The position numbers and the translations under genes are program-made. DNA of 64,000 bases. Source: Desulfitobacterium dehalogenans ATCC 51507 (lineage in GTDB: Bacteria > Bacillota > Desulfitobacteriia > Desulfitobacteriales > Desulfitobacteriaceae). A model generated the notes under the pieces. The model was not told where the DNA came from. It searched no databases and worked only from the letters and a program-made list of their open reading frames with translations. The stretch covers positions 3,906,001-3,970,000 of the forward strand of contig NC_018017.1 of the NCBI RefSeq assembly GCF_000243155.2, written 5' to 3'. The first letter of the stretch is position 1. The number at the start of each line of letters is the position of its first letter. Shown piece after piece: positions 1-64,000 of the stretch.

Positions 1-796
1 CTTCTTCGCCGGGGGGTTCTTCCGTATTGTCGGAATTATTAGGGTCGGTGGATTCATCGCCGGGGTTTCCTGAAGTATTGAGATCTCCGTAATGGATAGG
101 TTCTGGGGTGGCCCAAACACTATCCTTAGCCGGAACTCCCGCAACGGGAAGCAGCTCTGTGGGAATGGGGGTAACTACCACAGGCTCGATGTATTGAGCA
201 AAGAAACCTTCCGGCTGAGCCAGAATGCTAAAGACCTTCTCTTGATAAGTCAAGGTGCCGGGACTTGTTGCTGCGAGAGTATTGGGGTTGTTTTTGTCCG
301 TCCAGATATTATAGGCCCAAAGGGCGAAATACCAATTCTCCAGTTTATTGCGATCCCCATCCCCGATGGTTGGAGTAAAGCGCCATTTTTCATTGAGAAG
401 GTCGGCACCCATGCGGATATTGAACTCAAGGTCTGTTTTAAGCTTATCGATGGTTTCTTGGTCATTATCATTATAGGTTGCCACCTGCATTATCCCAATG
501 GCGGGATGCTCCAGCCTGGAAAGTATGGGGTTACCTTCTTTATCAAATTGGCGCCAGGAGCTTTCTTTAAAGGCGATCGCTTTGAGTATAATGCTGGGAA
601 TTTCTTTTTCCTTGGCAATGTTTTCGATGATTTGATTGATGTCCTCATAGGATGGATTGACATAGGTAGTGCTCGTTGCTTGGGATAAGCTCCCCGTGCT
701 TTCCGTAGCAGCATAAAGAACAACAGGCTGACCAAATGTTTGAGTAGTTAATAAAGCACACATCATAACACCGGTTATGGCATAGCGTCGGATCAC
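1..796 (-). CDS. Lytic transglycosylase (SLT domain), secreted, C-terminus cut by window edge
   Basis: The minus-strand frame opens with GTG at 796, behind an AGGAGG ribosome site at 802-807, and runs off the left edge. Residues 1-30 form a signal peptide (MIRRYAITGVMMCALLTTQT...). The following domain has the soluble lytic transglycosylase motifs: KESSW with the presumed catalytic Glu, then GIMQV, then FNIRMGADLL and ALWAYN. Members cleave the glycan strand of peptidoglycan outside the membrane. The visible C-terminal part is low-complexity and rich in Pro, Glu, Asp and Asn (STDPNNSDNTEEPPGEE), probably a linker to a further domain outside the window. Frames in other registers over this region are shadows. 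The SLT assignment is secure; the physiological role (sporulation, wall turnover) is unknown. Confidence 0.85.
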   Translation of the reverse strand, partial: MIRRYAITGVMMCALLTTQTFGQPVVLYAATESTGSLSQATSTTYVNPSYEDINQIIENIAKEKEIPSIILKAIAFKESSWRQFDKEGNPILSRLEHPAIGIMQVATYNDNDQETIDKLKTDLEFNIRMGADLLNEKWRFTPTIGDGDRNKLENWYFALWAYNIWTDKNNPNTLAATSPGTLTYQEKVFSILAQPEGFFAQYIEPVVVTPIPTELLPVAGVPAKDSVWATPEPIHYGDLNTSGNPGDESTDPNNSDNTEEPPGEE

Positions 797-888
797 AGCG
801 ACTCCTCCTAATTCGTGTCGATTTGTACTTATTTCAACATTTTCCCCTTGTTTCCTTCCTCGGGGCCGGAGATTCGCGGAAAATAATA

Positions 889-927
889 ACGCATGGTTCT
901 GTTCAATCGGGGAACAAAACCATGCGA
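889..927 (-). terminator. Hairpin, probable terminator of the coiled-coil gene
   Basis: The arms CGCATGGTT and AACCATGCG flank a short loop. On the minus strand the hairpin is followed by TTATTATTTT. It lies about 40 bases beyond the stop of the 966-1292 gene. Confidence 0.6.
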
Positions 928-965
928 TTAAATGGCATGCTTTATTATTTAAGCCTTCATACTTA

Positions 966-1292
966 TTATTTAGCAACTCTTACATGTGCTGTTTCTATCT
1001 GCAAACGGTCAATCTTTCCTTTAATCTCATCCAATTCGGCAAAAATTTGTTGATTGACATCCTTCTGGACTTCTCGCGCATCAAATAAGGCTTGGATCTT
1101 AACATTAGTCTTATGTTCTAACGTTAGTTTAATTTGAGTCACTTCCGACCTCAAAGTCGCTTGTCCAACTATTAAGGCCGCTACATCGCTCCTTAATTCC
1201 TCTTGCCCGTCTTTTAAGGCTGTTACATCGCTTCTTAATTCCTCTTGGCCTTTAAGCAGTTCACCTAAGATGCTTAAGATTTTCTCTTCCAA
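966..1292 (-). CDS. Small heptad-repeat coiled-coil protein of unknown function
   Basis: A 108-residue protein that starts with TTG at 1292, eight bases after a GGGGAGG site. The N-terminal half contains near-identical repeats (GQEELRSDVTALKD, GQEELRSDVAALIV, GQATLRSEVTQIK), and the C-terminal half is again heptad-like (IFAELDEIKGKIDRLQIE). The whole chain should form a long amphipathic coiled coil with no enzyme motif, signal peptide or membrane segment. Proteins of this shape are common and often uncharacterised in Firmicutes. It is flanked by terminators on both sides, so it is probably transcribed alone. No function can be assigned. Confidence 0.7.
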   Translation of the reverse strand: MEEKILSILGELLKGQEELRSDVTALKDGQEELRSDVAALIVGQATLRSEVTQIKLTLEHKTNVKIQALFDAREVQKDVNQQIFAELDEIKGKIDRLQIETAHVRVAK

Positions 1293-1372
1293 CCTTAAGC
1301 CCTCCCCATCATCCTAACATTTCGTGGTCTTTCAGTTCTATTTTAGCAAATTCCTGTAACGAATGAAACAGA

Positions 1373-1413
1373 CCCAGACATCGATTCCTAAATTTAGAAA
1401 TCGATGCCTGGGC
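1373..1413 (-). terminator. Terminator hairpin after the 1445-2125 gene
   Basis: A long stem is formed by CCCAGACATCGATT and AATCGATGCCTGGG, with an AT-rich loop. It lies about 30 bases past the stop of the gene at 1445-2125 on the minus strand. The T-rich tail is weak (TCTGTTTCATT). Confidence 0.65.
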
Positions 1414-1444
1414 TAAACTCTTATTCTCTATAGGTAAGAGAGGT

Positions 1445-2125
1445 TTATGACTCTAAAACAGTCTCCCCTGTAATGAGCCAACGGGTATCTTTCTTTACCA
1501 TATTAACTCGTACCTTGACCTGATGTTTGGTGCTTTCACCTATGGCCATTTGATTGCCGATATCATAGTCATGGGCGACATAATTGTAAGTGGCTGTTAG
1601 TGTGGCGGAGGTCATCGTAGCGGTATCCACTTTTACCTCATCAAAGAGGATAGAGCTGACTTCCATCCCCACTCCTTGGACAATGAATGGTTCTGCCTGG
1701 CGAGCATGCTTTTCAAAAAGTTCTCCTGTATAAGCCTCTTCCAGTTGTTTACGGAAAGCGACCATATCCGAGGATTTCCATGCTTCAAACAATGCGGCTA
1801 CATTGAGTTTGTAGTCGGCCAGGATTTCTTGTGCTAAGTCTTCAGATACATTGTTTGAGGCAGTGCTGGGAATGGTCACCTCTTCTGACCCTGCTTCTGT
1901 GGGATCTAAGGCTTCTTCTTCCGGACTATGGGGATATAGTACATCCAATCCAGTCCGGGGAGCCCCCTCCCCTAATTCAGAAGTATACAAACCGTTCTCC
2001 TTATTCCAAAAAGTCAGTCGTGAATTTCCATCCGTCGGTGTTGTTGCCAGGGCATAGCCTACGATTCCGATGACTAAGCCTACTCCAAGGGCTACAGATC
2101 CAATGAGTAAATACATCTTACGCAT
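1445..2125 (-). CDS. Membrane-anchored extracytoplasmic protein, unknown function
   Basis: I place the start at ATG 2125 because it follows an AAAGGAGA site; a longer frame begins at 2191. The 226-residue product starts MRKMYLLIGSVALG, a single membrane anchor at residues 5-27. An acidic linker follows (SPEEEALDPTEAGSEE). The C-terminal domain of about 130 residues (SEDLAQEILADYKLNVAALFEAWKSSD ... KDTRWLITGETVLES) resembles the NTF2-like folds of lipoproteins and sporulation proteins in overall pattern only. It is followed by a terminator and sits just downstream of the sdpRI-like pair, which may or may not share its transcript. No function is recognised. Confidence 0.7.
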   Translation of the reverse strand: MRKMYLLIGSVALGVGLVIGIVGYALATTPTDGNSRLTFWNKENGLYTSELGEGAPRTGLDVLYPHSPEEEALDPTEAGSEEVTIPSTASNNVSEDLAQEILADYKLNVAALFEAWKSSDMVAFRKQLEEAYTGELFEKHARQAEPFIVQGVGMEVSSILFDEVKVDTATMTSATLTATYNYVAHDYDIGNQMAIGESTKHQVKVRVNMVKKDTRWLITGETVLES

Positions 2126-2204
2126 AACAAAAATCTCCTTTTCCTGGATTCTATTCATAGCTTGACCAGGGAAAAGAGATTTTAGACACAAGCACTAAAA
2201 TATT

Positions 2205-2870
2205 TTAGAAGTTAAGCTTGCGATAGACGAGATAGGAATAGGCCATAGGAACCACAGCGATGAGACACATTACGATGACAAAAAGGGGGACCGTCCACGC
2301 CGCGGGGAGAAGTCCGGTCAAAGCCATGAGTATTCCTCCGACTATCCAGATAGGTCCGGCAAAACGATGGGTCTTTGCCCAGACCTCTTCATTGGCCAAG
2401 GTCCAGGGAGTCCGGATACCAAAAGTATAATTGAATTTGATTTTTCCAAAATAGTTGCCCAGTAGAATAAAGATGATGCCTATTCCTGAGAAATACCAGC
2501 GAGGCAAGGTCTCAAAATAGCCTATTGCTACGGCTATGGTTCCCCAATACATGAGGGACAAGAACACGACCAAGGTGGTGCTGACAATCCAGAAAACTCT
2601 TCCCATCTTAAGATAATTCGCCCTTTTGGGATCGATCCGGGGAATGATCCAAAATATAATGTAGACTCCTAATATGATCAGCGGTAAAAGAAATGCCCCT
2701 GCAAAAGGACCGGAATAACCATCCACTTGTCCTGCAAAGTTCCAATGGGACGGAACTTGCTCAGGGAGTTGGGGATAGGCCCATATGCCAACAATGATAT
2801 TGATGATAACAAGTATGCCGGAAATGATTTTGGAAAGGCTTCCTTGGTGATTGGTGTTTGTATTTTCCAT
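2205..2870 (-). CDS. sdpI: SdpI/DUF1648 family integral membrane protein
   Basis: 221 residues with about six membrane spans. The N-terminal DUF1648-like part includes YPQLPEQVPSHWNFAGQVDGY, and the C-terminal SdpI part contains the diagnostic stretch GIRTPWTLANEEVWAKTHR. In Bacillus subtilis, SdpI gives immunity to the SdpC killing peptide and also sequesters the autorepressor SdpR at the membrane. Here the gene lies 33 bases downstream of an ArsR-type regulator, the same order as sdpRI. No sdpC-like toxin gene is visible nearby, so the protein may be an orphan immunity protein or have a wider envelope-stress role. Confidence 0.85.
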   Translation of the reverse strand: MENTNTNHQGSLSKIISGILVIINIIVGIWAYPQLPEQVPSHWNFAGQVDGYSGPFAGAFLLPLIILGVYIIFWIIPRIDPKRANYLKMGRVFWIVSTTLVVFLSLMYWGTIAVAIGYFETLPRWYFSGIGIIFILLGNYFGKIKFNYTFGIRTPWTLANEEVWAKTHRFAGPIWIVGGILMALTGLLPAAWTVPLFVIVMCLIAVVPMAYSYLVYRKLNF

Positions 2871-2903
2871 ACATTTTCCCCCTATGGCTTTGATTTGAAT
2901 GCT

Positions 2904-3245
2904 CTACTTCTTGGTCTCGGATGTTTTGGGTGTTTCTGCAAAGTCATGTTCATCATGCTGAAACCCCGGTTCCTCAGGTTGTTTGACCGTAAATTCCAGA
3001 ATCCAACTCATAATGCCTTCAAAAACTGAAGTATTAAGAGAGTAATAGATATTCTGCCCTTGCCTGCGATCGCTGATCAAATCAGACTGCTTCAGTATAT
3101 TTAAATGATGAGAAATGCTCGGCTTGGTCATATCAAAGTGATCGGCAATTTCTCCGGCTGTTAAATCCTCTGCTCGCAAGAGTTTAAGAATCTGACGGCG
3201 TGTTTTGTCTGAGAGAGCTTTGAAGGTTTCGTTGAGTGGAGACAT
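2904..3245 (-). CDS. sdpR: ArsR/SdpR family autorepressor
   Basis: A 113-residue winged-helix protein. The ArsR core is at residues 5-95 (FKALSDKTRRQILKLLRAEDLTAGEIADHF ... SISHHLNILKQSDLI). It lacks the metal-binding cysteines of ArsR/SmtB sensors, which fits the SdpR branch. The C-terminal tail is acidic and polar (EEPGFQHDEHDFAETPKTSETKK). It is the first gene of the two-gene unit with the SdpI-like protein. A perfect 52-bp palindrome lies 20 bases upstream of the start codon and is the obvious candidate operator, so autoregulation is inferred. Confidence 0.85.
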   Translation of the reverse strand: MSPLNETFKALSDKTRRQILKLLRAEDLTAGEIADHFDMTKPSISHHLNILKQSDLISDRRQGQNIYYSLNTSVFEGIMSWILEFTVKQPEEPGFQHDEHDFAETPKTSETKK

Positions 3246-3265
3246 ATTATCCCCCCTTGCCTCAG

Positions 3266-3317
3266 ATATTTAGATTTAGATATTTAGATAATTATCTAAA
3301 TATCTAAATCTAAATAT
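3266..3317. promoter_or_regulatory. Perfect 52-bp palindrome, probable SdpR operator
   Basis: The 52 bases equal their own reverse complement exactly, centred between 3291 and 3292. Each arm carries ATATTTAGAT twice, four base pairs apart, so the site offers four copies of one decamer in symmetric array. It lies immediately before the ArsR/SdpR gene. This suggests cooperative binding of two or more repressor dimers. Confidence 0.75.
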
Positions 3318-3371
3318 ATAGTATTACCGTGTATAAGTCAATACAAGGTCCACTATAGCACTATTCTTCTC

Positions 3372-3415
3372 AATAGAAAAAAGACCTGACCCGTCGGTCA
3401 GATCTTCTTTTTTTA
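3372..3415. terminator. Bidirectional terminator
   Basis: The stem AGACCTGACC / GGTCAGATCT has a four-base loop. It is flanked by an A-run on the left and a T-run on the right, so it can stop transcripts from either side. It isolates the sdpRI promoter from minus-strand transcription arriving from the 3.4-4.6 kb region. Confidence 0.7.
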
Positions 3416-3460
3416 AAGCGCGCATTATTTCCATTGTATTCACCCTGAAGCGAATCTACT

Positions 3461-3553
3461 TCACCGCTTCAACCTCTCTAACCATTGTGAGCATTCCGGT
3501 CTTAAGCGCTTAAAGCCGTCTTGCCCCATGGAGAAGATCTTCTCACTTAGCAT
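3461..3553 (-). CDS. Possible 30-residue peptide
   Basis: ATG at 3553 follows AAGAAAGGATCT, a passable ribosome site, and the frame ends with TGA after 30 codons (begins MLSEKIFSMGQDGFKRLR). The peptide is basic and carries one Cys. An in-frame TAG lies about 30 bases upstream, so no longer form exists. I do not recognise it. It may be a relic of a larger gene or chance. Confidence 0.25.
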   Translation of the reverse strand: MLSEKIFSMGQDGFKRLRPECSQWLERLKR

Positions 3554-3682
3554 AGATCCTTTCTTAAGTGATGCAGCCTATTGTTACGCCGGCTGGTGCG
3601 CACTTTCGTTGCTTTTCCAGATACCTGCAGCATCGATTTAATCAGAATCCTGCTGCAGACCAAAACCCCTTAGGGCTTTTCT

Positions 3683-3856
3683 TCACGCGACAAAGCGTTC
3701 TTCCCATGCCATATTCAGTTGTCCCCTTGATTTGAACTCTATCTCAATGCTTTTGCTCATCGTTACGTCGAACGGTCCTCTGCCCGTCACGGTATTGCAT
3801 TCGATCTTTCGTGAAGAATCAGCCGCAGTGTTTGACATACTCTTTACTTTTTCCAT
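3683..3856 (-). CDS. Possible 57-residue small protein, unrecognised
   Basis: ATG at 3856 lies nine bases after a GGAAGG site, and the frame runs 57 codons to TGA. The product begins MEKVKSMSNTAADSSRK and ends NMAWEERFVA. It has one Cys, no membrane segment and a mixed charged composition. A short GC stem followed by TTTT sits just after the stop, as a terminator would. Start site, length and terminator together make it more likely than chance, but I cannot name a family. It lies between a membrane-anchored protein gene and the sdpRI pair. Confidence 0.4.
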   Translation of the reverse strand: MEKVKSMSNTAADSSRKIECNTVTGRGPFDVTMSKSIEIEFKSRGQLNMAWEERFVA

Positions 3857-3898
3857 AGTGTATTTCCTTCCTATAGTCCATGTAAAAAGTCGAATCCT

Positions 3899-4624
3899 TT
3901 ACCGTTTCGTGGCAAATGGAGTGGCCCCGTAAATCTTCGAACTCTGATCATCACGCATGAGATGGGTGTCCAAATCATGAAGCTCCTGATGGAACTGCTC
4001 GATGCGAACTTTGTCCTTCGCATTAAAAGCATCGGCTCCACGATTCAGCAAGGCACTAAAGTATTCACTAAATTGTGCCATTGGATTGGTCTCACTCTTT
4101 AAGCGTTGATCCCACAGGGATTTGTGGAATACGATGTAGCGCTTGATATCTTCTTCATTCATCTGAGGACCTGCATTAGGTCCAAATAAATATCCATCCA
4201 CATACTGATGGACATTCCAAGCCGCACCAAAAACCAGGTTCTGGGCATCTTGGCTCAAGCCATTCTCGCCAAAAAAGCCGGCGACAGATGGGGCTAAGCT
4301 GATGTCTTTTGTATCGGGCTCTTTATATTTCTTTGGCCCTGAGACATCTCCCTGTGGAGTGGCATTAATCCCTGGCGGTTCAGTCACTGTCACAGCAGGG
4401 CTAACCCCAGAGGATTGTCCAGGCGGACTTTCGGTGACATTAGGATCCTGAGGGTTCGCGCCTTCAACAGGAGGAGTCTGAATAACGACAGAATCTTTTT
4501 CGGGCGCTGCCTTATTCATAAAGACCTTCCAGGCACTCGGTCCATAGATTCCGCCGACAACCACCGCACCGGCCAATACGAGGGTTCCCGCCAGAGTAAG
4601 GACCTTCTTTTTGTCGAACTCCAT
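3899..4624 (-). CDS. Membrane-anchored protein with Pro-rich stalk, unknown function
   Basis: 241 residues starting at ATG 4624 behind AAAGGAGGGA. A single N-terminal membrane segment lies at residues 9-31 (VLTLAGTLVLAGAVVVGGIY). Next comes a stalk rich in Pro, Thr and Ser (residues 40-100), then a helical C-terminal domain (about 105-241; VFGAAWNVHQYVDGYLFGPN ... EQFHQELHDLDTHLMRDD). The domain should face outside the cell. No catalytic motif is visible. It is preceded by its own upstream region and followed by the gene-poor stretch. Confidence 0.7.
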   Translation of the reverse strand: MEFDKKKVLTLAGTLVLAGAVVVGGIYGPSAWKVFMNKAAPEKDSVVIQTPPVEGANPQDPNVTESPPGQSSGVSPAVTVTEPPGINATPQGDVSGPKKYKEPDTKDISLAPSVAGFFGENGLSQDAQNLVFGAAWNVHQYVDGYLFGPNAGPQMNEEDIKRYIVFHKSLWDQRLKSETNPMAQFSEYFSALLNRGADAFNAKDKVRIEQFHQELHDLDTHLMRDDQSSKIYGATPFATKR

Positions 4625-4800
4625 GAATCTCCCTCCTTTAAAATGGAATATAGTTCTTAATCATATTACCAATTTTTAGGAGTAAAACCTGTCGCTTTTC
4701 CTGAAAGTCCCGACCTTTTTTCCGCCCTCAGCTTGTCCGATTTGTCATGAGTTTACCTAGGGGTACAAGCTTTCGCGAAAAAAGAACAGCAAATTCTATA

Positions 4801-5676
4801 TTACTTGACCAGTTGTTTAAGGTATTGCATAAGGGGCTCAGAAAGGTCCTCTCGACGCAGGGCGTATTCGATGGTGGCTTGTACAAAGCCTAGCTTATCC
4901 CCTACATCATAGCGCTGGCCATCGAATTCGTAAGCGAGAATCTCCTGGAACTTAGCCAATTCCTTTAAGCCATCTGTAAGTTGGATTTCTCCCCCTTTGC
5001 CGGGAGGGATATTTTCCAGGGTGCCAAAGATTTCAGGATTAAGAATATAGCGGCCCATAATGGCTAATCGGGTGCTGGGAGCATCCTCGGGCTGTGGTTT
5101 CTCTACCAGGTCCTGAGCCCTGTATAAAGAATCATCGAGGGGGACTGCATCCACGATTCCATATTTCGAAGTATCTTCCAGAGGCACCTGTTTAACGCCG
5201 ACGATACTGGCACCATGCCGTTCATAGATATGCATCATCTGACCGAGACAGGGTACTTCGGAATGAATGATATCATCTCCCAGGAGGACTGCAAAGGGTT
5301 CGTTTCCTATGAATTTTCTGGCACAATAGATAGCATGGCCCAGGCCTAAAGCCTCTTTTTGCCGCACATAATAAATATCCACCATTCGCGCTATGTCTTG
5401 AACCATGTCGAGAAGTTCTTCCTTTTCATTCTTCTGAAGAAAGGTCTCTAATTCTATGGAGCGGTCAAAGTGGTCTTCAATAGCCCGTTTATTGCGTCCG
5501 GTAACGATGATGATATCTTCGATTCCAGAGTTAACGGCTTCTTCGACGATGTATTGAATGGTGGGTTTATCCACAATGGGGAGCATCTCTTTGGGTTGGG
5601 CTTTGGTGGCGGGCAAAAACCGTGTTCCCAAGCCTGCTGCCGGGATAATGGCTTTTCTGATCTGTCGTCTGCTCAA
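4801..5676 (-). CDS. galU: UTP-glucose-1-phosphate uridylyltransferase
   Basis: 291 residues starting at TTG 5676, seven bases after AAGGAG. It makes UDP-glucose from UTP and glucose-1-phosphate in the cytoplasm, feeding cell-wall and glycolipid synthesis. The nucleotidyltransferase signature [20 protein letters not shown] lies at residues 13-32. Further family sequences are [21 protein letters not shown] with the metal-binding Asp, VEKP and [10 protein letters not shown]. The length is normal for bacterial GalU. It appears to be monocistronic. Confidence 0.95.
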
Positions 5677-5810
5677 TTCCTCTACTCCTTTTCAGATTTA
5701 GTTGTCTATGATTATAAACAGCTATGTCTATGTAAATTATAGCTAGGTTTAGATATCTTGTATATATTATCCAATATCTTACCCAATAACATCAAGAAGA
5801 TCGAAAAAAG

Positions 5811-5841
5811 TAAAGCAAGGGAACTATTCCCTTGCTTTACT
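5811..5841 (-). terminator. clpP terminator
   Basis: A perfect 14-bp stem (GTAAAGCAAGGGAA / TTCCCTTGCTTTAC) with a three-base loop lies eight bases after the clpP stop. Confidence 0.85.
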
Positions 5842-5848
5842 GTGGTCT

Positions 5849-6457
5849 TTATTTTTCGGGTTTGTTGGCTTTTTCAAAGACTTCATCAATAAGACCGTAT
5901 TCCTTAGCTTCCTCTGCTGTCATATAGCGATCCCGATCTGTATCCGCTTCGATGCGTTCGATGGTTTGGCCTGTACGTTCAGCGAGAATGCGGTTCATAC
6001 GTTCTTTGACCCGGAGTAAATGCTTGGCATGGATTTCGATCTCTGTGGCTTGACCGGAAATCCCTCCCCCGCCAATTAAGGGCTGGTGAATGAGGATCTC
6101 GGCATTGGGAAGAGCGGAACGCTTTCCTTTAGCCCCAGCAGTCAAGAGGAAGGCCCCCATGCTTGCTGCCAAACCGACACAGATGGTGTGGACATCTGAA
6201 CGAATGTATTGCATGGTATCATAAATAGCCATACCGGCAGAAATGGATCCTCCTGGACTATTGATGTATAAGAAAATATCCTTCTCAGGATCTTCAGCTT
6301 CCAGGAAGAGCATCTGGGCGACGATTAGGTTGGCTACGTCATCGGTAACCGGTCCCCCTAAGAAAATAATTCGGTCTTTAAGAAGTCTTGAATAAATATC
6401 ATAGGAACGTTCTCCACGATTGGTTTGTTCAATGACCATTGGTACTAAATAGCCCAT
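5849..6457 (-). CDS. clpP: ATP-dependent Clp protease proteolytic subunit
   Basis: 202 residues, full length for ClpP. This serine peptidase assembles into tetradecamers and degrades proteins delivered by ClpX/ClpC. The catalytic triad is visible: Ser in GLAASMGAF, His in HQPLIGGGG and Asp in the [11 protein letters not shown] segment. The N-terminal [19 protein letters not shown] and [17 protein letters not shown] are family hallmarks. A GGGGG ribosome site precedes the ATG. clpX is not adjacent; the next upstream gene is an unrelated chemoreceptor more than 100 bases away. Confidence 0.96.
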
Positions 6458-6579
6458 TAAGAATCCCCCTTGTCTAATTCTTTAACCAGTATTCTTTAGT
6501 TGTTCTCACTATATCCTTTCCCGATACTCTTATTTTAGTACAAAGGTCAATAAAGGTCAAATATAAATTAGCGACAAAA

Positions 6580-7437
6580 TTATAGCTCATCGGCAAGCTT
6601 ACTTAGATAATGCCCGACTTTTTTTACTCCTTCTACCATTTCGGCAATATCCTGAGTATTGCTGGCTTGTTCCAGATTGATTTTGCCGCTTTGGCTCACG
6701 CCTGCGGCGACGGCTTCGATGGTATCACGAAAATTCTTCAGAATGACCTGGATGTCATTAGCTGAGCGGCTGCTGTCCTCAGCAAGCTTTCGCACCTCTC
6801 CTGCCACCACTTGGAAACCCCGTCCCTGCTCCCCCGCCCGCGCGGCTTCGATGGCGGCATTGAGCCCCAGTAAATTGGTTTGGTTGGCGACCCGTCGAAT
6901 AAAATCAAGAATTTCTTCCGTCGCTTTAACCTGTTCATGGCCCCTCTGGGCTTCCTCTGCCACCGACATCCCAATCGAGGCTACCTCCTGGGAGGAAGCG
7001 ACCATTTCTTCTATAGCTGCAGCTGCTTGATCAATTGAGGCCGTAAGATTCTGGACCTGATCCCGAATGGTGTCCTTTATTTCTTCATCACGAATAGTGG
7101 TAATGACCATACCGGTGGCCACTTTGGCAATGGGTGTAACAATAGCTAAAGGTCCGGCAATGCCAAAGCTCCCAATCTTGGCTCCATTGAGCTTTATGGC
7201 CAGGCTGAATCCTTCCTTCAGGCTTCCTCCCGACTGTTCAGCATCTACTGCAGTAACGACTGCAGTATCCTGATTACCGGTTAAAATCTTTTGGCTTCCT
7301 CCGTGCACCACACCCAGCCGGGTTTTGGCTGAGTCTGCAATAATGCGGGCGGAGGGATCGCACACTATACTATGGTATCCACTTTGTTCATAAATAAAAT
7401 CTACAATTTTATTGGCTATAGCCGAGGTTAATTCCAT
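6580..7437 (-). CDS. Soluble methyl-accepting chemotaxis protein with CdaR-like sensor domain
   Basis: 285 residues with no membrane segment. Residues 1-125 ([47 protein letters not shown] and so on) match the putative sugar-diacid recognition domain of CdaR regulators in pattern. Residues 140-285 form a shortened MCP signalling domain with the CheA/CheW-contacting tip [20 protein letters not shown] and [18 protein letters not shown]. It is therefore probably a cytoplasmic chemoreceptor sensing an organic acid or intracellular metabolite; the ligand is inference. It is transcribed alone. Confidence 0.85.
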
Positions 7438-7439
7438 CG

Positions 7440-7738
7440 TTGCACCCCTTCATCTGATCTTGATGCATGTTATAAAGAATATTCTAAAGTATATTCCAGC
7501 ATATGGAGAACTCTATTCAAAGAGTTCTTGTCAAAGAGTTCTTGATACACTCTATATATTCCTTTTTTGTTATCGAATTAAATATATTTTCGGGTTTGTG
7601 TCCAGTTCTGTTTGATAACTTTCCAGCCAAGCGAAAGAGCAGTGCAAACCGAAGTTTGCACTGCTTAAATTCCGACTTTTTCCTCTGAATTGTCTTCAGC
7701 TCATTGAATATTTTATGGAGGGCAAAGGCCGGGAGCCC
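7440..7738. other. Intergenic region with terminator and short direct repeat
   Basis: It holds the chemoreceptor promoter region, a 13-base direct repeat (AAAGAGTTCTTG twice near 7518-7545) and the terminator at 7637-7664. No gene is visible. Confidence 0.5.
7637..7664 (-). terminator. Terminator of the GlcD/GlcF-type unit
   Basis: Perfect stem AGCAGTGCAAAC / GTTTGCACTGCT with loop CGAA. It lies about 75 bases beyond the stop of the Fe-S subunit gene. A short T-rich tail follows on the minus strand. Confidence 0.7.
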
Positions 7739-9043
7739 TTAACGGGCTGCTTGCTTTGCTCCTTTTTTACCTGCTTTGTAGGATTCAGCGAGAATTTGAA
7801 CAGTGTGCATAACATTTTCATGCAAGCCGGCATTCATAACACCACTGGTCAGTTGTAAACGGCAGGCCGGGCAGCCGGTGACCACTGTATCGGTGCCGGT
7901 TTGAGCAATGTCCGCAATTTTCTTTTCGCCGATCTGACTGGACAGATCAGGATGAACCAAGTAGAAGGATCCTGCCATTCCGCAGCAACGATCGGGTTTT
8001 TTCATTTCGATAAATTCAAGACCGGGAATGGAGTTGAGGATCTCACGCGGTTCTTTGTTGACCCCTTGACCACGGTTTAGGTGGCAGGGATCGTGATAGG
8101 TTACTTTGCGTTTAACAGGTCCCAGGCCCTCTTTTTTATAGGGAACCTTATGAATGAGGAATTCCGCTATATCATAGGTTCGAGCTGCCCATTTGTCTGC
8201 TAAAGCTTTCATTTCCGGATCCTCTTCGTAAATCTGAGGGAAGGTGTGCTTCCACGCTTCTCCACAGGAGGAACAGTTAGAAATGATCACATCAGGGTTC
8301 AGCTTTTCAAAAGCCATCAGATTGCGGCGAGCGCAAGCTTTGGCAGATTCCACATCCCCATTGACGGCTGCGGGAGTACCGCAACAGCCTTGGTCTTTAG
8401 GAACGACAATTTCACAGTCGTTTTCTTTTAAGACATCGACGACAGCTTTACCCATGTCGGTATAGAAATAGTTGGTCATACAACCGATATAGTAGCCCAC
8501 CCGTATTTTGGGCGTTTTTACTTTAGTGACTTCAGGAAGCTCATCCTTTAAGGGGCGGGGAGCAAGATTGGGGAGGATCTTTTCCTTGCCAATCCCGATA
8601 TCAATACGGAGACGAGCTCCTTTATCACTGCCATGAACACGTTTCATGGCCAGCCCTTGGAAAGTACTTCCTATCTTCATGCCAAAGTCAAAGAGACGGT
8701 TGGCTTTAAGGGCAGTAAAGGCGATCTTTTTGACTGGATGGAGGCCTTTTTTACGAACGGCTTCGGCCCGGGCTGCCAGAATAATTTTATCAAAGCGAAC
8801 TCCACAAGGACAAATCTTATTGCAGGCCATACAGGTGGTACAGAGGGATAGACGGTCGGCAATGCCTTCTGTCATCTCTACCTCACCATTCATGACCATC
8901 TGAACCAAGCTGATTTTCCCCCGTGCCACCGAGACCTCCCGGCGGTTCTCTTTGTAGATGGGGCAAACTTCTTGGCAGTTTCCGCATTTCATACATTTAT
9001 TTAATTCGTCTTGGATGGAGTCAAGTGAACTGTAAATACTCAC
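7739..9043 (-). CDS. glcF: GlcF/LutA-type iron-sulfur oxidoreductase subunit (D-lactate/glycolate oxidation)
   Basis: 434 residues starting at GTG 9043, one base after the stop of the flavoprotein gene and behind GGAGGGA, so the two are translationally linked. Two ferredoxin-type 4Fe-4S motifs lie near the N-terminus (CMKCGNCQEVCPIY, CTTCMACNKICPCG). Two CCG domains follow, with GCCGTPA plus NCSSCG in the first and CCGMAGSF plus TGCPACRLQ in the second. The chain is like glycolate oxidase GlcF and heterodisulfide reductase HdrD relatives. It should pass electrons from the FAD subunit to quinone or an Etf-like carrier. The actual substrate, D-lactate or glycolate, cannot be told from sequence. 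Confidence 0.88.
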   Translation of the reverse strand: MSIYSSLDSIQDELNKCMKCGNCQEVCPIYKENRREVSVARGKISLVQMVMNGEVEMTEGIADRLSLCTTCMACNKICPCGVRFDKIILAARAEAVRKKGLHPVKKIAFTALKANRLFDFGMKIGSTFQGLAMKRVHGSDKGARLRIDIGIGKEKILPNLAPRPLKDELPEVTKVKTPKIRVGYYIGCMTNYFYTDMGKAVVDVLKENDCEIVVPKDQGCCGTPAAVNGDVESAKACARRNLMAFEKLNPDVIISNCSSCGEAWKHTFPQIYEEDPEMKALADKWAARTYDIAEFLIHKVPYKKEGLGPVKRKVTYHDPCHLNRGQGVNKEPREILNSIPGLEFIEMKKPDRCCGMAGSFYLVHPDLSSQIGEKKIADIAQTGTDTVVTGCPACRLQLTSGVMNAGLHENVMHTVQILAESYKAGKKGAKQAAR

Positions 9044-9044
9044 C

Positions 9045-10433
9045 TTAGTCCCTCCTCACCATTTTACCAGGGTTAATGCGATAATCAGGGTCACATGCTT
9101 CTTTGATATCTTTCAGAAGCTTTACACCGGCCTCACCGAATTCCAAGGGTAAGAACTTGGCTTTAGCCATGCCGATACCATGCTCACCGGAAAGAGTTCC
9201 GCCCAAGGATACGGCGACTTGGAAGATTTCCTCGACAGCCTTATCGACGCGCTCCATTTCTTCCTTATTGTTTTCATCGGTCAGAATCGTGGGATGGAGA
9301 TTACCATCGCCGGCATGACCGAAGGTGCCAATGAGGAGATCGTATTTGTCGGCGATTTGACGAATGGCTTTGAGCATATGGGGAATGTTGCTGCGGGGTA
9401 CGGTAGCATCCTCCAGTACAGTGGTGGGTCTCCGTTGAGCCAGGGCAGGAAGAGCATTCCGGCGGGCAAGCCAGATTTTATCCCGCTCTTCGTCGGTCTT
9501 CGCCACATTTACTCCCACAGCGCCTTGTTCTTTAAGAATCTTTTCAACCAGGGCTGCTTCACGTTCTACTGCTTCCTTATATCCGTCTACTTCGCAAAGA
9601 AGAATTGCTTCTGCATCCACAGGAAGTCCGGCATGGGTGAAGTTTTCTACTGTGCGGATGGTGATGTTGTCCATGATTTCCAGGGTCGCGGGAATAACCT
9701 TGTTACGGATAATGGCTGCGATCGCATTTCCTGCTTTATCGATATCATCAAATACTCCGAGGAGTGCTTTTCTGGCTTCGGGTACGGGGTTAAGTTTAAC
9801 AAGGATCTCGGTGATGATACCCAGAGTTCCTTCTGAACCAGTGAATAAAGCGGTCAGATCATAACCGGTAACATTCTTCACTGTTTTGCCGCCCCATTTG
9901 ATGATATCCCCATTAGCGCGAACCAGCTTCATGCCCATAACATAGTGCTTGGTCACACCGTATTTCAGTCCACGAAGGCCACCAGAGGATTCTGAAACAG
10001 AACCGCCCATGGTCGCGGTTTTTACTGTACCGGGATCGGGAGGATAGAAAAGACCATGCTCTAATGCCGCATCGTTTAAGTCTTGAATGATGACACCGGG
10101 TTGGACGGTAGCCGTCAGGTTCTCAGCGTCCACCTCAATGATTTGGTTCATGTGAAGCATGGACATGACAATTCCTTTTTCGATAGGAATAGTCCCGCCG
10201 CTGAGGTTAGTGGCTGATCCCCGTGGATAAACGGGAAGATCATACTTAGTTGCAATCTTCATGACTTCAGAGACTTGTTCTGTGGTCTTTGGAGTAATAA
10301 AGACATCCGGGGTTTGGCGAGGCATCGCTGCGGTGGCGTCATAAGAGTAAGACAGGAGTTCTTCATGCTCCGTGACCACATTCTCCTTGCCCAGGACTTG
10401 GATGAGTTCATTCAAAGCTTCCGCTTTTAACAT
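9045..10433 (-). CDS. glcD: FAD-linked 2-hydroxyacid dehydrogenase (GlcD / D-lactate dehydrogenase type)
   Basis: 462 residues behind AAGGAGGA. The FAD-binding PCMH fold is at residues 40-220 (PVYPRGSATNLSGGTIPIEKGIV, GLFYPPDPGTVKTATMGGSVSESSGG). The FAD-oxidase C-terminal domain has GTFGHAGDGNLHPTI and the closing SGEHGIGMAK with the conserved histidines. The enzyme oxidises D-lactate or glycolate to the 2-oxoacid. It forms an operon with the Fe-S subunit. A GntR/FCD-type operator overlaps its promoter, and a GntR/FCD regulator is encoded upstream on the other strand, beyond a large palindromic repeat element. Confidence 0.88.
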   Translation of the reverse strand: MLKAEALNELIQVLGKENVVTEHEELLSYSYDATAAMPRQTPDVFITPKTTEQVSEVMKIATKYDLPVYPRGSATNLSGGTIPIEKGIVMSMLHMNQIIEVDAENLTATVQPGVIIQDLNDAALEHGLFYPPDPGTVKTATMGGSVSESSGGLRGLKYGVTKHYVMGMKLVRANGDIIKWGGKTVKNVTGYDLTALFTGSEGTLGIITEILVKLNPVPEARKALLGVFDDIDKAGNAIAAIIRNKVIPATLEIMDNITIRTVENFTHAGLPVDAEAILLCEVDGYKEAVEREAALVEKILKEQGAVGVNVAKTDEERDKIWLARRNALPALAQRRPTTVLEDATVPRSNIPHMLKAIRQIADKYDLLIGTFGHAGDGNLHPTILTDENNKEEMERVDKAVEEIFQVAVSLGGTLSGEHGIGMAKAKFLPLEFGEAGVKLLKDIKEACDPDYRINPGKMVRRD

Positions 10434-10490
10434 AACAATAAATCCTCCTTATGTGGAATTAAACTAATGAGATTATAATAGTAAAAATTC

Positions 10491-10505
10491 ATTGGTCTGA
10501 CCATC
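10491..10505. promoter_or_regulatory. GntR/FCD-type operator in the glcD promoter
   Basis: ATTGGTCTGACCATC contains TGGTCTGACCA and matches the TGGTNNNACCA pattern known for FadR, PdhR and LldR of the GntR/FCD family. A TATAAT box for glcD is at 10472-10477 on the minus strand. The operator therefore covers the expected -35 position, as a repressor site would. The FCD regulator at 11521-12243 is the obvious ligand. Confidence 0.7.
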
Positions 10506-10725
10506 CTATGATACGTTGTATTATTTTATATATTATTCGGTATCCTTCGATAAATTCCTACATTGGGAAAAAAAGAACTTTGTGACTAAAAAAAACTTTC
10601 TGATTTTACCCCATTTATTAGCATTTTCAGATTAGCATTTAGGGTTTTAAGTTTCTTATAAGTTTTAGGATAGCTATTCATGCCGCTGGCGGCACCGGCA
10701 GAGGAATAAAAAACGGCTCGGGTCA

Positions 10726-10970
10726 CGTAGCTTTACGCACAACGTTTACTCTATAGCTCCGGGGCTGGTCAACTCGCTTTCTTAACAGCTACGCCAAACC
10801 CCGCTGCTTTCTGTATGTGAACCGGTGGCTGCGCTACGTTAAGAAAGCTTTCGTTAACCCGACCGCCCCTCCGCTTAAAGAAAGCTTGGCTTATGGTGAG
10901 TGAAGCGAAGCAGAAGACTTAGCTGCCTTATACACAGTGAAATCCGTTCACTTTTGTGCGTAAAGCTACG
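10726..10970 (+). repeat. Module A of R1
   Basis: Closed by a perfect 17-base inverted repeat (10726-10742 with 10954-10970, core GTAGCTTTACGCACA). A second stem inside is GCTTTCTTAAC (10776-10786) with GTTAAGAAAGC (10838-10848). Just outside it, CGGGGC and GCCCC arms also pair. Confidence 0.8.
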
Positions 10971-11073
10971 CTTGCGGGTCTTTTTCAGCTCTGTTTTCGG
11001 GCTTTAGCACCAGCAGAGGATGAAAAAGCTTGTTTGGATCGGGTAGCAGCACCGCTCAGACCCGAAAGACAGC

Positions 11074-11310
11074 CCAAGGATTTTGCTTTAAGGTAGGGAA
11101 CGAATTTAAGCGAGCAGGTAAGCAATCTTCGCTAAAAGACTGCAGCGGAGTCGGGTTGGAAACAGGACGTTTCCAACCGGCTATGAGAACAAGTGCGAAA
11201 GCAGTGCTTTCGAGGAGCCGATTTAGCCGGGAACCCGACGCAGTGGAGGTCTTGAGCGATTAGATTGCTCCGCGCAGCTTATGGAGTGAGCGCCGAAAGC
11301 AAAATCTTGG
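11074..11310 (+). repeat. Module B of R1
   Basis: Outer arms CCAAGGATTTTGCTTT (11074-11089) and AAAGCAAAATCTTGG (11296-11310). Inside are GCAATCT/AGATTGC (11122, 11262), AAGAC/GTCTT (11136, 11249) and GTCGGGTT/AACCCGAC (11150, 11232). Next is a hairpin with perfect 10-bp arms (11154-11163, 11169-11178; loop AGGAC), then a GGCTA/TAGCC hairpin (11179, 11224). Confidence 0.8.
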
Positions 11311-11520
11311 AGAATCAGCTTTCAGGTCTTTTTCAGGGTAGCCCCCCCATGCCGCAAGCGGCATCGGCAGAGGATGAAACGTGGTCCTCCGGAATTATAA
11401 AGATTAATTAACTACCCTCTTCCCCATGCAATATGATATAATTTTTACACAAGTAAGAATTATTAAACAAAATCGAGCAATGATATCGAACAAACGATCT
11501 GAATTTGTGAGGTAGAAAAT

Positions 11521-12243
11521 ATGGATATTCGACCAATTAAAAGCAAGCGAACCACCGAAATTATCTTAGATCAAATTAAGGGGCTTATCGTGAAAGGTGA
11601 ACTTTCTCAAGGAGATAAGCTCCTTACAGAAAATGAATTAGCGGAACGTTTCCAGGTCTCAAGAACTTCGGTCCGGGAGGCCTTAGCCGCTTTAAGCTTG
11701 ACGGGGATTTTGGAGATTCGCCAAGGGGGAGGTATCTATGTCAAGGCTAATCCCTCCAACGCTATTATTGAACCATTAACTTTTATCCTCCTGTTGGAAA
11801 AGGATAAACTTCAAAATATTCTTGAGGTCCGCAAGGCTTTGGAGGTAGAGGCTGCGGGCTTAGCCGCACTTCGCCGCAATGAGGAAGAACTGGCAACGCT
11901 TAAAGAGCTCATCGAGCAGATGGAAGAAGATTTGCCGGGTGCTAAAAACAGTGAGACCCTGGATCTAAAATTCCATCTGACTTTGGCCAAGGCCAGTGAG
12001 AATCCGCTCCTTGACCGTATGATGAATACCGTCCAGGAAATTATGGGACAGACTTTGCAAGTAACCCGGGCCCTCTGGATGTCGGCAACTACCGAAGGGA
12101 CGTCGTCCCGGCTTTTTGAAGATCACCGAAGTATCTATGAAATGATACGGGACCAAAATGCAGACATGGCCCGTAAGTTGACTTATGAACACCTGCGCAA
12201 GGTGGAGCTGGAACTTGGTAAGTATCGGGAAGATGAAGAATAA
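11521..12243 (+). CDS. GntR family transcriptional regulator, FadR/FCD subfamily (LldR/GlcC-like)
   Basis: 240 residues with ATG 11521 behind GAGGTAG. The winged-helix GntR domain is at residues 8-75 (LIVKGELSQGDKLLTENELAERFQVSRTSVREALAALSLTGILEIRQGGGIYV). The all-helical FCD effector domain spans about 95-225, with the metal-ligand pattern Asp in TLDLKFHLTLAKASENP and later His residues (LFEDHRSIYEMI, YEHLRKVE). The family binds small carboxylates and usually represses. Position and the operator in front of glcD suggest control of the GlcD/GlcF unit by lactate or glycolate. It ends at a strong terminator. Confidence 0.88.
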   Translation: MDIRPIKSKRTTEIILDQIKGLIVKGELSQGDKLLTENELAERFQVSRTSVREALAALSLTGILEIRQGGGIYVKANPSNAIIEPLTFILLLEKDKLQNILEVRKALEVEAAGLAALRRNEEELATLKELIEQMEEDLPGAKNSETLDLKFHLTLAKASENPLLDRMMNTVQEIMGQTLQVTRALWMSATTEGTSSRLFEDHRSIYEMIRDQNADMARKLTYEHLRKVELELGKYREDEE

Positions 12244-12254
12244 TGCTTAAATAG

Positions 12255-12297
12255 GCAAATTAAAGAGGAGGGCGCTTTGCCCTCCTCTTTAATTTGC
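12255..12297. terminator. Strong terminator between the GntR gene and the RND pump
   Basis: A perfect 19-bp stem (12255-12273 with 12279-12297) has loop GCTTT. It serves the GntR gene on plus and probably the RND gene, which ends at 12352, on minus. Confidence 0.85.
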
Positions 12298-12351
12298 TAA
12301 CTTGGGTGAATCAAGGAACCTGTCCTCATTATTCACCCATTATTCATTCAC

Positions 12352-15300
12352 CTAGGCTGTGACGGTTTCACTGGGTTCTGGGGTTGCTTTTCTTTTACCC
12401 TTTCTTTTCAAGAAATTCTTAAAGTCGTCATTCATGGTGTAGATTACCGGAACCAGAATGAGAGTGGAAAGGGTGGAAAGGGTTAAGCCAAAGATGACCA
12501 CGATAGCCATGGGAGCCATAGTCTCTGAACCCTCTCCTATACCAAAAGCCATGGGAAGAAGGCCCAGCGCGGTAGCCAGTGAGGTCATGAGAATGGGGCG
12601 CAAACGGATGGGACCGGCATTCTCAATAGCTTCTTCACGGCCATCTCCCATCTCACGCCGCTTGTTAATATAGTCGACCAACACAATGGCATTACTTACT
12701 ACGATACCCGTAAGAAGAATGAGCCCGATAAAGGCGGGGACGCTGATCGTACTCCTCGTAATAAAGAGGCCGAGCATTCCTCCTGAAAAGCCCATGGGCA
12801 GTGAAAAAATGATGGTGAACGGATGGATCAGTGATTCAAACTGAGCCGCCAGGATCATGTAGACAAGGACAATAGCCAGGATTAAAGCCATACCTAAGTC
12901 TTGGAAGGACTTAACCATCTCTTCATTTTCCCCTCCCATTTCATAGGTGTAGCCATTGGGAAGAGGATAGTCTTTAAGTTTTGCCTGAATATCATTGGTA
13001 ACGCTGACCAGATCTCTGCCCACAATATCACTGCTCACATGAACGACACGAGCTTGGCCTGAACGTTCAATGGCTGTTGGGCCACGTTCAATGGTCACCT
13101 CGGCGATCTGGCTTAAAGGTACATCCGTACCAAGGGGTGTTGTAATCGGGGTTTGCTCTAAATTGGATAAGGATTGCTTGAAGGTATCATCTCCTGTGAT
13201 GACCACGTTGATCTCTTTTCCTTCATAGCGATATCTTGTGGCGGTGGTCCCGGAAAGAGTACCTTTCAAACCATTGGCAATCTGGTAGGCAGTAAGCCCG
13301 TATTTGGAGGCCTTCTCCCGGTCAATTGCCACCTGGACTTCAGGAATTCCTTCCCCCATGCTGGTTTTTACTTCCCGGGTTCCTTCTACTGAGACCACCA
13401 TAGTCTGAATATCTGTGGCAATCTGTTGCAGCTGGTCGAGTTCATCTCCCTTAATCGCAATATCGATAGGTGTTGTTGTTCCCATAGACATCATATCGGT
13501 CACCGTTACTTCGATTTTTGCTCCAGGAATATCCTTAGTCAAAGCACGAAGTTCCTCGGCCACTTCATCAACACTGCGATCCCGCTCCATGAGCGGAACC
13601 AGCTGGATCGAAATTGAACCTGAATTCCCTGATGCACCACCGAAGGACATGAGTCCTCCCCCTCCAACCTGAGCGAATGCTGTTTGGACTTCCGCAATTC
13701 CTTCCAGGTCTTTTTCCACTTCGGCAATGGCGGCATCCGTATCTTCCAATTGAGCTCCATCAGGCAGTTTCACACTAACGGTAATTTGCCCCGTATCGGA
13801 AGAAGGCATGAACTCCGCTCCCAGAAAGAATGTGGAAGCCCCGGAGAGAACAAAGATCAGGATGGATCCCACAACGATGGTTTTGCGGTGACCAAGAGCG
13901 TAGTGAAGGAAGCGCCGATAGGTTTTTTCAAGCCGGGTGAATCCGTTATCAAAGCCCCGGCCAAAGCCGTCAAAAAGGCCTCTAAGTCCTTTTCGGCCCA
14001 CAGGGATCTCCCCAACCTTCATAATTTTAGCGGATAAAGCGGGGACCAGTGTCAGGGATACGAGAAGGGAGGCACCTAAGGATATTCCTACGGTCAGAGC
14101 GAGATCCCGGAAGAGAGTCGCTGTTAAGCCTTCAACAAAAACGATGGGTAAAAATACGGCTACGGTGGTCAGAGTCGATGCCGTAATAGCCATCCCTACT
14201 TCTGAAACCCCTTTAACTGCGGCATCAAATTTGGAATGTCCGGCCTCGCGGAACCGGTAGATGTTTTCCAGGGCTACGATATTATCGTCAACCAGACGGC
14301 CCATAGCCAGACTCAAGCCGCCTAAGGTCATCATATTGATGCTGACGTCCATAAAATACAGACAGGCAAAAGTCGCCATAACGGCAATGGGGATGGCGGT
14401 TGCTGTAATAAAGGTGGTACGCAGGTTATGGAAAAAGATAAAGAGTATGCCGATGGCCAGAATACCGGCAAGAAGCGCTTCTTTGAACACCGTATTAATG
14501 GTTTCTTTGATGTACACCGATTCATCATAGACTGTGTCCAAGGTCAGTTCCGGGAATTCTGCCTTTAACCCCCCGATAGCCTTGGTGATATCCTCTGCCA
14601 CAGCCACGGTGTTGACTCCGGATTGCTTTTGAATCGCAATGCTGACACTTTGTAAACCATTCGTGCGGGAAATGGTGGTTACATCGGTGTGTCCAATTTC
14701 AACATCGGCGATATCCTTTAACCTGACCTGCCCTCCTGTGTTGAGAGGAATCAGGAGATTTTTTATCTCCTCCAGGGATTGAAACTCTCCCGTCGTACGG
14801 ATGGTTAAGTCCTGGTTCCCTTTCTTAACTTCTCCGGCAGGGGAATTAAGGTTTTCAGCGGCAAGGATACCGGCCAGGGTGTTGATGCTTAAACCATAGC
14901 CTTGCATTTTTTCCTGATGGGTTTTAATTTTCACTTCATTATCATAACCACCGCTGACGGAGACTGAGGCAACCCCCTTGACCCGTTCAATCCGCGGTTT
15001 GATTTCATCCTCAGCCAAGGCCTGCAATTGAGCTAAATCCGCATGTTCTGAGGTCATGGTCAGTTGCATAATGGGCATCATAGAGATGTCAATTTTGAGA
15101 ACCATAGGCGAACCGGCCCCTTCGGGCAAAGCAAATTTGATCATGTCGACCTTTTCGCGCATTTGCAAAGTGGCAAAGTTCATGTCGGTTCCCGTTTTAA
15201 AGGAGGCCATGACGATGGACGACCCTTCTGTGGTGGTGGAGGTTACTATATCAATATTTTCGGCAGAAGATACTGCTCCTTCAATAGGGTTTGTAATCAG

Positions 15301-15483
15301 CTTTTCAATTTCCTGAGGGCCAACTCCCGAGTATTCCGTCATGACGATGGCCATGGGAAGTTCAAACTCCGGAAAGAGGTCAATAGGAAGACGGGTTAAA
15401 GAGACGGTTCCTAATAGAATGACGATCAAAACCGTCATGATAATGGTAACAGGGCGCTTGACGGAGACTTCCGCTAGTTTCAA
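12352..15483 (-). CDS. RND family efflux transporter, inner-membrane pump (AcrB/SwrC type)
   Basis: 1043 residues, normal length for HAE-family RND pumps. The start is TTG 15483, overlapping the adaptor stop in a TTGA junction behind GGGGGAG, so translation is coupled. Twelve membrane spans and two large outer loops are expected. Visible family sequences are VKRPVTIIMTVLIVILLG at the first span, GGLSLAMGRLVDDNIVALENI in TM4, where Asp residues carry protons, and the C-terminal GIVVSNAIVLVDYIN. It should export drugs, surfactants or fatty-acid-like molecules using the proton gradient. No outer-membrane channel gene is present, as expected if the cell has a single membrane. Confidence 0.92.
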   Translation of the reverse strand: MKLAEVSVKRPVTIIMTVLIVILLGTVSLTRLPIDLFPEFELPMAIVMTEYSGVGPQEIEKLITNPIEGAVSSAENIDIVTSTTTEGSSIVMASFKTGTDMNFATLQMREKVDMIKFALPEGAGSPMVLKIDISMMPIMQLTMTSEHADLAQLQALAEDEIKPRIERVKGVASVSVSGGYDNEVKIKTHQEKMQGYGLSINTLAGILAAENLNSPAGEVKKGNQDLTIRTTGEFQSLEEIKNLLIPLNTGGQVRLKDIADVEIGHTDVTTISRTNGLQSVSIAIQKQSGVNTVAVAEDITKAIGGLKAEFPELTLDTVYDESVYIKETINTVFKEALLAGILAIGILFIFFHNLRTTFITATAIPIAVMATFACLYFMDVSINMMTLGGLSLAMGRLVDDNIVALENIYRFREAGHSKFDAAVKGVSEVGMAITASTLTTVAVFLPIVFVEGLTATLFRDLALTVGISLGASLLVSLTLVPALSAKIMKVGEIPVGRKGLRGLFDGFGRGFDNGFTRLEKTYRRFLHYALGHRKTIVVGSILIFVLSGASTFFLGAEFMPSSDTGQITVSVKLPDGAQLEDTDAAIAEVEKDLEGIAEVQTAFAQVGGGGLMSFGGASGNSGSISIQLVPLMERDRSVDEVAEELRALTKDIPGAKIEVTVTDMMSMGTTTPIDIAIKGDELDQLQQIATDIQTMVVSVEGTREVKTSMGEGIPEVQVAIDREKASKYGLTAYQIANGLKGTLSGTTATRYRYEGKEINVVITGDDTFKQSLSNLEQTPITTPLGTDVPLSQIAEVTIERGPTAIERSGQARVVHVSSDIVGRDLVSVTNDIQAKLKDYPLPNGYTYEMGGENEEMVKSFQDLGMALILAIVLVYMILAAQFESLIHPFTIIFSLPMGFSGGMLGLFITRSTISVPAFIGLILLTGIVVSNAIVLVDYINKRREMGDGREEAIENAGPIRLRPILMTSLATALGLLPMAFGIGEGSETMAPMAIVVIFGLTLSTLSTLILVPVIYTMNDDFKNFLKRKGKRKATPEPSETVTA

Positions 15484-16619
15484 GATTCGCTCCCCCCTAC
15501 CACCTTAACTTTGCTTCCTTGCTCAACTAAGGTTTGTCCTTTGACAACCACTTGTTCTCCTGTCTGCAGGCCCTCGAGGATCTCCACCTCAGCTCCGGTA
15601 TCGAGTCCGGAACGTACTTTCTTGGCAACAGCGCGCTCCTCTTCAACCACAAAGACAATATATTCTCCGTTTTTCAAGACAACGGCTTCACTGTTGACGG
15701 CCAGGACATTCTCTTTGGTTTTGGTGGGAATCTCTACTTTAGCAAACATACCCGGCTTAACCAGGTTTTCTGTGTTCTCAATGGTCACTTTAACAGGATA
15801 GAGACCGGTCTGTGCGTTAGCTGCCGGAGCAAGGCTGGTTAAAACACCTTTTATCTCCTTTTCCCCGGCGGAATTAATGATAACGGTCGCTTCCTGTCCC
15901 ACTTTAAGGGTATTCACAATATTCTCAGGAACACTTAAGGAAACATAAAGGGCATCCAATTGAGTAATCGTCACGGCGGCCATGGCTTGAGAGGCCATTT
16001 GTCCCACCACGACATTAAGAGCGGCAATGGTTCCGCTGACAGGTGCCGTTACGGTCATATCGGACATAGCGTCATAAGCTTGGTTATAGCCCAGTTGAGC
16101 CTGCTCCATCTGAAGCTGAACTGCTTTAAGATTATTCTCCAATGAGGTGACTTGATCTTCCATGCCTTCAAACTGGACTTTTGAAATAGCTCCGGCTTCA
16201 TAAAGGGCTCTTTGCCGTTCAAGATTCTCCTTGGCAGAATCCAGGGAGTCCTTGGTCATCTGATAAGAAAGCTCCGCACTCTTTATGGCAATCATTGCTG
16301 TATCGACTGATTTCTGCAGATCGACGGTGTCCATAGTGAAGAGAACCTGTCCTGCCTGGACTTTATCTCCTACCTTCACATTAATGCCCGTCACTTTTCC
16401 CGGCATTTTGGGAACGATGGAAACCTCTTGATCTGAGATTGCTTTCCCACTGAAAATTGCCGTTTCTACTAAGGTCCTGGCTGTAGCCGACTGAACCTCA
16501 ACAGGGATATAAGATTCTTCTTCAACTACTGTCTGTGCTGCTTGGGAACCGCACCCTGTAACTGTTAGGGTTAAACCGATGATTAGGGCAGTCGATAATA
16601 AACGAAACCTTAACTTCAT
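15480..16619 (-). CDS. RND efflux adaptor (membrane fusion protein)
   Basis: The start is ATG 16619, eleven bases behind GGAGG; a longer frame from 16637 lacks a ribosome site. The 379-residue product has a lipoprotein signal (LTLTVTGCGSQ, lipid-modified Cys). A biotinyl-lipoyl-like half-motif follows (GKVTGINVKVGDKVQAGQVLFTMD), then a coiled-coil hairpin at about residues 105-175. The second lipoyl half is TAPVSGTIAALNVVVGQM, and beta-barrel and membrane-proximal domains end the chain. It partners the RND pump encoded directly downstream and is co-transcribed with it. Confidence 0.92.
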   Translation of the reverse strand: MKLRFRLLSTALIIGLTLTVTGCGSQAAQTVVEEESYIPVEVQSATARTLVETAIFSGKAISDQEVSIVPKMPGKVTGINVKVGDKVQAGQVLFTMDTVDLQKSVDTAMIAIKSAELSYQMTKDSLDSAKENLERQRALYEAGAISKVQFEGMEDQVTSLENNLKAVQLQMEQAQLGYNQAYDAMSDMTVTAPVSGTIAALNVVVGQMASQAMAAVTITQLDALYVSLSVPENIVNTLKVGQEATVIINSAGEKEIKGVLTSLAPAANAQTGLYPVKVTIENTENLVKPGMFAKVEIPTKTKENVLAVNSEAVVLKNGEYIVFVVEEERAVAKKVRSGLDTGAEVEILEGLQTGEQVVVKGQTLVEQGSKVKVVGGSES

Positions 16620-16741
16620 ATAGTTATAATCCTCCATTTGGGTCTAAGCCCTATGTTTTTTGATGTGCAAGGCTAATGTTCTTTTTTTAATAAAATTAAA
16701 CTAATTGATGTATATTGATAAATACTAAGGGATGGCGGGTC

Positions 16742-17317
16742 TTAGGGAATGAGACCTGCAAGAATGGTCTTAGCGATCCCTGTATGATCGATCTCCCGAG
16801 GAGTGAAGTTATCTTCCATAAGCTTCTTGAATGTGTATTGATTCACTCCTCCGACGATGATTGCAACGGCCATCTCCGGATCGATATCAGAACGAATCTC
16901 CTGGATATGTATCCCTTTTCTAACCTCATCTTCGATAGTTTGATAGATCAGGTTCCAATCTCTCTTCATCTGTGTCTCCATGTCTTTGGGTAGGGCCTGA
17001 TGGACGATTTGAGAGTTCATAAGCACAGCATGAGCGTTCAGAAACTCTGCACCATACATAGATAGATTCCGGATCTTTCCCAGCATGTCTTCCTCTTCTG
17101 CCAGGGTCTTCTCCAATCCTTCTTGAAAGCACTTAGTGCAATATTGAATCATTTCCAGCAATAAGGCATTCTTACTCTCAAAGTACTCGTAAATAGTACC
17201 TTTCCCTACCCCCGCCTCTCTGGCGATATCCTCCATCTTGGCTCCCTCAAATCCCATCCCGGAAATAACTTTGAGAGCCGCTTTGAGGATTTCTATACGC
17301 TTTTCTTCTTTTCTCAC
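16742..17317 (-). CDS. TetR/AcrR regulator of the RND pump
   Basis: 191 residues starting at GTG 17317 behind GGAGGA. The N-terminal helix-turn-helix is at residues 8-55 (ILKAALKVISGMGFEGAKMEDIAREAGVGKGTIYEYFESKNALL). The ligand-binding helical domain follows. It lies just upstream of the adaptor and pump genes in the same direction. A symmetric site typical of TetR proteins is present about 210 bases upstream of the start. Repression relieved by a pump substrate is inferred. Confidence 0.88.
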   Translation of the reverse strand: MRKEEKRIEILKAALKVISGMGFEGAKMEDIAREAGVGKGTIYEYFESKNALLLEMIQYCTKCFQEGLEKTLAEEEDMLGKIRNLSMYGAEFLNAHAVLMNSQIVHQALPKDMETQMKRDWNLIYQTIEDEVRKGIHIQEIRSDIDPEMAVAIIVGGVNQYTFKKLMEDNFTPREIDHTGIAKTILAGLIP

Positions 17318-17525
17318 TTTAAGGATCCTCCGTTTTGATTCTCTTTTAAAGCGAATCCAACCGCAATTTTACTTGTCGAGTAAATATTTTTTTGTTACAA
17401 GGACGTTCTTGATTTAATTCCCATATCCCTCCCCTCTGAACGGACATTTCCCGGTAAGCGCTTAGAGCGGCCTATCCTTTTCGGTCCCAAATAGTATAGC
17501 TTATTAAATTCAACTTCAGTTCAGA

Positions 17526-17543
17526 ACCGACTGTTCGGTCGGT
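17526..17543. promoter_or_regulatory. Probable TetR operator
   Basis: ACCGACTGTTCGGTCGGT is an inverted repeat with 6-base arms and a 6-base centre. It lies upstream of the TetR-adaptor-pump unit and downstream-adjacent to the DUF445 gene, where a TetR dimer would be expected to bind. Confidence 0.55.
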
Positions 17544-17593
17544 CTATATAATTGTAATGCTACAAGCTTTGTGGAGTCAAATAAAATTTATAT

Positions 17594-18892
17594 TTAATAT
17601 AACTGTATTAATTTCAGCAGAGGACTATATCCATAATTCAGTATCAAAAAAAGAATCCCCCCGACAATTCCTCCCACGAGGGATCCGTTAATACGGATCC
17701 ACTGGAGATCGTTGCCTGCTTTGTCTTCGACGAAATAGCTGAGCTCCTCATTGCTTAAGCTCTGCAGGGTTTCACGGACGGTTTGACCGATCACCGCATG
17801 CTCCCTTTGCAATGCTTGAGCCAAAAGTTCTTGAACGAACTGATCGATGATGGCATGGAAGTGGGTGTCTTTCTTTATCTCGGACCACCAAGCTTCCAGC
17901 ATCGGTTCAAGAACATTCAAAAGCCCTTGACCAGAAGGAAGTTTCCCCTCTTTTAGACTTTCTTGAGCCTGCAACAGGATGCTTCCCAGAAAAGGCTGTA
18001 AATTAGCTTCTGTAAACAGGGTGTTCTTCCAGCTTTCCAAAGTATTGAGTGCACCAGGATCCCTCTCCCAGGCTTGAAGTTTCTCAAGGATAAGTTCCTT
18101 CAACTGACCTCTTGCGGGATGATACGGTGCCTGGAGCTCTCTTAGATGGAGGATGAGCTCAATCTGCAAGTCCTCGGCAGCCTCATCCAGGTTGATTCCA
18201 TCGGTAACTTGAAATAGCCCCAGAATCGTTCTCTGTAGTTTGCCCCCATTGCCTATTTTTTTTTCTTGAATTTGCCCGAGAACTTGGATCAGAAGCTCTT
18301 TGGCTTGGGGTGTTGTGGCAAAGTCTATACCTTTCTCGATTCCCTCATTGAGCAAGGGGTCAAGCTCATCTTTTTCAATTAGTATACAAAGTTGAGCAAG
18401 AAGGTCTTTAGCTAAGCCTGACTCCATGAGCTTGTTCCTGATGACAGATTCCAAGGCTGCAGCTGACTCAGGTATCTTGAGATTTTTGCATCCTTCTATT
18501 AAAACCGAGCTCAACTTTTCGGCAAGAAATGATGCTCCACCGGATTTTTCTGCTGTATTTATCAACCAGGAACTGAGGCGGAATCCTTGTATTCTTTGGC
18601 GTAGGAGATTCTCACTCAGCAGCTCATTTTGAACCATGGCCACTATGGCTTCTACCATCTTCTCCCGATTGCGGGGAATCAGGGCAGTATGATAGGGCCA
18701 GCCCAGAGGTTTACGGAACAAGGCGGTCACTGCAAACCAGTCCGCCAGCCCGCCAACAAGAGCTGCTTCCGTAACAAAGAAGAAAAAATGAATCCCTGGA
18801 ACTGTGGGATAGGCGTGCTTTAATCCTGCAGTAATGAGAAATAGTATAAAAACACTTCCCAGAACACTATTGGCTTTACGACGATAATTCAT
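17594..18892 (-). CDS. DUF445 family membrane protein, paralogue 1
   Basis: 432 residues starting at ATG 18892 behind GGAGGA. An N-terminal membrane region (VLGSVFILFLITAGLKHAYP, then EAALVGGLADWFAVTALFRKPLGWPYHTALIPRNREKM) carries the DUF445 signature GGLADWFAVxALFRxPLG. A long helical cytoplasmic domain follows, and a closing segment (LQWIRINGSLVGGIVGGILFLI) returns to the membrane. The family (YheB-like) has no agreed function. The second copy lies 44 bases upstream in the same direction with identical architecture, so the pair is a tandem duplication and probably one operon. Confidence 0.85.
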   Translation of the reverse strand: MNYRRKANSVLGSVFILFLITAGLKHAYPTVPGIHFFFFVTEAALVGGLADWFAVTALFRKPLGWPYHTALIPRNREKMVEAIVAMVQNELLSENLLRQRIQGFRLSSWLINTAEKSGGASFLAEKLSSVLIEGCKNLKIPESAAALESVIRNKLMESGLAKDLLAQLCILIEKDELDPLLNEGIEKGIDFATTPQAKELLIQVLGQIQEKKIGNGGKLQRTILGLFQVTDGINLDEAAEDLQIELILHLRELQAPYHPARGQLKELILEKLQAWERDPGALNTLESWKNTLFTEANLQPFLGSILLQAQESLKEGKLPSGQGLLNVLEPMLEAWWSEIKKDTHFHAIIDQFVQELLAQALQREHAVIGQTVRETLQSLSNEELSYFVEDKAGNDLQWIRINGSLVGGIVGGILFLILNYGYSPLLKLIQLY

Positions 18893-18936
18893 ACTTATCC
18901 TCCAGAGCTAAAACTCATAACTTACTTATCTCAAAC

Positions 18937-20175
18937 TCAGACTAAGAATTGACTTACCAGATAGATCACCATACCCGCCAGGCCTCCGACCACAGAACCA
19001 TTAATCCGAATCATCTGCAGATCATCTCCGGCTTTGGATTCAATCAATTCCACGAGCATCTCATTTGAATAGTTTTCGAGTCCTTCATAGACGATCTCTC
19101 CGATTTTCTCATGTTTATTATCAAGGAAAGGAACCACTAGACCTTGGACATATCTGTTAAAACGATGGCGTTTTTCTGGGTTTTCATTCAGAGAAAGAAC
19201 ACCTTCGTCTAAGCTTTGCAGAAGCTGCTCGCTTAAAGAAAGGGCACTTTCTGGAGTATGAAGCTTTTGCATCAGGCCTGTGGTGAGGCTCTCTATTAGC
19301 TTGGGATAAACACCTGATATGACCCATGTATCTTCCTTAACCTGAAGCTTCAGCCACTCTAAAACCTCAGCATGGGTTTGGTCCTCCAACAGATAGTCGG
19401 CGACCTGCTTTTGAAGACTGTGGGCCAGCTTAGAAGGGTCAGGCAAAAACAGCCCAAAAATCTTCCGGGAGGGATTTTTGCTTATATAGCGATCAATGGA
19501 CTTTTCCAGCCAATGGGTCAACCAGAGATGGATCTCGGTCTCCTGAACCCAGTAACTGAGATTATCGAGAAGGATCGTTACAGCCCTTTTCCCTTCTTGG
19601 CTTTCTAATATATTGCGGAAGGCTTTTTCTGCCAAGGGAATAAAATGCTCTTCACGTATGCTTTTCTGTTTTAAAAGAGCTAAGCTCTCTTTATGCAATT
19701 CCTTGATGCTGTCGTCTAGATTCTCCTGGATCTGCTGCAGACACTGGGTGAGAATGCTTTGAAAGGAATCTCTATCCAAGGTATTCCAGATGGCCGTAGC
19801 AGGGGCGGAAAAATCATAAGTTTCCACTTTGGTCTTTAAAACTTCATGGGAAAGCAGTTCATTTTCTACCATAGATCTCAATGCTTGAAATATCCGTTCC
19901 CGGTTGCGGGGAATAATCTCTGTGCGGAATACCTTTCCCGCCGGCACTCCCAAGGGACGCCGAAATAAGGCATTGACTGCAAACCAGTCTGCCAGTCCCC
20001 CTACTAAGGCTGCTGAACAACCGCTTGTCAATAATCCTCCCCAGGTGGTGCCTTGAAATGGATAGGCTGCAAATAAGCCGAGAGCAGAAAGGCCAAGGGC
20101 AATATTGGCTTTGCGGTAGGTCCCGCCACGGGCTCTTTTTTCTTTCAGAATGGGGGATTGATCTTTATTTATCAT
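18937..20175 (-). CDS. DUF445 family membrane protein, paralogue 2
   Basis: 412 residues starting at ATG 20175 behind AAGGTG. It has the same plan as its neighbour: signature GGLADWFAVNALFRRPLG at residues 60-77, a long helical domain, and the C-terminal LQMIRINGSVVGGLAGMVIYLV. The two copies are clearly divergent in the central domain but keep the signature and the membrane return. Co-retention suggests a hetero-oligomer or two specialised forms. It is the first gene of the pair. Confidence 0.85.
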   Translation of the reverse strand: MINKDQSPILKEKRARGGTYRKANIALGLSALGLFAAYPFQGTTWGGLLTSGCSAALVGGLADWFAVNALFRRPLGVPAGKVFRTEIIPRNRERIFQALRSMVENELLSHEVLKTKVETYDFSAPATAIWNTLDRDSFQSILTQCLQQIQENLDDSIKELHKESLALLKQKSIREEHFIPLAEKAFRNILESQEGKRAVTILLDNLSYWVQETEIHLWLTHWLEKSIDRYISKNPSRKIFGLFLPDPSKLAHSLQKQVADYLLEDQTHAEVLEWLKLQVKEDTWVISGVYPKLIESLTTGLMQKLHTPESALSLSEQLLQSLDEGVLSLNENPEKRHRFNRYVQGLVVPFLDNKHEKIGEIVYEGLENYSNEMLVELIESKAGDDLQMIRINGSVVGGLAGMVIYLVSQFLV

Positions 20176-20318
20176 CTTTTTTCACCTTGCTAGCAGCTAT
20201 TGACTTTTTCCGGCTCAAGGAGCCGATGGGATCAACTGACCTGTCCCATGGTCTCAAGATAACAGACGAGCCAGTAATTAATCTTTTTTAGTATACCATG
20301 TTTTTTATAAGTATGAAA

Positions 20319-20344
20319 AAGGACCTCCCCAGTGGAGAGGCCTT
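20319..20344 (-). terminator. Terminator of the MBL-fold hydrolase gene
   Basis: A short stem (AAGG/CCTT and CCTC/GAGG with single-base bulges) is followed on the minus strand by CCTTTTTCAT. It lies seven bases after the gene's stop. Confidence 0.6.
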
Positions 20345-20350
20345 AGCGTA

Positions 20351-21277
20351 TTACCGGCTCATTGAAGATGTTCTTTGGGTGATTGTGGTGGACTTTAAGG
20401 AGCTCCAGCCGAAAACATAATGCATGTAGGCAAAAGCTGAAATAGGGTTAAATTTACCTTTGCTTAATTCCAGGCCTCCTTCATAGACTGAGCCGGTGGG
20501 TGTGTAACGTTCGACCTGTCTGAGTATTTGATTGCGGATCTCTATACAGCGAGATGCTGGGGCTCTCCGAGAATCTCCATGGGCAGGGAAATAAGCTCTT
20601 GCTCCTAGGAATTCTACCCGATCCAAGGCACGCATATAGCTGGGTAATCCACTGACTACCTCTCCATTTTCCAGCCATGCTCCCGGATAGGGGACCACAT
20701 CGGGCAGGATAAAATCGCCGGAGAAGAGTAGCCCTAAGTCTTCTTCATAATAAGAAAGATGACCTGCAGTATGTCCGGGCGTAAGGATGGCTTTGAGGGT
20801 ACTGTTACCGGCTTTGAGCACTGCTCCGATCTCTATTTTTTCAACTTCCTCAGGCAGTGTAGTGAGATAGGTTAATTTTTTATTGTATTTTGAAATTATC
20901 GCTAGTTGCTCCTGGGGTACTCCCCAAACATGCCCGGCATATTTCTCAAAGACCTTAAGACTTTCGCCACTGCAAAAATCAGCCCATTCTTCATAATCCC
21001 GCTTCCCGATCAGGATTCGAGCACCGTCTTTTCTTAAGTTTTCGGCTCCCCCTGCATGATCCACATGCCAATGGGTGAGCAGGACTTGTTCTAAGCGCTG
21101 GATACCTAATTCCTGCAGAGCTTCTTGAATGGCTTGATAAACCTCAGGGGTATTCGTACCGGAATCGATTATAGTGGGCACTTCACCTCGGAAAATGTAC
21201 AGGTTAACATCTTCTTCACTTAGATCAATTGAAACCTTTAGGCAAAAGATTTCAGGAGCAATTTCTTTTAGCTTCAT
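20351..21277 (-). CDS. Metallo-beta-lactamase fold hydrolase (glyoxalase II-like)
   Basis: I choose ATG 21277, eight bases after GGGGAG; a longer frame from 21310 lacks a ribosome site. The 308-residue product has the binuclear metal motif THWHVDHAGG, then TPGHTAGHLSYYEED, LFSGDFI and YFPAHGDS, the standard ligand set of MBL hydrolases. A C-terminal helical segment (about residues 230-308) may define substrate. The substrate is unknown; thioesters or lactones are typical. Being next to fatty-acid genes makes an acyl thioester conceivable, but that is inference. A zinc-ribbon gene is divergently placed upstream. Confidence 0.85.
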   Translation of the reverse strand: MKLKEIAPEIFCLKVSIDLSEEDVNLYIFRGEVPTIIDSGTNTPEVYQAIQEALQELGIQRLEQVLLTHWHVDHAGGAENLRKDGARILIGKRDYEEWADFCSGESLKVFEKYAGHVWGVPQEQLAIISKYNKKLTYLTTLPEEVEKIEIGAVLKAGNSTLKAILTPGHTAGHLSYYEEDLGLLFSGDFILPDVVPYPGAWLENGEVVSGLPSYMRALDRVEFLGARAYFPAHGDSRRAPASRCIEIRNQILRQVERYTPTGSVYEGGLELSKGKFNPISAFAYMHYVFGWSSLKSTTITQRTSSMSR

Positions 21278-21390
21278 CTCATATCTCCCCTCAAATCCCT
21301 CTTCGTTCATTCAGCGTCGATTTGTATATGTTTGCAACATGTAGTACAATAAGTTTATCCATTTTTACTTCTAAGGAGGCCTTCTTCTCG

Positions 21391-21552
21391 ATGAACTCGC
21401 AAACCTTACATCAAACAGCTCAGCCCAAAGATGAGCAAGAGGTGAAACATCCATTTCAAGTGGTCTGCTCAGTATGCAAAAAGACCATCAGCTATTCCGG
21501 CAAGGATGGTGAAGTTTTCTTAGTCAAATGTGATCAGTGCGAAGGAATTTAA
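21391..21552 (+). CDS. Small zinc-ribbon protein, 53 residues
   Basis: ATG 21391 follows AAGGAGG by ten bases, and a strong terminator lies 32 bases after the stop. Two CxxC knuckles (VCSVCKK and KCDQCEG, 24 residues apart) form a likely rubredoxin-knuckle zinc ribbon. The first twenty residues are polar and disordered-looking (MNSQTLHQTAQPKDEQEVKH). A longer frame from 21229 runs through the divergent promoter and is not credible. Function unknown; possibly a nucleic-acid or protein-binding accessory factor. Confidence 0.75.
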   Translation: MNSQTLHQTAQPKDEQEVKHPFQVVCSVCKKTISYSGKDGEVFLVKCDQCEGI

Positions 21553-21584
21553 GTATGCTGAGTGTATTTAACTGAATTTAAGCC

Positions 21585-21612
21585 GAGACGGTCATGGATC
21601 CATGACCGTCTC
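21585..21612 (+). terminator. Terminator of the zinc-ribbon gene
   Basis: A perfect 28-base palindrome (arms GAGACGGTCATGGA / TCCATGACCGTCTC) is followed by TTTTGTATTT on the plus strand. Confidence 0.85.
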
Positions 21613-21690
21613 TTTTGTATTTAGCCTTGAACGCTTTGATACCTATTATTTTACCGCTACTTTGATTCAGGATCTATTCTTATTTGTAAC

Positions 21691-23775
21691 TTAAACCCTT
21701 TGGGCGAGAACTTCGGCAATATCCAGAGCCTTGGTCTTTTCCCCGGCCTCTTCTTTGGCGCTGATGCCGTCGTTGATCATGGTTAGGCAGAAGGGGCAGG
21801 CTGTACCTATTATGTCAGCCCCGGTAGCCATTGCTTCATTCGTACGCAGCTCATTGATCCGCTCTCCCCCATGCTCTTCCAGCCACATCCGTCCGCCGCC
21901 GGCACCACAACAGAAGCTCTTGTCCTTCGTCCGTTTCATCTCAATAACGTTTAGTCCGGCCGCTTTAAGTATCTCCCGTGGCTCGCTGTAGATCTCATTG
22001 TACCGTCCTAAATAACAAGAGTCATGGTAAGTCACTTTAAGATCCTTACCCAGGCTTTCCAGATCCTTAAGCTTGAGCCTTCCGCTGTTTAAAAGCTCTT
22101 TAAGATAGGTGGTATGATGAACAACTTCATACTTACCGCCCAATTGAGGGTAATCATGGCAAAGAGTTTGGAAGCAATGTGGGCATTGGGTAATAATCTT
22201 TTTGACGCCGTATCCGTTCATCACTTCAATATTCTCAGCGGCTAAGGTTTGGTAGAGGAATTCATTGCCGAGCTTGCGGGCTGAATCCCCGCAACATTTT
22301 TCCTCATTGCCGAGAATGGCGAAATTCACATGAGCCGCTCTGAGGAGCTTGACAAGGGCAGCAGATACCTTTTGATTACGGGCATCAAAAGCCCCGGAGC
22401 AACCGGGCCAATAGAGTATCTCAGCCTCGGGGTTCTCTTCCAGGGTGGGAACATCCAACCCTTTCAGGAACTCTTCCCGCTTGTTCCAACCAATGCCCCA
22501 AGGGTTACCGTTGTTCTCCATATTGCGGAAAGCAAGCTGGGCCTCACTGGGGAAACGGGACTCCATAAGCACAAGATTTCTTCTCATTTCCACTGTTTTA
22601 TCCACATGCTCTACGAAGACAGGACATTGCTGTTCGCAGGAACGGCATGTGGTGCAATCCCAAATATCTTGTTCCTGGATCACTTCACCGATTAGAGAAC
22701 GACCCGGGGGTATCTCCAAGGCAGCCGTTCCGTCCACCGCAGTGGCTGCCTCGCCGGAAGCCATCACACCTGCCTGTTTGCTTGCAGATTTTGCCTCTTT
22801 TTTAGCTTGGCCAACCGCCTTATATTCTTCTTCGGCTCGAACTTTAATATCTTGGATGATTTGCTTAGGATTAAGATGTTTTCCACTGACGGTGGCAGGA
22901 CAATTATCCTGACAACGTCCGCAGCGGATGCAGGCATCCGAGTTGAAAATGGCTTTCCAGGAGAGCTGCTTGAACTCACTTAGGCCAAAAGTTTCCTGGG
23001 ATTCGTCTTCAAAGTCGATCAGAGCGGGGACACCCATGGGTTCCCGCTTACGGAGAAATTGGTTGATCGGCCCCAAGAAAATATGGAAGAGCTTAGAGTA
23101 AGGTAAATAAGCTATGAATGTAAAGGCAACAAACATATGGAACCACCAGGTGAATTTATGCATAGTCAAAAGTTGTGCCTGACTAAACATAGCCTGAAGT
23201 GGTTCAATCATCCAATAGCCTGCAAATCCGTAAACGGCCCAGGGATCATGCTCTCCAGCCATCCGGAAACCTTGAACGAAGAAACCACTGACTAAAATTA
23301 AGAAGACAAGGGTTAAGGCAATGAGGTCATCCTTTTTGTTGTCCAATTTATCCGGACGTTTGATATAGCGGCGGTAATAAAGATACAACACCCCAATCGT
23401 CGCCAACAGTCCAAAGAGATTGGTTGTTATCTTAATAAAGACATATAATGCACCTTTGAAAATATTAATCCCAAAATCTGCTTGCAACGTAATGATAGCT
23501 GTAGCAAAAAAGAGAAAAATAAACCCTACCAGAATAGCCAGATGCATGACCCCTGGGGTAAAGTCCTTAAGAATTCTCTTATGTCCAAAGCCGTAGATAA
23601 GGATGTCCTTTATCCCTTGCCAGCTGTCTTTCCATCGAGCTTCCGGTTGCCCAATTTTCCAAAGGCGGTAACGTCGGACAATGCCATAAACAAAGAACCC
23701 CAGCATGATGATTGCAAAGAAGTATATCATGAGGTGATAGTCAATATTCCAATAGATCTCCCGCGTAGGAGTCAT
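21691..23775 (-). CDS. fadF: Membrane-bound FeS Etf:menaquinone oxidoreductase (FadF/EMO type)
   Basis: 694 residues starting at ATG 23775 behind AGGAGG. Residues 1-235 form a NarI-like membrane domain of five or more spans with histidines for haem b. Two 4Fe-4S motifs follow (CIRCGRCQDNCPAT; CTTCRSCEQQCPVF). Two CCG domains come last (GCSGAF and CCGDSARKLG; YHDSCYLGR, CCGAGGGRMW and CPFC). Proteins of this build link electron-transferring flavoprotein to the menaquinone pool in fatty-acid-oxidising anaerobes. Its position in a cluster with acyl-CoA dehydrogenase and EtfAB supports that role. An alternative is a generic heterodisulfide-reductase-like protein. Confidence 0.88.
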   Translation of the reverse strand: MTPTREIYWNIDYHLMIYFFAIIMLGFFVYGIVRRYRLWKIGQPEARWKDSWQGIKDILIYGFGHKRILKDFTPGVMHLAILVGFIFLFFATAIITLQADFGINIFKGALYVFIKITTNLFGLLATIGVLYLYYRRYIKRPDKLDNKKDDLIALTLVFLILVSGFFVQGFRMAGEHDPWAVYGFAGYWMIEPLQAMFSQAQLLTMHKFTWWFHMFVAFTFIAYLPYSKLFHIFLGPINQFLRKREPMGVPALIDFEDESQETFGLSEFKQLSWKAIFNSDACIRCGRCQDNCPATVSGKHLNPKQIIQDIKVRAEEEYKAVGQAKKEAKSASKQAGVMASGEAATAVDGTAALEIPPGRSLIGEVIQEQDIWDCTTCRSCEQQCPVFVEHVDKTVEMRRNLVLMESRFPSEAQLAFRNMENNGNPWGIGWNKREEFLKGLDVPTLEENPEAEILYWPGCSGAFDARNQKVSAALVKLLRAAHVNFAILGNEEKCCGDSARKLGNEFLYQTLAAENIEVMNGYGVKKIITQCPHCFQTLCHDYPQLGGKYEVVHHTTYLKELLNSGRLKLKDLESLGKDLKVTYHDSCYLGRYNEIYSEPREILKAAGLNVIEMKRTKDKSFCCGAGGGRMWLEEHGGERINELRTNEAMATGADIIGTACPFCLTMINDGISAKEEAGEKTKALDIAEVLAQRV

Positions 23776-23844
23776 ACATTCCGACCTCCTTTTGGCGACT
23801 TAACTACACTATTCGTTGGCCCTATCCATTAAATATTCAGGGAT

Positions 23845-25185
23845 TTATTTATTAGATCTTCTCCAGATTTTTAACTTCTCAGCTTCTTTGATCAGATCTT
23901 CACGGAAATCTGGATGAGCCAGGCCGATGAGCCGCTCTGCACGCTGCCAGGTCGTGCCGCCTTTCAAATTCGCCATACCGTATTCAGTGGCCACATATTG
24001 CACCATAGGACGGGTATCCGTGACTACGGCGCCTTCGGTCAGCAGCGGACGAATGCGGGAATGCCTCTTCCCCTCTGCATCGGTAAAGGTGGATTCCATA
24101 CAAATGAAACTGCGGCCGCCTTTGGAGTTATAGGCTGCATCCACGAAATCCAATTGTCCCCCCGCACCGCTAATCATACGGGGTCCAATGGTTTCTGAGC
24201 ATACTTGTCCTGAGAGGTCGATTTCTAAAGCATTATTAATCGAAACTAAATTATCGTTGCGGCTGGCTATAAAGCGGTCGTTGGTGTAATCCACAGGATA
24301 GCCTGCCACTTGAGGATTGTTATGGATGAAATCATAGAGTTTTTGGGTGCCTCCGGCAAAGGTATATACCATCCGTCCTTTGTCGATTTGTTTCTTGCGT
24401 CCGGATATCCGACCAGCCTCCCACATATCCACATAGCTATCCACCAGCATTTCCGTATGGACACCCAGGTCCTTGAGATCGGAGGCCGCTATCATCTGAC
24501 CCAGGGCATTGGGCATAGCACCGATTCCTAATTGGATGCAGTCCCCATCCCGAAGGTCGTCGAGAACATACTGGGCAATTTTCCGGTCTACATCCGTTAT
24601 GGGCGTGGTCGGAATCTGAGGCATGCCGGTATGACCGCCCTCGACAATATAATCCACTTCTGAGACATGAATATAATTACCATAGCCTCCATGGGCAATA
24701 GGCATATCTTCATTGACTTCGACAATGACAATTTTTGCTTTTTCGGCAGCTGCCGGATAGTGAGAAATCGTGGGGCCAAAGTTAAAATTACCGTGTTGAT
24801 CCATAGGACTTACCTGAACCATGAACACATCAATATGGCTGATGTTTTCCAGGATGTAGCGTGGAACTTCGGAGTATCTTAAAGGTACATAGAAAGCCCG
24901 GCCCATCTCATAATACTTCCGGTCAATAACACTGAAATGCACACAATCCCAAGTAAAGTGTTCACCTCTGGGATCTGCTTTAACGACGGCATGAGGGCGC
25001 ATACTTACTCCAGCTAAGAGCTGAATGTCCCGAAGTTCAGGAGTCCGCTTGGCAAGGGCCAAATCGAGAACAGGCAAGGTATTGGCTGCATAGGAATAGA
25101 TAATCCAATCTCCACTCTTCACTACCCCTACCGCTTTATCCGGAGTGGTCAGCTTCCTGCGGTACTCTTCTACCCATGTTGACAT
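23845..25185 (-). CDS. Acetyl-CoA hydrolase/transferase family CoA-transferase (butyryl- or 4-hydroxybutyrate-type)
   Basis: 446 residues starting at ATG 25185 behind GGGGAGGA. It matches the class I CoA-transferases that move CoA between acetate and acyl groups. The catalytic Glu is expected in [11 protein letters not shown], and the family block [19 protein letters not shown] follows about 20 residues later. [15 protein letters not shown] and [13 protein letters not shown]-like stretches are also typical. In this cluster it would activate fatty acids using acetyl-CoA, or release short-chain products. The exact acyl specificity cannot be read from sequence. It lies between fadF and the acyl-CoA dehydrogenase. 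Confidence 0.85.
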
Positions 25186-25262
25186 ATTGAATCCTCCCCA
25201 TCTATTTCTTTCTTTATAATATTTAGCCGACTGTCTTCTCTTTTTCTCCGGCTTAAGTGGAC

Positions 25263-25298
25263 AGCGAGCCTAGGCTCTTTTGAGTTCCTAAGCTCGCT
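25263..25298 (-). terminator. Intra-operon hairpin between acyl-CoA dehydrogenase and CoA-transferase
   Basis: AGCGAGCCTAGG pairs with CCTAAGCTCGCT; the single mismatch becomes a G-U pair in the minus-strand mRNA. No strong T-run follows, so it is likely an mRNA-processing or stabilising stem or a partial terminator. Confidence 0.5.
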
Positions 25299-25315
25299 TT
25301 CATTATTAAAGAATT

Positions 25316-27091
25316 TTAGCGGATTGGGTATTTGCCCTTTTCCACCACTAGCTTAGCAATCTCTTGGCGAAGTCCGATCATATCAACATTGGGGCGGCGT
25401 AAGAGCTTACGCATTCCTGCCAGAACAGTGCTCAGGGAATCACCTTGCTCAGCAGCACAAATGACTTCTTTAGCGTGTTGCTCGATGATATTCATAGCAC
25501 TGTAAGCTCCCAAGGTGGCAGCCTTTTCCACAAAGAGCTTGTGGTCATCGGTGACATCCATATCCTGAACTTTCAAGGCGCGGAGAACGCCGCTTTCCAT
25601 AGCGTAGACCTGGAGAATCATTTCGGCCATACCAAGGAGAACATATTGATTATCTTTTAGCTCCATTCCTAAGTTCTGAGCTGCAATTCCAGCAGCCATT
25701 AAGCAGAGCTTCTTAGCCTTTTGGGTCATATCCAGAAGAGCCGCCAGCCCTTCTTCCTCTGAACCTAAGCCGGCAGACATGAGGTCTTTGCTGACGTTCT
25801 TTGCAGCTGCCAGAAGTGGCAGTTCACCGCTCATAGCCCGTTTGAGCAAGGTGCCGGGGACGAGTAAGCGGTTGATTTCATTGGTTCCTTCGAAGAGACG
25901 GTTAATGCGGGAATCCCGATACATACGCTCAATGGGATATTCTGCGATAAAGCCATATCCACCATGAATCTGTACCCCTTCATCTACTGCCAGATCCAGA
26001 ACCTCAGAGGCCAGAACCTTGTTTAACGAGCACTCGATAGCATACTCTTCGATGGCTTTGCCGGCTTCTTTACGGCAATCGCCTGTGACATCCAGATCTT
26101 TGCAGGCTTCTTCCATCAGACCGGCAGTACGATAGACCACACTTTCTGCCAGATAAGTCTGGGTAGCAATCTCGGCAAACTTAGTTTGAATAGCACCGAA
26201 GGAGCTTAAGGGAACACCAAACTGCTTGCGCTCGCCGGCATATTTCAGAGTGACTTCTAAAGCAAGCTGAGCACTTCCGATAGCCGCAGCAGCCAGTTTG
26301 AAGCGTCCAACGTTCAGAATATTAAAGGCAACTACGTGGCCGCGGCCCAATTCGCCGACGACATTCTCTACAGGAACGGCAACATCTTCCAGGATAACTT
26401 GACGGGTGGAGGATCCTTTGATTCCCATCTTCTTCTCTTCCGGTCCGAAGGATACACCCGGCATAGTCCGCTCAACGATAAAGTTGGTGAGCTTACCATC
26501 CACTTTAGCGTAAACCAGGAAGATATCAGCAAAACCAGCATTGGTGATAAATTGCTTGGTTCCGTTGAGAATGTAGTGGGTTCCTTCAGCATTAAGAACT
26601 GCTGTGCTCTTGGCCCCTAGGGCATCCGAACCGGATCCGGGCTCGGTAAGGCAGTAAGCGGCAATTTTTTCCCCTGAGGCAAGGCCGGGGAGGTACTTTG
26701 CCTTTTGCTCCGGAGTACCGAAGTAGACGATGGGAAGGGTTCCGATTCCGGTATGAGCGGCGAAGGCTACGGCAAAGGAAGAGCCACGAGGAACCTCTTC
26801 ACCGACGACAACTGTTGAGAACTTATCCATGCTCATGCCGCCTAAATCTTCGGGGATCTCTAAGCCGAGAAGTCCCAACTCACCGGCTTGAGCCATAAAA
26901 CCGCGGATGAGGCCATCTTCCTGTTCTTCGAGAGCTTCGATCTTGGGCCCTATTTCTTTTTCTACGAAGTTACGGGTCATTTTCTTAAGCTGTAAATGAT
27001 CCTCGTTTAATTCCTCTGGGATATATACTTGCTCAGGAGTTACATCGGCAAGCAGGAAGCCGCCGCCTTTAAGGCCTAATTCCAATTCCAT
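25316..27091 (-). CDS. fadE: Acyl-CoA dehydrogenase, long form (FadE type)
   Basis: 591 residues starting at ATG 27091 behind GAGAGGAG. It oxidises acyl-CoA to enoyl-CoA with FAD and passes electrons to Etf. The classic fold spans about residues 30-420, with signatures YCLTEPGSGSDALG, FITNAGFADIFLVYAK, YAGERKQFGVPLSSFGAIQ and IHGGYGFIAEYPIERMYRDSR followed by LFEGTNEI. A C-terminal helical extension of about 170 residues marks the long subfamily seen in Bacillus FadE. A large palindromic element (R2) separates it from thiolase and FadN, although all run in the same direction. Confidence 0.93.
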   Translation of the reverse strand: MELELGLKGGGFLLADVTPEQVYIPEELNEDHLQLKKMTRNFVEKEIGPKIEALEEQEDGLIRGFMAQAGELGLLGLEIPEDLGGMSMDKFSTVVVGEEVPRGSSFAVAFAAHTGIGTLPIVYFGTPEQKAKYLPGLASGEKIAAYCLTEPGSGSDALGAKSTAVLNAEGTHYILNGTKQFITNAGFADIFLVYAKVDGKLTNFIVERTMPGVSFGPEEKKMGIKGSSTRQVILEDVAVPVENVVGELGRGHVVAFNILNVGRFKLAAAAIGSAQLALEVTLKYAGERKQFGVPLSSFGAIQTKFAEIATQTYLAESVVYRTAGLMEEACKDLDVTGDCRKEAGKAIEEYAIECSLNKVLASEVLDLAVDEGVQIHGGYGFIAEYPIERMYRDSRINRLFEGTNEINRLLVPGTLLKRAMSGELPLLAAAKNVSKDLMSAGLGSEEEGLAALLDMTQKAKKLCLMAAGIAAQNLGMELKDNQYVLLGMAEMILQVYAMESGVLRALKVQDMDVTDDHKLFVEKAATLGAYSAMNIIEQHAKEVICAAEQGDSLSTVLAGMRKLLRRPNVDMIGLRQEIAKLVVEKGKYPIR

Positions 27092-27209
27092 AGTATTTTC
27101 TCCTCTCTCAATCTTGGTTGGTTTTTGGATCTTTTGGGGGCTTCATTTGGGATCTTTGCTGGGGTCGTTCTATCTCTTTATTGGGGTCACTGCTCTTTAT
27201 TTGGGTCAG
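27092..27209. repeat. Degenerate short tandem repeat upstream of fadE
   Basis: Between 27130 and 27209 the phrase TTTGGGGTC / TTTGGGTC recurs four or five times, spaced by CT-rich bases (for example CTTTATTGGGGTCACTG, CTCTTTATTTGGGTCAG). It abuts repeat R2. It may be a relic of element insertion. Confidence 0.4.
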
Positions 27210-27388
27210 GTAGCTTTTCGCACATCATTCACTCATTAGCTCCAGGGCTGGCGCTCCCGCTTTCGCAGCAACTCCGCCAAACCTCAGGGTAATACCTGAA
27301 GTGAACCATGGCTCCGCTACCGCTACGAAAGCTTTGTTCGCCTGAACGCCCTTCCGCTAAAATCGTTCATTCTTGTGCGAAAAGCTAC
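27210..27388 (+). repeat. Module A of R2
   Basis: Outer arms GTAGCTTTTCGCACA (27210-27224) and TGTGCGAAAAGCTAC (27374-27388) differ from the other copies by one A:T to T:A swap on both sides. The inner arms are GCTTTCGCAGC (27259-27269) and GCTACGAAAGC (27322-27332). The loop holds a CCTCAGG-type hairpin. Confidence 0.8.
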
Positions 27389-27496
27389 GCTTATTCTGCA
27401 TGTAAGATCAGGTAATTCTTTGAAGTCTAAGCTGAGGCGGGAAACCTGTCTTCCCGTCTTCCTATCTTCCTATCCCACCGTATCGCAAAAGAAGAC

Positions 27497-27715
27497 CCAA
27501 GGATTTTGCTTGACAGTAGAGAACGGCTTCTAAGCGAGCAGTTAACCGTTCTTCGCGAAGAGCTTACAGCGGAGTCGGGTTGGAAACAGGACGTTTCCAA
27601 CCCGCTAGAGAGCCAAGGATGGCGATTTAGCGGGGAACCCGACGGAGCTGAAAGCTTGAGCGATTAGAACGGGTACGCGCAGCTTATAGAGTGAACGGGG
27701 CAAGCAAAATCCTGG
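27497..27715 (+). repeat. Module B of R2
   Basis: Arms TTTTGCTTG (27504-27512) and CAAGCAAAA (27701-27709). Inside are CCGTTCT/AGAACGG (27546, 27666), GAGCT/AGCTT (27560, 27653), GTCGGGTT/AACCCGAC (27574, 27636) and CGCTA/TAGCG (27603, 27628). The central hairpin with loop AGGAC is unchanged from other copies. Confidence 0.8.
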
Positions 27716-27737
27716 AGAACGCTCGTGAACAGTGGCC

Positions 27738-28892
27738 TTATAGAAGCTCGTAGACTCCTGCGGCTCCCATACCACCGCCGATGCACATGGTGACCATGCC
27801 GTATTTAAGGCCGCGGCGTTTCATTTCATGGAGCAGGGTAGCAGTAAGTTTGGCTCCGGTGCATCCGAGGGGGTGTCCGAAGGCGATGGCGCCGCCGTTG
27901 GGATTGACCTTAGCCGGGTCGATACCCAGGGTCTTGATGATGGCGAGGGACTGGGAGGCAAAAGCCTCGTTGAGCTCAAACAGATCGATTTGATCAAGGG
28001 TTAAGCCCACCTGCTTAAGAACTTTGGGGATGGCTTTGATGGGGCCGATTCCCATGAGTTCCGCCTCAACCCCTGCGACTGCGAAACCGCGCCATACGGC
28101 AAGGGGTTTCAGGTCCAGTTCTTTGACCTTTTCCTCGGACATAAGGAGCGTTGCTGCGGCACCGTCACTGGTCTGAGAGGAGTTCCCTGCCGTAACGCAT
28201 CCACCGTTTTTGAAGGCGGGTTTTAGTTTGCCGAGGGATTCCACGGTACTATCGGCACGAATTCCTTCGTCTTTACTAAACCATACTTCTCCCTTTTTAC
28301 CACTGGAGATAAGAACAGGAACGATCTCTTCATCAAAACGGCCGCTGACTTGAGCTGCGTGAGCCTTATGATGACTGGATGCTGCAAACTCATCTTGTTG
28401 TTCCCGAGTAATTTCATATTTTTTGGCTACATTCTCGGCAGTAAGTCCCATAGAGAGGTAGACTTCCGGACAATGCTCCATCATGTAAGGGTTGGGGGCC
28501 GGTTTGCCGCCGCCCATGGGGACTGCAGACATGCTTTCTGCTCCACCGGCTAACATAGCATCGGCTTCTCCCAGACGGATTCTGTCCGCTGCTAAGGAGA
28601 TGGCTTGCAGTCCTGAGGAACAAAAGCGATTGATGGTGAGTCCGGAGACATCGATAGGGAGACCTGCCCGCAGGGCAATCACCCGAGCCATGTTCATCCC
28701 TTGTTCTCCTTCAGGAAAGGAACAACCGATGACACAATCATCAATATCTGCGGGATTTAGATTGGGAGCACTTTTTAAAACATCTTGAATAACAAAAGCT
28801 GCCAGATCATCCGGACGCATGTGCGCTAAAGATCCCCGGCCGGCCTTTCCGATGGCAGTACGTTTCGCTTCAATAATAAATGCTTCTTTCAT
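27738..28892 (-). CDS. fadA: Acetyl-CoA acyltransferase (thiolase)
   Basis: 384 residues starting at ATG 28892 behind AGGAGGTG, 13 bases after the FadN gene. It cleaves 3-ketoacyl-CoA with CoA to acetyl-CoA and a shortened acyl-CoA. The nucleophilic Cys is in [12 protein letters not shown] (about residue 90). The second active-site block is [19 protein letters not shown] and the third is [11 protein letters not shown] near the C-terminus. The length and pairing with a bifunctional HAD/ECH protein match the Bacillus fadNA arrangement. Confidence 0.94.
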
Positions 28893-28905
28893 TATCCTTC
28901 ACCTC

Positions 28906-31293
28906 CTAATTCCTTAATGGCTTATTCTTGGTGAGCATATGTCGGATGCGATCCAGAGTCTTGGGCTCCCCAGCGAGGCTTAAGAACGCTTCCCTTTCCA
29001 CATCCAAAAGATATTGCTCATCCACTAAGGTTCCTGCTGGAATATCGCCGCCGGTCATGGCGTAAGCGAGTTTTTTCCCTAAGTGAGCATCGTACTCGGA
29101 GATATAGCGCCCTTCTTTCATGCCGTACAGAGCCATTTCCAGGAAAGCGCGGACTCCTGGTCCTGCGGCTTTGACCTTCTGGGGAATGATGGGACGGAAA
29201 TCTCTTGCTAAATCAATGACACGGGCTTTGGCATCGAGAAGAATATGGTCGGCATTCATGCTGTAGCGATCGCTTGCCCGTAAGAAGCCGAGCTTTCTAG
29301 CCATTTCCGCACTGGTAGAAACCTGGGCCATGGCTACCACTTCAAAGCGTTTGGCGAAGAAATAGTCCGGAGCGACGACCACACCGGGAAGAATTCCTTC
29401 CATGGCGCGCAGGGCCATTTCTTTGGTTCCGCCGCCGCCGGGAATAAGGCCAACACCCAACTCGACCAGACCCATATAGGTCTCCGCCGCAGGCTGGATA
29501 GCATGGGAATGGAGACAAATCTCAGTTCCACCGCCTAAAGTCATGCCAAAAGGAGCGGCTACGACAGGTTTCTTGGCGTATTTAAGGGCCATGGTTCCTC
29601 TTTGGAATTCGCGAACCATAAGATCCAAGTCATCCCAATTGCCTTCTTCTGCTTCCATCATAATCAGCATCAAGTTGGCACCGACGGCGAAATTCTTACC
29701 CTGGCTGCCAATCACCATACCTAAGTAGTTCTTTTCCACTTCCTCCAGAGACTTGTGGATCATATTCATGATATCTCCACCGATGGAGTTGTTCGGTGAA
29801 TGGAATTCCAGACAGGCTACTCCGTCACCCATATCAACTAAGCTGGCACCGGAATTGCCGAAGATCTTTTTGCCTTGTTTATGAGCTTTTTTAAGGGAGA
29901 ATGAATAGGGGCTGACGACCTTTTCCTTATACTCCCCATCAGCATAGTATAGAGTGTCCCCGCTTTCAGTCTTTTGATAGAAGCACTCTTTACCTTCAGC
30001 CAGCAGTTTTTCCACGATCTCGGGTAAAGTACCGCCTTCAGCTACGATACGATCCGCGGTAGCTTTAACGCCTAAGGCATCCCAAGTTTCAAAGGGACCC
30101 ATTTCCCAGTTGAAGCCCAGCTTCATGCCGGCATCAAGAGCTGTAATATCGTCGGCGATTTGGGGAGCCAGACGGGCTGCATAAAGGAGAACTTCCTTTA
30201 AGACATTCCAAGCGAATTCTGCCCCAGGATCTTTGCCGTTGACTAAGGTTTTCATCTTATCTTTAAGACCGCCCGCATTCTTGGCTTTATCCAGGCAGGC
30301 AAATTTGACCTTCTTCTTGGGAACATACTCCATGGTATTGGGATCAAGAACCTGAATCTCTTTGCCTTCTGCTGTCTTTACTTTTTTATAGAAGCCTTGC
30401 TTGCTTTTATCTCCCAACCAGCCGTTTTTGATCATGGTGTGAATGAAATCCGGCATGACGAAGAATTCTTTTTCTTCAGGTACATTATCCCCTACGTTAT
30501 TGGCTACATGAACAAAGGTGTCTAAGCCCACCATATCCACGGTCCGGAAGGAGGCGGACTTAGGACGTCCCATCACCGGTCCGGTTAAGGCATCCACTTC
30601 ATCGATGGTTAAGCCGGAACGCTGCATCTCCCTAATGGTTGCAGCTAATCCGAAGACTCCGATGCGGTTGGCAATGAAGTTGGGGGTATCCTTAGCATAG
30701 ACGACCCCTTTGCCCAGCACCCGCTCTGCAAACTCTTCCATCTCTTGAATGACCGCAGGATCCGTGTTGGGTCCGGGAATCAATTCAAAAAGCTTCATAT
30801 AACGGGGGGGATTAAAGAAGTGGGTACCAAAGAAGGTCTTAGTAAATTCTTCAGGAAGTCCCTCCGTCATGGATTTTAGGGAAATACCGGAGGTGTTGGA
30901 GGTTACTATGGTTCCTGGGCGGACATTCTGGGCAACCTTCTTAAAAAGGTCAATTTTTATGTCTAAGCGCTCTACAACCACTTCAATGACCCAATCCACT
31001 TCTTTCAAACGAACCAGATCGTCCTCAAAGTTACCGACTTCGATACGATCCGCAAATTCCGGAACAAATAAAGGAGCTGGGTTCATCTTGATAAGTTTGG
31101 CTTTGTTGGACGCGGCAAAACGATTTCTAACCTTGGGGGATTCTAAGGTCAGTCCGGCTGCCTCTTCCTCCGGCAACAAACTAGGGGGTACTATATCCAG
31201 CAGTAAACTGGGAATCCCGGCATTGGCGAGATGGGCTGCGATGGTGCTTCCCATAACCCCTGAGCCTAAAACCGCTACCTTGTATATAGGCAT
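28906..31293 (-). CDS. fadN: Bifunctional 3-hydroxyacyl-CoA dehydrogenase / enoyl-CoA hydratase
   Basis: I choose ATG 31293, six bases after GGAGG; an ATG six bases earlier sits on the ribosome site itself. The 795-residue product begins with an NAD-binding fold (VLGSGVMGSTIAAHLANAGI), has the dehydrogenase motif FFGTHFFNPPRYMKLFELIPG with its catalytic His, and two C-terminal HCDH subdomains. A crotonase domain follows (about 470-700; IGSQGKNFAVGANL, LVELGVGLIPGGGGTKE). The domain order is the reverse of E. coli FadB and equals Bacillus FadN. It catalyses the middle two steps of beta-oxidation and is co-transcribed with thiolase. Confidence 0.93.
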   Translation of the reverse strand: MPIYKVAVLGSGVMGSTIAAHLANAGIPSLLLDIVPPSLLPEEEAAGLTLESPKVRNRFAASNKAKLIKMNPAPLFVPEFADRIEVGNFEDDLVRLKEVDWVIEVVVERLDIKIDLFKKVAQNVRPGTIVTSNTSGISLKSMTEGLPEEFTKTFFGTHFFNPPRYMKLFELIPGPNTDPAVIQEMEEFAERVLGKGVVYAKDTPNFIANRIGVFGLAATIREMQRSGLTIDEVDALTGPVMGRPKSASFRTVDMVGLDTFVHVANNVGDNVPEEKEFFVMPDFIHTMIKNGWLGDKSKQGFYKKVKTAEGKEIQVLDPNTMEYVPKKKVKFACLDKAKNAGGLKDKMKTLVNGKDPGAEFAWNVLKEVLLYAARLAPQIADDITALDAGMKLGFNWEMGPFETWDALGVKATADRIVAEGGTLPEIVEKLLAEGKECFYQKTESGDTLYYADGEYKEKVVSPYSFSLKKAHKQGKKIFGNSGASLVDMGDGVACLEFHSPNNSIGGDIMNMIHKSLEEVEKNYLGMVIGSQGKNFAVGANLMLIMMEAEEGNWDDLDLMVREFQRGTMALKYAKKPVVAAPFGMTLGGGTEICLHSHAIQPAAETYMGLVELGVGLIPGGGGTKEMALRAMEGILPGVVVAPDYFFAKRFEVVAMAQVSTSAEMARKLGFLRASDRYSMNADHILLDAKARVIDLARDFRPIIPQKVKAAGPGVRAFLEMALYGMKEGRYISEYDAHLGKKLAYAMTGGDIPAGTLVDEQYLLDVEREAFLSLAGEPKTLDRIRHMLTKNKPLRN

Positions 31294-31345
31294 AGTCATC
31301 CTCCTTCTTTGAATAGCCTTTGTTCTTTGATTTTTAAATTTATGA

Positions 31346-31355
31346 ATATTCAGTC
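31346..31355. promoter_or_regulatory. TGAATATTCA palindrome upstream of fadN
   Basis: This perfect 10-base palindrome lies about 50 bases before the fadN start. It resembles the TGAAT...ATTCA ends of the FadR-type box but is much shorter, so it is at best a weak operator. Confidence 0.3.
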
Positions 31356-31365
31356 TTTTACTTCT

Positions 31366-31403
31366 AGAGAAAGCCCTCAGATCCTCTAAATTAATGGCTT
31401 TCT
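31366..31403 (-). terminator. Hairpin after the TetR/FadR gene
   Basis: The arms AGAGAAAGCC and GGCTTTCTCT enclose an 18-base AT-rich loop. The T-run is weak, so this is a possible terminator or leader structure before fadN. Confidence 0.45.
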
Positions 31404-31533
31404 CTGAGAAAATTTACATTTTTTAATCCAAATTTTTAAAATCCTTATTTTACCCCTTTATTCTCTAAGCCCAAATTACATCTCTTCCTCTAATCTCTCT
31501 GCCTCTACCTTTCCACCTTATCTCCCTCTTCCC

Positions 31534-32127
31534 CTATTCCTTTGGCAATCCAAGAGCCCCCGAGAACAACTTCAACATACAGTCTGTTTCCTTGCTCAAG
31601 GACCGCTCAGACCGTGCGAAAATCCAATCTGTAGTCGCTCGATCGATGGTGCCGAAAACCATTTGGCGTGCAACACGTACATTGAGTGAAGGAATAATTT
31701 CGTTTTGCTTTATTCCTTCTTCAATCACCTCCTCGACTAATCGAAAGTACTCTCTAAGCGGAACTGCAATAGCACTATACAAGCTTGAATTGGGTTGTCT
31801 TAATTCCACCTGGGTGACAGTTGCCAGAGCACGATTATTCTCCATATGGGTTAAGTGGGTGTGAACAATTGCCCTGAGACGACTTCGTGTATCCTGACAA
31901 GATTCCATCTTACTGCGAATGAGTTGGATAAAATCTCCCATTCTTTCGGTAAAGAGACGTATGAGGATGTCTTCTTTATTCTTAAAGTAGAGATAAATTG
32001 TCCCGTCAGCTACTCCTGCAATTCGAGCAATCTTCGACACTTGACACGAATGATAGCCAACCTCTGCAAATGCTTCTATTGCTGCATCTAAAATTCTTTC
32101 ATATTTGTCTTCTCGGGAAACAGCCAT
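31534..32127 (-). CDS. fadR: TetR family regulator, FadR-like (fatty-acid regulon)
   Basis: 197 residues starting at ATG 32127 behind AAGGAGA. The HTH is at residues 10-55 (ILDAAIEAFAEVGYHSCQVSKIARIAGVADGTIYLYFKNKEDILIRLF). In Bacillus, the TetR-type FadR represses beta-oxidation genes and is released by long-chain acyl-CoA. The sequence, its place between etfA and fadN, and a Bacillus FadR-type operator in front of etfB agree on the same role. It is on the minus strand like its neighbours, with about 145 bases upstream that could hold its own promoter. A stem (AGAGAAAGCC / GGCTTTCTCT, 31366-31403) lies downstream. Confidence 0.88.
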   Translation of the reverse strand: MAVSREDKYERILDAAIEAFAEVGYHSCQVSKIARIAGVADGTIYLYFKNKEDILIRLFTERMGDFIQLIRSKMESCQDTRSRLRAIVHTHLTHMENNRALATVTQVELRQPNSSLYSAIAVPLREYFRLVEEVIEEGIKQNEIIPSLNVRVARQMVFGTIDRATTDWIFARSERSLSKETDCMLKLFSGALGLPKE

Positions 32128-32271
32128 AATTCGTCTCCTTTTCTAGCTTTTTGACTTAATTAGACATCCTTTTTATCAAGCTTGTCAAGCTATCTTCTAC
32201 TCAGTATGGCTATCCGGAGTCGCAGATCCATTTGTTCTCTCATTCTTTGCAGACTAAGTGTTTACAATGGC

Positions 32272-33258
32272 TTAGGCCAGCTGCTTCTTAAACTCTTCTG
32301 TAAGCAAAGGAACGATTTCAAAGAGATCTCCGACAATACCATAATCTGCCACAGTAAAGATATTTGCTTCCGGATCCTTGTTAATAGCTACAATGACTTT
32401 GGAGGAACCCATTCCTGCCAAGTGTTGAATGGCTCCTGAAATTCCACAAGCGATATACAGTGTTGGGGAAACTGTCTTTCCAGTTTGACCCACCTGGAAT
32501 TTATATTCGCGATAACCTGAATCAACAGCTGCCCGGGAGGCCCCTACAGCGGCTCCAATGGCATCCGCGAGATCTTCAAGAATTTTAAAGTTTTCCGAAT
32601 TCTTCATAGCACGTCCGCCGGAAACGATAACATTGGCATCGGTAAGTTCAGGACGACTGGAGGCCTGACGAATGACTTCTTTGACTATGGCCTTGAGATC
32701 AGCGGCATCAATACTTGCTGCAACTTCCACCACTTCTGCCTGACGGTCTGAGTTCGGTGCAGCAACGCTGAAGCTGTTGGGACGGATGGTGGCCAGAATG
32801 GGGCGCGCCTCGGTAGCCATTTCTGCATAGGCCTTACCGGCGTAGATGGGACGCTTAAAACGTAATTTGTAATTAGAATCCACTGCAACGGCCACACAAT
32901 CCGATGCACAGCCCACTCCCAAGCGCTGGGCCAGGCGTGGAGCCAGATCCCTGCCAATTCCGGTATTCCCCATAACCACCACTTCGGGATCCTCATCCCG
33001 GATCACACGGTTAAGTACAGAGGTGTAAGCACCGGTGGTATAATCCTTTAAAGCTGCGTCATCTACAACCACCACTTTATCTGCACCGTAGGAAGCTGCC
33101 ACAGGAGCCAAATCCTTAACTCCCTGGCCCAATAGTACTCCTGTGAGGTCCAATCCGGCCATGTCCGCCAGACGTCGTCCTTCACTCAGGAGCTCCAAGG
33201 AGACCTTGCGAAGCTCCCCGTTATACTGCTCAAGTACAACTAAAATTCCCTTAGGCAT
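32272..33258 (-). CDS. etfA: Electron transfer flavoprotein alpha subunit
   Basis: I choose ATG 33258; a TTG nine bases earlier sits on the AGAGG site. The 328-residue product has the N-terminal ETF domain (VVVLEQ..GELRKVSLELLSEGRRLAD) and the C-terminal FAD-binding domain with the family signature VIVSGGRAMKNSENFKILEDLADAIGA and VAINKDPEANIF. It accepts electrons from acyl-CoA dehydrogenases. It is encoded 36 bases downstream of etfB in one operon under the FadR-type box. Confidence 0.95.
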   Translation of the reverse strand: MPKGILVVLEQYNGELRKVSLELLSEGRRLADMAGLDLTGVLLGQGVKDLAPVAASYGADKVVVVDDAALKDYTTGAYTSVLNRVIRDEDPEVVVMGNTGIGRDLAPRLAQRLGVGCASDCVAVAVDSNYKLRFKRPIYAGKAYAEMATEARPILATIRPNSFSVAAPNSDRQAEVVEVAASIDAADLKAIVKEVIRQASSRPELTDANVIVSGGRAMKNSENFKILEDLADAIGAAVGASRAAVDSGYREYKFQVGQTGKTVSPTLYIACGISGAIQHLAGMGSSKVIVAINKDPEANIFTVADYGIVGDLFEIVPLLTEEFKKQLA

Positions 33259-33293
33259 CCTTCTCAATCCTCTCTTTCCTTATTTTCCTTCAA

Positions 33294-34076
33294 TTAAATT
33301 ACTTTTGCTTCATTCATCAGGGCATTGACTAATTCGGCAACAGCTTGCGGAGGCTCTCCTTGGATTAGGCGGCCCGCTTGGCGAGCGGGAGGTAAGCTTA
33401 TATTGACCACCTTCATCTTAGCCCCTTGTGTACCGGCTTCAGCTGCTGATAATCCGAGATCAGCCAGGGTCAACGTCTTCAATTCCTTTTTCTTAGCTTT
33501 CATAATTCCTGCCACGGATGGATAGCGGGGTTCGTTCAAGCCTTTTTGGGCGGTAATTACGGCCGGCAGGGGCACTTCGAGGACTTCGCTCCCCCCATCG
33601 ATGTCACGGGACACTGTAGCTGTCATGCCTTCTACCTTCAACTCTGTAACTGTTGAAACCGACGGCACTCCCAACAGCTCTGCCAGACGGGTGGTCACTT
33701 GGCTCGAACCGTCATCAATGGCAATCCGTCCGGAAAGAATGATGTCGTAGGGGATGTTTTGAACAGCTTTAGCGAGAACGACCGCAGTAACAAATTCATC
33801 GCTGCCTTCTAAAGCAGGATCCTGAATGGCAACCGCTTTGTCCGCTCCCATGGCCAGGGCTGTCCGCAGCACTTCACTGACTTTGGGACCACCCATACTC
33901 AGTACCGTTACTTCTCCACCGAATTTTTCTTTGAGACGGATTCCCTCTTCCACAGCAAACTCATCATAGGGATTCATGATGAGATTCACTCCGGTAGAAT
34001 CAATTTGACCCTGTGGATTGATCACAATCTTCGCTTCGGTGTCAAATGTTTGTTTTAGACAAACCAATATGTTCAT
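33294..34076 (-). CDS. etfB: Electron transfer flavoprotein beta subunit
   Basis: 260 residues starting at ATG 34076 behind GGGGAAA. It pairs with EtfA, binds AMP or FAD, and contacts the dehydrogenase. The family blocks NPYDEFAVEEGIRLKEKFGG, MGADKAVAIQDP and PRYPSVAGIMKAKKKELK are present. The length is typical of non-bifurcating or bifurcating EtfB alike, so bifurcation cannot be judged from what I see. It is first in the operon; its promoter carries the perfect FadR-type palindrome. Confidence 0.95.
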   Translation of the reverse strand: MNILVCLKQTFDTEAKIVINPQGQIDSTGVNLIMNPYDEFAVEEGIRLKEKFGGEVTVLSMGGPKVSEVLRTALAMGADKAVAIQDPALEGSDEFVTAVVLAKAVQNIPYDIILSGRIAIDDGSSQVTTRLAELLGVPSVSTVTELKVEGMTATVSRDIDGGSEVLEVPLPAVITAQKGLNEPRYPSVAGIMKAKKKELKTLTLADLGLSAAEAGTQGAKMKVVNISLPPARQAGRLIQGEPPQAVAELVNALMNEAKVI

Positions 34077-34101
34077 CTCGTTTCCCCTTTCTCCTGGTTC
34101 C

Positions 34102-34119
34102 TGAATGAATACTCATTCA
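34102..34119. promoter_or_regulatory. FadR-type operator in the etfB promoter
   Basis: TGAATGAATACTCATTCA is a palindrome with 7-base arms and a 4-base centre. It matches the TGAATGA-N4-TCATTCA box described for TetR-family FadR of Firmicutes. It sits 26 bases upstream of the etfB start, where bound repressor would block transcription. Confidence 0.8.
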
Positions 34120-34256
34120 TTTTTATAATATATAATATCAAATCCCCGGACAAAACGGAATACTATTTTTTAAAATATTTTATATTTCCTTAATTATCTG
34201 ATTATTCATAAAAAAATGTTTCCTTCAAAGCCTTTTCGTGATATGCTGTTCGATAA

Positions 34257-34270
34257 TGAATGGTCATTCA
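34257..34270. promoter_or_regulatory. Shortened FadR-like palindrome upstream of the flavoenzyme gene
   Basis: TGAATGGTCATTCA keeps both TGAATG/CATTCA half-sites but with only two bases between them, four fewer than the canonical box. It overlaps the leader 19 bases before the plus-strand start at 34289. Confidence 0.6.
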
Positions 34271-34288
34271 TTTTTGGAGGTGCAAGCT

Positions 34289-36355
34289 ATGTCCAATCAA
34301 GATCCTCTTTTTTCACCGATTCACATCGGAAAAATGGAGCTGAAAAACCGTATGGTGCTGCCCGCCATGCATCTTAACTATTGCCCTGACGGGGAGGTCA
34401 CGGATCAGCTCATTGAATTCTATCGAGCTCGCGCGCGGGGTGGTGTAGGTTTGGTCATCATCGGCGGGTGCGGCATCGATCGGGTCGGCAATACCTTAGG
34501 AATGGTTCAATTGGATGAGGATCGCTTCATTCCCGGATTGCAAAGGCTCGTGGAGGCCGTCCACCAAGAAGGCGCTAAGGTCGTAACCCAACTCTATCAG
34601 GCGGGAAATTATGCATCTTCTCTATTAACTGGAAATCAACCCGTTGCCCCATCTCCCCTCCCTTCTAAACTAACGAAAGAAATCCCCCATGAATTGACTG
34701 TGGAAGAAATTAAGGAACTGGTCCAGAAATTCTCCCAGGCTGCTGTCCGTACTCAACAGGCGGGCTTCGACGGCGTGGAAATTCTGGCAGGGACAGGATA
34801 TCTCATCTCCGAATTTCTCTCCCCGGTGACCAATAAGAGAACGGATGAGTATGGTGGGGATCTTTCCAATCGGATGCGTTTTGCGCTGGAAATTGTGGAA
34901 GCCATTCGCCAAGGGGTAGGGCCTGACTTTCCTGTCATTGCCCGAATCGCGGGTCATGATTTTATTCCGGGCGGGCATACCAACGTGGAGGCGCAGACTT
35001 TTGCTAAAGCTTTGGAGGAAGCTGGGATTAATGCTATTAATGTAACAGGGGGCTGGCATGAGACAGTCGTCCCTCAGATTACTATGAACGTTCCCCCGGC
35101 TGCATTCCGATATTTAGCGAGGGGAATTAAAAAAGTGGTTTCAGTACCGGTTTTTGCTTCTAATCGCATTACTACCCCTGAGTTGGCCCGGGATATCCTT
35201 ACTTCAGGGGATGCAGACCTGGTGGGGTTTGCCCGGCCAATTCTGGCGGATCCCCATTTACCCTTAAAAGCCCAGGGATTGGATCCCTCCCCCATTCGCC
35301 CCTGTGTGGCCTGCAACCAAGGGTGTCTGGATCATGTGTTCCGCGGGAAGCCCGTGGCTTGCCTGGTCAATGCGGAAGCCGGACGGGAAGCTGAGCTAAA
35401 GGCTCAGGGTAAGGGCGCGAAGAACACCGGTAATACCATCAATGGAGGGACTTCCTCACCCCCTAGAAAAGTTCTCGTGATAGGGGCCGGTCCTGCCGGG
35501 CTGGAGTTTGCACGGGTAGCCAGCTCACAGGGACATGATATAACGGTCTGGGAAAAATCAGACCAACCGGGCGGACAGCTCAATTTAGCTGCGGCACCGC
35601 CGGATCGCCAGGATTTCAATCGGTTTACGGAATATCTGGTTCAGGCCTGCAAGGTCCAGGGAGTCAGGCTCTTTACTAATCAAGAGGCCAATCTGGAGAA
35701 TCTCTCCGCAAGTATTGAGGAGGAAGGCTTTACGGATATCGTTCTCGCTACCGGTGCTCTGCCTATGAATCCTCCCTTCCCGGTAGATGAAGGGGCAGAG
35801 GTTATCCAGGCCTGGGATGTCCTTACCGGAAAAGAGACGGGTGAAAATGTAGTGATTGTCGGCGGCGGCTCGGTGGGAGTGGAAACAGCCCTCTACCTAG
35901 CCGGTCAAGGAACCCTGGATGCTGAAACTCTCCGTTTCTTGATCGTCAATCAAGCGGAAAATACAGAAGCCTTAGCTAAATTGCTTTTCCAAGGAAAAAA
36001 ACGAGTTACTTTGGTGGAAATGACCAAAGGCGTGGGCCGCGACCTGGGCTCAAGCACCCGATGGGCAATGCTGGCTGATCTTCAACGTCATAGAGTAAAA
36101 GTTTTGACTCATACTGCAGTAAAAGCAGTTCGTGCCGACGGAGTCTGGGTGGAGGGTCCGGAAGGCGAAAGCTTGATTCCCGGAGATACTGTGGTGTCAG
36201 CCGTTGGCTCTGTGGCTAACCAGGAGTTACTGAAGGCTCTCCAGGATAGGTTACCCACCCATGTAACCTTACATCAGATCGGAGATGCCATTAAACCCGC
36301 CAAAGTGTTGGATGCGGTTCATACCGGGTATAAGGCCGCCCTTAGTTTGGGTTAA
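34289..36355 (+). CDS. fadH: 2,4-dienoyl-CoA reductase / NADH:flavin oxidoreductase family enzyme
   Basis: The start is ATG 34289, nine bases after GGAGG; the longer frame from 34238 runs through the operator. The 688-residue product has an Old Yellow Enzyme barrel (about 1-340; MELKNRMVLPAMHLNY, ARGGVGLVIIGG). The 4Fe-4S motif CVACNQGCLDHVF...VACLVN follows. The FAD domain includes VLVIGAGPAGLEFARVASSQ, and the NAD(P) domain VVIVGGGSVGVETALYLAG. This is the FadH/TMADH architecture, which reduces conjugated dienoyl-CoA or other enones. Divergence from etfB with FadR-type sites supports a fatty-acid role; the substrate is inferred. Confidence 0.85.
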   Translation: MSNQDPLFSPIHIGKMELKNRMVLPAMHLNYCPDGEVTDQLIEFYRARARGGVGLVIIGGCGIDRVGNTLGMVQLDEDRFIPGLQRLVEAVHQEGAKVVTQLYQAGNYASSLLTGNQPVAPSPLPSKLTKEIPHELTVEEIKELVQKFSQAAVRTQQAGFDGVEILAGTGYLISEFLSPVTNKRTDEYGGDLSNRMRFALEIVEAIRQGVGPDFPVIARIAGHDFIPGGHTNVEAQTFAKALEEAGINAINVTGGWHETVVPQITMNVPPAAFRYLARGIKKVVSVPVFASNRITTPELARDILTSGDADLVGFARPILADPHLPLKAQGLDPSPIRPCVACNQGCLDHVFRGKPVACLVNAEAGREAELKAQGKGAKNTGNTINGGTSSPPRKVLVIGAGPAGLEFARVASSQGHDITVWEKSDQPGGQLNLAAAPPDRQDFNRFTEYLVQACKVQGVRLFTNQEANLENLSASIEEEGFTDIVLATGALPMNPPFPVDEGAEVIQAWDVLTGKETGENVVIVGGGSVGVETALYLAGQGTLDAETLRFLIVNQAENTEALAKLLFQGKKRVTLVEMTKGVGRDLGSSTRWAMLADLQRHRVKVLTHTAVKAVRADGVWVEGPEGESLIPGDTVVSAVGSVANQELLKALQDRLPTHVTLHQIGDAIKPAKVLDAVHTGYKAALSLG

Positions 36356-36410
36356 GCCGGATGCAGCTTGGGCGGCACCGGTAGAGGACGAAAAGTGTTG
36401 TCTGGGTCAT

Positions 36411-36674
36411 GTAGCTTTACGCACAACGAACCTTCGGGCGTGAGCTCCTGAAACCCTCCACCGGAGGCTTTCTTCATCGGAGCACACGTACTCCATAGCT
36501 CCAGAGCTGGTTAACTCGCTTTCTTAACAGCATCTGCAGCGGATAAGAACCCTTTGGGGTGTGCCGCTTTGAGCGAAACTGTCCACCGGACACTTTCGTC
36601 GCCAAACCTTTGAGCAGAAAGCCTTAGCTGCCTTATACACAGTGAAAGCCGTTCCCTCTTGTGCGTAAAGCTAC
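36411..36674 (+). repeat. Module A of R3
   Basis: Outer arms GTAGCTTTACGCACAA (36411-36426) and TTGTGCGTAAAGCTAC (36659-36674). It contains an inserted palindrome with arms CGTGAGCTCC (36439-36448) and GGAGCACACG (36479-36488), and the left inner arm GCTTTCTTAAC without its partner. Confidence 0.75.
36531..36598 (-). repeat. Double-hairpin mini-element (in module A of R3)
   Basis: 68 bases; read on the minus strand it goes CGAAA-stem-TTTCG, CTCAA, AGCGG...CCGCT, GCAGATG. It replaces a 5-base loop present in R1, giving a clear insertion relative to the empty site. It is nearly identical to the copy at 63424-63491. Confidence 0.75.
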
Positions 36675-36745
36675 GCTTGCGAGTCTTTTCGTGTCCTTTC
36701 TGGGGTCATTCTTTTCATCTGCAACCCCCAAGCCCGAAAGACAGG

Positions 36746-37045
36746 CCAAGGATTTTGCTTTAAGGCAGAGAACGGATTCTAAGCGAGCAGGTAAGCAATC
36801 TTCGCGAAAAGACTGCAGCGGAGTCGGGTTGGAAACAGGACGTTTCCAACCGGCTATGAGAACAAGTGCGAAAGCAGTGCTTTCGAGGAGCCGATTTAGC
36901 CACGAAACCCGGGCGAGGGTTTCGCCCAAGCCGCCACCCCACAGAGACTACTTAGCGGCGCAGGTGCACCCGGCGCAGCGGAGGTCTTGAGCGATTAGAT
37001 TGCTCCGCACAGCTTATAGAGTGAACGCCGAAAGCAAAATCCTGG
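36746..37045 (+). repeat. Module B of R3
   Basis: Outer arms CCAAGGATTTTGCTTT (36746-36761) and AAAGCAAAATCCTGG (37031-37045). It is 63 bases longer than B of R1, the difference being one mini-element between the GGCTA/TAGCC hairpin and the CCCG right arm. Confidence 0.8.
36903..36966 (+). repeat. Double-hairpin mini-element (in module B of R3)
   Basis: 64 bases: CGAAACCC/GGGTTTCG hairpin, CCCAA, GCCGC...GCGGC hairpin, GCAGGTG. It is absent at the same place in R1 and R2, and present in R4. Confidence 0.75.
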
Positions 37046-37151
37046 AGATTCAGCCTTCAGGCTTTTGCTGCATAGCCGGATACCATCAGCGATAGGGAAA
37101 ATTGAGATACTAAATAAATGGGTTCACCAACCCATGAGAGGGGTAGCATCG

Positions 37152-37937
37152 ATGAGTTCATACAATGATTTTACAGTGGAGAAAAAAGGGGCTATAGCCC
37201 TTGTTACCTTAAACCGTCCCAATAAGGGAAATTCCTGGACCTTAGATACTTACCAGGAGATGGAGAAAATTCAGGAGGACCTTCATTATGATGATGAGAT
37301 CCGGGTGGTTATCTTCACCGGAGCAGGGGATAAATTCTTTTGTGCAGGTGCCGATCTCTCTCTTTTAGCCAAGCTTAACTCTCATTTTATCTCACGTGAT
37401 CTGTATCGCTATCAAGGCATTAACACCCGTTGGGATCGTTTTATTAAACCCGTCATTATGGCAATCAATGGCATCACCGTGGGAAGTGGTTTGGAGCTGG
37501 CCCTATGTGGAGATATCCGCATTGCCTCAAGTTCCTCTGTCTTTTCCATTAACGAAGTGCGTATTGGTCTTAACCCGGATATGGGAGGAACGCAACGTCT
37601 GACACGAACTGTCGGCCCCAGCCAAGCCAAACGCCTTATCTTCACTTCCGAGCGGATCGATGCTCAAGAAGCAGCTCGCATCGGACTTGTGGATATTGTG
37701 GTAGAGTCGGAAAATTTATTGGATGAGGCCTTTAATATGGCTGAACAGATTGCCAATATGCCTCCTTATGCCATTCGCTTTGCTAAAAAAGCCATTAACC
37801 TGGCTGTGGATGCTCCTTTAGAAGTAGGGCTGATGTATGAAGAAGCCGGCTCCACTTTCTGCATGGGTACAGAAGACAAAAAAGAGGCCATCACCTCTAT
37901 CCTGGAAAAACGCGAACCAAAATTCCATGGCCGCTAA
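37152..37937 (+). CDS. Enoyl-CoA hydratase/isomerase family protein (crotonase)
   Basis: The start is ATG 37152, nine bases after GAGAGGGG; upstream in-frame ATGs lie within repeat R3. The 261-residue product has the crotonase oxyanion-hole segments FTGAGDKFFCAGADLSLL and GLELALCGDIRIASSSSVFSINEVRIGLNPDMGGTQRL, with a Glu in the INEVRIGL position. It hydrates enoyl-CoA or isomerises double bonds in the cytoplasm. It duplicates the hydratase half of FadN, so it probably acts on short-chain or unsaturated intermediates. A bidirectional terminator follows. Confidence 0.9.
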   Translation: MSSYNDFTVEKKGAIALVTLNRPNKGNSWTLDTYQEMEKIQEDLHYDDEIRVVIFTGAGDKFFCAGADLSLLAKLNSHFISRDLYRYQGINTRWDRFIKPVIMAINGITVGSGLELALCGDIRIASSSSVFSINEVRIGLNPDMGGTQRLTRTVGPSQAKRLIFTSERIDAQEAARIGLVDIVVESENLLDEAFNMAEQIANMPPYAIRFAKKAINLAVDAPLEVGLMYEEAGSTFCMGTEDKKEAITSILEKREPKFHGR

Positions 37938-37978
37938 CCGGAATCGCAGATTGGTCAAGTGATTCTCCGGAAGAAAAA

Positions 37979-38006
37979 AAAGCAGGAGGCTTAGGCCTCC
38001 TGCTTT
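37979..38006. terminator. Bidirectional terminator between crotonase and hcp
   Basis: A perfect stem (AAAGCAGGAGGC / GCCTCCTGCTTT) has loop TTAG. An A-run precedes it, so it terminates hcp on the minus strand and the crotonase gene on plus. Confidence 0.85.
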
Positions 38007-38034
38007 AGGTGAGGGAAGGTATTGAGTAGGATGA

Positions 38035-39684
38035 TTATTCACCCATGAAGATTTTCATGTCGTCTTCGACAGTGGTGATACCGGCAATTCCGAAGTTCTC
38101 TACAAGAACTTTGGCTACATTGGGAGAGAGGAATCCAGGCAGGGTGGGTCCTAAGTGAATGTTCTTTACGCCCAGGTAGAGGAGTGCCAGGAGTACGATG
38201 ACAGCCTTTTGCTCATACCAAGCAATGTTGTAGGAGATGGGGAGCTGGTTGACATCGTCAAGACCGAAGACTTCTTTAAGCTTAAGAGCAATGACGGCCA
38301 AGGAGTAGGAGTCGTTACATTGTCCGGCATCTAAGACTCTTGGAATACCGCCAATATCCCCCAGTTCCAGTTTGTTGTATTTATATTTTGCACAGCCTGC
38401 AGTGAGGATGATGGTGTCTTTGGGAAGGGCTTTAGCGAATTCTGCATAGTAATCCCGGCTCTTCATCCGTCCGTCACAGCCTGCCATGACGAAAAAGCGT
38501 TTGATGGCACCGGATTTTACAGCATCGACGACTTTGTCTGCTACGGCAAAGACTTGATTATGTGCAAATCCGCCGACGATTTCTCCGGTTTCGATCTCTG
38601 TAGGTGCCGGTAAGGTCTTGGCTAACTCGATAACTGCAGAGAAATCTTTGACTTTTCCTTCTTCACGGGCAGGGATGTGTTTTACACCTTCATAGCCCAC
38701 GACACTGGTAGTGAAGAGACGGTCTTTATAGGAATCCTTAGGGGGCACTAAGCAGTTGGTGGTGAGAAGAATGGCTCCATTGAAGGATTCAAATTCTTTA
38801 TCTTGTTTCCACCAGGCATTTCCATAGTTACCGACAAAGTGATCATACTTCTTAAACGATGGGTAGTAATGAGCGGGAAGCATTTCACCATGTGTATAAA
38901 CATCCACGCCGGTTCCTTCTGTTTGCTTCAGGAGGTCTTCTAAATCTCTTAAATCGTGACCACTGATGAGGATAGCGGGGTTATTGCGCACGCCGATATT
39001 GACTTTGGTGATCTCCGGGTTGCCGTAGGTCGTGGTGTTGGCTTTATCCAGAAGAGCCATAACATCTACACCGTATTTTCCGGCTTCAAGAACCAGAGCG
39101 ACCAATTGGTCCGCAGAGAGGCTGTCATCAGTAGTAGCCGCTAAGCCTTTCATCATGAAGGCAAAAATGCTGTTGTCTTCATAGCCAAGAGCGAAGGCAT
39201 GCTCGGCGTAAGCAGCCATTCCTTTGAGTCCATAGATTAAAAGTTCACGGAGGGAGCGTACATCTTCGTTTTCAGTGGCTAAAATACCCACTTGTGCTGC
39301 TTTTTGGTCAAATTCTTCTGCGGAATCAGCAGTCCAAGTTGCTGAGTCATGAAGGTTAGCAGGAAGAACTCCTCCAGCTTTGACGATGTCAGCTTTTAAG
39401 CTATCACGTAAAGCAAGACCTTCACGAACCAGAGCTACGAAACGAGCGTTATCAAAGTTAGCGTTGGTAATGGTGGCAAATAAGCCTTCCATAACGAATT
39501 TGTCTATATCTTGACGAACAATTCCTAATTCACGAGCTTGAAGGCTGTTGATTGCGATTCCTTTCATGACATAGATCAGAAGATCCTGTAAGTTGGAGAC
39601 ATCTGCAGTCTTTCCACATACTCCTTTGATGGTGCAGCCAGTTCCTTTAGCCGTTTCTTGACATTGAAAACAAAACATACTCAT
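38035..39684 (-). CDS. hcp: Hydroxylamine reductase, hybrid-cluster protein, class I
   Basis: 549 residues starting at ATG 39684 behind GGAGGA. The N-terminal iron-sulfur motif is [19 protein letters not shown] (C-x2-C-x8-C-x5-C), as in strict anaerobes. The hybrid-cluster ligands are in later blocks: [51 protein letters not shown] and [11 protein letters not shown]. It removes nitric oxide or hydroxylamine during nitrosative stress or nitrite respiration. No hcr reductase gene is adjacent. A symmetric Crp/Fnr-type site stands about 140 bases upstream. Confidence 0.96.
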
Positions 39685-39786
39685 CTTTTCGTATCCTCCT
39701 ATACATAATTAATATGATTTTGTGTTCATCAATTTTGTCATTTGACAGTTAGTACAGTTCCAACCGTCTGGAATTATCTTATCCTA

Positions 39787-39857
39787 AGGTAAAAAACAAT
39801 TCTGTGACCTCAGTTTTTGGCGAGTGTGATAAAACTCACACTAGTTGTTTTTTACCT
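39787..39857. promoter_or_regulatory. Nested palindrome upstream of hcp with Crp/Fnr-type core
   Basis: The outer 13-base arms (39787-39799 and 39845-39857, AGGTAAAAAACAA / TTGTTTTTTACCT) are perfect. Inside lies AGTGTGATAAAACTCACACT (39823-39842), a TGTGA-N6-TCACA site of the Crp/Fnr family. A regulator controlling hcp is inferred; the outer stem may be a second control. Confidence 0.65.
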
Positions 39858-39936
39858 CTTATCAATGAAGTTCCTAACGACAATCATCTTTGAACAGAGT
39901 CTCAATAGGAGGTCAAATAAGCTTGATAAAATGGTT

Positions 39937-40332
39937 CTAATCTACAATTCCTAATTGCACCAATAGATTATGTACTTCTTGTGTATTGATAGGCTTGGAT
40001 AAACAACCCTCACAACCGACTTCTTTAGCCTTTTTGACATAATCCGTTTCAGATAAGGCACTGGTCAAAATAACTTTTGTTTTATTTTCAGGTTTAATCT
40101 TTTTTTTGGTTTCATAATTTCTTATGGCCTTTAAGACCGTGACTCCATCGACTTTAGGCATCATAATATCCAAAAAGATGATGTCATAAGGCCTAAGTTC
40201 TTGCCGACATAAGGAATATGCCTCCAGTGTTTCTAAACCATCCACCACCCGATCGACCTCTCCGTATTGGGCGAGGAATTGGGCCAGGAAGGCACTGCTG
40301 GCTAAGTCATCCTCAGCTACGAGTATTTTCAT
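39937..40332 (-). CDS. Stand-alone response regulator (CheY-like receiver)
   Basis: 131 residues forming a single receiver domain. The acidic pair is in [12 protein letters not shown], the phosphorylatable Asp in [13 protein letters not shown], and the switch Ser/Thr and Lys in ILTSALSE and CLSKPI. It has no output domain. Its ATG overlaps the stop of the hybrid kinase by four bases (ATGA), so the two are translated together. It should take phosphoryl groups from that kinase's Hpt domain and act by protein contact. Confidence 0.9.
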
Positions 40333-43300
40333 TCAACTTTTCCTCCACTTAATTGTTTATACTCACTATCCAAATAATACATATATTCCTTTGCCTCCTC
40401 AGGATTTCCGCGTCGGGCAGCCAGCTCGATCTTAAAGGCAAGAGCCTTTAATCTATGGGCTCCGATTACGGAGCACCGTTCTTTTATGCGATGAGCTATA
40501 TGTTCTAGGGCCACGCTGTCTCCATTGTTTAAGGCGATTCGCAATTTTTTAAGATCATAGGCCATTTCGAAGAGCTCAAGTTCCCCGTTGACTCTCTCTA
40601 AGGAAGAGGGCATGCCTGCCAAATAGACTCCTTCATCTGTAATGACAACCTCTTCCTGCTGGACCTGTCCATCTCCGGAAACGAACTTGGTGACCACTCT
40701 ATCCAAGACCATGATCAGTTCCTCCATCATCACGGGCTTGGGAATATATTCATCCATTCCGGCATTCAGAAATCCTTCCCGATCCCCTTTCAAGGCATAT
40801 GCGGTTATGGCAATGATGGGGGTATGGCTTTGGACCCCTTCACTTTCCCTGATTCTTTTCGTTACTTCGATCCCGTCCAAGCGAGGCAACTGGATATCCA
40901 TAAGAATAACATCATAGGAATTCTTATGATAAAGAGCTAATGCTTCCTCTCCATCCATGGCGACATCCACAGCATGCCCTTGGGTTTTGAGCATTTCCGT
41001 AATCACGACGGAGTTTACAGCATGATCTTCAGCTAAAAGGATTCGGTAAGATCCTGCCGTTGATGTCACCTTTGGCTCATCTATATTCCGGGCTGGTTTG
41101 AAGCCTATAGCGTCCTTGTCACAGTGCTTTAACTTCAATACAACGCAAAAAGAACTCCCTTTCCCTTTTTCACTTTCAACCCAGATTTTCCCGCCCATCA
41201 TGTCGACCAGTTTTCTTGATATAGCTAACCCTAAGCCGGTTCCCCCATATTTGCGGGTAATAGAACCGTCCACTTGGTTAAACTCTTCAAAAAGATTTAT
41301 TTGTTCCTCTTTGGCTATGCCAATCCCGGTGTCCTTAACAGTGAATTTAAACTCCGAAAAGTCCTTGTCCCATTGTAAGCGTTTGATCGTAAGGGAGACC
41401 TCCCCCCGTTCAGTAAATTTGAGGGCGTTACTCAGCAGGTTATTAAGCACCTGCTTAATGCGTTCCGGATCCCCGTTATAGTAATCGGGAAGGTTCGCTG
41501 AAAAGGTATAGACTAAGTCTAAGTCTTTACGCTCAGCTTCAGGGCTATGAGTTTTTATAATCTGCTCGATGATTTCCTTAAGGTTAAATTCAATCTCTTC
41601 AACGGTTAATTTTCCGGCTTCGATCTTAGAAAAATCCAAAATATCATTGATAATTTTGAACAAAGAATAGGCGCAGTTCTTGGCAATCTTTAGATTCTCC
41701 TTTTGGATATCCTCTAAGGAGGCTAAGAGAGTCAGATCAATCATACCAATGATCCCATTGATAGGTGTACGAATTTCATGACTCATATTGGCCAAAAATT
41801 CGCTTTTGGCCCGATTGGCGGCTTCAGCCTTCTCTTTGGCCTGCTGAAGTTCCACTTCAGCCTGTTTGCGTTCCTGTTCGATTTGCTTTCTCTCGGTAAT
41901 ATCACGAAGAAGAGTCAACATGACATTTCTGCCGTTCAATCTAAAGGTATGGCAATTGACTTCGACTGGAATATCCTCACCCTTCAGGTTGGTACATACC
42001 CCTTCGAAACTTACTGAATTGGTTTTCTTAAGGCCTTCCCACATTTCATCCAAGGTCAATTGGGGTGAGGCTGGTCGGATACAAGCTCCTATAAAAAGTT
42101 TGAAGGTTTCTTCATTATATCCCATAAGCCTGCTGGCTTTTTCATTAATTTCGATCAATGGCCCGGGATGTCCATTTTCTTCTAGTTCATGGACAAAAAC
42201 CGCATCGGTAATATTATCGAAAAGCTGGCGATATTTATTATGACTTTCTAATAATATCTGTTGGATCCGCTTTTGATTGGTAATATCTCTGGCAATGGAA
42301 AGCAACACCCTTTGGCCGTTTAAAACAGTATAATGAGCTTTGACTTCCACAGGGATTTCCCTCCCTTTTTGGGTCAAAAGCATTCCCTCGAAAACCAGGT
42401 GACTTTTACTTAACAATTTCTGAGTGAACTCATTAGCCAAGGTCATAGGGCTCTTGGCTTGGATGACTTCATTACTTAAGTCCATAATCTCAGCCCTGGT
42501 CAGCCCGATAAGCTCACAAGCCATATCATTGACTTCTCGAATTCGTCCAATTTGTCCATCGTCCTTAACTTCATGGATAAACACACAGTCTGTGATACGA
42601 TTAAAAATCTCTCTGAATTTCTCTTCGTTTTCACGGATAATAACTTCTGCTTCTTTGCGCTCTGTAATGTCACGGATGATGCTTATTAGAATTCGTTTAT
42701 CCCTCCAAAGAATGCCTTGAGAACTCACCTCTACAGGAATTTTGCTTCCGTCCTTACGCAAGTGTACCGTCTCGAAAAAGCATCCCTTTTCCAGGGCAGT
42801 AAATATTTGCTGCCAAGCAAAATTGGGCTCTGTACGGAGGTCAAATATTTTTAAGGATATTAACTCCTCACGGCTATACCCATAGGTATTAATCGCCGCT
42901 GCATTAGCATCAAGTATTTGTCCCTCCTCATCAATCATCAGAACAATATCCCGAGCATGGCTGAAAACAATCTGATATACTCTTTCGGCCTCCTGTACCA
43001 ATTTCCGATCCGTAATATCTATGACCACACCGGTATACCCTGCAAGTTCTCCTTGGGAATCATAATAGGGTTGACCACGATTCAGACAATGACGATATTC
43101 TCCATCATAGCGACGTAACCGGTACTCTACTTCAAAGGGTGCATTATGTCTGCAACTATGCTCCATCACATCCATGGTCTTCGAGTAATCCTCAGGATGA
43201 ATGCTGCTCACCCAACCATCATCACGGATTTCCTCAAAAGTAAGCCCCGTAAATTCCAACCAAGCTTGATTCACATAGTCATGCTTTCCTTCCCGATCGT

Positions 43301-43352
43301 TACTCCATATAAGGGCAGGGATATTATCCACTAAATGCAGGCTGGGATCCAC
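40329..43352 (-). CDS. Multi-PAS hybrid sensor histidine kinase with receiver and Hpt domains
   Basis: 1007 residues starting at GTG 43352 behind GGAG. It has four PAS domains in series (about 1-115, 120-235, 245-365, 370-490) and no membrane span. The kinase core follows (H-box [17 protein letters not shown]-box [11 protein letters not shown]-boxes DTGIGI and [11 protein letters not shown]). A receiver lies at about 775-890 ([14 protein letters not shown]) and an Hpt at about 925-1000 ([15 protein letters not shown]). The layout implies an internal phosphorelay passed on to the receiver protein encoded by the overlapping gene. The signal is unknown, perhaps redox or small ligands at the PAS sites. 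Confidence 0.92.
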
Positions 43353-43369
43353 CCTTCTCTATCTCCTCT

Positions 43370-43975
43370 CTATGATTTGGATTCGTGTGTCGCGGTGAAG
43401 GCATCCAAAAGCATGGTCGCTGAAGTAATGGTGTACTCCCTTAATGAGAAGCTAAACCCTGCCATTCGCCACTCAAGGATAATCTGTTGAATCATCCCCA
43501 GAATAATATTGGCTAAGCTTTCACTATAAACGGATGGGTTAAGTTCACCGATTTCAATGGAACTCTTGATTAAAGATTGGATGGTTTTTAGCCGTCGGGA
43601 TATGATGTCCATAACCTTATCCCTGAGCTCTTTTTCATACAACAATCCACTGTAGGCTAGAAAAATCGCTGTGATTTCCGGATAGTTCTCACAGTAGGTC
43701 ATATGACTGTCAATTAAATGAAGAATCTTCTCTTTGGGAGTTAAGTCTTTTTTTAAGGCTGACTCAGACAAAGCATTATCATATTGGGAAGAGTGCTCGA
43801 GAACGGCTAACACGAGTTCATGTTTTGACTTAAAATGCTTAAAGATGGTAGCTTCAGAGACTCCTTCCCTTTTGGCCACTTCTCTTGTGGATAAGCCTTG
43901 GAAGCCCTTTTCATTGATAAGGGAGATGGCCATAATGACTAAGCTCTCTTTTCTATGTATAAGATTAATATCCAT
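43370..43975 (-). CDS. TetR family regulator
   Basis: I choose ATG 43975 because AAGGAG precedes it by seven bases; the frame extends to 44005. The 201-residue product has an N-terminal HTH (ISLINEKGFQGLSTREVAKREGVSEATIFKHFKSKHELVLAVL) and a helical ligand domain. It is encoded between the Cache chemoreceptor and the hybrid kinase in the same direction with very short gaps, so it may regulate this signalling unit. No operator is evident. Confidence 0.85.
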   Translation of the reverse strand: MDINLIHRKESLVIMAISLINEKGFQGLSTREVAKREGVSEATIFKHFKSKHELVLAVLEHSSQYDNALSESALKKDLTPKEKILHLIDSHMTYCENYPEITAIFLAYSGLLYEKELRDKVMDIISRRLKTIQSLIKSSIEIGELNPSVYSESLANIILGMIQQIILEWRMAGFSFSLREYTITSATMLLDAFTATHESKS

Positions 43976-44023
43976 ATTAATTCTCCTTATCTTGTCAGCA
44001 CACATAACCCTTCTTTAATGTAT

Positions 44024-46015
44024 TTATAGCCTAAATTTCATGATGACCGTTTTAAGACTTTGAGCTAAATCCGAAAGTCCTTCGCTGGAAGCAGCGATTT
44101 CCTGGATAGATGCGGTTTGTTCTTCCATGGAGGCGGTAACTTCCTCCGTAGCGGCAGAGTTTTCTTCAGCGATTGCGGAGAGAGTTTGTAAAGTCAACAG
44201 GATTTCATCCTTAATTTTGTCCATCTCTGCTTCGGATGCATTTAACTCATTCACAGCTTGAATGGCTTCTGCCATGGATTGGGCAATCACCCGATACTTA
44301 TCCTGGCAGGTCATGACGCTTTCAGTTTGTTGCTTAGATATCATGGATACTTTCTCCATGTTTTTGACTGCATCTTGAGAGTTATCTTGCAATTCCTTTA
44401 CCATAAGATCGATAGACTTGGTGGAAGCTGAGGACTGCTCAGCCAGCTTGCGAATCTCTTCGGCTACCACGGAAAAGCCTCGTCCGGCATCTCCCGCCCG
44501 AGCTGCCTCGATGGCTGCATTCAAGGCCAAAAGATTGGTTTGCTCCGCTATGGAAGCAATCACACTGCTGGCTTGCCCGATCTTTTGAGAGCTTTCATTG
44601 GTTTTATAAATCACTTGGCGGATTTCAAGAGTAGCTTCGTTGTTTTCTTCGGAGATGTGAGTCAGGTTATCAATCTCTTTCAACCCTTCATCCACAACGG
44701 TTGAAACCTTATAGGATGCGGTATTTAAAGCTTTAGCTAACTCAAGGTCCTTTTCTATGACTTGGCCAAGGCGGACTGCTTTCACCGCTCCTTCTTCTGT
44801 GTTGCCGGCTTGCTCTGATGCTCCCTTGGCAATTTCACTAATTGCTTTCGATACTTCTTCCGCGACGGCAGCACTTTGCTGGGTTGACCCTGTTAGTTGC
44901 ACAGACACTGCAGCGACTTGCTCAGAGGACTCTCTGACATCCCTGATAAATTCTCTGAGACTGGAGGTAATAACCTGAATTCCTTTGGCTAAAGTTCCAA
45001 TCTCATCCTCCTTTTTAAGAAATGCTTCGGGTACATCATGAGTCACATCCAATTGGGCAATTCTCTCTGCGCACTCTGCTACTTTCATAATGGGTTTAGC
45101 CATGGAATTCCCGATTAAGATGACAAGGCCAATGCTTACGAGTAAAATGACCACTCCGGCGATGATAATATTTCTCTGGAGAGCAGGAATGGCTGACAGA
45201 ACTTCTTCCTGACCCGCTGTAATAATGAAGATCCAGTTACTCCCCTGGATAGGGGCATATCCTGCGTATAAATCTTGGCCATTAAAAGTATAGGAACCAA
45301 CTCCTCGACCCTCTTTCAGCACATTTTCAAACAAAACTGCTATGGATGTTAAGCTTTGATCCCCTTTGACTTCTTCGATGGGATTAAATTGATTCCGTAC
45401 TTTTTCACTGTCCGGGTGGGCAACGACTGTTCCTTGACTATTGATCATATATCCATAACCCTTTTGGCCATATCCCGTATCCTCAGCAATAAGGCTAAGG
45501 GCATTGCCGTCACGGCGCCCGATTAGTGCTCCCACCACTTGTCCATCATGTATAATAGGTGTGGCATACATTATAACTCGATCATTGGTTACTCTGCTGA
45601 TAATTAAGTCGGATACATTGGTTTCTCTTTTTAAGGCCTTTTTCACATAGTCCCGGTCCCCAAGTTGACTGGTTGACCCATCGGAATAGTTGACTGTCCC
45701 ATCCAACTGAACTACCCCAATATCAAGAAAATTTGTATTGGGGACTTGTCTCTGCAATATTGGTTGTTGTACCTGCCAATCCATGGTTTGAATATCTTCT
45801 CTTAAGGCGATCATCTCTAAGGTTTTCTTCTGGATCTCCAGACGGCTTTCTGTAAGTCTGGCTGCATCGTCGGCAAGTGAAGTCAAGGCTTTTTCTGCTT
45901 CAGCTGTAAGAGCATCGCTGGCCCTTGACAAAGACAGATAACCTAGGGCTAAGGATGACAGCAGTACAAGAATGGAAAAATAAATGACGAGTTTCGTTCT
46001 GATACTTTTCAACAC
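44024..46015 (-). CDS. Methyl-accepting chemotaxis protein with double Cache sensor
   Basis: 663 residues starting at GTG or TTG near 46015 behind GGAGG. Order: TM1 (residues 8-30), extracellular dCache domain (about 35-280; [35 protein letters not shown]), TM2 (about 283-305), HAMP ([23 protein letters not shown]), then a signalling domain with tip [20 protein letters not shown] and [19 protein letters not shown]. dCache domains bind amino acids, carboxylates or purines. It reports to CheA/CheW, which are not encoded here. Confidence 0.93.
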
Positions 46016-46048
46016 GCAGTTCCTCCAGTTTCCTTTTAATTTAAAGCC

Positions 46049-47830
46049 CTAGAACCTTTGAGTTTTTTTCGGCTCGCACTTCTTATTGGCTATAACTTCA
46101 ATAAGCTTATGCTGTGGAATGGGTTTACTATAGAGATACCCTTGACCCGTGTGACATTTAAACCGCTTCAAATAGGAAAGCTGCTCCAGGCTTTCAATTC
46201 CCTCGGCCACCAATTTAATATTGAGTTCACGGGCTAAGTTCACCACAGAATGGGTAATAATGGTGCTGGTTTTGTTCGTGGGGATGTTCTGTATAAAGGA
46301 GCCATCGATTTTTATAATATCAATATTAAAAGTAAGTAAATAGGATAAGGAGGAAAAGCCTGTCCCAAAATCATCCACCGCAACCATAATCCCTATTTCC
46401 TGAAGTTTTTGTAGATCGGAAATAACTTTCTTGGCATTCTCAATGAGTACACTTTCAGTGATTTCTATAATGAGGTGACGGGGGTCAAATCCCATCTTAT
46501 GAAGGATGGCTTGGATGCTCTCCACAAAGCTCTCTTCTGCAAACTGAACAGAGGAACAGTTGATGGATACTTTAAGGGGAGGCAGTCCTTCTTTTTTCCA
46601 TTGTCTATGACAGCGGCATACTTCTTCTACCAGCCATTTTCCCACATCCACAATAAAACCCGTCTCTTCCATTATAGGGATAAATTCGGCAGGAGAAACC
46701 ATTCCGCATATGGGGTGCTCCCAACGCAGTAATGCCTCGACTGCAAGCACTTCATTAGTATGCAGGTTGACCATGGGTTGGTAATGCACCACAAACTGAC
46801 CTTCAGCGAGAGCTTTCTGCATGTCACTGCGCAATAGAAATTCTCTACAATTCTTATGATCCACATCTGCAGAATAACATTGGCATCGTTTTTTACCGGC
46901 GGTTTTGCCCCTTAATAAAGCAGTATAAGCGAACTTAATCAGGGTCTCACTATCTTGTGCATCATGAGGATATATACTAATACCCAAGCTCACACTGACA
47001 TCCAATTTATGATCATTTACTATAAATGGAGAGTCAAATAGACGCAGAATCTCCTCAGCCAAATAAGTATAGTCATCCCGTTTATTTCCTTGGGTAACCA
47101 TTAAAGCATACTGGTCCCCTGAAAATCTGCAAAGGAATACCTTATCCGTCAGTACCAATCTCAGGCGCTGGCTGATTTGTGCAAGCAATTGGTCCCCATG
47201 CTCGTATCCCAAATAGCTATTGATATACTTGAATCGATCAATATCCACAATCATCAAAGCCAGGATTTGGCCTTTCTTGGCCTCTGCCATTTGCTGATCT
47301 AAAAGAGATTCGAAAGCAGCCCGATTAGGAAGCCTGGTTAGTTCATCTATGGTTTCCGAAGCATTTGAACTATCCTCTCTGCTACAATGTGAGGAAGACA
47401 CCCTCCAGTTAAGAATAATTCCTTGAACGGAGGGTTCTGACAGCTCATTACGCATATCGCATGCCAAGGTAATCTCCTGTCCTGTTTTGGTCTTAATCTT
47501 TATTTCTTCTTGTACCACTTGATTAGGGTGGTTAAAAACTACGTCCATCATCTGAATAAATTTATATTTTTCTGTTGGCTCAAGAAGCCCATAAGCCAGC
47601 TTACCTATCCGTTCTTCAGGTTGATAACCTAGAATTTTTTGAACAGCAGGGCTAATGTATTGAATGGTTCCATCGGAGTTGATAATCTCAAACACCTCAT
47701 GAGAATCTTGCACTAAAACTTGAAAGCGTCTTTGCAGGGTCTTTAATGCTTGACTTTCGTAGAGGTTGAGTTTCTTTTCATTTTTAACAATTGTTTTATT
47801 ACGGACTGATAAATTACTCTTCCTCATCAC
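46049..47830 (-). CDS. PAS-GGDEF-EAL protein, probable c-di-GMP phosphodiesterase
   Basis: 593 residues starting at ATG 47830 behind AAAGGA. PAS domain (about 35-150; IINSDGTIQYISPAVQKILGYQ), GGDEF domain (about 165-325), EAL domain (about 340-580). The GGDEF active site reads SGDQY instead of GGDEF or GGEEF, so cyclase activity is probably lost. The EAL domain keeps EALLRWEHP, EITESVLIENA, DDFGTGFSSLSYL, IIKIDGSFI and EGIES, so it should hydrolyse c-di-GMP. The degenerate GGDEF may bind GTP as a regulator. It opens the signalling block. Confidence 0.9.
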   Translation of the reverse strand: MMRKSNLSVRNKTIVKNEKKLNLYESQALKTLQRRFQVLVQDSHEVFEIINSDGTIQYISPAVQKILGYQPEERIGKLAYGLLEPTEKYKFIQMMDVVFNHPNQVVQEEIKIKTKTGQEITLACDMRNELSEPSVQGIILNWRVSSSHCSREDSSNASETIDELTRLPNRAAFESLLDQQMAEAKKGQILALMIVDIDRFKYINSYLGYEHGDQLLAQISQRLRLVLTDKVFLCRFSGDQYALMVTQGNKRDDYTYLAEEILRLFDSPFIVNDHKLDVSVSLGISIYPHDAQDSETLIKFAYTALLRGKTAGKKRCQCYSADVDHKNCREFLLRSDMQKALAEGQFVVHYQPMVNLHTNEVLAVEALLRWEHPICGMVSPAEFIPIMEETGFIVDVGKWLVEEVCRCHRQWKKEGLPPLKVSINCSSVQFAEESFVESIQAILHKMGFDPRHLIIEITESVLIENAKKVISDLQKLQEIGIMVAVDDFGTGFSSLSYLLTFNIDIIKIDGSFIQNIPTNKTSTIITHSVVNLARELNIKLVAEGIESLEQLSYLKRFKCHTGQGYLYSKPIPQHKLIEVIANKKCEPKKTQRF

Positions 47831-48041
47831 TTGATCCTTTCATTGGGAAACCCCTTACCACATTGATTTTTAAGCCAGACCTTCCAGTTGGGTAAGTAAG
47901 TACTCACTCTCTTCCATCCTGGTTTATTATTTAATACTCCAATAAATATGTCAATACTATCTTTAATTTCCAGATAATTCTTTTTGCGACAAATTACGAC
48001 ATTGATACTCGCCACATTTTTTAATTAAGAGCATAATAAAA

Positions 48042-48074
48042 GGACCAAATCCTGTTTCATTCAGGATTTAGTCC
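48042..48074 (-). terminator. Terminator of the GGDEF gene
   Basis: The stem GGACCAAATCCTG / CAGGATTTAGTCC has a 7-base loop and one mismatch. On the minus strand it is followed by TTTTATTATG. Confidence 0.75.
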
Positions 48075-48104
48075 CTCGAAGGTCCTCATCAGTGGTGAAG
48101 GAAC

Positions 48105-48860
48105 TTAGGCGGTAACTCCTTGACTAAAGCGACAGACTGTATTGCGAGTCTTCTTTGCTTGGTACAAAGCTTGGTCGGAGAAATTCACAATAAGATCAGT
48201 GTTGTTGGTGAGTCTATTCTCTTTCACTTTTACTTCTTCAAGTTTCTTGTAAGAAACCACTCCCGCACTAATAGTTACTTTTTGGGAAGCTATCTCCGGG
48301 CCAAAATCATGATTCTCTACAAGATTGCGGATTCTCTCAATAAGATTAGCCGCCCCCTCTTCACTGGTTTCAGGTAATAAGATCGCATATTCCTCTCCGC
48401 CCCAGCGTATGACTTCATCGCTGGCCCTAACATTTTTACGTAAAATATCGGCAATTTCCTTAATCACTTTATCCCCTGCAAGATGACCATACGTATCGTT
48501 GATGTTCTTAAAGCGATCGATATCAATCATGGCTAGAGAGTATTCTTTTTGTTGCTTTGCGTATTTTTCCATATCAATGTTAAGACGAAGGTACATAAAG
48601 CCCTTATTGGGCAATCCTGTTAGGGAGTCTGTATAGCCCTTAACCGCTAAGGTTTTAACAAATTCACCCAAGCTGACTCCGTTAAAAATTAAGATGACTA
48701 CGACGGACAGCCAAACCCAGCGTGCTTGATTCATAGGGAAAAACCAGTAAATAAAATAGACTAAAAGCCATAACAAGACACCTAATAGGGAGAGAATCAA
48801 AGGAGCATGACTCATGAACAGCTTGGTAAAGATCTGAACAATTTTTTTCAAGCTACTCAC
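48105..48860 (-). CDS. Membrane-bound diguanylate cyclase (GGDEF)
   Basis: 251 residues. The start may be GTG 48860 or TTG 48851, which is better spaced from GGGAG. Two membrane spans at residues 18-60 (LILSLLGVLLWLLVYFIYWFF, WVWLSVVVILIF) precede a GGDEF domain (about 75-245). The signature RWGGEEY is close to canonical, with DRFKNINDTYGHLAGDKVI upstream. No I-site RxxD is obvious before it. It should make c-di-GMP from two GTP at the membrane and oppose the EAL protein encoded next to it. Confidence 0.88.
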   Translation of the reverse strand: MSSLKKIVQIFTKLFMSHAPLILSLLGVLLWLLVYFIYWFFPMNQARWVWLSVVVILIFNGVSLGEFVKTLAVKGYTDSLTGLPNKGFMYLRLNIDMEKYAKQQKEYSLAMIDIDRFKNINDTYGHLAGDKVIKEIADILRKNVRASDEVIRWGGEEYAILLPETSEEGAANLIERIRNLVENHDFGPEIASQKVTISAGVVSYKKLEEVKVKENRLTNNTDLIVNFSDQALYQAKKTRNTVCRFSQGVTA

Positions 48861-49239
48861 TCCCTTTCGGCTTTAAACGTAGTATAGAATTCTGGATACT
48901 TAGAAATTTGGTGTTAGGCATAAGATATTATATTAATAGATAGTATATTCTCCAACATACACATTAGTCCTTACGCTTGTTCTAAACGTCACTTATCAAT
49001 ATAAAAAATAAGAGAATTTTTTCCTATACTTATAAATTATTCTAATAATAAGTAAGTAATTACTAGCTTATCTGATTATTCGCCATGTAGTTAAATAATC
49101 CTTTTTTCGCTACGGATTATTATGTATTCAGCGACCGCATTTTCCCTAGTGTACTGGATAACATAAAAAGCAAGCCAGCAATGATTCTTTGCTGGCTTGA
49201 ACACACTTTTCTAAGTTAAGTTTTCTAAGTTAATGCTCC
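48861..49239. other. AT-rich intergenic region
   Basis: About 380 bases with no credible gene. It holds the promoter region of the GGDEF gene, a stem (AATAATCC / GGATTATT, 49094-49121) and the terminator at 49171-49199 of the amino-acid ABC unit. Confidence 0.5.
49171..49199 (-). terminator. Terminator of the polar amino acid ABC operon
   Basis: AAGCCAGCAA and TTGCTGGCTT enclose a seven-base loop. On the minus strand the stem runs into GCTTTTTATG. Confidence 0.8.
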
Positions 49240-50004
49240 CTATTTTGCGCTCATGTGATTGAGAAAGGCCTGGGTCCTTTGTTGCTTGGGAGCTCCAAAC
49301 ACAGCTTCCGGTTCCCCTTGTTCGACAATCTCTCCTTTGTCCATGAAAATAACACGATTGGCTACTTCACGGGCAAAGCTCATTTCATGGGTCACCACAA
49401 TCATGGTCATATGCTCTTCCGCCAACTGCCTCATCGCCTTTAACACTTCACCGGTTAATTCAGGATCAAGTGCCGACGTAGGCTCGTCGAAAAGCATAAT
49501 GTCGGGATTCATAGCCAAAGCACGAGCGATGGCCACCCGCTGCTTCTGACCGCCGGACAGCCTCGAAGGATAGCAATCCAGCTTATCCAGGAGCCCCACC
49601 TTTCGAAGCAGCTCCTTGGCTTCGGGGATGATCTCATCCTTTTTGACTCTTTTAACTGTTATGGGTGCTTCAATGACATTTTCCAAAACGGTGAGATGGG
49701 GAAACAGGTTAAACTGCTGAAAGACCATGCCCATTTTGCGACAGATCATGCGTGCCTGGGTTTCTTCAGCATAGACTACTTTTCCTTCCTCAGTGGTGGA
49801 AACCAATTCATCCTCTTCAATGGTGATGCTTCCTCCATCAATCATTTCCAGTCGGTTCAGACAACGCAAAAAAGTGCTCTTTCCAGAGCCGGAAGGGCCA
49901 ATGATGGCTACCACTTCTCCCTTGAACACTTCCAGAGAGACTCCTTTGAGGACTTCCAGCTTATCGAAGTTCTTTTCAATATTCAGGGCACTGATCATCT
50001 TCAT
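49240..50004 (-). CDS. glnQ: Polar amino acid ABC transporter ATP-binding protein (GlnQ/HisP type)
   Basis: I choose ATG 50004, five bases after the strong AAGGTGA site. The 254-residue product has Walker [18 protein letters not shown], the Q-loop, signature [17 protein letters not shown], Walker [14 protein letters not shown] and the H-loop [15 protein letters not shown]. The family drives uptake of glutamine, histidine, cystine or similar. It is last in a three-gene operon behind binding protein and permease. Confidence 0.92.
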
Positions 50005-50022
50005 TATACTCACCTTCTTTCC

Positions 50023-50682
50023 CTATTCGTCATAGGCCGCATAGCGTTTCTCAAGCTTTTGGAAGCCCCAGGTCAAGACCAGGGTCATCAGCAAGTAGAA
50101 CACCCCGGCGACGATAAAGGGGGTCATGGTAAAGTCCCTCTGAACCAAGGCTCTCGTAGTACGCAGCAAATCATTCATGGCTAGTACATAGATGAGGGAG
50201 GTGTCTTTGACCAGGGTAATGGTCTCATTGCTTACCGGCGGCAGCACCCGTTTAATAACTTGAGGGAGGATAATGCGGCGCATGAGCTGACCATAGGTCA
50301 TGCCCAGAGCCCTGGCTCCCTCATATTGCCCACGTTCAATGGACTGAATTCCCGCCCGGAAAATTTCCGCAAAATAAGCCGCATAATTCAGGACGAAAGC
50401 CAGGATAGCGGCCTGAAAATCCGTAAGAATAAGCATCTCGCCGATAACCGGAATAAAAGGCAGGCCAAAATAGACAAATAAGAGCTGAAGCATGAGGGGA
50501 GTGCCCCTGAAGACCCAAATATAGACCCCTATCGCCGAGCGAAGCACCCCAAACCGGGATATGCGGCCCAGGCTGAGCATCAATCCCAAGGGTAAGGACA
50601 TGACTATGGTGACGAGGAATATTTTTAAAGTGACCACTGTGCCGTTTAACATGGGGCCCAGTATTTGCAAAATATAGTCCAT
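50023..50682 (-). CDS. Polar amino acid ABC transporter permease (HisM/GlnP type)
   Basis: I choose ATG 50682 because AGGAGA lies six bases upstream. The 219-residue integral membrane protein has the HisMQ-type permease fold with the cytoplasmic EAA loop EGARALGMTYGQLMRRIILPQ. YAAYFAEIFRAGIQSIERGQYEGA is the diagnostic sequence before it. It lies between the ATPase (9-base gap plus leader) and the binding protein. It is encoded as one permease, so it probably works as a homodimer. Confidence 0.92.
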   Translation of the reverse strand: MDYILQILGPMLNGTVVTLKIFLVTIVMSLPLGLMLSLGRISRFGVLRSAIGVYIWVFRGTPLMLQLLFVYFGLPFIPVIGEMLILTDFQAAILAFVLNYAAYFAEIFRAGIQSIERGQYEGARALGMTYGQLMRRIILPQVIKRVLPPVSNETITLVKDTSLIYVLAMNDLLRTTRALVQRDFTMTPFIVAGVFYLLMTLVLTWGFQKLEKRYAAYDE

Positions 50683-50697
50683 GATTTCTCTCCTCAT

Positions 50698-50858
50698 GAG
50701 TTTTCAAAGGGAATCAACAATTAACCTTTAGATGAAAGGATATTTTCATTGGCTAACGAAAAAAGGTGTAGGGAATTGTTCCTATGCCATTTCGAAAAAG
50801 GAAGACTCTCCCTTCGGAAAGACATAAGAGGCGTTCCCTACCCTTCGCTCGGTTCCTG
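50698..50858 (-). other. Intercistronic stem between binding-protein and permease genes
   Basis: GTAGGGAAC (near 50835-50843) and GTAGGGAATTGTTCCTA (near 50767) give inverted and self-paired stems in the mRNA. Such stems often set the higher yield of the binding protein relative to the permease. No T-run follows. Confidence 0.4.
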
Positions 50859-51683
50859 TTACTTGACGATATCTTCTCCGAACCACTTCTTGGAGATTTC
50901 AGCGGACTTACCGTCTGCCTTCATCGCATCCAAGGCCCCTTGAAGCTTGCTGAGAAGCTCGGTGTCATCCTTGCGTAAACCAACGCCGAATTCTTCTTCG
51001 CCAAAATCATCCTCGATAGCTACAAAGGTGCCCGGCTTTTTGTTCATGTAATACTTTAAAACGGGTTCATCGCCAACCACGGCGTCAGCCCGGCCGATGG
51101 CCAACTCATTTAAAACCGCCACAAAATCCGCATAGGTTCTTAACTCCTTAAAGGTTCCTGTCACTTCGGGTTCGGCATTGAGGGCATCCACACTGGAACT
51201 TCCCTCCTGAGTAGCGACAACTTTACCGGCTAAATCCGCTTTGGTCTTAATATCTGAACCGGATAGAACAACAATAATTTGGCGATTGGCCATATAGGGT
51301 TTGGAAAAAGCTATTTTCTCCAATCTTTCGGCGGTGATAGTTAGTCCATTCCAAATCATATCGATCTTTTTGCTGTTGAGTTCTACTTCTTTGCTGTTCC
51401 AATCAATGGGTTTGAACTCAACGTCCATGTCCAGGCGTGAAGCCACTTCTTTGGCCATATCCAAATCGAAGCCCACCAGATTGCCGCCGTCATCTCTAAA
51501 GCCCATAGGAGCAAAGGTATCATCCAACCCGATGACGATCTTTTGCTGTACGGCGCCTTTTTCCGGCTCTTTATTCGCCTTGCCCGGCTCATTGGCGCCT
51601 CCCGCACTGCTGGAACTTCCACAACCTGCTAACAATAATCCTGACATAAGGACAGTCATCGCAACGGCTATCAACTTCTTCAT
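50859..51683 (-). CDS. Polar amino acid ABC transporter substrate-binding lipoprotein
   Basis: I choose ATG 51683, ten bases after GAAGGGG. The 274-residue product has a lipoprotein signal with lipobox LLLAGC and a Gly/Ser-rich linker. A type II periplasmic-binding fold (SBP_bac_3) follows: GLDDTFAPMGFRDDGGNLVGFDLDMAKEVA, AGKVVATQEGSSSVDAL and IGRADAVVGDEPVLKYYM. It delivers a polar amino acid to the permease. The precise ligand is unknown. First gene of the operon. Confidence 0.92.
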   Translation of the reverse strand: MKKLIAVAMTVLMSGLLLAGCGSSSSAGGANEPGKANKEPEKGAVQQKIVIGLDDTFAPMGFRDDGGNLVGFDLDMAKEVASRLDMDVEFKPIDWNSKEVELNSKKIDMIWNGLTITAERLEKIAFSKPYMANRQIIVVLSGSDIKTKADLAGKVVATQEGSSSVDALNAEPEVTGTFKELRTYADFVAVLNELAIGRADAVVGDEPVLKYYMNKKPGTFVAIEDDFGEEEFGVGLRKDDTELLSKLQGALDAMKADGKSAEISKKWFGEDIVK

Positions 51684-51840
51684 TAGGAACAACCCCTTCT
51701 CTCTCGCAATAATCTTGATGCTATTTTACTTTAATACGCTAAAGAGGTAAAAGGATAAACCGGCACATTATCGCAGGATAGACTTGTTTAGCTGAGCCAT
51801 GCTTATTATTTCGTCTTTTTTTATAGGATTCTATTTATTT

Positions 51841-52635
51841 TTAGCCAAGGAGCATGCGGTCGTTATCCAATTCTGTCCCACTGCGCTTCTCGAACTGCTC
51901 AATCAGGCGATCCACCGTCATTTGCCTTCTTTCCTCGCCTTGGAGGTCCATGATGATTCTTCCTTCATGCATCATAATAGTCCGTGTTCCAAATTCCAGA
52001 GAGGCTTTCATATTATGGGTGATCATCAGAGTGCACAGTTTATCCTCCGCTACTATCTGACGAGTCAGGACCATTACCTTTTTCGCAATAGCGGGGTCAA
52101 GGGCTGCCGTATGTTCATCCAGCAGCAAAAGTTTAGGTTTAACCAAGGTTGCCATGAGAAGGGTTAAGGCCTGCCTTTGCCCTCCGGATAAAAGCCCCAC
52201 CTTGTGCTTCATTCGGTCCTCCAAGCCCAGATCCAGCATAGCCAGACGTTCCCTAAGAAAAGCCAATTCCTTTTTGGTCGCCCCGGGACGTAAGCTGATG
52301 GGCTGTCCTTTGGCCAGTGCAATGGCTAAGTTCTGCTCAATCGTCATATCAAAAGCAGTTCCCTTAAGGGGATCCTGAAAAACTCTTCCAATCAGCTTGG
52401 AGCGTTTATATTCGGGATGATAGGTGACATCCAGGTCATCAAGAAGAATCTGACCTTCCTCTATTTCATACATTCCCGAAATACAGTTAAAGAGTGTGGA
52501 TTTTCCTGCTCCATTCCCACCAATGACCGTCACAAACTCACCGGACTGCAAGGAAAGGTCTACCTGATCCAGGGCCCGCTTTTCATTGTTGCTTCCGATG
52601 CCAAAAGTTTTGCTGACTCCTATAAGCTTAAGCAT
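51841..52635 (-). CDS. trpZ: Tryptophan-type ABC transporter ATP-binding protein
   Basis: I choose ATG 52635, about nine bases after GAGGGA; a GTG at 52656 overlaps the permease stop in a GTGA junction. The 264-residue product has Walker A IGGNGAGKSTLFNCISG, signature LSGGQRQALTLLMATL, Walker B LLLLDEHTAALDP and ITHNMKASLEFG. It belongs to the group paired with ABC_sub_bind/TrpX proteins. The operon's T-box, reading a Trp codon, points to tryptophan import. Confidence 0.9.
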   Translation of the reverse strand: MLKLIGVSKTFGIGSNNEKRALDQVDLSLQSGEFVTVIGGNGAGKSTLFNCISGMYEIEEGQILLDDLDVTYHPEYKRSKLIGRVFQDPLKGTAFDMTIEQNLAIALAKGQPISLRPGATKKELAFLRERLAMLDLGLEDRMKHKVGLLSGGQRQALTLLMATLVKPKLLLLDEHTAALDPAIAKKVMVLTRQIVAEDKLCTLMITHNMKASLEFGTRTIMMHEGRIIMDLQGEERRQMTVDRLIEQFEKRSGTELDNDRMLLG

Positions 52636-52652
52636 TCCAATCGTTCCCTCTT

Positions 52653-53570
52653 TCACTGCAAATTCCTTTTGGCACTTTTATTGTGGGAAAAATGCCGGCG
52701 TTTCATAAGTGCAAATTGTTTTTTCAAAACAGGAGTGGACATGGCTAAAGCCACGATGGTTGCCGATACAAGCTTAAGATCGGTAGCCGGCATTCCCAAC
52801 TCCAGGGCAACGGCAATAATAAGGCGATAGAGAACGGAACCTAAAACTACGGCGATTAACCGGCGCGGAAGGGTTCGTATCCCAAAAACCACTTCACCGA
52901 TAATGACGGAGGCTAAGCCGATGACCACCATCCCCACACCCATGCCCACATCCACGAAAGATTGGTACTGGGCTATCATGGCTCCTGAAAGGGCTACGAA
53001 ACCATTGGCTGCGGCAAGGCCGACAAAAACCGTCAGATCGGTGTTCACACCTAAGGCTCTTACCATTTGGTCATTATCTCCTGTTGCTCTTACCAGGAAT
53101 CCCAAACGAGTATTTAAGAAGAGAAAGAGGAGGATAAGGCAAAGGATGACCACGATAAAGGCAAAGGTCAGTTGACTGTATTTTCCGCTCATGACCTTCT
53201 CAAATTCGCTGAATACGGTGGCCTTATTTAAAAGAGCGATATTGGAGCGACCGCTCATAATCTTTAAATTAATCGAGTATAAGGCAAGCATGGCCAGAAT
53301 CCCGGCCAGCAGAGCTTGGATCTTCAGTTTGGTGTGGAGAAAGGCCGCAATGCATCCGGCACCACAACCCAAAATAAATGCCAGTATCAGTCCGAGAAAA
53401 GGATGACCGCTCATACATAAAACAACGGAGATGCTCGCACCTGTGACAAAGCTTCCGTCCACCGTCAAATCCGGCATGTTCAAGGTACGGAAAGATAAGA
53501 ATACCCCCAGGGCCATGATGGCATAGATGATTCCTAGTTCGATGGAACCTTGAAAGGCGAGGTTACTCAT
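52653..53570 (-). CDS. trpY: Tryptophan-type ABC transporter permease
   Basis: I choose ATG 53570, behind AAAGGAGA; the frame extends further up without a site. The 305-residue product has eight or more membrane spans in the branched-chain amino acid permease-like fold (BPD_transp_2; MALGVFLSFRTLNMPDLTVDGSFVTGA, ALGVNTDLTVFVGLAAANGFVALSGAMIAQY). It lies between the binding protein and the ATPase, as in trpXYZ. Confidence 0.9.
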   Translation of the reverse strand: MSNLAFQGSIELGIIYAIMALGVFLSFRTLNMPDLTVDGSFVTGASISVVLCMSGHPFLGLILAFILGCGAGCIAAFLHTKLKIQALLAGILAMLALYSINLKIMSGRSNIALLNKATVFSEFEKVMSGKYSQLTFAFIVVILCLILLFLFLNTRLGFLVRATGDNDQMVRALGVNTDLTVFVGLAAANGFVALSGAMIAQYQSFVDVGMGVGMVVIGLASVIIGEVVFGIRTLPRRLIAVVLGSVLYRLIIAVALELGMPATDLKLVSATIVALAMSTPVLKKQFALMKRRHFSHNKSAKRNLQ

Positions 53571-53720
53571 AGGTGATGGTCTCTCCTTTAATAAATAATT
53601 GGCGAGACTTGAGGCAATCGATTGACCCTTGTCTCGCCTGTGCACCATTGAGGTTAAATGAGGGATATACTATCGTCAAACGGATCTCTTCCTGGAAGTT
53701 AAGGTGGGGAGGGGTAGATG

Positions 53721-54719
53721 CTATTCAGTGAAGACTTGGGCAGCTTTCTTGAGGATGTCGGCTGGGATGGTTATGCCGATAGCATCAGCTGTTTTTTGAT
53801 TGAGGTAGATGTCCATATCGGTCATGGATTTAACAGGGATGTCACCAGGATTTTTCCCGTTAAGGATTTCAGCGGCCATTTTCCCGGTCTCTTGACCAAG
53901 AACGGTGTAGTTAATACCATAAGTCGCAAGGCCTCCGTCTTTTACCAAAGAATCTGCTCCTACATAAACCGGAACTTGTGCTTTATTGGCGGCTTGTGCC
54001 ACGGCGGGCATGGCACTGGCTACGGTATTATCGATAGGAATAAAGATAGCGTCCACTTTGCCGGTTAAGGAGTTGACTGCTTGCAGAACTTCAGAGCTGT
54101 TGGTTACGGTAGCTTCGATTACCTGGATGTTCTTCACGACAGCATAGTCTTTCAGATCCTTGATCACGGAGACAGAGTTGGTCTCACTGGTGCTGTAAAG
54201 TGCTCCAACGGTTTTGATTCCGGGAGTGATCTGCTCGGCTAAGCCCATAATTTTCTCCGGAGAAACCCGGTCTGAGGTCCCGGTCACATTACCGCCGGGT
54301 CTTTCCATGTTGGTGACAAGCCCTGAGCCTAAGGGATCCGTAGCCGCTGAGAAGACGATAGGAATTTCTTTAGATTCACTGACCACCGCCTGAGCCGACG
54401 GAGTGGCGATGGCAATAATTAAATCATAATTATTCTCAACAAATTTTTGGGCAATGGTTTTAAGATTGGTTTGGTCTCCCTGAGCATTTTTATAGTCGAT
54501 TATAATATTTTCGTCATGTTTAAATCCTTGGGCCGCAAGCTCGGCAATAGTGGATTCGCGAATGGTATTCAGGGAAGGGTGTTCGACGATTTGAACAATC
54601 CCCACCCTTGTCTTGCCGCCATCTGTGTTCCCTTGTCCTGCAGCCTTGGAACCGCAACCTGTGAGCAGTAAAGATAGTGCTAATACTCCACTTAAAATCC
54701 CCGCAAATTTCTTTTTCAT
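53721..54719 (-). CDS. trpX: Tryptophan-type ABC transporter substrate-binding lipoprotein
   Basis: I choose ATG 54719, seven bases after GGAGGA. The 332-residue product starts MKKKFAGILSGVLALSLLLTGCGSK with the lipobox LLTGC. It belongs to the ABC_sub_bind family (VGIVQIVEHPSLNTIRESTIAEL, GAQGD-like NAQGDQTNLKTIAQKFV, IPIVFSAATDPLGSGLV, GAETNSVSVIKDLK). In other Firmicutes such operons lie under tRNA-Trp T-boxes and are named TrpXYZ. The T-box here is directly upstream, so tryptophan uptake is the best assignment. Confidence 0.9.
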   Translation of the reverse strand: MKKKFAGILSGVLALSLLLTGCGSKAAGQGNTDGGKTRVGIVQIVEHPSLNTIRESTIAELAAQGFKHDENIIIDYKNAQGDQTNLKTIAQKFVENNYDLIIAIATPSAQAVVSESKEIPIVFSAATDPLGSGLVTNMERPGGNVTGTSDRVSPEKIMGLAEQITPGIKTVGALYSTSETNSVSVIKDLKDYAVVKNIQVIEATVTNSSEVLQAVNSLTGKVDAIFIPIDNTVASAMPAVAQAANKAQVPVYVGADSLVKDGGLATYGINYTVLGQETGKMAAEILNGKNPGDIPVKSMTDMDIYLNQKTADAIGITIPADILKKAAQVFTE

Positions 54720-54827
54720 TGAAGATTCCTCCACTCTTTTTCTTTTTGATTAAGATTGAGGGTTCTTCCCTGCAATATCCCCTCCATCCGCGGAAATGGC
54801 CGGGATTAGGCTCGTACCCAATCAAAA

Positions 54828-54864
54828 ACGCCTGTCCTTAAGTTTCTAACTTAAGGACAGGCGT
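54828..54864 (-). terminator. T-box-controlled terminator
   Basis: The stem has 17-base perfect arms (ACGCCTGTCCTTAAGTT side and its complement) and a 3-base loop, followed by TTTTT. It lies between the T-box sequence and trpX and is the off switch of the riboswitch. Confidence 0.9.
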
Positions 54865-55085
54865 ATAAACCTGCGGTACCACCTTAATTGATGCATGAAA
54901 TAAACCATACATCCTCTCTTGCAGGGTGCCATCACACCCTTAGCCCAGTAACGCTGGCTATGCGTCGTAAGCTACTCATTGCTTTTCGCTCCGCCCTCAG
55001 GGGCCCATTTACTCGCTCCGTTACCTGCCAGGCTTCCACCTTCCCCGGCTCTCTTTAAGGCTGGTCTTGCGGTTTTACTTCCCCA
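54828..55085 (-). promoter_or_regulatory. T-box riboswitch sensing tRNA-Trp, controlling the trpXYZ-type operon
   Basis: On the minus strand the T-box sequence AGGTGGTACCGC lies at 54873-54884, followed by the terminator. Stem I contains AGAGAGCCGG and GGTGGAAG. The specifier loop reads AAATGGGCCCCTGAG, with TGG at 55005-55007 in the codon position. TGG is tryptophan. Uncharged tRNA-Trp would stabilise the antiterminator and permit transcription. The specifier call rests on alignment with known T-box stem I layout from memory. Confidence 0.88.
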
Positions 55086-55140
55086 TCAACAGTTTAGAAC
55101 AGTTTAGCATATTATTTTCCAGGAATCAATAGAGATTTAT

Positions 55141-56136
55141 CTAAGATACCCACTGGTAAACAGTATTTTTATGATGCTTGGCCATATACATAGCCGAATC
55201 GGCTCTTTCTATAAGCTCATCGAGGGTATCGGATGAATGGCTGTCATAAGCTGCTACCCCAAAGCTGCCTGTGACTTTAATCAGGGAATCTAAATAGTCT
55301 ACCTCAAGCGCTTCCACACTTTCCCTCATGCGTTCCGCTACCATGGTAGCCTGCTCAATACCCGTATCCGGTAAGCAAATAATAAATTCTTCTCCGCCGT
55401 AGCGTCCAATGAAATCATAAGCCCTTACGATATTTCCCAAGCATTCCGCAAATTGTTGAAGAACATAATCTCCTGCCAAATGTCCATATTGGTCGTTGAC
55501 TTTCTTAAAGTAGTCAACATCTACGAGTATCATGGCAAAACCTTTTTGGGTCCGCCTGGTTCGTTCTAATTCTTCCTTGAGCCGTTCGATAAAGGCTCTG
55601 CGGTTCAGAGTGTTGGTTAAATAGTCGGTACGCGCCAGAACTTCAGCATCATCCCGTGACTTGCGCAGCTCGTCCTCAGCCTTTTTGGCAATCGTCATAT
55701 CCTGTATTTGGGCAATAAAATACTTTATATTGCCACTTTTATTGCGCACAGCGGAAAACGTTGCTCTTATCCAAAGGATATTGCCATTCTTATGAATATA
55801 GCGCTTTAAGGAAGTAAAAGAGTGAATATTACCTGCAAAAACTTCTTGAGTATAGGGAGTATCCTTCTCATGATCTTCCGGATAAATAAAATCCTTAGGA
55901 ACCATCCTAAGTAACTCTGTTCGGGTGTAGCCTACGATATCCGCATAGGCCTGGTTGACTTTTATAAAACGAAAATCAGGGCTGATTATAGCCATCCCTA
56001 AAGCTGTATGCTCAAAGGCACTTTCCATAATCCGCACTTGCTCCACGCGATCAGCCAGGATCCGTTGATATTTTTGACTGTATAAGATACCCAACCCTAG
56101 TATGAAAATCAGAAGAATCATAAGCTCAAAAGACAT
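55141..56136 (-). CDS. PAS-GGDEF diguanylate cyclase
   Basis: 331 residues with an N-terminal membrane helix (MILLIFILGLGILY, residues 6-19). A PAS/PAC domain spans about 40-150 (LGMAIISPDFRFIKVNQAYADIVGY, ending IAQIQDMT). The GGDEF domain (about 165-325) has the canonical active site RYGGEEF and an upstream DVDYFKKVNDQYGHLAGDYVL. It should synthesise c-di-GMP in response to a PAS signal. It is monocistronic, behind its own upstream space. It is the second active-looking cyclase in the window. Confidence 0.92.
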   Translation of the reverse strand: MSFELMILLIFILGLGILYSQKYQRILADRVEQVRIMESAFEHTALGMAIISPDFRFIKVNQAYADIVGYTRTELLRMVPKDFIYPEDHEKDTPYTQEVFAGNIHSFTSLKRYIHKNGNILWIRATFSAVRNKSGNIKYFIAQIQDMTIAKKAEDELRKSRDDAEVLARTDYLTNTLNRRAFIERLKEELERTRRTQKGFAMILVDVDYFKKVNDQYGHLAGDYVLQQFAECLGNIVRAYDFIGRYGGEEFIICLPDTGIEQATMVAERMRESVEALEVDYLDSLIKVTGSFGVAAYDSHSSDTLDELIERADSAMYMAKHHKNTVYQWVS

Positions 56137-56240
56137 AAGAACACCCTCTAAACACGATGTTGAGGTTATTGTGTATACATAGTTATTATACTATATTTCA
56201 TTCGATTGTACCTTAATTTTCTCCGAAAAGGACACGGATA

Positions 56241-56274
56241 AGAGAACTATTTGAACTCACTCAGATAGTTCTCT
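56241..56274 (-). terminator. Terminator of the SsuABC-type operon
   Basis: AGAGAACTAT pairs with ATAGTTCTCT, with a TGA/TCA pair in the loop. A weak T-rich tail follows. It lies just after the last gene of the operon. Confidence 0.6.
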
Positions 56275-56295
56275 CATCTCGAGAATTCTTAACTT

Positions 56296-57312
56296 TTATT
56301 TGATATTTTTAACTGCTGTCTCTCCAAAGGCTGGCGTGATGATTTTTTCATAGGGAGCAGTTTTGCTTAATTCGCCGGCATCCTGTAGTGCCTTTTGCAG
56401 AATATCGAGATCCCTTTCTTTCAATACGGGATCCTTTTTCCAACTGTCTTGATCTTTATAGCGTTTTACGACCGTGGTTAAAATCTCCTGATCTGTATCT
56501 GGGAAATGGGGCTTAATCGCTTGAGCAATTTCCTCCGGAGAGTGGGATTCTACCCAACGTTGGCCTTTATAGACAGCGTTGGTGAACTTCTGGACGATAC
56601 CGGCATTTTCCTCAATATAGCTCTTCTTAGCGAAATAGGCAGTGTAGGGCACTTCACCGCTTTCCTTACCCAGGGAAGCCACAATATAAGCTTTTCCCTC
56701 CTTCTCCATCATCGAGCCTGTAGGTTCAAAAAGAATGACATAGTCCCCTTGACCACCTAAGAAAGCTCCTGGCATGGCGTTAAATTGCATGGTGGTATCG
56801 ATGAAAACATCTTTTCCCGGGTTCAAGCCGTTATTGCGGAGAACGTATTGGAGGATGATTTCAGGCATACCGCCTTTTCTCCCTCCGATAATCGTTTTGC
56901 CTTTAAGGTTGCTCCATTTAAAGTCAGGTTCCGGCTCTCTGCCAATAAGGAAGGTGCCATCCCCATTGGTCAGTTGAGCAAAGACAATGGCATTATCTTC
57001 TTTTCCTTCATTGTATACGTAAATGGTGGCTTCCGGACCGGCAAAGCCAATCTCTACTTGACCCGTCAAGACGGCGGTCATGACTTTATCTGCTCCACCA
57101 CCGTTGGTCAGTTCGATCTCCAGACCCTCCTCTTCAAAAAACCCTTGAGATAAAGCCACATATTGAGGTGCATAGAAGATGGAATGGGTGACTTCCGATA
57201 CTCGGATTTTGGTTAATCGTTCTTGTTTTCCACCTGTATTGCCACATCCTGTTAATACCAAGGATACCACTAAAAAAACTGCTACCATAAGTAAGCCTAA
57301 TCGGCGTTTCAT
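56296..57312 (-). CDS. ABC transporter substrate-binding lipoprotein (SsuA/TauA/NMT1 family)
   Basis: I choose ATG 57312, behind GGGAGGG. The 338-residue product has the lipobox LVLTGC and the SsuA/THI5-like fold (HSIFYAPQYVALSQGFFEEEGLEIELTNGGGADKVMTAVLTGQVEIGFAGPEATIYVYNEGK). In this family the ligand may be sulfonate, taurine, nitrate or a thiamin precursor; nothing in the neighbourhood decides. It is the last gene of the three-gene ABC unit. Confidence 0.88.
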   Translation of the reverse strand: MKRRLGLLMVAVFLVVSLVLTGCGNTGGKQERLTKIRVSEVTHSIFYAPQYVALSQGFFEEEGLEIELTNGGGADKVMTAVLTGQVEIGFAGPEATIYVYNEGKEDNAIVFAQLTNGDGTFLIGREPEPDFKWSNLKGKTIIGGRKGGMPEIILQYVLRNNGLNPGKDVFIDTTMQFNAMPGAFLGGQGDYVILFEPTGSMMEKEGKAYIVASLGKESGEVPYTAYFAKKSYIEENAGIVQKFTNAVYKGQRWVESHSPEEIAQAIKPHFPDTDQEILTTVVKRYKDQDSWKKDPVLKERDLDILQKALQDAGELSKTAPYEKIITPAFGETAVKNIK

Positions 57313-57373
57313 AGTAACCCTCCCTTTTATTTTTGACACTGGTTAGGTATATAAGGATATGAAGAACTATGAG

Positions 57374-58180
57374 CTAATCTGAATTCTTGACAATGAGCTT
57401 TTCGAACAGAACCACCCCCTGATACATTAATGCTGCGGCTATGCCTAAGATGAAGACACTGGTCATCACCAAATCCAGCTTAAACACCTGTCCTCCATAA
57501 ACGATAAGATAGCCCAGGCCTGCCTTGGAGACGAGGAATTCACCGACAATGACCCCAACCCAGGAGAGCCCAACATTTATTTTCAAAGCATTGACGATGG
57601 TGGGGAAAGAGGCCGGTAGGAGAACCTTGGTGAGAACCTGAATCTTTGTTCCGCCAAAGGTATGAACCAGCTTAATTTTCTCTTGGTCTATGGATAAAAA
57701 GCCATTGAGCACTTCTAAAATAGTAACAATGAGGGAGATTGCCAGAGTCATGACGATGATGGCCGCCGGCCCTGCGCCGATCCAGACGATGAATATAGGT
57801 CCTAAGGCAATTTTAGGCAGACTGTTGAGAATAACGAGATACGGCTCTGAGACTTTGGAAATAAATTCAGACCACCAAAGGATGATGGCTATCATGGTTC
57901 CCAGGACAGTTCCTAAGATAAAGCCCACCACAGTTTCTATACAGGTAATGGCAATATGATGAAGTAATACCCCCTCTTGATGGAGAGTTATCATAGTTTG
58001 GAGCACCCGACTGGGTTGACTGGTAATGAAAGGGTCCACGATTTTGGCTCGGGCACAGATCTCCCATAAGCCCAGGGCAACGATGAGAATTAAAATCTGG
58101 GTCACTCTGACCTTGATCTTTTCCTGTCGGACTTTCTTTAAGTAGGCTCTATGTTCCGGGGAGCTATTAGACATGGACAT
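57374..58180 (-). CDS. ABC transporter permease (SsuC/TauC type)
   Basis: 268 residues with six membrane spans and the cytoplasmic EAA-like loop (VHTFGGTKIQVLTKVLLPASFPTIVNALK). It overlaps the ATPase stop by 14 bases, so translation is coupled. It belongs with SsuA/NMT1-type binding proteins. Same operon as ATPase and binding protein. Confidence 0.9.
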   Translation of the reverse strand: MSMSNSSPEHRAYLKKVRQEKIKVRVTQILILIVALGLWEICARAKIVDPFITSQPSRVLQTMITLHQEGVLLHHIAITCIETVVGFILGTVLGTMIAIILWWSEFISKVSEPYLVILNSLPKIALGPIFIVWIGAGPAAIIVMTLAISLIVTILEVLNGFLSIDQEKIKLVHTFGGTKIQVLTKVLLPASFPTIVNALKINVGLSWVGVIVGEFLVSKAGLGYLIVYGGQVFKLDLVMTSVFILGIAAALMYQGVVLFEKLIVKNSD

Positions 58181-58934
58181 CCAACTCCTTCCATACCTCT
58201 TGAAAATAGATCTGGAATTCAGGCATATCCCGAGACTTTAAAGGAGTTCTCTTTTCACAATTCATGCTAATCTCATAAACCTTCTTAATTGTCCCCGGTC
58301 GTTTACTAAGCACGACCACCCGATCCGCCATACTGATGCTCTCAGCGATATCATGGGTGACCATAATGGCAGTTTTATTCTCTTTTTTAATAATGGTATG
58401 AATATCCTCATTAACAGCCAGGCGGGTTTGATAATCCAAAGCGGAGAACGCTTCATCCAGGAGCAGGATTTGAGGATTGGTTACTAAGGTCCGAATGAGT
58501 GCTGCTCTTTGCCTCATTCCTCCGGAGAGCTGGTTGGGGTATTTATTACGAAATTCGTAAAGTCCGTAAGTCTGCAGGAGGTGCTCCGTATAGGCCTTAG
58601 CTTCCGGTGTCATGGCTTTTTGAATCTCCAGCCCCAGTTTGACATTCTGTAAAATTGTCCGCCACTCAAAAAGATGATCCTTCTGCAGCATGTAACCAAT
58701 CTTTTGGGATGTTCCTGTGACGACCTCGCCATCCACGAGAACCCTACCTGCTGTGGGGGAAATCAGTCCGCATATAATGGATAAAAGGGTCGATTTACCA
58801 CAGCCGCTGGGACCAACAATACTGACAAACTCACCTTCGTAAACATCAAACTCTATCTCATCAAGTGCTGTGATTTCTCCATTGAGGGATTGATATTTCA
58901 TGCCAAGGTTATGCAGCTCCACAACCTTTCTCAA
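58167..58934 (-). CDS. ABC transporter ATP-binding protein (SsuB/TauB type)
   Basis: 255 residues starting at TTG 58934 behind GGGGAGGGG. Walker A is VGPSGCGKSTLLSIICG, signature LSGGMRQRAALIRTLVT, Walker B ILLLDEAFSALDYQTR, H-loop VTHDIAESISMADRV. It is first in the unit; permease and binding protein follow. Ligand unknown. Confidence 0.92.
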   Translation of the reverse strand: MRKVVELHNLGMKYQSLNGEITALDEIEFDVYEGEFVSIVGPSGCGKSTLLSIICGLISPTAGRVLVDGEVVTGTSQKIGYMLQKDHLFEWRTILQNVKLGLEIQKAMTPEAKAYTEHLLQTYGLYEFRNKYPNQLSGGMRQRAALIRTLVTNPQILLLDEAFSALDYQTRLAVNEDIHTIIKKENKTAIMVTHDIAESISMADRVVVLSKRPGTIKKVYEISMNCEKRTPLKSRDMPEFQIYFQEVWKELDVHV

Positions 58935-59025
58935 TGCCCCTCCCCCCTTCTTTTTACTCTCGGCATTTTCATTATCTCTAATAGTGTATTGAATCCCGGG
59001 GAGATGGGTGAGTGTTTAAGATATG

Positions 59026-59056
59026 AAAAAATCCCCTCCTCTGGGTAGAGAAAGGG
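59026..59056 (-). terminator. Terminator of the mod operon
   Basis: TCCCTTTCTC and GAGGAGGGGA pair around a short loop. On the minus strand GATTTTTTC follows. It lies just after modC. Confidence 0.75.
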
Positions 59057-59070
59057 AATGTAAAAGCTGG

Positions 59071-59739
59071 TTAAGCTTCTATGGGTTTCAGAATTTCTTG
59101 CATACCTTTATCAATCCTTAAGATTTGACTGCCTAGTATCTCGGCTTCACGGGGATCATGGGTGACCAGAATAAAAGGAATCTGCCATTGCTTCTGAACC
59201 TTTAAAAGTTCTTGTTGGAGAAGCGCCCGGGTGTCAGGGTCCAGAGCCGAGAGGGATTCATCCAAGAGCAGGAGCTCCGGTTCCGTCATTAAAGCTCGTG
59301 CCAAAGCCACGCGCTGTTTTTCTCCTCCTGATATTTGAGAAGGATAACGCTTCCGTAAGTGACCGATTTTAAGAATGTCCAGAAGCCCCGTCACACCTAT
59401 CGCTTTATGAGAGGCTTCTGTCGATTCCGCCGGCTTAGGCTTTCCATAGAGGACGTTCTTTTCGATGGTCATATGAGGAAACAGTGCGTAATCCTGAAAG
59501 ACATAACCAATCCGGCGTTTTCGAACCGGGATATTGATTTTTTGCTCAGAAGAAAAGATGGTTTTACCATTAATCCAAATGTCTCCCTGAGTAGGGTTTT
59601 GCAACCCCGCCAAACACTGGAGGACTGTGGTCTTCCCCGCTCCCGACGGACCGACAATGGCCAGGATATGGTTATCCACCTCAAAATCCACTGCCAAGGT
59701 AAATGAGGGCAGTTTTTTCTGGAAATGCACCTTGACCAT
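59071..59739 (-). CDS. modC: Molybdate ABC transporter ATP-binding protein, short form
   Basis: 222 residues starting at ATG 59739, overlapping the modB stop, behind GGAGGA. Walker A is VGPSGAGKTTVLQCLAG, signature ISGGEKQRVALARALM, Walker B LLLLDESLSALDP, H-loop VTHDPREAEILG. The C-terminal MOP (molybdate-binding) domain of typical ModC is absent, so feedback by bound oxyanion is missing or done elsewhere. The presence of modA and modB supports molybdate; tungstate is possible. Confidence 0.9.
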   Translation of the reverse strand: MVKVHFQKKLPSFTLAVDFEVDNHILAIVGPSGAGKTTVLQCLAGLQNPTQGDIWINGKTIFSSEQKINIPVRKRRIGYVFQDYALFPHMTIEKNVLYGKPKPAESTEASHKAIGVTGLLDILKIGHLRKRYPSQISGGEKQRVALARALMTEPELLLLDESLSALDPDTRALLQQELLKVQKQWQIPFILVTHDPREAEILGSQILRIDKGMQEILKPIEA

Positions 59740-60431
59740 TAAGCTATCCTCCCATCAGGCTTGGTTGAGTTTCCCTTACCTTTTCCCCAATGATTAAGCC
59801 CGAAAATGACCAGAAAGCTGAACAACACCATGATCGATACGAGAATCCAGGCCTGACGGGCGTCTCCGGCTTCACTGGCAAAATAAATAGCCAAAGGCAT
59901 CGTGGACGTCTTACCAGGAATATTGCCGGCCAGCATGAGTGTTGCTCCAAATTCGCCGAGGGAACGGGCGAAAGCCAGTACAAAACCCGCAACACAGCCA
60001 TTCCATGCTAAAGGAATGGTGACGGTGAAGAAGATCCTTAACTCTCCGGCCCCAAGGGTACGCGCCGCTTTTTCCAATTGGGGGTCCACACTCTCGATGG
60101 CTGCTTTTACAGACTGGTACATCATAGGGAAGGATACCACCGCTGCGGCGATAATCGCCCCCCAAATGGTGAAGACCACCGTCACACCAAACAGCTCTCC
60201 CAGGAGCTTGCCGACAGGTCCGTTCTTGCCAAAAGTGTAGAGCAAGACAAATCCGACCACAGAAGGCGGCAGAACGAGTGGTAAGGTCAGAAGGGATTCC
60301 ACAACGGCCTTTCCCGTGAACTGGCGCTTAGCCATCAACGTAGCAATGGGAATAGCAAAGCAAACCACAATTACCACTGCGGCCACGGCAACTTTTATAG
60401 ATAAGATAATGGGTGAAAAATTAAAGTCCAT
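59739..60431 (-). CDS. modB: Molybdate ABC transporter permease
   Basis: 230 residues with five or more spans. It contains the ModB hallmark FARSLGEFGATLMLAGNIPGKTSTMPLAIYFA (EAA loop region) and LPLVLPPSVVGFVLLYTFGKNG. ATG 60431 lies after AGGGAATAGAG. An inverted repeat (GGTATAATC / GATTATACC, 60487-60532) stands between modA and modB and may be an mRNA stem. Confidence 0.94.
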   Translation of the reverse strand: MDFNFSPIILSIKVAVAAVVIVVCFAIPIATLMAKRQFTGKAVVESLLTLPLVLPPSVVGFVLLYTFGKNGPVGKLLGELFGVTVVFTIWGAIIAAAVVSFPMMYQSVKAAIESVDPQLEKAARTLGAGELRIFFTVTIPLAWNGCVAGFVLAFARSLGEFGATLMLAGNIPGKTSTMPLAIYFASEAGDARQAWILVSIMVLFSFLVIFGLNHWGKGKGNSTKPDGRIA

Positions 60432-60591
60432 CTCTATTCCCTCAAATTTTCCCTCAAATTTATCAGAAGTCAGTAAAAACCATAGGTATAATCAGCCTCA
60501 GCAAGAAAAACAAAGCCAAGACCGATTATACCTTTAAATGCACTGTGTTTGTACTTTATTTTGTCCTTTATCTAAAATAATTTCCAGCTTT

Positions 60592-61419
60592 TTATTTGCT
60601 TAAGTTGGTTTTAAAACCGTATTTCGCGAAGATATCCTGAGCCTCTGAACCTTTCAAATAGGTTAAGAAGGCATTAGCTGCTTCCTTTTCCTTGGTTGCC
60701 GAAACAATTCCAGCCGGATAGGTTATGGCTTTATGGCTGTCAGCTGGGAAAGCTTCTACAACTTTGACTTTTGTTGAGCCTTGAGCGTCGGATTTATAGA
60801 CAACTCCCGCTTCGGCGTTGCCGGTCTCCACATAATTCAACACCTGAGTTACATCTTTGGCCTGAACAAATTTGGGCACCAGGGTATCCCAAAGCTTAAG
60901 GGAGGTAAAGGCTTCTTTGGCATATTTGCCAGCGGGGACGGATTCCGGAGTGCCGATACCGATCTGCTTCACACTTTCCTTGGACAGATCCTGTATGGAG
61001 TTAACACTGGTATCGTTGGCACCGACAACAAGAACCAAATCATTTCCCACCAGATTGACAACGCTGTCTTTATCCATTAAGTTCTTTTCCAAGAGAGCAT
61101 CCACCTGGGATTTTCCTGCTGAAATAAACAGATCAGCCGGAGCTCCCTGTTCAATTTGCTGCTGCAGGGTTCCTGAAGCACCCATGTTAAAGGTCAGTTT
61201 AACATTAGGCTCTTTCGCGGCATAATCCTTTTGAATCTCATCCAAGGCATTTTTCAAACTGGCCGCTGCGGAAACAATCAGCTCCGTTTGTTTGGCAGGC
61301 TCTTGGGGTGCTCCCCCATTATTGCCGCTGTTAGCGTTACCGGTGTTGCTGGCACACCCGGTTAAACCTAAAGAAAGTACCATACCGGAAATCAATAGGG
61401 CCTTAATCCACTTTTTCAT
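60592..61419 (-). CDS. modA: Molybdate-binding lipoprotein
   Basis: 275 residues starting at ATG 61419 behind AGGAGG. Lipobox LGLTGCASN; the mature part is ModA-like (LIVSAAASLKNALDEIQKDYA, FNMGASGTLQQQIEQGAPADLFISAGKSQVDALLEK, NYVETGNAEAGVVYKSDA). It captures molybdate or tungstate. It is the first gene of modABC. A regulator gene is divergently placed upstream. Confidence 0.94.
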   Translation of the reverse strand: MKKWIKALLISGMVLSLGLTGCASNTGNANSGNNGGAPQEPAKQTELIVSAAASLKNALDEIQKDYAAKEPNVKLTFNMGASGTLQQQIEQGAPADLFISAGKSQVDALLEKNLMDKDSVVNLVGNDLVLVVGANDTSVNSIQDLSKESVKQIGIGTPESVPAGKYAKEAFTSLKLWDTLVPKFVQAKDVTQVLNYVETGNAEAGVVYKSDAQGSTKVKVVEAFPADSHKAITYPAGIVSATKEKEAANAFLTYLKGSEAQDIFAKYGFKTNLSK

Positions 61420-61801
61420 CCTTAAACCTCCTGAAAGTTATCTTTTATTTTCTTCGATTCAATTATTTATGTAAATTGATAGACTTTTGGCGTCAAAACG
61501 TCAAAGTTCCCAATATTTTTTGGTTTTAGCTATTCGTTCTAGTATTAAAACACCTTGAGAGAACGCAAACAAAAAGAATAGAACCAAAGAAAAGGGGAAT
61601 AAACCAAACGTAATTGCACTCTTACTAGAACTTAAGTTTAGATCAACGCCAACAAACACCATTTACCAATCAACATAAACAAACATAACCGAACTTTAGG
61701 TCTATTATATATTATGATATAATCGTTATCAAGATGTAAATAGACACTCGCTAGCCTTTTACTTATTGTTCAATAGGTTAATTATGGGGGGAGAGATTTC
61801 C
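61420..61801. promoter_or_regulatory. Divergent control region of modABC and its regulator
   Basis: About 380 AT-rich bases with no gene. It holds a short inverted repeat TTTTGGCGTCAAAA (61485-61498), CGTTCT/AGAACG arms (61535-61540 and 61560-61565), and TATAAT (61718-61723) as probable -10 for the regulator. Any of these could be a binding site for the regulator. Confidence 0.5.
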
Positions 61802-62806
61802 TTGTCCAATGTGACTTATACTCCTGAGGAAGTCGCAAGCATTCTGAAAATCTCTAAATTTACGGTATACGAAATGATTAAACACGGCGACCTCAGCGCT
61901 TACCGCATCGGCCGTAAATTTCGCATCGAAAGTGCGGATCTGGAAAATTACATCCGCAGATCCAAGGGTGACTGTTCGACTTCGTCCTCTGGAAATACAA
62001 TCAATCTTCCGCTGTCAGGTGATGCTCCACCGAGCGGTCCGGACGGCCGGGAGAAAACTACTGACACGCATCCTGCCTTTCCAGGTTCTACGCTTCCGGA
62101 TCAAAGTTTGGTAATCTGCGGTCAAGATATCATCTTGGATATTTTAACCCGTCATTTGCATAAGCAATTTCCTCAAGTCCTTTTTCTTCGCCAATACAGC
62201 GGCAGCCTGGATGGCCTGATTGCTCTTTACCGCGGTCAAGCTAACGTGGTTACCACTCATTTATGGGATAGCGATACCAATGAATATAACATTCCCTATG
62301 TCAGGAGATTGTTACCCGGGCATCCGGCCTGCATCATCAATCTGGTTTATCGCATGGAAGGCTTCTATGTAGCCAAAGGAAATCCAAGAAAAATCTTTAC
62401 TTGGAGCGACTTAGGTCGATCCGATATTCGCTTTGTTAACCGCGAACGTGGATCCGGGGCACGGGTACTTCTGGACGAACAGCTTCGTCTTGCCCATATT
62501 CCTCATCACAGTGTGCGAGGATATGAGGATGAGGAGATGTCTCATATGGCTGTTGCCAGTCGAGTAGCCCGTGGTGAAGCCGATGTAGGGCTGGGGATTG
62601 AAAAGGCTGCTATGCAAGTAAGCTCTTTAGATTTTGTGCCTCTGCACAAGGAACGCTATGATCTCGTTATTCGCAAGGAGGATTTGGTAAAACCCCATTT
62701 TCAGGCTTTATTGAGCATTTTGAATTCCGAGGTTTTCCACAATGAGGTAGCGGGAATTGGTGGGTATGATATCACTGATATGGGGAAAATTATGGGAGAA
62801 GTTTAA
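61802..62806 (+). CDS. One-component regulator: excisionase-type HTH fused to molybdate-type periplasmic-binding domain
   Basis: I choose TTG 61802, eight bases after GGGGGAGAG; a frame from 61766 lacks a site. The 334-residue product has a MerR/Xis-like HTH at residues 5-55 (TPEEVASILKISKFTVYEMIKHGDLSAYRIGRKFRIESADLENYI), then a Ser/Thr/Pro linker. A type II periplasmic-binding domain without signal peptide follows (about 115-330; VTTHLWDSDTNEYNIPYVRRLLPG, GSGARVLLDEQL, VASRVARGEADVGLGIEKAAMQ). Such fusions sense a ligand inside the cell, usually molybdate or tungstate. Divergence from modABC supports regulation of molybdate uptake in place of ModE. Confidence 0.85.
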   Translation: MSNVTYTPEEVASILKISKFTVYEMIKHGDLSAYRIGRKFRIESADLENYIRRSKGDCSTSSSGNTINLPLSGDAPPSGPDGREKTTDTHPAFPGSTLPDQSLVICGQDIILDILTRHLHKQFPQVLFLRQYSGSLDGLIALYRGQANVVTTHLWDSDTNEYNIPYVRRLLPGHPACIINLVYRMEGFYVAKGNPRKIFTWSDLGRSDIRFVNRERGSGARVLLDEQLRLAHIPHHSVRGYEDEEMSHMAVASRVARGEADVGLGIEKAAMQVSSLDFVPLHKERYDLVIRKEDLVKPHFQALLSILNSEVFHNEVAGIGGYDITDMGKIMGEV

Positions 62807-62827
62807 CTACTTTCTGCGCTAATAATC

Positions 62828-62860
62828 AAGCCAGCCCTCTTAATTTAAGAGGGCTGGCTT
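62828..62860 (+). terminator. Terminator of the regulator gene
   Basis: The stem has perfect 16-base arms with a single-base loop (AAGCCAGCCCTCTTAA and its complement). TTTT follows on the plus strand. Confidence 0.9.
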
Positions 62861-62895
62861 TTTGCTATGCTGAAAAAGGCCCGAAAGCTGAATCT

Positions 62896-63171
62896 CCAGG
62901 ATTTTGCTTTCGGCGTTCACTCTATAAGCTGCGCGGAGCAATCTAATCGCGAAAGACCTCCGCTGCGTCGGGTGCACCTGCGCCGCTAAGTAGTCTCTGT
63001 GGGGTGGCGGCTTGGGCGAAACCCTCGCCCGGGTTTCGTGGCTAAATCGGCTCCTGCCTCATAGCCGGTTGGAAACGTCCTGTTTCCAACCCGACTCCGC
63101 TGCAATCTTTCGCGAAGATTGCTTACCTGCTCACTTAGAATCCGTTCTCTGCCTTAAAGCAAAATCCTTGG
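62896..63171 (-). repeat. Module B of R4
   Basis: Outer arms CCAGGATTTTGCTTT (62896-62910) and AAAGCAAAATCCTTGG (63156-63171). The right inner stem is CGCGAAAGA/TCTTTCGCG, replacing the imperfect pair of R1 and R3. The GGCTA/TAGCC hairpin is shortened. Confidence 0.8.
62975..63038 (-). repeat. Double-hairpin mini-element (in module B of R4)
   Basis: 64 bases, identical in length and nearly in sequence to the copy in B of R3, at the same insertion point. Confidence 0.75.
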
Positions 63172-63423
63172 GCTGTCTTTCGGGTCTGAGCAGTGCAACT
63201 CTTTCGAAAAGACCCAAAAGAAGGGCCAACAAAGACGCGCAAGCGTAGCTTTACGCACAGGAGCGAACGGCTTTCACTGTGTATAAGGCAGCTAAGGCTT
63301 CTGCTTCGCTTCACTCACCATAAGCCAAGCTTTCTTTAAGCGGAAGGGCGGCCAGGTCAACGGGGCTTTCTTAACTTAGACGAGCCACCGGTTCACCTCA
63401 GGTATTACCCGGAGGTTTGGCTC

Positions 63424-63491
63424 CGAAAGTGTCCGGTGGACAGTTTCGCTCAAAGCGGCACACCCCAGAGAGTACTTATCCGCTGCAGATG
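63424..63491 (+). repeat. Double-hairpin mini-element (first in module A of R4)
   Basis: 68 bases, matching the copy at 36531-36598 in R3. Second stem is AGCGG/CCGCT, where the other type has GCCGC/GCGGC. Confidence 0.75.
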
Positions 63492-63564
63492 CTGTTAAGA
63501 AAGCGAGTGAACCAGCCCTGGAGCTATAGAGTACGTGAGCTCCGATGAAGAAAGCCTCCGGTGA

Positions 63565-63633
63565 CGAAACCATCCAGTGAATGGTTTCGCCCAAGCCGCC
63601 CTAGCCACAAAGATGAACTAAGCGGCGCAGGTG
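63565..63633 (+). repeat. Double-hairpin mini-element (second in module A of R4)
   Basis: 69 bases with first stem CGAAACCAT/ATGGTTTCG and second stem GCCGC/GCGGC. R3 has the host palindrome without this insertion at the matching point (near 36456), giving an empty site for comparison. Confidence 0.75.
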
Positions 63634-63693
63634 GGTTTCAGGAGCTCACGCCCGAAGGTTCGTTGTGCGTAAAGCTACGCGACCCGAGCAAAT

Positions 63694-64000
63694 TCACTTC
63701 ATCCGAGCCTTAATTCGCTCGATAGCTTTTTCGGTATTCTCACGCGTCCCAAAGGCCGTGAGGCGGAAGAACCCTTCGCCGTTAGCTCCGAAGCCCGCTC
63801 CGGGAGTACCTACCACATAAGCTTCCTTCATCAGTTTATCGAAAAATTCCCAGGATCCTAAATTACCAGGGGTTTTCATCCAGATATAAGGGGCATTCAC
63901 ACCGCCAAAGACTTTGAAACCGGCTTCCTTCAGACCTTCCCTGATAATACGGGCATTTTCCATATAATAATCAATGGTTGCTTGGATCTGCTTTTTTCCT
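63694..64000 (-). CDS. dapL: LL-diaminopimelate aminotransferase, C-terminal part, cut by window edge
   Basis: The frame is open to the right edge, giving about 101 C-terminal residues ([24 protein letters not shown]...). The block [56 protein letters not shown] matches the PLP-dependent DapL family, with the conserved Arg near FFRLTAFG that binds the substrate carboxylate. DapL makes LL-diaminopimelate directly from tetrahydrodipicolinate in lysine and peptidoglycan synthesis. The PLP lysine lies outside the window. An internal ATG at 63963 is not the start. Confidence 0.9.

What the first reader, a model, noticed from the sequence alone, without database searches (positions are those of the whole stretch)
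27210..27388. Compensatory change in the outer stem of module A
R1, R3 and R4 have GTAGCTTTACGCACA with TGTGCGTAAAGCTAC. R2 has GTAGCTTTTCGCACA with TGTGCGAAAAGCTAC. One base pair has swapped A:T for T:A on both arms, 150-250 bases apart. Independent paired change is strong evidence that the pairing itself is selected or that the arms are copied together.
Basis: seen in the sequence. Interest (0 to 1): 0.82.

Follow-up and report, generated by a model that had tools for sequence, protein, structure and literature searches.

The report
Scattered folded DNA/RNA hairpin family
The stretch is one of about 60 copies, in this one bacterial genome, of a gene-less 180-base folded element found throughout its bacterial class; its folded shape on one strand is kept by evolution although the sequence changes, and it is absent from the RNA-family catalogue searched.

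Summary
The base-pair swap in R2 is not in itself strong evidence: on a tree of the copies it is one old event, shared with a second copy in this genome and with copies in a sister species. A covariance model of module A finds the family in 58 of 82 genomes of the class and nothing in Rfam. Across genera the outer stem is almost wholly different in sequence yet 97.5% paired; 9 of its 14 modelled pairs covary significantly and no pair of columns outside the structure does. The fold is strand-specific: stem mismatches are G:U (33) rather than A:C (2), and unpaired positions show no matching mutation bias. Copies are intergenic and usually paired with a divergent relative (module B) on the opposite strand. 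They sit at orthologous sites in sister species, yet orthologous copies are no more alike than random copies, so cores are exchanged. One genome carries about 15 identical, recently spread copies. Best reading: a non-autonomous, MITE-like element whose single-stranded fold is selected; RNA versus ssDNA is unresolved.

The parts
27210..27388 (-). Module A, copy R2 (short 179-nt form); the folded strand is the minus strand; the outer stem is 27210-27224 with 27374-27388
   Evidence: Exact inverted repeat; CM R1 177.9 bits on minus, 23.9 on plus
27210..27224 (-). Outer-stem arm carrying the T variant at stem position 9
27374..27388 (-). Outer-stem arm carrying the matching A variant
27500..27713 (+). 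Module B partner of R2: divergent member of the same family folded on the opposite strand (arms AGGATTTTGCTTG / CAAGCAAAATCCT)
   Evidence: Inverted repeat; B strand preferred in 46/46 copies; A model matches B copies on that strand, more weakly
10727..10969 (-). Module A, copy R1 (243 nt, one extra peripheral segment)
36411..36674 (-). Module A, copy R3 (264 nt, rearranged/extended interior)
36749..37043 (+). Module B partner of R3 (extent from its arms)
   Evidence: arm positions
63245..63678 (+). Module A, copy R4 (434 nt, extra interior segments), opposite orientation to R1-R3
62898..63168 (-). Module B partner of R4 (extent from its arms)
   Evidence: arm positions

Best explanation
Module A is a member of a class-wide family of non-autonomous, MITE-like dispersed elements, about 180 nt without extras, with no gene. 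One strand folds into a long unbranched hairpin: outer stem, several internal helices, and a conserved apical motif GGUUNACNUCAGGUAUUACC...GGUUUGGC. Shown here: the fold is conserved and strand-specific; the family spread through many sites; sites persist between species while cores are exchanged among sites. Inferred: the fold is needed in a single-stranded form (a transcript or exposed ssDNA) that is recognised by an unidentified trans-acting machinery that copies or exchanges the element, and mutations that break the fold on that strand are removed. The R2 swap is an inherited variant of the outer stem, kept paired by this selection and/or carried as a unit when a core is exchanged.
For: Cross-genus covariation: all 45 pairs show changes on both sides, 95.5% of cells paired against 30-39% when partners are slid; 17 pairs significant, 9 of 14 in the outer helix, 0 outside; 113 paired-to-paired double events against 16 breaks in the outer helix. 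Strand specificity: MFE lower on one strand in 57/58 copies; outer stem G:U 33, A:C 2, loops unbiased (227 vs 264). Independent of neighbouring genes: G:U/A:C is 18/1 where both flanking genes run with the element and 17/2 where both run against it. Spread: about 60 copies here, 58/82 genomes. Mobility: about 15 cores with identical score in G041, nine checked identical over the core with the same short ends at unrelated sites; carried inside a multicopy DDE-transposase IS in G050; in the ileS leader present in G035 and not seen in the 20 other readable relatives. Persistence with exchange: 23 orthologous sites; stem arms 95.8% identical, adjacent intergenic DNA 64-76%; orthologous cores rank 1 to 35 of 35 in similarity.
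Against: No mobilising protein was found. No transcript data were available. Precise insertion ends or a target-site duplication were not established. Persistence at orthologous sites with stems more conserved than coding DNA is also what a host-useful element would show. The CM alignment was fitted to the structure, and the covariation null is home-made.
Confidence: 0.55

Rival explanations
1. A host-beneficial multicopy structured RNA (trans-acting ncRNA or mRNA-embedded element), kept at each site by selection for a cellular function and only secondarily scattered.
For: Strand-specific G:U-tolerant fold; stems at orthologous sites more conserved than coding flanks; conserved apical motif across genera; R2 lies between a thiolase and an acyl-CoA dehydrogenase gene that run with the folded strand.
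Against: No orientation preference relative to neighbouring genes (++38, --37). No shared promoter-like sequence seen by eye upstream of copies. The ileS-leader copy is seen in only one of 21 readable Desulfosporosinus-type genomes. Orthologous cores are not preserved as individuals.
Confidence: 0.25
2. An ssDNA-hairpin element mobilised by a Y1 (IS200/IS605, RAYT-like) transposase, i.e. an oversized REP-like sequence.
For: ssDNA hairpins would also tolerate G:T on one strand; an adjacent small hairpin (GTGCYGC...GCRGCAT) follows the core in several genera; GTAG at the 5' end of Desulfitobacterium copies; Y1 genes exist in 6 of 12 tested genomes including G041.
Against: Element-rich genomes G002, G006, G017, G050, G074 and G077 have no Y1 gene. 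No element was found next to the Y1 genes examined. The 5' GTAG is not conserved in other genera. No leading/lagging bias under an assumed origin at 0 (about 20 of 40).
Confidence: 0.12
3. Concerted evolution alone: arms stay complementary through gene conversion or template switching at the DNA level, without selection on a folded strand.
For: Cores are exchanged between sites, and both arms can be replaced together.
Against: Arm correction would not prefer G:U over A:C on one strand, would not conserve internal helices with covariation, and copies with one-sided changes exist in numbers but nearly all as G:U.
Confidence: 0.05
4. A stand-alone bridge RNA of IS110-type recombinases (about 177-nt RNA with internal loops), supplied in trans.
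For: Length and internal loops resemble the IS621 bridge RNA (PMC11208160); IS110-type transposases occur in 7 of 12 genomes.
Against: None found in G041, where the element has recently multiplied, nor in G001, G013, G058, G074; cores lack an adjacent recombinase gene.
Confidence: 0.03

Closest known systems
Bacillus cereus group repeats bcr1-bcr3 (MITE-like) and bcr10/bcr18 (predicted structured RNAs), as described in PMC3446304
   Same: Short intergenic, gene-less, multi-copy repeats; predicted RNA secondary structure; MITE-like behaviour; about half transcribed as parts of UTRs or operons
   Different: The family here spans a class with whole-helix covariation, occurs as opposed pairs of relatives, and shows exchange of cores among persistent sites; whether bcr elements do this was not checked here
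ERIC, YPAL, BIME and other stem-loop repeat families surveyed in 40 genomes (PMC2267715)
   Same: Intergenic, structured, tens of copies
   Different: That survey does not mention Desulfitobacterium; 67 of its 92 models are 31-200 bp and most predicted structures are simple stem-loops, whereas this fold is a 45-pair rod with peripheral domains
GTAG-tagged REPs with RAYT transposases (PMC3733652)
   Same: Palindromic intergenic repeat beginning with GTAG in this genus
   Different: 180 nt rather than 20-40; the tag is not conserved across genera; no RAYT association found
IS110 bridge RNA (PMC11208160)
   Same: About 177-nt RNA with internal loops
   Different: No recombinase gene in the element; several host genomes lack IS110-type transposases
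TwoAYGGAY RNA (Rfam RF01731)
   Same: Sub-threshold match (34.7 bits, cutoff 43) of part of module B
   Different: Below the gathering score, only model positions 45-113 of 168, and not module A

Membership tests
MITE / non-autonomous mobile repeat | No gene, many dispersed copies | tested here: met
   About 60 copies, 94-434 nt, no coding capacity
MITE / non-autonomous mobile repeat | Terminal inverted repeats | tested here: met
   Arms complementary in almost all copies; whether they are the transposition ends is not shown
MITE / non-autonomous mobile repeat | Identical copies at unrelated sites; presence/absence between relatives | tested here: met
   G041 copies; ileS site present in G035 and not seen in 20 others
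MITE / non-autonomous mobile repeat | Target-site duplication and autonomous partner sharing the ends | tested here: inconclusive
   Flanks lie in short repeats (GACCC here, CTGACTC heptads in G041); no partner found
Known Rfam RNA family | Covariance-model match above gathering score | tested here: not met
REP/RAYT | Conserved GTAG tag plus a linked Y1 transposase | tested here: not met
IS110 bridge RNA | Encoded in the end of an IS110 element with its recombinase | tested here: not met
   Core-carrying loci lack one; G041 genome lacks the transposase family
Structured functional RNA | Statistically significant covariation on one strand | tested here: met
Structured functional RNA | Transcription of the folded strand | not testable with these tools
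   No expression data held

The most novel reading that the evidence does not exclude
A previously uncatalogued class of mobile structured RNA: paired, oppositely oriented relatives that copy or exchange themselves among fixed chromosomal sites through a folded RNA (or ssDNA) intermediate using host-encoded machinery, evolving in concert across whole genomes of one bacterial class.
Probability: 0.25. Interest if true: 0.85.

Novelty: new variant of a known kind. Interest (0 to 1): 0.62.

Why it matters
This is a large, deeply conserved family of folded elements: up to tens of copies per genome in most Desulfitobacterium- and Desulfosporosinus-type genomes tested, absent from Rfam and not found in the papers searched. 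It combines whole-helix covariation on one strand with identical recently spread copies and with core exchange at persistent sites. That makes a testable system for how gene-less elements persist and spread in bacteria, and for whether a single-stranded fold is what they are selected for. It also offers ready probes for RNA-seq in organohalide-respiring bacteria.

Tried and rejected
(1) Taking the R2 swap alone as proof: rejected, one event and not significant within the genus. (2) Strand mutation bias as the cause of the G:U excess: rejected, unpaired positions show no such bias. (3) Read-through transcripts as the selected form: not supported, the bias is equal when flanking genes run the other way. 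(4) REP/RAYT: Y1 genes missing in element-rich genomes and not linked to elements. (5) IS110 bridge RNA in trans: transposase family missing in G041 and others. (6) Rfam at permissive thresholds: only unrelated weak hits. (7) Papers: nothing on this repeat in Desulfitobacterium or Desulfosporosinus. (8) Viral contigs: no match to the apical motif. (10) A pseudoknot between the apical GGUUCAC and GUGAAC segments was seen by eye but not tested for covariation and is not claimed.

Full report
What was checked. The arms and the A:T/T:A difference are exactly as described, except that the R4 arms are about 404 nt apart. The window lies at 3906001-3970000 of a closed 4,321,753-base chromosome that carries 103 exact arms, about 60 module-A copies.

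How informative the R2 change is. The T:A pair at stem position 9 also occurs at 3272327-3272505 in the same genome and in three of the five G002 copies first extracted. On a tree built without the outer stem it is one event covering these copies. R2 and the 3272327 copy are orthologous to G002 copies L087 and L081, with the same genes on both sides. A covariation test restricted to the 58 short Desulfitobacterium copies does not make this pair significant. The single swap is therefore weak evidence by itself.

The decisive test. A covariance model (R1, 179 positions, 45 pairs) built from 58 copies found the family in 52 of 73 genomes of the order and 58 of 82 of the class, 19 of 27 genera. 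In the cross-genus alignment, 14 of 14 modelled outer-helix pairs change on both sides while 97.5% of cells stay paired; sliding the partners drops the whole structure from 95.5% to 30-39%. A phylogeny-aware null on 57 sequences, with reverse-strand shadows and B copies removed, gives 17 significant pairs, 9 of them in the outer helix, and none outside the structure; the outer helix shows 113 paired-to-paired double events against 16 breaks. Caveats: the alignment was fitted to the model, and the null is a home-made parsimony version of R-scape.

Which strand. On the minus strand of R2, and the equivalent strand of every other copy, the consensus fold is more stable (-114 against -107) and single-copy folds are lower in 57 of 58. 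Departures from Watson-Crick in the outer stem are G:U 33 times and A:C twice. At unpaired positions the changes that would make G:U (A>G, C>T) are not in excess (227 against 264). The bias is the same whether neighbouring genes run with or against the element (18/1 and 17/2), so read-through transcripts are not obviously what is selected. Both RNA and single-stranded DNA fit this pattern.

Anatomy. Short copies are 177-180 nt; longer ones carry extra interior segments. In most Desulfitobacterium copies (46 of 61 here, 27 of 36 in G001) a second palindromic module, B, lies upstream at a median of 160 nt. B folds better on the opposite strand in 46 of 46 copies, and the A model matches it there with E-values down to 4e-8. 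Because the reverse strand of A itself scores about as high by palindromy, the B homology claim rests mainly on the stronger opposed pairs in Desulfosporosinus-type loci (84 and 87 bits) and the conserved arrangement.

Mobility and persistence. G041 has about 15 cores with the same score; nine were compared and are identical over the core, with the same short ends and different surroundings. A second G041 group has the core inverted relative to those ends. In G050 the core lies within five near-identical copies of a 2-kb insertion sequence with a DDE transposase. The ileS leader of G035 carries a copy; none was seen in the upstream 330 bases of the 20 other readable Desulfosporosinus-type genomes. 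Between G000 and its sisters, 23 sites are orthologous. There the stem arms are 95.8% identical, the element 80%, adjacent intergenic DNA 64-76% and a flanking gene sample 82%. Yet the orthologous core ranks anywhere from 1st to 35th of 35 in similarity. Sites persist while their contents are exchanged.

Mechanism. The best reading is a non-autonomous MITE-like element whose folded single strand is recognised by an unidentified trans-acting factor. Conservation of the fold, its strand specificity, spread and exchange are shown; the intermediate and the factor are inferred. No tested transposase family explains it: Y1 and IS110-type genes are missing from several element-rich genomes, and no elements were found next to the Y1 genes examined.

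Known or new. There is no Rfam match and no paper found. The kind is known (bcr1-type and ERIC-type structured repeats: PMC3446304, PMC2267715). The class-wide covariation, opposed pairing and core exchange make it a distinct variant.

Noticed in passing
window 54850-55098 (-): T-box leader above the Rfam gathering score.
   Followed up: no
window 27577-27640 (+): Part of module B gives a sub-threshold match to TwoAYGGAY RNA (34.7 bits, cutoff 43) and has two hairpin loops with AGGA, the type of motif bound by CsrA/RsmA (from general knowledge).
   Followed up: no
L182:2943-5110: An insertion sequence with a DDE transposase in G050 carries a module-A core antisense between its left end and the transposase gene; near-identical copies at five places.
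   Followed up: partly
G041 loci L171-L181, L195-L216: Elements in Paradesulfitobacterium-type G041 sit among CTGACTC-like heptad repeats; some copies are reduced to the basal hairpin (L208) and others have extra inserted hairpins.
   Followed up: partly
alignment A1 columns 95-112: Two alternative apical-loop types (CAGGTATTACCC and TGCAG-AAAGCAGCGG) are both found in several species and genera, as if swapped as a unit.
   Followed up: no
G007:C15:68673-69201 and 75971-76488: Module-A copies in close tandem pairs on one strand.
   Followed up: no
window 27140-27209 and other copies: GACCC (GGGTC) motifs recur several times on both sides of Desulfitobacterium copies; origin unexplained.
   Followed up: no
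L124:1158-1199 (G006): A mini-palindrome made of the two module-A arms with only a 12-nt loop, in a different genus, suggesting internal deletion.
   Followed up: no

Follow-up and report, generated by a model that had tools for sequence, protein, structure and literature searches.

A probably mobile intergenic repeat of Desulfitobacterium with a covarying hairpin core

The window, a 64,000-nucleotide stretch of the single 4.32-Mb chromosome of Desulfitobacterium dehalogenans ATCC 51507, contains four copies, R1 to R4, of a repeat in which two long hairpins, modules A and B, are joined by a middle segment. Their positions, with those of the arms discussed below, are as follows.

10674-11341, plus strand: R1, whole element; the left end is set by a GTAG-hairpin remnant, the right end reads ..CTTTTTCAGGGTAG
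10727-10970, plus strand: R1 module A, inner arms at 10776-10786 and 10838-10848
11342-11379: further GTAG-type hairpin directly after R1
27210-27389, plus strand: R2 module A, a rod-like hairpin with outer arms GTAGCTTTTCGCACA and TGTGCGAAAAGCTACG, from folding and covariance model
27244-27248, plus strand: R2 AGGGC arm, partner GCCCT at 27348-27352
27259-27269, plus strand: R2 left inner arm, GCTTTCGCAGC
27322-27332, plus strand: R2 right inner arm, GCTACGAAAGC
27390-27496, plus strand: R2 middle segment, diverged; no recognisable counterpart of the GTAG hairpin seen elsewhere
27497-27718, plus strand: R2 module B, a long hairpin with arms CCAAGGATTTTGCTT and AAGCAAAATCCTGG
36357-37075, plus strand: R3, whole element; CCGGAT, present in both target and element, leaves the left end uncertain by 6 nt
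36411-36675, plus strand: R3 module A, right inner arm deleted
36746-37048, plus strand: R3 module B
62865-63690, minus strand: R4, whole element; high end approximate
63244-63679, minus strand: R4 module A, inner arms at 63494-63504 and 63365-63375
62893-63171, minus strand: R4 module B

A palindromic cassette, GGGTTTCGCCCAAGCCGCC..GCGGCGCAGGTG, lies inside module B of R3 (~36905-36968) and of R4 and again, in the opposite orientation, in module A of R4 (~63570-63635); pieces related to it stand free in other genera. The only Rfam match in the window at gathering score is a T-box leader (RF00230) at 54850-55098 on the minus strand.

An earlier note, made from the letters of the window, had placed the inner arms of R2 correctly and proposed that this stem covaries among the copies. 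R1 carries GCTTTCTTAAC from 10776 and GTTAAGAAAGC from 10838, as noted, and R4 lies on the minus strand. Pairs do differ between R2 and R1/R4, but in three of the 11 columns rather than four. Pairing is preserved by compensation in two of them (T-A to G-C and A-T to G-C), whereas the third is lost (T-A to C.A on the plus strand). The neighboring pair was also read correctly as GGGGC/GCCCC in R1 and AGGGC/GCCCT in R2 and R4; across 71 copies from the genus, this position is A.C in 30, G-C in 26 and A-T in 12, and pairing is not kept genome-wide. R3 indeed lacks the right inner arm, leaving GCTTTCTTAAC alone at 36518. The decayed look ascribed to it holds for this partial deletion. R3 inserted recently, as neither sister species, G002 or G003, has it. 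R2 is an old copy and, therefore, the divergent one of the window.

All four module A copies folded more stably than their shuffles, and the outcome that the earlier note had named as refuting its claim therefore did not occur. For R2 (27208-27392), z values were −5.4 as plus-strand RNA, −6.2 as minus-strand RNA and −3.9 as DNA, with none of 200 shuffles folding equally well; R1, R3 and R4 gave −5.1, −5.3 and −6.0, respectively. Module B of R2 folds more strongly than its module A (z −9.9).

DNA searches of the chromosome with R3 and R2 as queries identified at least 68 loci. Module A matched its covariance model at 66 or more places and module B at 57 or more, both counts being lower bounds. 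Inspection of open reading frames placed all loci between genes and none inside them. Most copies have module A, middle segment and module B in this fixed order on one strand, and each module is also found as a single unit. Elements mostly measure 400-850 nt, with module A at 180 nt and module B at 216 nt. The outer arms of module A are usually GTAGCTTTACGCACA and TGTGCGTAAAGCTACG, those of module B the CCAAGGATTTTGCTT and AAGCAAAATCCTGG seen in R2. The middle segment usually carries the GTAG-tagged imperfect hairpin GTAGCCGACCATGCCGC..GCGGCGTCGG, and this unit occurs at 46 places in the genome versus seven for a reversed control pattern. Extra cassettes of ~50-70 nt recur, nearly unchanged, at fixed spots within both modules and create module A length classes of ~180, ~240 and ~300 (R1 module A contains a 64-nt cassette). 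Orientation relative to replication, with the terminus at ~2.1 Mb by GC skew, was not significantly biased (41 of 68, p 0.11); a value of p 0.005 held only with the terminus placed too high and was dropped. Two module B units in opposite orientation, ~240 nt apart, were seen at G000:C1:4125092-4125771 in this genome and at G002:C14:38452-39053, apparently common to both species, and G003 also has divergent module B pairs (441641-442424 and 3124333-3125025).

Across 41 genomes, the module B covariance model matched in 17, all from a single family, and that of module A in 27, representing 12 of the 18 genera sampled and including a second family of the order. When the module A search was rescored on nine genomes, the best E-values were 1.5e-13 and 3.5e-14 in two genomes of that second family and ~1e-6 in two others. 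As judged from sequence distribution, this wider spread marks module A as the older part, an order-wide core of the element.

Copies from other genera showed that the covariation claim was right, although the four window copies alone were insufficient for it: among 40 diverse copies from the genus, the inner stem is near-invariant, with R2 the sole source of double changes at most inner pairs. A cross-genus alignment of 36 diverse module A copies (mean identity 54%) contained 33 distinct left inner arms, with pairs such as GCTTCCGTAGC/GCTACGGAAGC, GTTGACCTGGG/CCCAGGTCAAC and GTTGATTCAGC/GCTGAATCAAC. Watson-Crick pairs filled 80% of inner-stem cells versus 18-28% with slid partners, and nine of the 11 inner pairs had double changes in which each type recurred in three or more sequences. 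Over the whole shared structure, the Watson-Crick fraction was 0.76, compared to 0.49 after shuffling (maximum of 200, 0.52) and 0.22-0.33 after sliding. Double changes were present at 40 of 46 shared pairs; those with each type in at least three sequences numbered 36 of 53 pairs versus 8-20 when slid. All these margins are somewhat flattered, by less than the effect seen, as the alignment tested was also the source of the pair list. A few of the most distant copies (L331, L333, L334 and L343) do not pair in these columns, which most likely reflects a local shift of the alignment. Mean column identity was 0.72 in the apical segment and 0.48 in the inner stem, the best-conserved stretch being the apical GCCAAACC..GGGTAATACC..GTGAACC. 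Within the genus, covariation is more evident in module B, with single pairs split between C-G (51) and G-C (49) or between T-A (58) and A-T (45).

Long imperfect palindromes are prone to template-switch correction, and a purely mutational origin of these patterns was weighed, in which replication copies one arm of the quasi-palindrome onto the other and covariation is a by-product arising without selection. Such events produce clustered double changes of the kind seen in R2. They would, however, erase internal loops, and the asymmetric apical loops GCCAAACC and GTGAACC are the best-conserved parts over ~50% divergence and across families of the order; nor would they render A.C and G.U unequal (see below). 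We regard this origin as very improbable. Instead, the stem letters were rewritten with compensation while loops and apex stayed constant, and the fold itself has, therefore, probably been under selection.

Selection on a DNA hairpin is expected to treat G.T and A.C alike. Mismatches in module A across genera, read on the plus strand, comprised 104 A.C and 48 G.U, a direction shared by 27 of the 30 sequences that were informative. The G.U share of 0.32 lay below the shuffle range of 0.43-0.49; as these sequences are related by descent, the counts are indications rather than proof. A.C on the plus strand corresponds to G.U on the minus strand, and RNAalifold energies for module A were −77.8 on the minus and −70.3 on the plus strand. 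Together, these data form a moderate strand signal and suggest that module A acts as a minus-strand RNA, from the strand opposite to the one on which the earlier note had described it. Module B leans the other way and more weakly (G.U share 0.57, shuffle range 0.48-0.52). This conflict between the two strand signals led us to set aside, for now, a single RNA spanning both modules.

Comparison with the sister species revealed site-by-site differences. The sites of R1 and R3 lack the element in both, that of R2 is filled in G003 and empty in G002, and at that of R4, G002 has module B with almost no module A and G003 has nothing. Of further copies checked against G002, about nine of 16 sites were short (empty). 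In G011, from another genus of the same family, a 229-nt version is present in 17 copies that have exact ends and inverted terminal stretches, GATGAAAATAG and CTATTTTC, and differ by at most one base; the family has, therefore, clearly moved recently in that lineage. Degenerate heptamer arrays (such as GGAGTCA, GTAGTCA, GAATTCA and GTACTCA) flank nearly all G011 copies (L376-L388 and L397-L424) at one or both ends. These heptamers also recur nearby in both orientations and could be either target or insertion product.

The right end CTTTTTCAGRGTAG was present in 33 of 64 copies compared to three of 64 control stretches. Three sites that are empty in G002 show one GTAG or near-GTAG at the junction. 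At site 270077, for example, the empty G002 sequence GAAGAGTAGGCC corresponds in this genome to GAAGAGTAG, the element and GAAAGTAGGCC, the insertion adjoining GAGTAG with no other duplication. The pattern of IS200/IS605-derived (PATE-like) elements, which join directly 3' of a constant tetranucleotide and duplicate nothing, fits this site, R3 and 978440 (left side), other sites being degenerate. Exact-match target-site duplications occurred in 20 of 67 copies versus 19.95 in shuffled pairings, none beyond chance, and an 8-bp AGCCGGAT match at R3 was likewise at chance level. Junctions show only GTAG-like or heptamer contexts, and the ends are fuzzy in many copies.

On the strength of copy number, intergenic placement, presence or absence between species, recent amplification, folding and covariation, we consider it probable that the inner stem belongs to a non-autonomous, MITE-like or REP-like mobile repeat of the Desulfitobacterium lineage whose long hairpin is under selection. 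The element encodes no protein, consists of the long imperfect hairpins A and B between short GTAG-tagged palindromic ends and has an intergenic location. Its movement would presumably depend on a recombination enzyme acting in trans that recognises the ends or the folded hairpins and copies the element to new sites, and the module A fold would be selected, probably within an RNA from the minus strand.

This mobile reading is shared by a DNA-only alternative that differs at the RNA step. It treats the repeat as a palindromic element, REP/BIME-like or IS200/IS605-derived, in which a tyrosine (HUH) transposase acts on the hairpins as single-stranded DNA and joins at GTAG, the repeat having no function as RNA. 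We find it quite possible. The GTAG tag beside the imperfect hairpin of the middle unit, the GTAG at right ends and the 270077 insertion beside GAGTAG all fit such joining, and the movement of GTAG-type REPs is attributed to RAYTs (PMC3733652). On the other hand, selection at the DNA level should not prefer A.C over G.U, module A is several times the length of a REP and neither this genome nor G003 contains a RAYT. Only two Y1 transposase genes were found in this genome, both nearly identical IS200-like copies broken by a stop or frameshift (G000:C1:3340137 and 3415479; L125 and L126), and the element is absent from their ends. Many relatives have single-copy RAYT-like genes, and none of the Y1 transposase loci examined in them is flanked by the present element. 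The RAYT-type gene of G002 (G002:C8:99096-99431, L302) is flanked instead by an unrelated repeat, GGGGACAGG, which agrees with the GGGGWSAS termini that have been reported at TIRYT genes (PMC3733652); the syntenic spot in the window (~37936-37975) spans only ~40 nt and lacks the gene. With no flanking association, a RAYT was rejected as the partner of the element. A search of G011 with the left end of the element gave 29 such ends, several of them at contig edges, and revealed no autonomous or coding version.

Cross-genus covariation and conserved loops are also typical of functional RNA, and copies lie less often between divergent genes (five) than between convergent genes (13). Both would fit a host non-coding RNA or an element of mRNA 3' ends, with copies kept for regulation or mRNA stability and their spread secondary. 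However, sites are not conserved between species, no constant orientation relative to adjacent genes was found among the genome copies and the 17 almost identical G011 copies also count against such a role. We judge a host function unlikely as the primary explanation.

In its behaviour, the repeat resembles a MITE or a composite of GTAG-type REPs. Like GTAG REPs and BIMEs (PMC3733652), it is an intergenic, multicopy palindrome with an unpaired GTAG tag and units that combine in tandem, and its middle unit GTAGCCGACCATGCCGC..GCGGCGTCGG fits the description of a GTAG REP as an unpaired GTAG beside a short palindrome. Unlike REPs, which measure 20-40 bp (PMC3733652), the tagged hairpin here only bounds hairpins of 180 and 216 nt, and in contrast to the GTAG REP family, no RAYT is associated. 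Neither Firmicutes nor Desulfitobacterium appears in the text of the REP survey by Di Nocera et al. 2013 (PMC3733652). The GGGGACAGG repeat of the TIRYT/RAYT type is likewise intergenic in Desulfitobacterium but unrelated in sequence, and it flanks a single-copy Y1 transposase in G002, which the present element does not. With MITEs, the element shares the lack of an open reading frame, multiple copies, inverted terminal stretches, recent amplification and presence or absence between relatives; it differs in that no parental transposase and no consistent target duplication were found. We know of no ordinary MITE with a strongly covarying internal fold. The element is long, folded and non-coding like HEARO, GOLLD and ROOL in Rfam; no Rfam covariance model matched it in the window at the gathering threshold, and a relaxed threshold applied to R3 and 20 module A loci gave chance-level matches only. 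A published description was not found in the literature searched, in which subscription journals were sparsely covered.

A further, rather improbable extension holds that module A itself is a mobile structured RNA of ~180 nt, distributed across the order and predicted to be transcribed from the minus strand, whose fold would be recognised by an enzyme in trans that copies it elsewhere, for example, by reverse transcription. If true, such a mobile RNA would be a bacterial counterpart of SINEs. Should the broader reading of a mobile repeat under selection for its hairpin hold, the conserved folded core of mobile non-coding repeats in these bacteria is older than the genera, which to our knowledge is not usual for palindromic repeats. 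The element would then offer a directly testable case of a selfish element maintained through hairpin shape. It would also represent a structured family that is not yet listed and that, at dozens of copies per genome, escapes annotation pipelines.

Follow-up and report, generated by a model that had tools for sequence, protein, structure and literature searches.

The 64,000-nucleotide window analyzed here, taken from a Desulfitobacterium dehalogenans genome that consists of a single contig of 4,321,753 bases, carries a foldable intergenic repeat whose stems differ from copy to copy while one hairpin loop hardly changes, and this raises the question of what kind of element it is and what its conserved loop might be for. 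The copy at the center of this question, R2, is located within an intergenic region of about 640 bp, with an acyl-CoA dehydrogenase gene (25316-27091, - strand) on one side and a thiolase gene (27738-28892, - strand) on the other, and is antisense to both of these fatty-acid genes. All four copies named in the original prediction, which we here call module B, are present in the sequence.

11073..11306, + strand: module B copy R1, with a nested hairpin that interrupts the SL2 loop
27497..27715, + strand: module B copy R2, a structured RNA element resembling TwoAYGGAY, bounded by the terminal inverted repeats CCAAGGATTTTGCTTG and CAAGCAAAATCCTGG
36747..37045, + strand: module B copy R3, carrying inserted cassettes
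62893..63168, - strand: module B copy R4, with one cassette

The original prediction held that four stems had changed on both sides between R1 and R2, and the changes from TTTTGCTTT/AAAGCAAAA to TTTTGCTTG/CAAGCAAAA, from GCAATCT/AGATTGC to CCGTTCT/AGAACGG, from AAGAC/GTCTT to GAGCT/AGCTT, and from GGCTA/TAGCC to CGCTA/TAGCG are all found in the sequence, as is the R4 stem CGCGAAAGA/TCTTTCGCG. The observation is confirmed and was in fact understated, as a constant loop combined with covarying stems is seen throughout 75 distinct copies and also among other genera. In an alignment of 38 copies from about five to six genomes, covering 58 pairs, 98.9% of the paired cells can pair, versus 91.9% after shuffling and 33-43% after sliding; 17 pairs show double changes versus 10.8 in the shuffled alignments, and the covariation score of 0.183 (0.063 in the control) was reached by 0 of 500 shuffles. 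Eighteen comparisons at sites common to two species, among which some sequences recur, gave 76 compensated double changes versus 2 uncompensated ones, with 45 pairs broken and 19 turned into G-U, and gene conversion between copies could be an added source of the compensated changes at these sites. Folded as a + strand RNA, R2 reaches -106 kcal/mol (z = -9.1). Among the 75 distinct copies, the + strand has 42 G-U pairs versus 18 A-C mismatches (p = 0.003), and this excess indicates that the conserved fold is that of an RNA of the + strand and not of the DNA of both strands. The covariation thus supports a functional nucleic-acid structure, as had been proposed, whereas a benefit of the resident copies to the cell is something that we infer.

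The bases that are held constant lie in two neighboring hairpins.

27580..27603, + strand: SL1, TTGGAAAC-AGGAC-GTTTCCAA, with the loop GGA at 27589-27591
27603..27636, + strand: SL2, a covarying stem with the inner hairpin GCC-AAGGAT-GGC and the loop GGA at 27617-27619

Their GGA loops are 28 nt apart. The 17-base SL1 hairpin, GGAAACAGGACGTTTCC, has four exact occurrences in the window, where 0.19 would be expected even with up to three mismatches. A covariance-model search, which had been suggested as the check, found this loop near-constant and the stems covarying across many copies; we looked for free variation of AGGAC and for uncompensated drift of the stems and saw neither. The description of the AGGAC hairpin as invariant is nearly but not absolutely correct, in that 72 of the 75 distinct copies have AGGAC and the other three retain GGA, so that GGA is present in 75 of 75. 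SL2 keeps its GGA in 72 of 75 uninterrupted loops, most of which read AGGA, with AAGGAU in R2 and AUGGAC in others. An intact SL2 GGA hairpin is missing from 12 of the 53 copies of this genome, nearly always where a nested hairpin lies in or beside the loop. This corrects the original prediction for R1 and R3, which belong to these 12 and have such a hairpin inserted in the loop in place of a clean second hairpin. In about a fifth of the module B copies, the nested cassette (ACAAGTGCGAAAGC...GCTTTCG; window positions 11185-11220 and 36858-36895) is placed within the GGA loop of SL2 and breaks up what is presumed to be a CsrA site; the sister species G003 has a related cassette with the same effect.

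Two adjacent GGA-loop hairpins within a closing stem are also found in TwoAYGGAY RNA, and the core of R2 resembles this Rfam family.

27577..27640, + strand: Rfam match to TwoAYGGAY (RF01731), sub-threshold at 34.7 bits (gathering threshold 43, E 0.0011)

There was no Rfam match to the element at the gathering threshold, and no G000 copy at E 0.001 with RF01731; a copy from another genus, L033, aligned to the full length of RF01731 (1-168) at 37.3 bits. We also searched in the reverse direction with a model of the 125-position core built only from these repeats (covariance model R1, distinct from the copy R1), which recovered 16 of the 20 RF01731 loci tested in relatives, the four that it missed belonging to a more distant family. 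Intermediate homologues score above the cut-off in both models, for example the locus L106/L076 with 97 bits in covariance model R1 and 48.8 bits in RF01731. This reciprocal recovery is stronger evidence of homology than the sub-threshold match, and by this sequence comparison the core of module B is homologous to TwoAYGGAY. Rfam places TwoAYGGAY together with E. coli CsrB in clan CL00106 and gives RF01731 the type label Cis-reg. TwoAYGGAY was put forward in 2015 as a clostridial CsrA-binding sRNA and was then untested, at a time when the only established CsrA decoy sRNAs were those of Gammaproteobacteria (PMC4333381), and in the literature after 2015 we found no test of this proposal.

Module B usually has a partner, module A, which lies upstream of 26 of 30 first B copies and also occurs alone, with at least about 40 copies scored.

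10732..10972, - strand: module A copy R1, which contains an inserted cassette, ends approximate
27212..27390, - strand: module A copy R2, a structured RNA on the strand opposite to B, with ends GTAGCTTTTCGCAC and GTGCGAAAAGCTAC
36409..36670, - strand: module A copy R3, ends approximate
63243..63682, + strand: module A copy R4, containing several cassettes, RNA-like on the strand opposite its B, ends approximate

The reverse complement of the module A consensus folds better than the consensus itself (-47 versus -31 kcal/mol) and has a GU:AC ratio of 71:12, which together indicate that module A is structured as RNA on the opposite strand and that A and B are divergent. We rejected the idea that module A is a near copy of B, as covariance model R1 gives it only 4.7 bits; A and B resemble each other weakly in their subterminal sequence (p about 0.01-0.02 per side). 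Optional inserted cassettes occur in both modules. Up to three of them, each of about 57-66 nt, stand at fixed places in module A (upstream A of L007, L015, and L019; window 36409-36670) and are combined differently from copy to copy, which gives the impression of small hairpin units inserting themselves into the larger repeat.

How the repeat reached its present number can be read from its ends and from related genomes. A 14-base end motif occurs 179 times (87 + 92) versus 3 times in a reversed control, which corresponds to about 88 copies in this genome. A DNA search of the genome gave 46 pieces, and covariance model R1 has at least 47 matches here, at least 47 in the sister species G002, and 19 in G003, with matches in 30 of the 74 genomes of the order, all belonging to one family. 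The copies are dispersed, have terminal inverted repeats, and contain no reading frame, as is typical of MITE-like elements, and they have spread by insertion. The R1 and R3 sites are empty in both G002 and G003, the R2 site is common to G003 and empty in G002, and the R4 site holds a B in G002 and is empty in G003; that is, each of the four window sites is empty at the orthologous position in at least one sister species. Same-site copies were present for 13 of the 23 sampled G002 entries and for 5 of the 16 G003 entries, some loci being counted twice. The insertion at R3 can be delimited.

36363..37074, no strand assigned: R3 composite insertion of 712 bp, absent from G002, with direct repeats GCCGGAT at 36356-36362 and 37075-37081

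The empty G002 site has a single GCCGGAT versus the two that flank the composite, and the repeat at R3 is likely, in this one case only, a 7-bp target duplication. No occurrence of the element was found on plasmids, in phages, or in viral contigs, and a literature search found nothing on such repeats in Desulfitobacterium. At L012 and L028, two inverted module B copies are separated by about 240 bp and lack a module A, and inverted B pairs also occur in related genomes (L070, L074, L075, and L069).

Short, dispersed, foldable intergenic repeats without a reading frame are known as bcr1 in the Bacillus cereus group, as Correia elements, and as REP/BIME, and module B resembles them in all of these respects; to our knowledge, none of them has CsrA-type GGA-loop hairpins or homology to Csr-clan RNAs. 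With TwoAYGGAY RNA, module B shares the paired GGA hairpins, a length of about 150-220 nt, and an occurrence in Clostridia. In contrast to that RNA, module B is mobile and present in about 88 copies per genome, has terminal inverted repeats and loops shortened to AGGAC and AGGA, is usually paired with module A, and takes up optional cassettes, and R2 stays below the Rfam cut-off. The CsrB/CsrC and RsmX/Y/Z sRNAs likewise carry GGA-loop hairpins, and CsrB is in the same Rfam clan. In these sRNAs the sites are more numerous, a dedicated promoter and terminator are present, and the gene occurs once or a few times, whereas module B has two candidate sites and many dispersed copies, and a consensus scan of the one copy R2 found no promoter or terminator there.

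The loops themselves point to a possible binding protein. In further relatives, the SL1 stems are wholly rewritten (GUAC, GCAC, ACAC, AUCC) around the loops AAGGAU, ACGGAC, AUGGAC, and AGGGAU, with an AC-GU closure in most, and these hairpins mostly read AC[ANGGAY]GU; GUAC[AAGGAU]GUAC, which is among them, agrees with RUACARGGAUGU, the consensus selected in vitro for CsrA. SL1 in the present genome is the pentaloop AGGAC, lacking the N of ANGGAX, and SL2 is usually the tetraloop AGGA; RsmZ loops that lack this N are bound more weakly by the CsrA homologue RsmE (PMC4005645). The genome has one csrA, whose product is 77 aa long; the gene follows fliW and precedes the flagellin gene in a fliW-csrA-hag locus. 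Its hag leader contains the hairpin CGGGC-AAGGAU-GCCCG and then AAGGAGG at the ribosome site, an arrangement known from Bacillus subtilis hag, and the AAGGAU hexaloop on the G-C stem of this native leader equals the SL2 loop of R2; unlike module B, the hag site is a single-copy cis site ahead of a ribosome-binding site. Among genomes that are at least 90% complete, the element or RF01731 is present in 0 of 6 without csrA versus 25-28 of 42 with csrA (p about 0.003-0.008, a statistic that ignores phylogeny), and in two genomes of lower completeness (79% and 83%) a match is present and no csrA was found. As observations on csrA itself, single frames of about 144-150 aa that each hold two tandem CsrA domains occur at G046:C12:40887-41222 and G051:C13:32721-33056, and several relatives in genus g6 have 2-4 csrA matches.

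On balance, we favor the view that module B represents a lineage of TwoAYGGAY/Csr-clan RNA that has dispersed in the manner of a mobile element, carries candidate CsrA sites, and probably serves as a decoy when it is read through. A copy read through on the + strand would allow SL1 and SL2 each to dock on one face of a CsrA dimer, and the transcript might then compete for CsrA with other targets such as the flagellin leader, so that each transcribed copy would be either a CsrA decoy or a CsrA site placed in a host transcript. We tentatively speculate, going further, that a CsrA decoy RNA has turned mobile, in which case the approximately 88 copies would seed predicted CsrA hairpins genome-wide, either titrating CsrA or using it for their own spread or protection, and the divergent partner A would provide one structured RNA per direction of read-through. 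These repeats lend the clostridial TwoAYGGAY proposal much stronger sequence support, through their consensus-like loops, the native hag loop, and the association with csrA, and they tie it to a group of hosts that can be cultured. They also represent an unusual evolutionary setting, in which an RNA with candidate sites for a regulatory protein has been multiplied as a dispersed repeat.

The main rival to a CsrA decoy is a selfish MITE- or REP-like element whose hairpins, either in the DNA or in an RNA intermediate, are recognized by a mobility enzyme, so that the GGA loops would contact the element's own mobility protein and CsrA would be irrelevant. Such an element would account for the numerous copies with terminal inverted repeats, the empty sites, and the single 7-bp flanking repeat, and it would fit the placement of the intergenic copies, which include 19 sense and 21 antisense copies and a further 9 in convergent and 2 in divergent gaps. 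Antisense copies are, moreover, no more decayed than sense copies, and, given this lack of a difference in placement or decay, there is no visible sign that read-through maintains the resident copies. However, the asymmetry of G-U over A-C opposes a plain DNA fold, no long autonomous version with the same ends was found among the 100 places listed, and the loops of relatives agree with CsrA sites and with the hag site of the host. An IS200/RAYT-type (Y1) transposase as the general mobilizer was rejected, since Y1_Tnp is absent from the element-rich genomes G003 and G009; the Y1 transposase in G000 has a stop in two of its three pieces. We regard a purely selfish element as rather unlikely.

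Orientation bears equally on the idea that the repeats are riboswitch- or leader-like elements controlling adjacent genes from within their mRNAs, for which their intergenic position, their high degree of structure, and the Cis-reg label of RF01731 would speak. Copies stand in either orientation beside unrelated genes (gene class being judged for the window copies only), R2 is antisense to both of its neighbors, and TwoAYGGAY was marked as probably not cis-regulatory by Weinberg et al. (PMC2864571); we rejected cis-regulation on the orientation counts (19 sense versus 21 antisense) and consider it highly improbable. A REP/BIME-like transcript-end or RNA-stability element, with a stable fold that blocks 3' exonucleases or aids termination and with no specific protein partner, would be in line with the very stable fold, with the preponderance of convergent over divergent gaps, and with the T runs that follow the outer stem in some copies, but conservation of GGA while other loop bases and the stems vary is unexpected for a simple stability stem. 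Moreover, where copies lie between codirectional genes, about half of them are antisense, and no terminator was found at R2; this explanation also appears improbable.

Several smaller features accompany the repeats in the window. T-rich quasi-repeats with GGGGTC or GGGTC lie upstream of module A at 27120-27210, and many other copies are flanked likewise. A T-box leader RNA at 54850-55098 (- strand) exceeds its Rfam cut-off. A third short repeat, a TGCCGC...GCGGCA palindrome followed by GGCAGAGGATGAAAA, is found at 10680-10700, at 11340-11375, and in the A-B spacers, and it occurs ahead of A, between the two modules, and behind B, which gives the whole a mosaic layout.

Follow-up and report, generated by a model that had tools for sequence, protein, structure and literature searches.

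A clade-specific, self-nesting double-hairpin element in the chromosome of Desulfitobacterium dehalogenans and its relatives

INTRODUCTION

Small palindromic repeats fill many bacterial genomes, and their spread is mostly unexplained, save for the REP/RAYT system. In mosaic intergenic repeats such as BIME and BOX, optional sub-modules are carried within larger palindromic repeats. REP dimers within longer palindromes are also on record (Di Nocera et al. 2013, PMC3733652). The nearest analogue of the element described here, in architecture and behaviour, is found in the mitochondria of fungi and algae, where double-hairpin elements and GC clusters are described in passages of PMC5910586 (citing Paquin et al. 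2000) and PMC4478555 (Wu and Hao 2015); the yeast GC clusters are credited with a putative target-site duplication. Closer to our organism, passages of Stepanov and Fox 2021 (PMC7812874) report that 5S pseudogenes of Desulfitobacterium and Desulfosporosinus carry inserts, and describe a 69-nt insert in helix IV of the 5S rRNA of D. dichloroeliminans. Beyond this 5S paper, the open-licence literature searched held no prior description in either genus.

Here, we describe a mini-element in a window of 64,000 nucleotides of the D. dehalogenans ATCC 51507 genome (NC_018017.1, positions 3,906,001 to 3,970,000), which consists of one contig of 4,321,753 bp. The window is compared with relatives in the family, among them a sister genome, G002, which is probably D. 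hafniense.

RESULTS

Five copies in two host composites

The mini-element is a short, non-coding unit of 64–69 bp with two tandem hairpins. The copies in the window, and the larger repeats (modules A and B) concerned, are as follows.

36363 to 37075, plus strand: host composite of modules A and B, with copies 1 and 2 inside
36531 to 36598, minus strand: mini-element copy 1, long hairpin-1 type, filling site A1 of module A
36903 to 36966, plus strand: mini-element copy 2, short hairpin-1 type, filling the module B site
36450 to 36472, minus strand: unoccupied A2 target hairpin, resembling hairpin 1 of the mini-element
62864 to 63685, minus strand: second host composite, in which copies 3, 4 and 5 lie
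62975 to 63038, minus strand: mini-element copy 3, the same as copy 2 in sequence, filling the B site in the second composite
63424 to 63491, plus strand: mini-element copy 4, long type, at site A1 of the second composite
63565 to 63633, plus strand: mini-element copy 5, at site A2 of module A, inside a hairpin between GAAAGCCTCCGGTG and GAGGGTTTC
10680 to 11343, plus strand: host composite with the module B site empty near 11233
about 27180 to 27724, plus strand: diverged host module with the B site empty near 27600–27640, in a stretch not conserved in G002

The five copies stand where the first-pass annotation had placed them, and their strands (three plus, two minus) can now be added. The order of motifs that it gave, CGAAA-stem-TTTCG, C(C/T)CAA, a second stem and GCAG(A/G)TG, was found in all five; as it also stated, the second stem reads GCCGC/GCGGC in three copies and AGCGG/CCGCT in two, and the copies occupy three positions within the modules, namely the B site (two copies), A1 (two) and A2 (one). 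Its proposal of compensatory stem changes was borne out by an alignment of 31 distinct members, in which five of the ten core pairs changed on both sides. Across these ten pairs, 96% of the cells are paired, a level reached by none of 500 shuffles of the alignment. The plan of the element consists of CGAAA..TTTCG, a linker C(C/T)(C/G)AA, a 5-bp second stem and a tail G(C/A/T)AGG, and in the long type hairpin 1 has a mostly conserved G-G mismatch. Single-strand DNA folding gave two hairpins in every copy tested, and the window copies score 72–75 bits (E about 1e-15) with a covariance model that these same copies helped to build. A weak match to this model (36430–36473, 23 bits) lies over the unoccupied A2 hairpin; site A2 is vacant in the first composite and filled by copy 5 in the second. 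Module B copies that lack the mini-element show GCCGGGCACCC or GCCGGGAACCC at the place of copy 2.

Copy number and hosts in the window's genome

The module A+B composite matches about 41 places in the window's genome, and the mini-element occurs there in 40 copies at five kinds of site. The module B site accounts for 24 of them, site A1 for 11 and site A2 for two; the remaining three lie in degraded 5S rRNA genes, each a second 5S copy that stands behind an intact one. A search outside modules A and B, as suggested by the first-pass annotation, yielded these three copies here and other hosts in relatives. Solitary copies, which it had named as support for mobility, are absent from the unique DNA of this genome, all 40 copies lying in modules A or B or in 5S pseudogenes. 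Each site in this genome has its own subtype of the mini-element, which indicates that independent insertions were few and that most copies are hitchhikers.

The B modules are filled in 24 of 41 cases and empty in 17, and a second optional hairpin in module B, AACAAGTGCGAAAGCAGTGCTTTCGAGGA, is seen in all four combinations with the mini-element. Occupancy of the B site hardly follows the module tree, on which, poorly resolved as it is, filled/empty changes number 10 versus 13.4 expected if random. The composite (window 36345–37110 and related copies) has further optional parts: a AACAAGTG..GAGGA hairpin in module B, a flanking hairpin TTTTTCAG..GATGAAAAA and, in module A, a cassette TTAAAGAAAGCTTGGCTTATGG..CACAGTGA of roughly 62–85 bp, which is present in locus L062 and not in its G002 orthologue.

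Orthologous loci in the sister genome

The flanking genes of G002 and the window's genome (G000) are 82–87% identical, and at orthologous loci the presence of the mini-element differs in both directions. At L311/L058, an A1 copy is found in G002 only and a B copy in G000 only, with L058 showing an empty A1 site; at L302/L063 and L312/L051, a B copy is present in G002 only. When filled and empty forms were compared at the three module sites, the filled form was seen to carry A, then the element, then GTG or ATG, in place of three bases (GGG or GAG) of the empty form; no target-site duplication of the mini-element was found in the empty/filled pairs compared. Since both arms of the flanking stem differ at L311/L058, gene conversion is possible at this locus. 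The element occurs outside modules A and B and varies in position and presence between species; the idea of mobility, which the first-pass annotation would have given up had neither been so, therefore survives.

At the window locus 36363–37075, the entire composite is missing from the orthologous site in G002. AGCCGGAT flanks the whole composite at both ends, and may represent either a target duplication or a deletion between flanking repeats; the duplication is ambiguous because the flanking hairpins share that sequence. Elsewhere in the window, about 335 bp (42668–43003), in coding sequence seemingly of tandem similar domains, are missing in G002, and a T-box leader (Rfam RF00230) lies at 54850–55098 on the minus strand.

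Spread across the family

With the covariance model, 40 of 45 genomes from this family of soil bacteria were positive for the element, the highest count being 114 copies, against only 2 of 37 genomes from elsewhere in the class. The sole class-scan matches outside the family (G065 C34:781–846, L340, and G066) are few and weaker, and could be distant relatives or the result of transfer. A pattern scan of named genome contigs gave numerous chance matches, in Pseudomonas among others, and no plasmid relatives were found.

In the relatives, the exact ends of the element (query 13–76) are kept while the flanks differ or are unrelated. Site A1 is occupied in Desulfosporosinus too, and in G017 and G010 the module B insertion lies on the opposite strand. 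Further hosts in relatives are 5S pseudogenes and miniature elements with the hairpin CTTCGGTGA..TCACCGAAG, which hold one or two mini-elements inside and which, from their end hairpins and general knowledge, we take to be IS605-like. In G005 (88 matches), near-identical IS605-like miniature elements with unique flanks (L344–L367) look recently active, and many of them hold two mini-elements in opposite orientations. Over 147 distinct contexts, which are partly non-independent and include a few chance pattern matches in other phyla, the left flanks vary, CA or GA being commonest before CGAAA, and a perfect flanking stem of at least 8 bp is found in 22, compared with 1.9% when left and right flanks were re-paired at random.

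Nesting of the element within itself

By a strict rule, the mini-element lies within hairpin 1 of another double hairpin in 22 contexts. In G022, a 450-bp stretch of an antisense 5S pseudogene carries three nested levels: the outer element, CGAAAGGC..GCCTTTCG, has a second stem of its own; a second element, CGATAGTGTCC..GTATCG, sits in the loop of the outer one; and a third, CGAAAGCC..GTAGG, sits in the loop of the second. Elsewhere in this stretch are an outer element that contains a second one without the third, and an outer element that contains no other. When empty, the second element has the sequence CGATAGTGTCCGGTG-GACA-GTATCG; when filled, it has CGATAGTGTCCGGTG-A(third element)..GA-GTATCG. 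The long mini-element has a TCCGGTGGA loop too, and window copy 5 occupies a hairpin of that kind. Because the long form brings the target loop along, each copy that inserts offers a further site, and nested copies arise.

Comparison with REP doublets and Y1 genes

The first-pass annotation likened the element to REP/REPIN doublets moved by RAYT transposases. What stands of this comparison is a two-hairpin unit that moves independently of the modules; the REPIN/RAYT assignment is not supported, as the tag, the inverted pair, solitary copies and an intact Y1 gene are all missing, the last two in the window's genome. Neither a GTAG tag nor a constant CGTC tag was found in the 147 contexts (CGTC occurs on the complement in about a third of them), and hairpins 1 and 2, which are unlike in sequence and in tandem, are not inverted copies of one palindrome. 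An associated RAYT/Y1 transposase, which the first-pass annotation would have counted as support for mobility, did not emerge either: the Y1 sequences of the window's genome are IS200-type fragments, all interrupted or truncated. The complete genomes G003 and G046 have 16 and about 30 copies, respectively, with no Y1 gene at threshold, and G004, G007, G012 and G015 have Y1 genes with zero copies. Several relatives have single-copy RAYT-like genes whose proteins reach or nearly reach the NF047646 cut-off. At the ten relatives' loci examined, no strong mini-element lies beside the Y1 genes, and weak matches occur at G005 only. RAYT was rejected as the mover, with the tests of presence, correlation and neighbourhood all failing to support it, and no autonomous partner or transposase for the mini-element was found. 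In G002, a RAYT-like gene (C8:98706–99473, L323) lies just past the orthologue of window 37937–37976, and is absent there in the window's genome.

DISCUSSION

The mini-element is a real, independently moving, clade-specific and self-nesting unit: its ends stay exact where the contexts are unrelated, its sites are seen both filled and empty, it lies in either orientation, it nests to three levels, and at orthologous loci it may be present or absent. We hold it to be somewhat more probable than the contrary that it is a non-autonomous mobile double hairpin that inserts into hairpin tips, and hence into itself, and that most copies here hitchhike on the modules. Each insertion would place a block at the tip or junction of an existing palindrome, the targets being modules A and B, the IS605-like miniature elements, 5S rRNA pseudogenes and, in other double hairpins, the CCRGTG loop of hairpin 1. 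The long form would offer this CCRGTG loop again after insertion, and each copy could become a new target for nesting. At all three kinds of module site, the filled form has lost about three bases, GGG or GAG, that stand in the empty one. Most copies in the window's genome would have spread by riding the larger modules, and gene conversion between modules may add turnover. Non-homologous insertion at opened DNA hairpin tips is the route that we prefer and infer; perhaps a copy is captured once a structure-specific nuclease has opened the tip, the enzymes being encoded elsewhere. A bolder form of this proposal, which we advance tentatively and consider doubtful, is a self-targeting element that recognizes DNA hairpin structure plus the loop, carries the target in its own hairpin 1 and inserts recursively by means of neither Y1/RAYT nor a known DDE transposase.

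Several observations count against a mobile element: no transposase was found, the target-site duplication is lacking and no copy lies in unique DNA here. Filled/empty differences at one site can come from gene conversion too, and the replacement of short loops at insertion is unlike classical transposition. The features of a classical MITE are likewise missing, with ends (CGAAA and GCAGRT) that form no terminal inverted repeats and no duplication in the empty/filled pairs. It is conceivable, though rather improbable in our judgement, that no transposition took place, and that the unit was captured a few times by larger repeats and then redistributed between similar hairpins by gene conversion, unequal recombination or template switching of the polymerase. 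This would agree with the confinement of all 40 copies to repeats or 5S pseudogenes, with the site-specific subtypes, with the four combinations of the mini-element and the second optional hairpin, nearly unlinked to the module tree, and with the one orthologous pair (L311/L058) that differs in both flanking stem arms. However, repeated non-homologous starts would be needed to account for the opposite-strand B sites, the 5S pseudogenes, the IS605-like elements and the exact ends in unrelated flanks.

A further reading, which we think unlikely, makes the mini-element part of the structure of a large non-coding RNA, where it would form a three-way junction with conserved joining strands and would be retained by selection and shuffled as an RNA domain. 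The conserved linker and tail, the strong folding of the host module (z −5.9), the neat fit at stem tips and the presence at rRNA operon ends are compatible with such a domain, but both strands are used within one composite, sister species differ in presence and absence, and copies sit in pseudogenes. An Rfam search with the modules and the mini-element gave no match to a known RNA family. Among the non-Watson-Crick cells, hairpin 2 has two G-U versus 18 A-C, and hairpin 1 has 12 G-U versus eight A-C; as G-U is not in excess over A-C, this strand test gives no sign of selection on a one-strand RNA, and selection at the RNA level was discarded. The missing G-U excess and the copies on both strands of one composite favour a DNA element, with an RNA role as a possibility.

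A REP/REPIN doublet moved by a RAYT (Y1) transposase is very improbable: it would be in keeping with the two hairpins, the G-G mismatch mostly conserved in the long hairpin 1, the RAYT-like single-copy genes of several relatives and the REP dimers inside palindromes of other bacteria (PMC3733652), but not with the lack of GTAG, a CGTC that no more than about a third of contexts show on the complement, the lack of an intact Y1 in the window's genome, copy numbers uncorrelated with Y1 genes across genomes, and ten Y1 loci without a strong adjoining copy.

The mini-element can be set beside the known systems. Like REP/REPIN with RAYT (PMC3733652), it is a family of many-copy, extragenic small palindromes, but it has neither GTAG nor a constant CGTC, lacks an inverted hairpin pair, and neither needs RAYT nor lies next to it. 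In contrast to BIME and BOX, the sub-module here is also found in unrelated host repeats and in itself.

The description of a 5S rRNA expansion segment applies to the mini-element, yet to only three of the 40 copies in the window's genome. The 69-nt 5S insert, inspected in G003, has an empty loop, and its two-hairpin plan is that of the outer element around the 5S-linked mini-element of the window's genome. At L368 of G003 (about 2241573–2241816), the expanded 5S rRNA has a two-hairpin insert in helix IV and another double hairpin near the 3′ end, with a plan related to that of the mini-element. The passages of PMC7812874 draw no connection between the 5S inserts and nesting or a dispersed family of mobile elements, and the mini-element would give these puzzling inserts of the family a common origin.

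With the mitochondrial double-hairpin elements, as portrayed in the passages of PMC5910586 and PMC4478555, the mini-element shares short tandem hairpins, no coding capacity and no known mobilizing enzyme, as well as presence or absence at homologous sites and merging into composite forms. It differs from them in its bacterial chromosome, its preference for hairpin tips, the replacement of about three bases and nesting to three levels. Compared by architecture and behaviour, the likeness is likely to be convergence, and the mini-element would be a bacterial parallel to the mitochondrial elements. Its clear ends, orthologous filled and empty sites, unrelated hosts and ordered self-nesting, in bacteria that can be cultured, make the movement of protein-less hairpin elements testable.

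Follow-up and report, generated by a model that had tools for sequence, protein, structure and literature searches.

A clade-restricted repeat of inverted foldback units with putatively mobile hairpin inserts in Desulfitobacterium dehalogenans

Four long non-coding repeats, R1 to R4, were found in the window, i.e. the 64 000-nt stretch of DNA analysed here (bases 3,906,001-3,970,000 of the 4,321,753-bp genome). They are members of a multi-copy, apparently undescribed family and are best filed as copies of a clade-restricted, non-coding interspersed repeat, a large BIME-like mosaic with mobile hairpin inserts. The explanation preferred here, which is given a little better than an even chance, is a repeat of inverted foldback units whose loops tolerate such inserts. 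Two modules, A (fold on the minus strand) and B (fold on the plus strand), would be joined and edged by REP-like C palindromes and would work as single-stranded folds, of either RNA or DNA. Short self-contained hairpin units (P, M, S1 and S2) would be accepted at their loops and helix ends. An exposed loop of the folded single strand would take up a hairpin unit, after which short-tract recombination between paralogues would carry the filled or empty state from copy to copy.

Anatomy of the four repeats

Whole elements and modules were delimited from BLAST clusters and profile matches. The usual module order is C-A-C-B-C. Module A (~200 nt) and module B (~242 nt) each form a single long foldback with branches, so that units span ~200-240 nt, and their terminal inverted repeats are long (GTAGCTTTACGCACAA/TTGTGCGTAAAGCTAC). 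The REP-like C palindrome, which often starts with GTAG, sits beside and between the modules and at both edges; in R1 it is found on the plus strand at the left edge (10679-10694, CATGCCGC...GCGGCA) and again at the right edge (11348-11363). This palindrome has many copies; possibly it forms a repeat family of its own, or the large element uses it as a target.

R1 (10688-11343, plus strand) consists of module A at 10717-10978, with the 64-bp insert S1 at 10876-10939, and module B at 11060-11323, with the 24-bp hairpin S2 at 11188-11211. R2 (27150-27725, plus strand; A 27201-27393, B 27486-27723) carries no insert. R3 (36370-37090, plus strand) has lost part of its module-A backbone by internal deletion (A 36401-36683); this module contains P at 36429-36488, empty of M3, and the 67-bp mini-element M1 at 36532-36598. 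Its module B (36733-37057) contains S2 at 36861-36884 and the mini-element M2 at 36902-36965. R4 lies on the minus strand (62860-63690). Its module A (63236-63688) holds S1 at 63275-63338, M1 at 63424-63490 and P at 63534-63660, the last made of a palindrome (63534-63650) plus a mini-hairpin, CCTTCGGG, and filled with M3. Its module B (62883-63185) holds M2 at 62976-63039, in an orientation relative to the element opposite to that of M1 and M3.

An earlier note on this DNA had described the R4 palindrome as enclosing a mini-element at 63565-63633. This was borne out, with an exact span of 63565-63632 (M3, 68 bp, 5'-ACCTGCG...TTTCG-3' on the minus strand). By direct reading and exact matching, the palindrome arms on the minus strand are CGTGAGCTCC at 63534-63543 and GGAGCTCACG at 63641-63650. 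The same palindrome without the mini-element is indeed present in R3 at 36439-36488, with one arm mismatch (GGAGCACACG). It is absent from R1, as noted, and R2 likewise lacks both palindrome and M3. The mini-element that the note placed in module B of R3 and R4, and not of R1 and R2, is M2, a relative of M3. In R3, module B exceeds its R1 counterpart by ~61 nt rather than the 63 claimed (325 versus 264 nt, profile match). The note had missed S2 in R1 and R3, S1 in R1 and R4, M1 in R3 and R4, and the loss of backbone in R3.

Distribution and genomic setting

Searches with R4, R1 and R2 gave at least 69 copy clusters in the own genome. The module-B hairpin motif was counted 72 times there, 49 times in the sampled genome G002, 16 times in G003, 13 times in G010 and 4 times in G009. 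The repeats were found in Desulfitobacterium, Desulfosporosinus and related genera, and were confined to the Desulfitobacteriaceae within a 398-genome sample of the phylum, in which the motif had no match outside this family. Across ~85,000 species, none was found except in Desulfosporosinus and two MAGs. Plasmid and phage searches returned zero matches. The repeats are intergenic. According to simple ORF calls, their orientation to flanking genes is even (23 versus 25); 15 lie between convergent genes and only three of 68 between divergent genes.

No Rfam 15 family matched the element at the gathering threshold: R4 gave nothing at E<=5, R1 gave weak sub-threshold matches only, and permissive thresholds brought nothing useful. 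The open-access literature, to which the search was confined, yielded no account of these repeats in Desulfitobacterium or Desulfosporosinus. Elsewhere in the window, a T-box leader (Rfam RF00230) was detected at the gathering threshold on the minus strand at 54850-55098.

Strand-specific folding of the modules

In the consensus folds, at least two Watson-Crick types occur in 26 of the 72 shared pairs of B and in 15 of the 48 of A. The folded strand was examined by counting one-sided changes as G-U versus A-C, within the subset of pairs predicted for both strands. In B, G-U outnumbered A-C (56:26, p 0.001), and in A the ratio was reversed (17:73, p 2e-9). Simple mutation bias does not explain this skew, because the transition bias of unpaired columns is opposite to that of paired columns. 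In relatives, the skew of A was repeated (12:40, p 1e-4) and that of B had the same sign only (100:76, p 0.08). Judged by covariation and this skew, the plus strand appears to be the one on which B folds, and the minus strand that of A; either RNA or single-stranded DNA would fit.

The reverse complement of A contains a short core colinear with B (GAACGGATTnTAAGCG...GCTTATGGAGTGAnCG); the best BLAST pair had an E value of ~0.003 and profile scores were weak. Inverted B-/B+ pairs occur in G003 and G009. Together, the shared core and these pairs suggest that the units form a single family arranged as inverted pairs, BIME/REPIN-like, with a weakly indicated common origin of A and B.

On the folded strand, the loops are rich in purines and in GGA (plus-strand GGA 10 versus TCC 3 in B, 0 versus 6 in A). 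One near-invariant hairpin of module B, conserved across genera, has an AGGAC loop (ACAGGACGU; motif GGTTGGAAACAGGACGTTTCCAACC in R1, genome 3917154-3917178) that recalls the CsrA-type GGA loop. The GGA-rich loop motif AACAGGACGUU may be a CsrA-like candidate.

Optional inserts and their junctions

Six optional inserts were distinguished (P, M1, M2, M3, S1 and S2). Five of them use backbone sites: A@28 (P, 58 bp), A@74 (M1), A@160 (S1), B@130 (S2) and B@146 (M2). M3 sits within P. M1, M2 and M3 represent variants of a single mini-element, 5'-AYCTGCG...TTTCG-3'. Among 57 copies of module A, P was present in 11, M3 in two, M1 in nine and S1 in 20; among 67 copies of module B, S2 was present in 26 and M2 in 24. 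Insert-free copies (30/57 for A, 34/67 for B) are the commonest state in the own genome. Lengths fall into discrete classes, for A 198-200, 256-258, 262-266, 322-329 nt and upwards, and for B 240-244, 265-268, 305-307 and 329-332 nt. The inserts are not due to chance, because they recur across many copies and give these discrete classes.

Alignment of filled and empty copies showed exact additions, with at most a few bases exchanged. The S2 junction changes from TTGAG|CAGGAG to TTGAG[24 nt]GAGGAG, the M2 junction from GATTTAGCC|GGGNACCCGAC to GATTTAGCC[M2]GGTNACCCGAC and the P junction from ACAACG|CNNACTCC to ACAACG[P]CGTACTCC. As the earlier note had stated, there is no obvious target duplication: none of 3 bp or more was seen at P, M1, M2, M3 or S2, and an AAA beside S1 is ambiguous. 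The alignment of copies that it had proposed did place the insertions precisely at apical loops and helix ends of the folds. A statistical preference for loops did not emerge (not significant), as ~80% of all positions are within 2 nt of an unpaired base.

These junctions bear on the idea that the repeats are ordinary MITEs of a DDE transposase, bounded by terminal inverted repeats and inserted into one another. The long terminal inverted repeats of the modules would suit it, as would the AGTAGG found on both flanks of one whole element (270,072), whose site is empty in G002. R3 is similarly flanked by GCCGGAT on both sides. Both sequences could be real target duplications; since both overlap the C unit's own sequence, a duplication is indistinguishable there from a shared target motif. 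At other whole elements, the sites of relatives are too diverged for target duplications to be read. The ends of whole elements are ragged, the inserts other than S1 have no duplication of 3 bp or more, and inert double-stranded MITEs would not be expected to covary in a strand-specific way. The DDE origin is thus considered quite improbable.

Mobility and history of the inserts

In the own genome, M was located at A@74, at B@146, within P and in another long hairpin, immediately 3' of a 5S rRNA gene (225,654, within genome 225100-226300). The hairpin motif CGAAACCN-TCCACCGGA-NGGTTTCG that holds M at 225,654 also holds M3 in P. At B@146, M is inverted in G010 and G017 relative to the own genome, and in G010 the inverted copy replaced seven bases. 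One copy in G003 carries P at both A@28 and A@171. M and P are probably separately mobile, judging from the sequences compared, because M occupies several unrelated sites, one of them in both orientations in different genera, and P two sites in a single copy.

The insertion of hairpins inside hairpins, as read in the earlier note, was recovered (M3 in P, in R4 and in a copy at genome 1,153,235), and the order P then M3 is clear. A simple layered record, which it had also seen, did not hold. All 10 pairs among P, M1, S1, S2 and M2 showed all four combinations of presence and absence in 52 complete elements, so a single ordered growth series is not supported and inserts are freely mixed. Carriers were scattered on the backbone trees (quick trees of little resolution), with at least nine changes for the 11 carriers of P and at least 17 for the 20 carriers of S1. 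S2 was both present and absent in each of four compensated stem backgrounds (GCCC/GGGC, GGCT/AGCC, GGCC/GGCC and AGCC/GGCT). States also differ at orthologous loci: S1 is missing from R2 and present in its G003 orthologue, and P, absent from the copy at 3,043,838, is present in the G002 orthologue of that copy. The mixing could reflect recurrent insertion at fixed sites instead of recombination.

An alternative reading is that nothing transposes at present and that the inserts are ancient optional peripheral helices, polymorphic among paralogues and shuffled only by gene conversion and slippage, with their gains and losses arising through recombination. The four combinations, the scattered carriers, the use of identical insert sites in several genera and the module B of a different stem subtype carried by the G002 orthologue of R4 all agree with this. 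The reversed M at B@146 in other genera, the second site of P and the copy of M near 5S rRNA, which lies in neither A nor B, do not. Conversion tracts would, moreover, have to stay within ~10 nt either side of S2, because the flanking compensated stem arms stay matched. Shuffling without current transposition is possible, though on the unlikely side.

The uninserted state is common in every sampled genome, and it matches the module-B copies of G009 and most of those of G010. Derivation of R1 from R4 by deletion, which the earlier note had set against its own reading, is unlikely because the uninserted form is the commonest in the own genome and matches the form in other genera. More generally, R1 and R2 could be deletion derivatives of a fuller, R4-like ancestor, and module A of R3 does contain a genuine internal deletion. 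Uninserted copies have, however, mutually consistent junctions in all sampled genomes, and exact excision would be needed dozens of times. Such an ancestry is highly improbable.

The occupancy of whole-element sites differs between genomes. In G002 the sites of R1 and R3 are unoccupied, and the R4 site contains, besides the other-subtype module B, a stub of A. G003 has an element at the site of R2 and none at those of R3 and R4. Unoccupied orthologous sites hold unrelated sequence. One of them in G002 (2,742,268) may hold element remnants, which would also agree with the deletion of copies, and loss of elements is thus possible.

Relation to known systems

By analogy, the family would work most like a cross between BIMEs/REPINs and the GC clusters of yeast mitochondria, which undergo shuffling. 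BIMEs and REPINs are REP palindromes in inverted pairs, associated with RAYT (PMC2817692, PMC3116915, PMC3733652). The repeats resemble them in their inverted pairs of foldback units, high copy number, intergenic position and rarity between divergent genes, the often GTAG-like start of the C palindrome and strand-specific G-T pairing. One of these papers, which mentions neither Firmicutes nor Desulfitobacterium, reports REP dimers placed inside longer palindromes (PMC3733652). The units here differ in being branched, covarying and ~200-450 nt long instead of 20-40 bp, in containing optional mobile hairpins, and in the lack of an intact Y1/RAYT gene in the own genome. Palindromic GC clusters of yeast mitochondria have a 42-nt unit and an AG target, and are similar as short hairpin units that proliferate intergenically, keep their fold, merge and are shuffled (PMC4478555). 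They differ in being mitochondrial and in having no large covarying host unit. The BOX elements of pneumococci are modular boxA-boxB-boxC mosaics. Nested hairpin insertion is not known in them. They are also much shorter than the present elements and are not inverted pairs of branched folds; the likeness is that of small interspersed repeats of a Gram-positive chromosome (PMC3049150).

It is commonly assumed that large structured nucleic acids grew through the addition of helices at loops. In this family, filled and empty states can be paired dozens of times, within one genome and between genera, and the stems around the insert covary, which opens this growth to direct study. The repeats also point to a system of mobile hairpins in organohalide-respiring bacteria, with no mobilizing enzyme found. 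A further reading, that of a mobile non-coding class in which a large strand-specific fold takes independent mobile hairpin domains into its loops, grows in complexity in this way and is moved by a single-strand route, is doubtful; if true, it would be a present-day case of structured nucleic acids assembled through hairpin-into-hairpin insertion.

Search for a transposase

The earlier note had pointed to single-strand transposition, i.e. inserts moved in trans by HUH Y1 enzymes of the IS200/IS605 type. Non-autonomous (PATE-like) elements of this type share with the inserts the lack of target duplication, the hairpin ends and the strand-specific single-strand folding. In the own genome, Y1 (PF01797) is represented by two near-identical IS200-like copies, both broken (3340137-3340490 and 3415479-3415831). 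None was found in G003, although G003 carries the elements, and TnpB was found in none of the own genome, G002, G003 and G009. TnpB and Y1 families were rejected as carriers, being absent or broken in most element-rich genomes. Intact Y1/RAYT-like genes of 256-261 aa occurred only in G001 and G002, on contigs matching the R3 flank, and argue for the HUH route. The gene of G002 (G002:C8:99096-99431) is ~1 kb from the site orthologous to that of R3, and that of G001 lies at G001:C477:9166-9498. The same search found no Y1/RAYT gene at the corresponding place in the own genome. A, B, C, M, P and S1 showed no match to Y1 loci longer than 12 nt (11-12 nt at most).

On the folded strand, M has one orientation at all three own-genome sites, which counts in favour of this route. 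As a general rule, a single orientation on the folded strand was discarded, since it is broken by the inverted M of G010 and G017. On that strand, the sequence 5' of M differs from copy to copy (GGCGA, GGTGA, GCCA, GGTGT, GGCTC), and no fixed tetra- or pentanucleotide target was found across the flanks of M1, M2, M3 and the 225,654 copy. Unlike the IS200/IS605-type elements, the inserts are thus accompanied by no intact TnpA or TnpB in the own genome, have no fixed target tetranucleotide and vary in orientation at one site. The absence of a clear target duplication stands in favour of the earlier proposal, which is nevertheless unproven and, on these grounds, unlikely. In G014, which has many TnpB genes, M-like hairpins (L106, L147) adjoin GAGACTCCCACTTCTACAAGTGGGAG hairpins that recall IS605/TnpB right ends.
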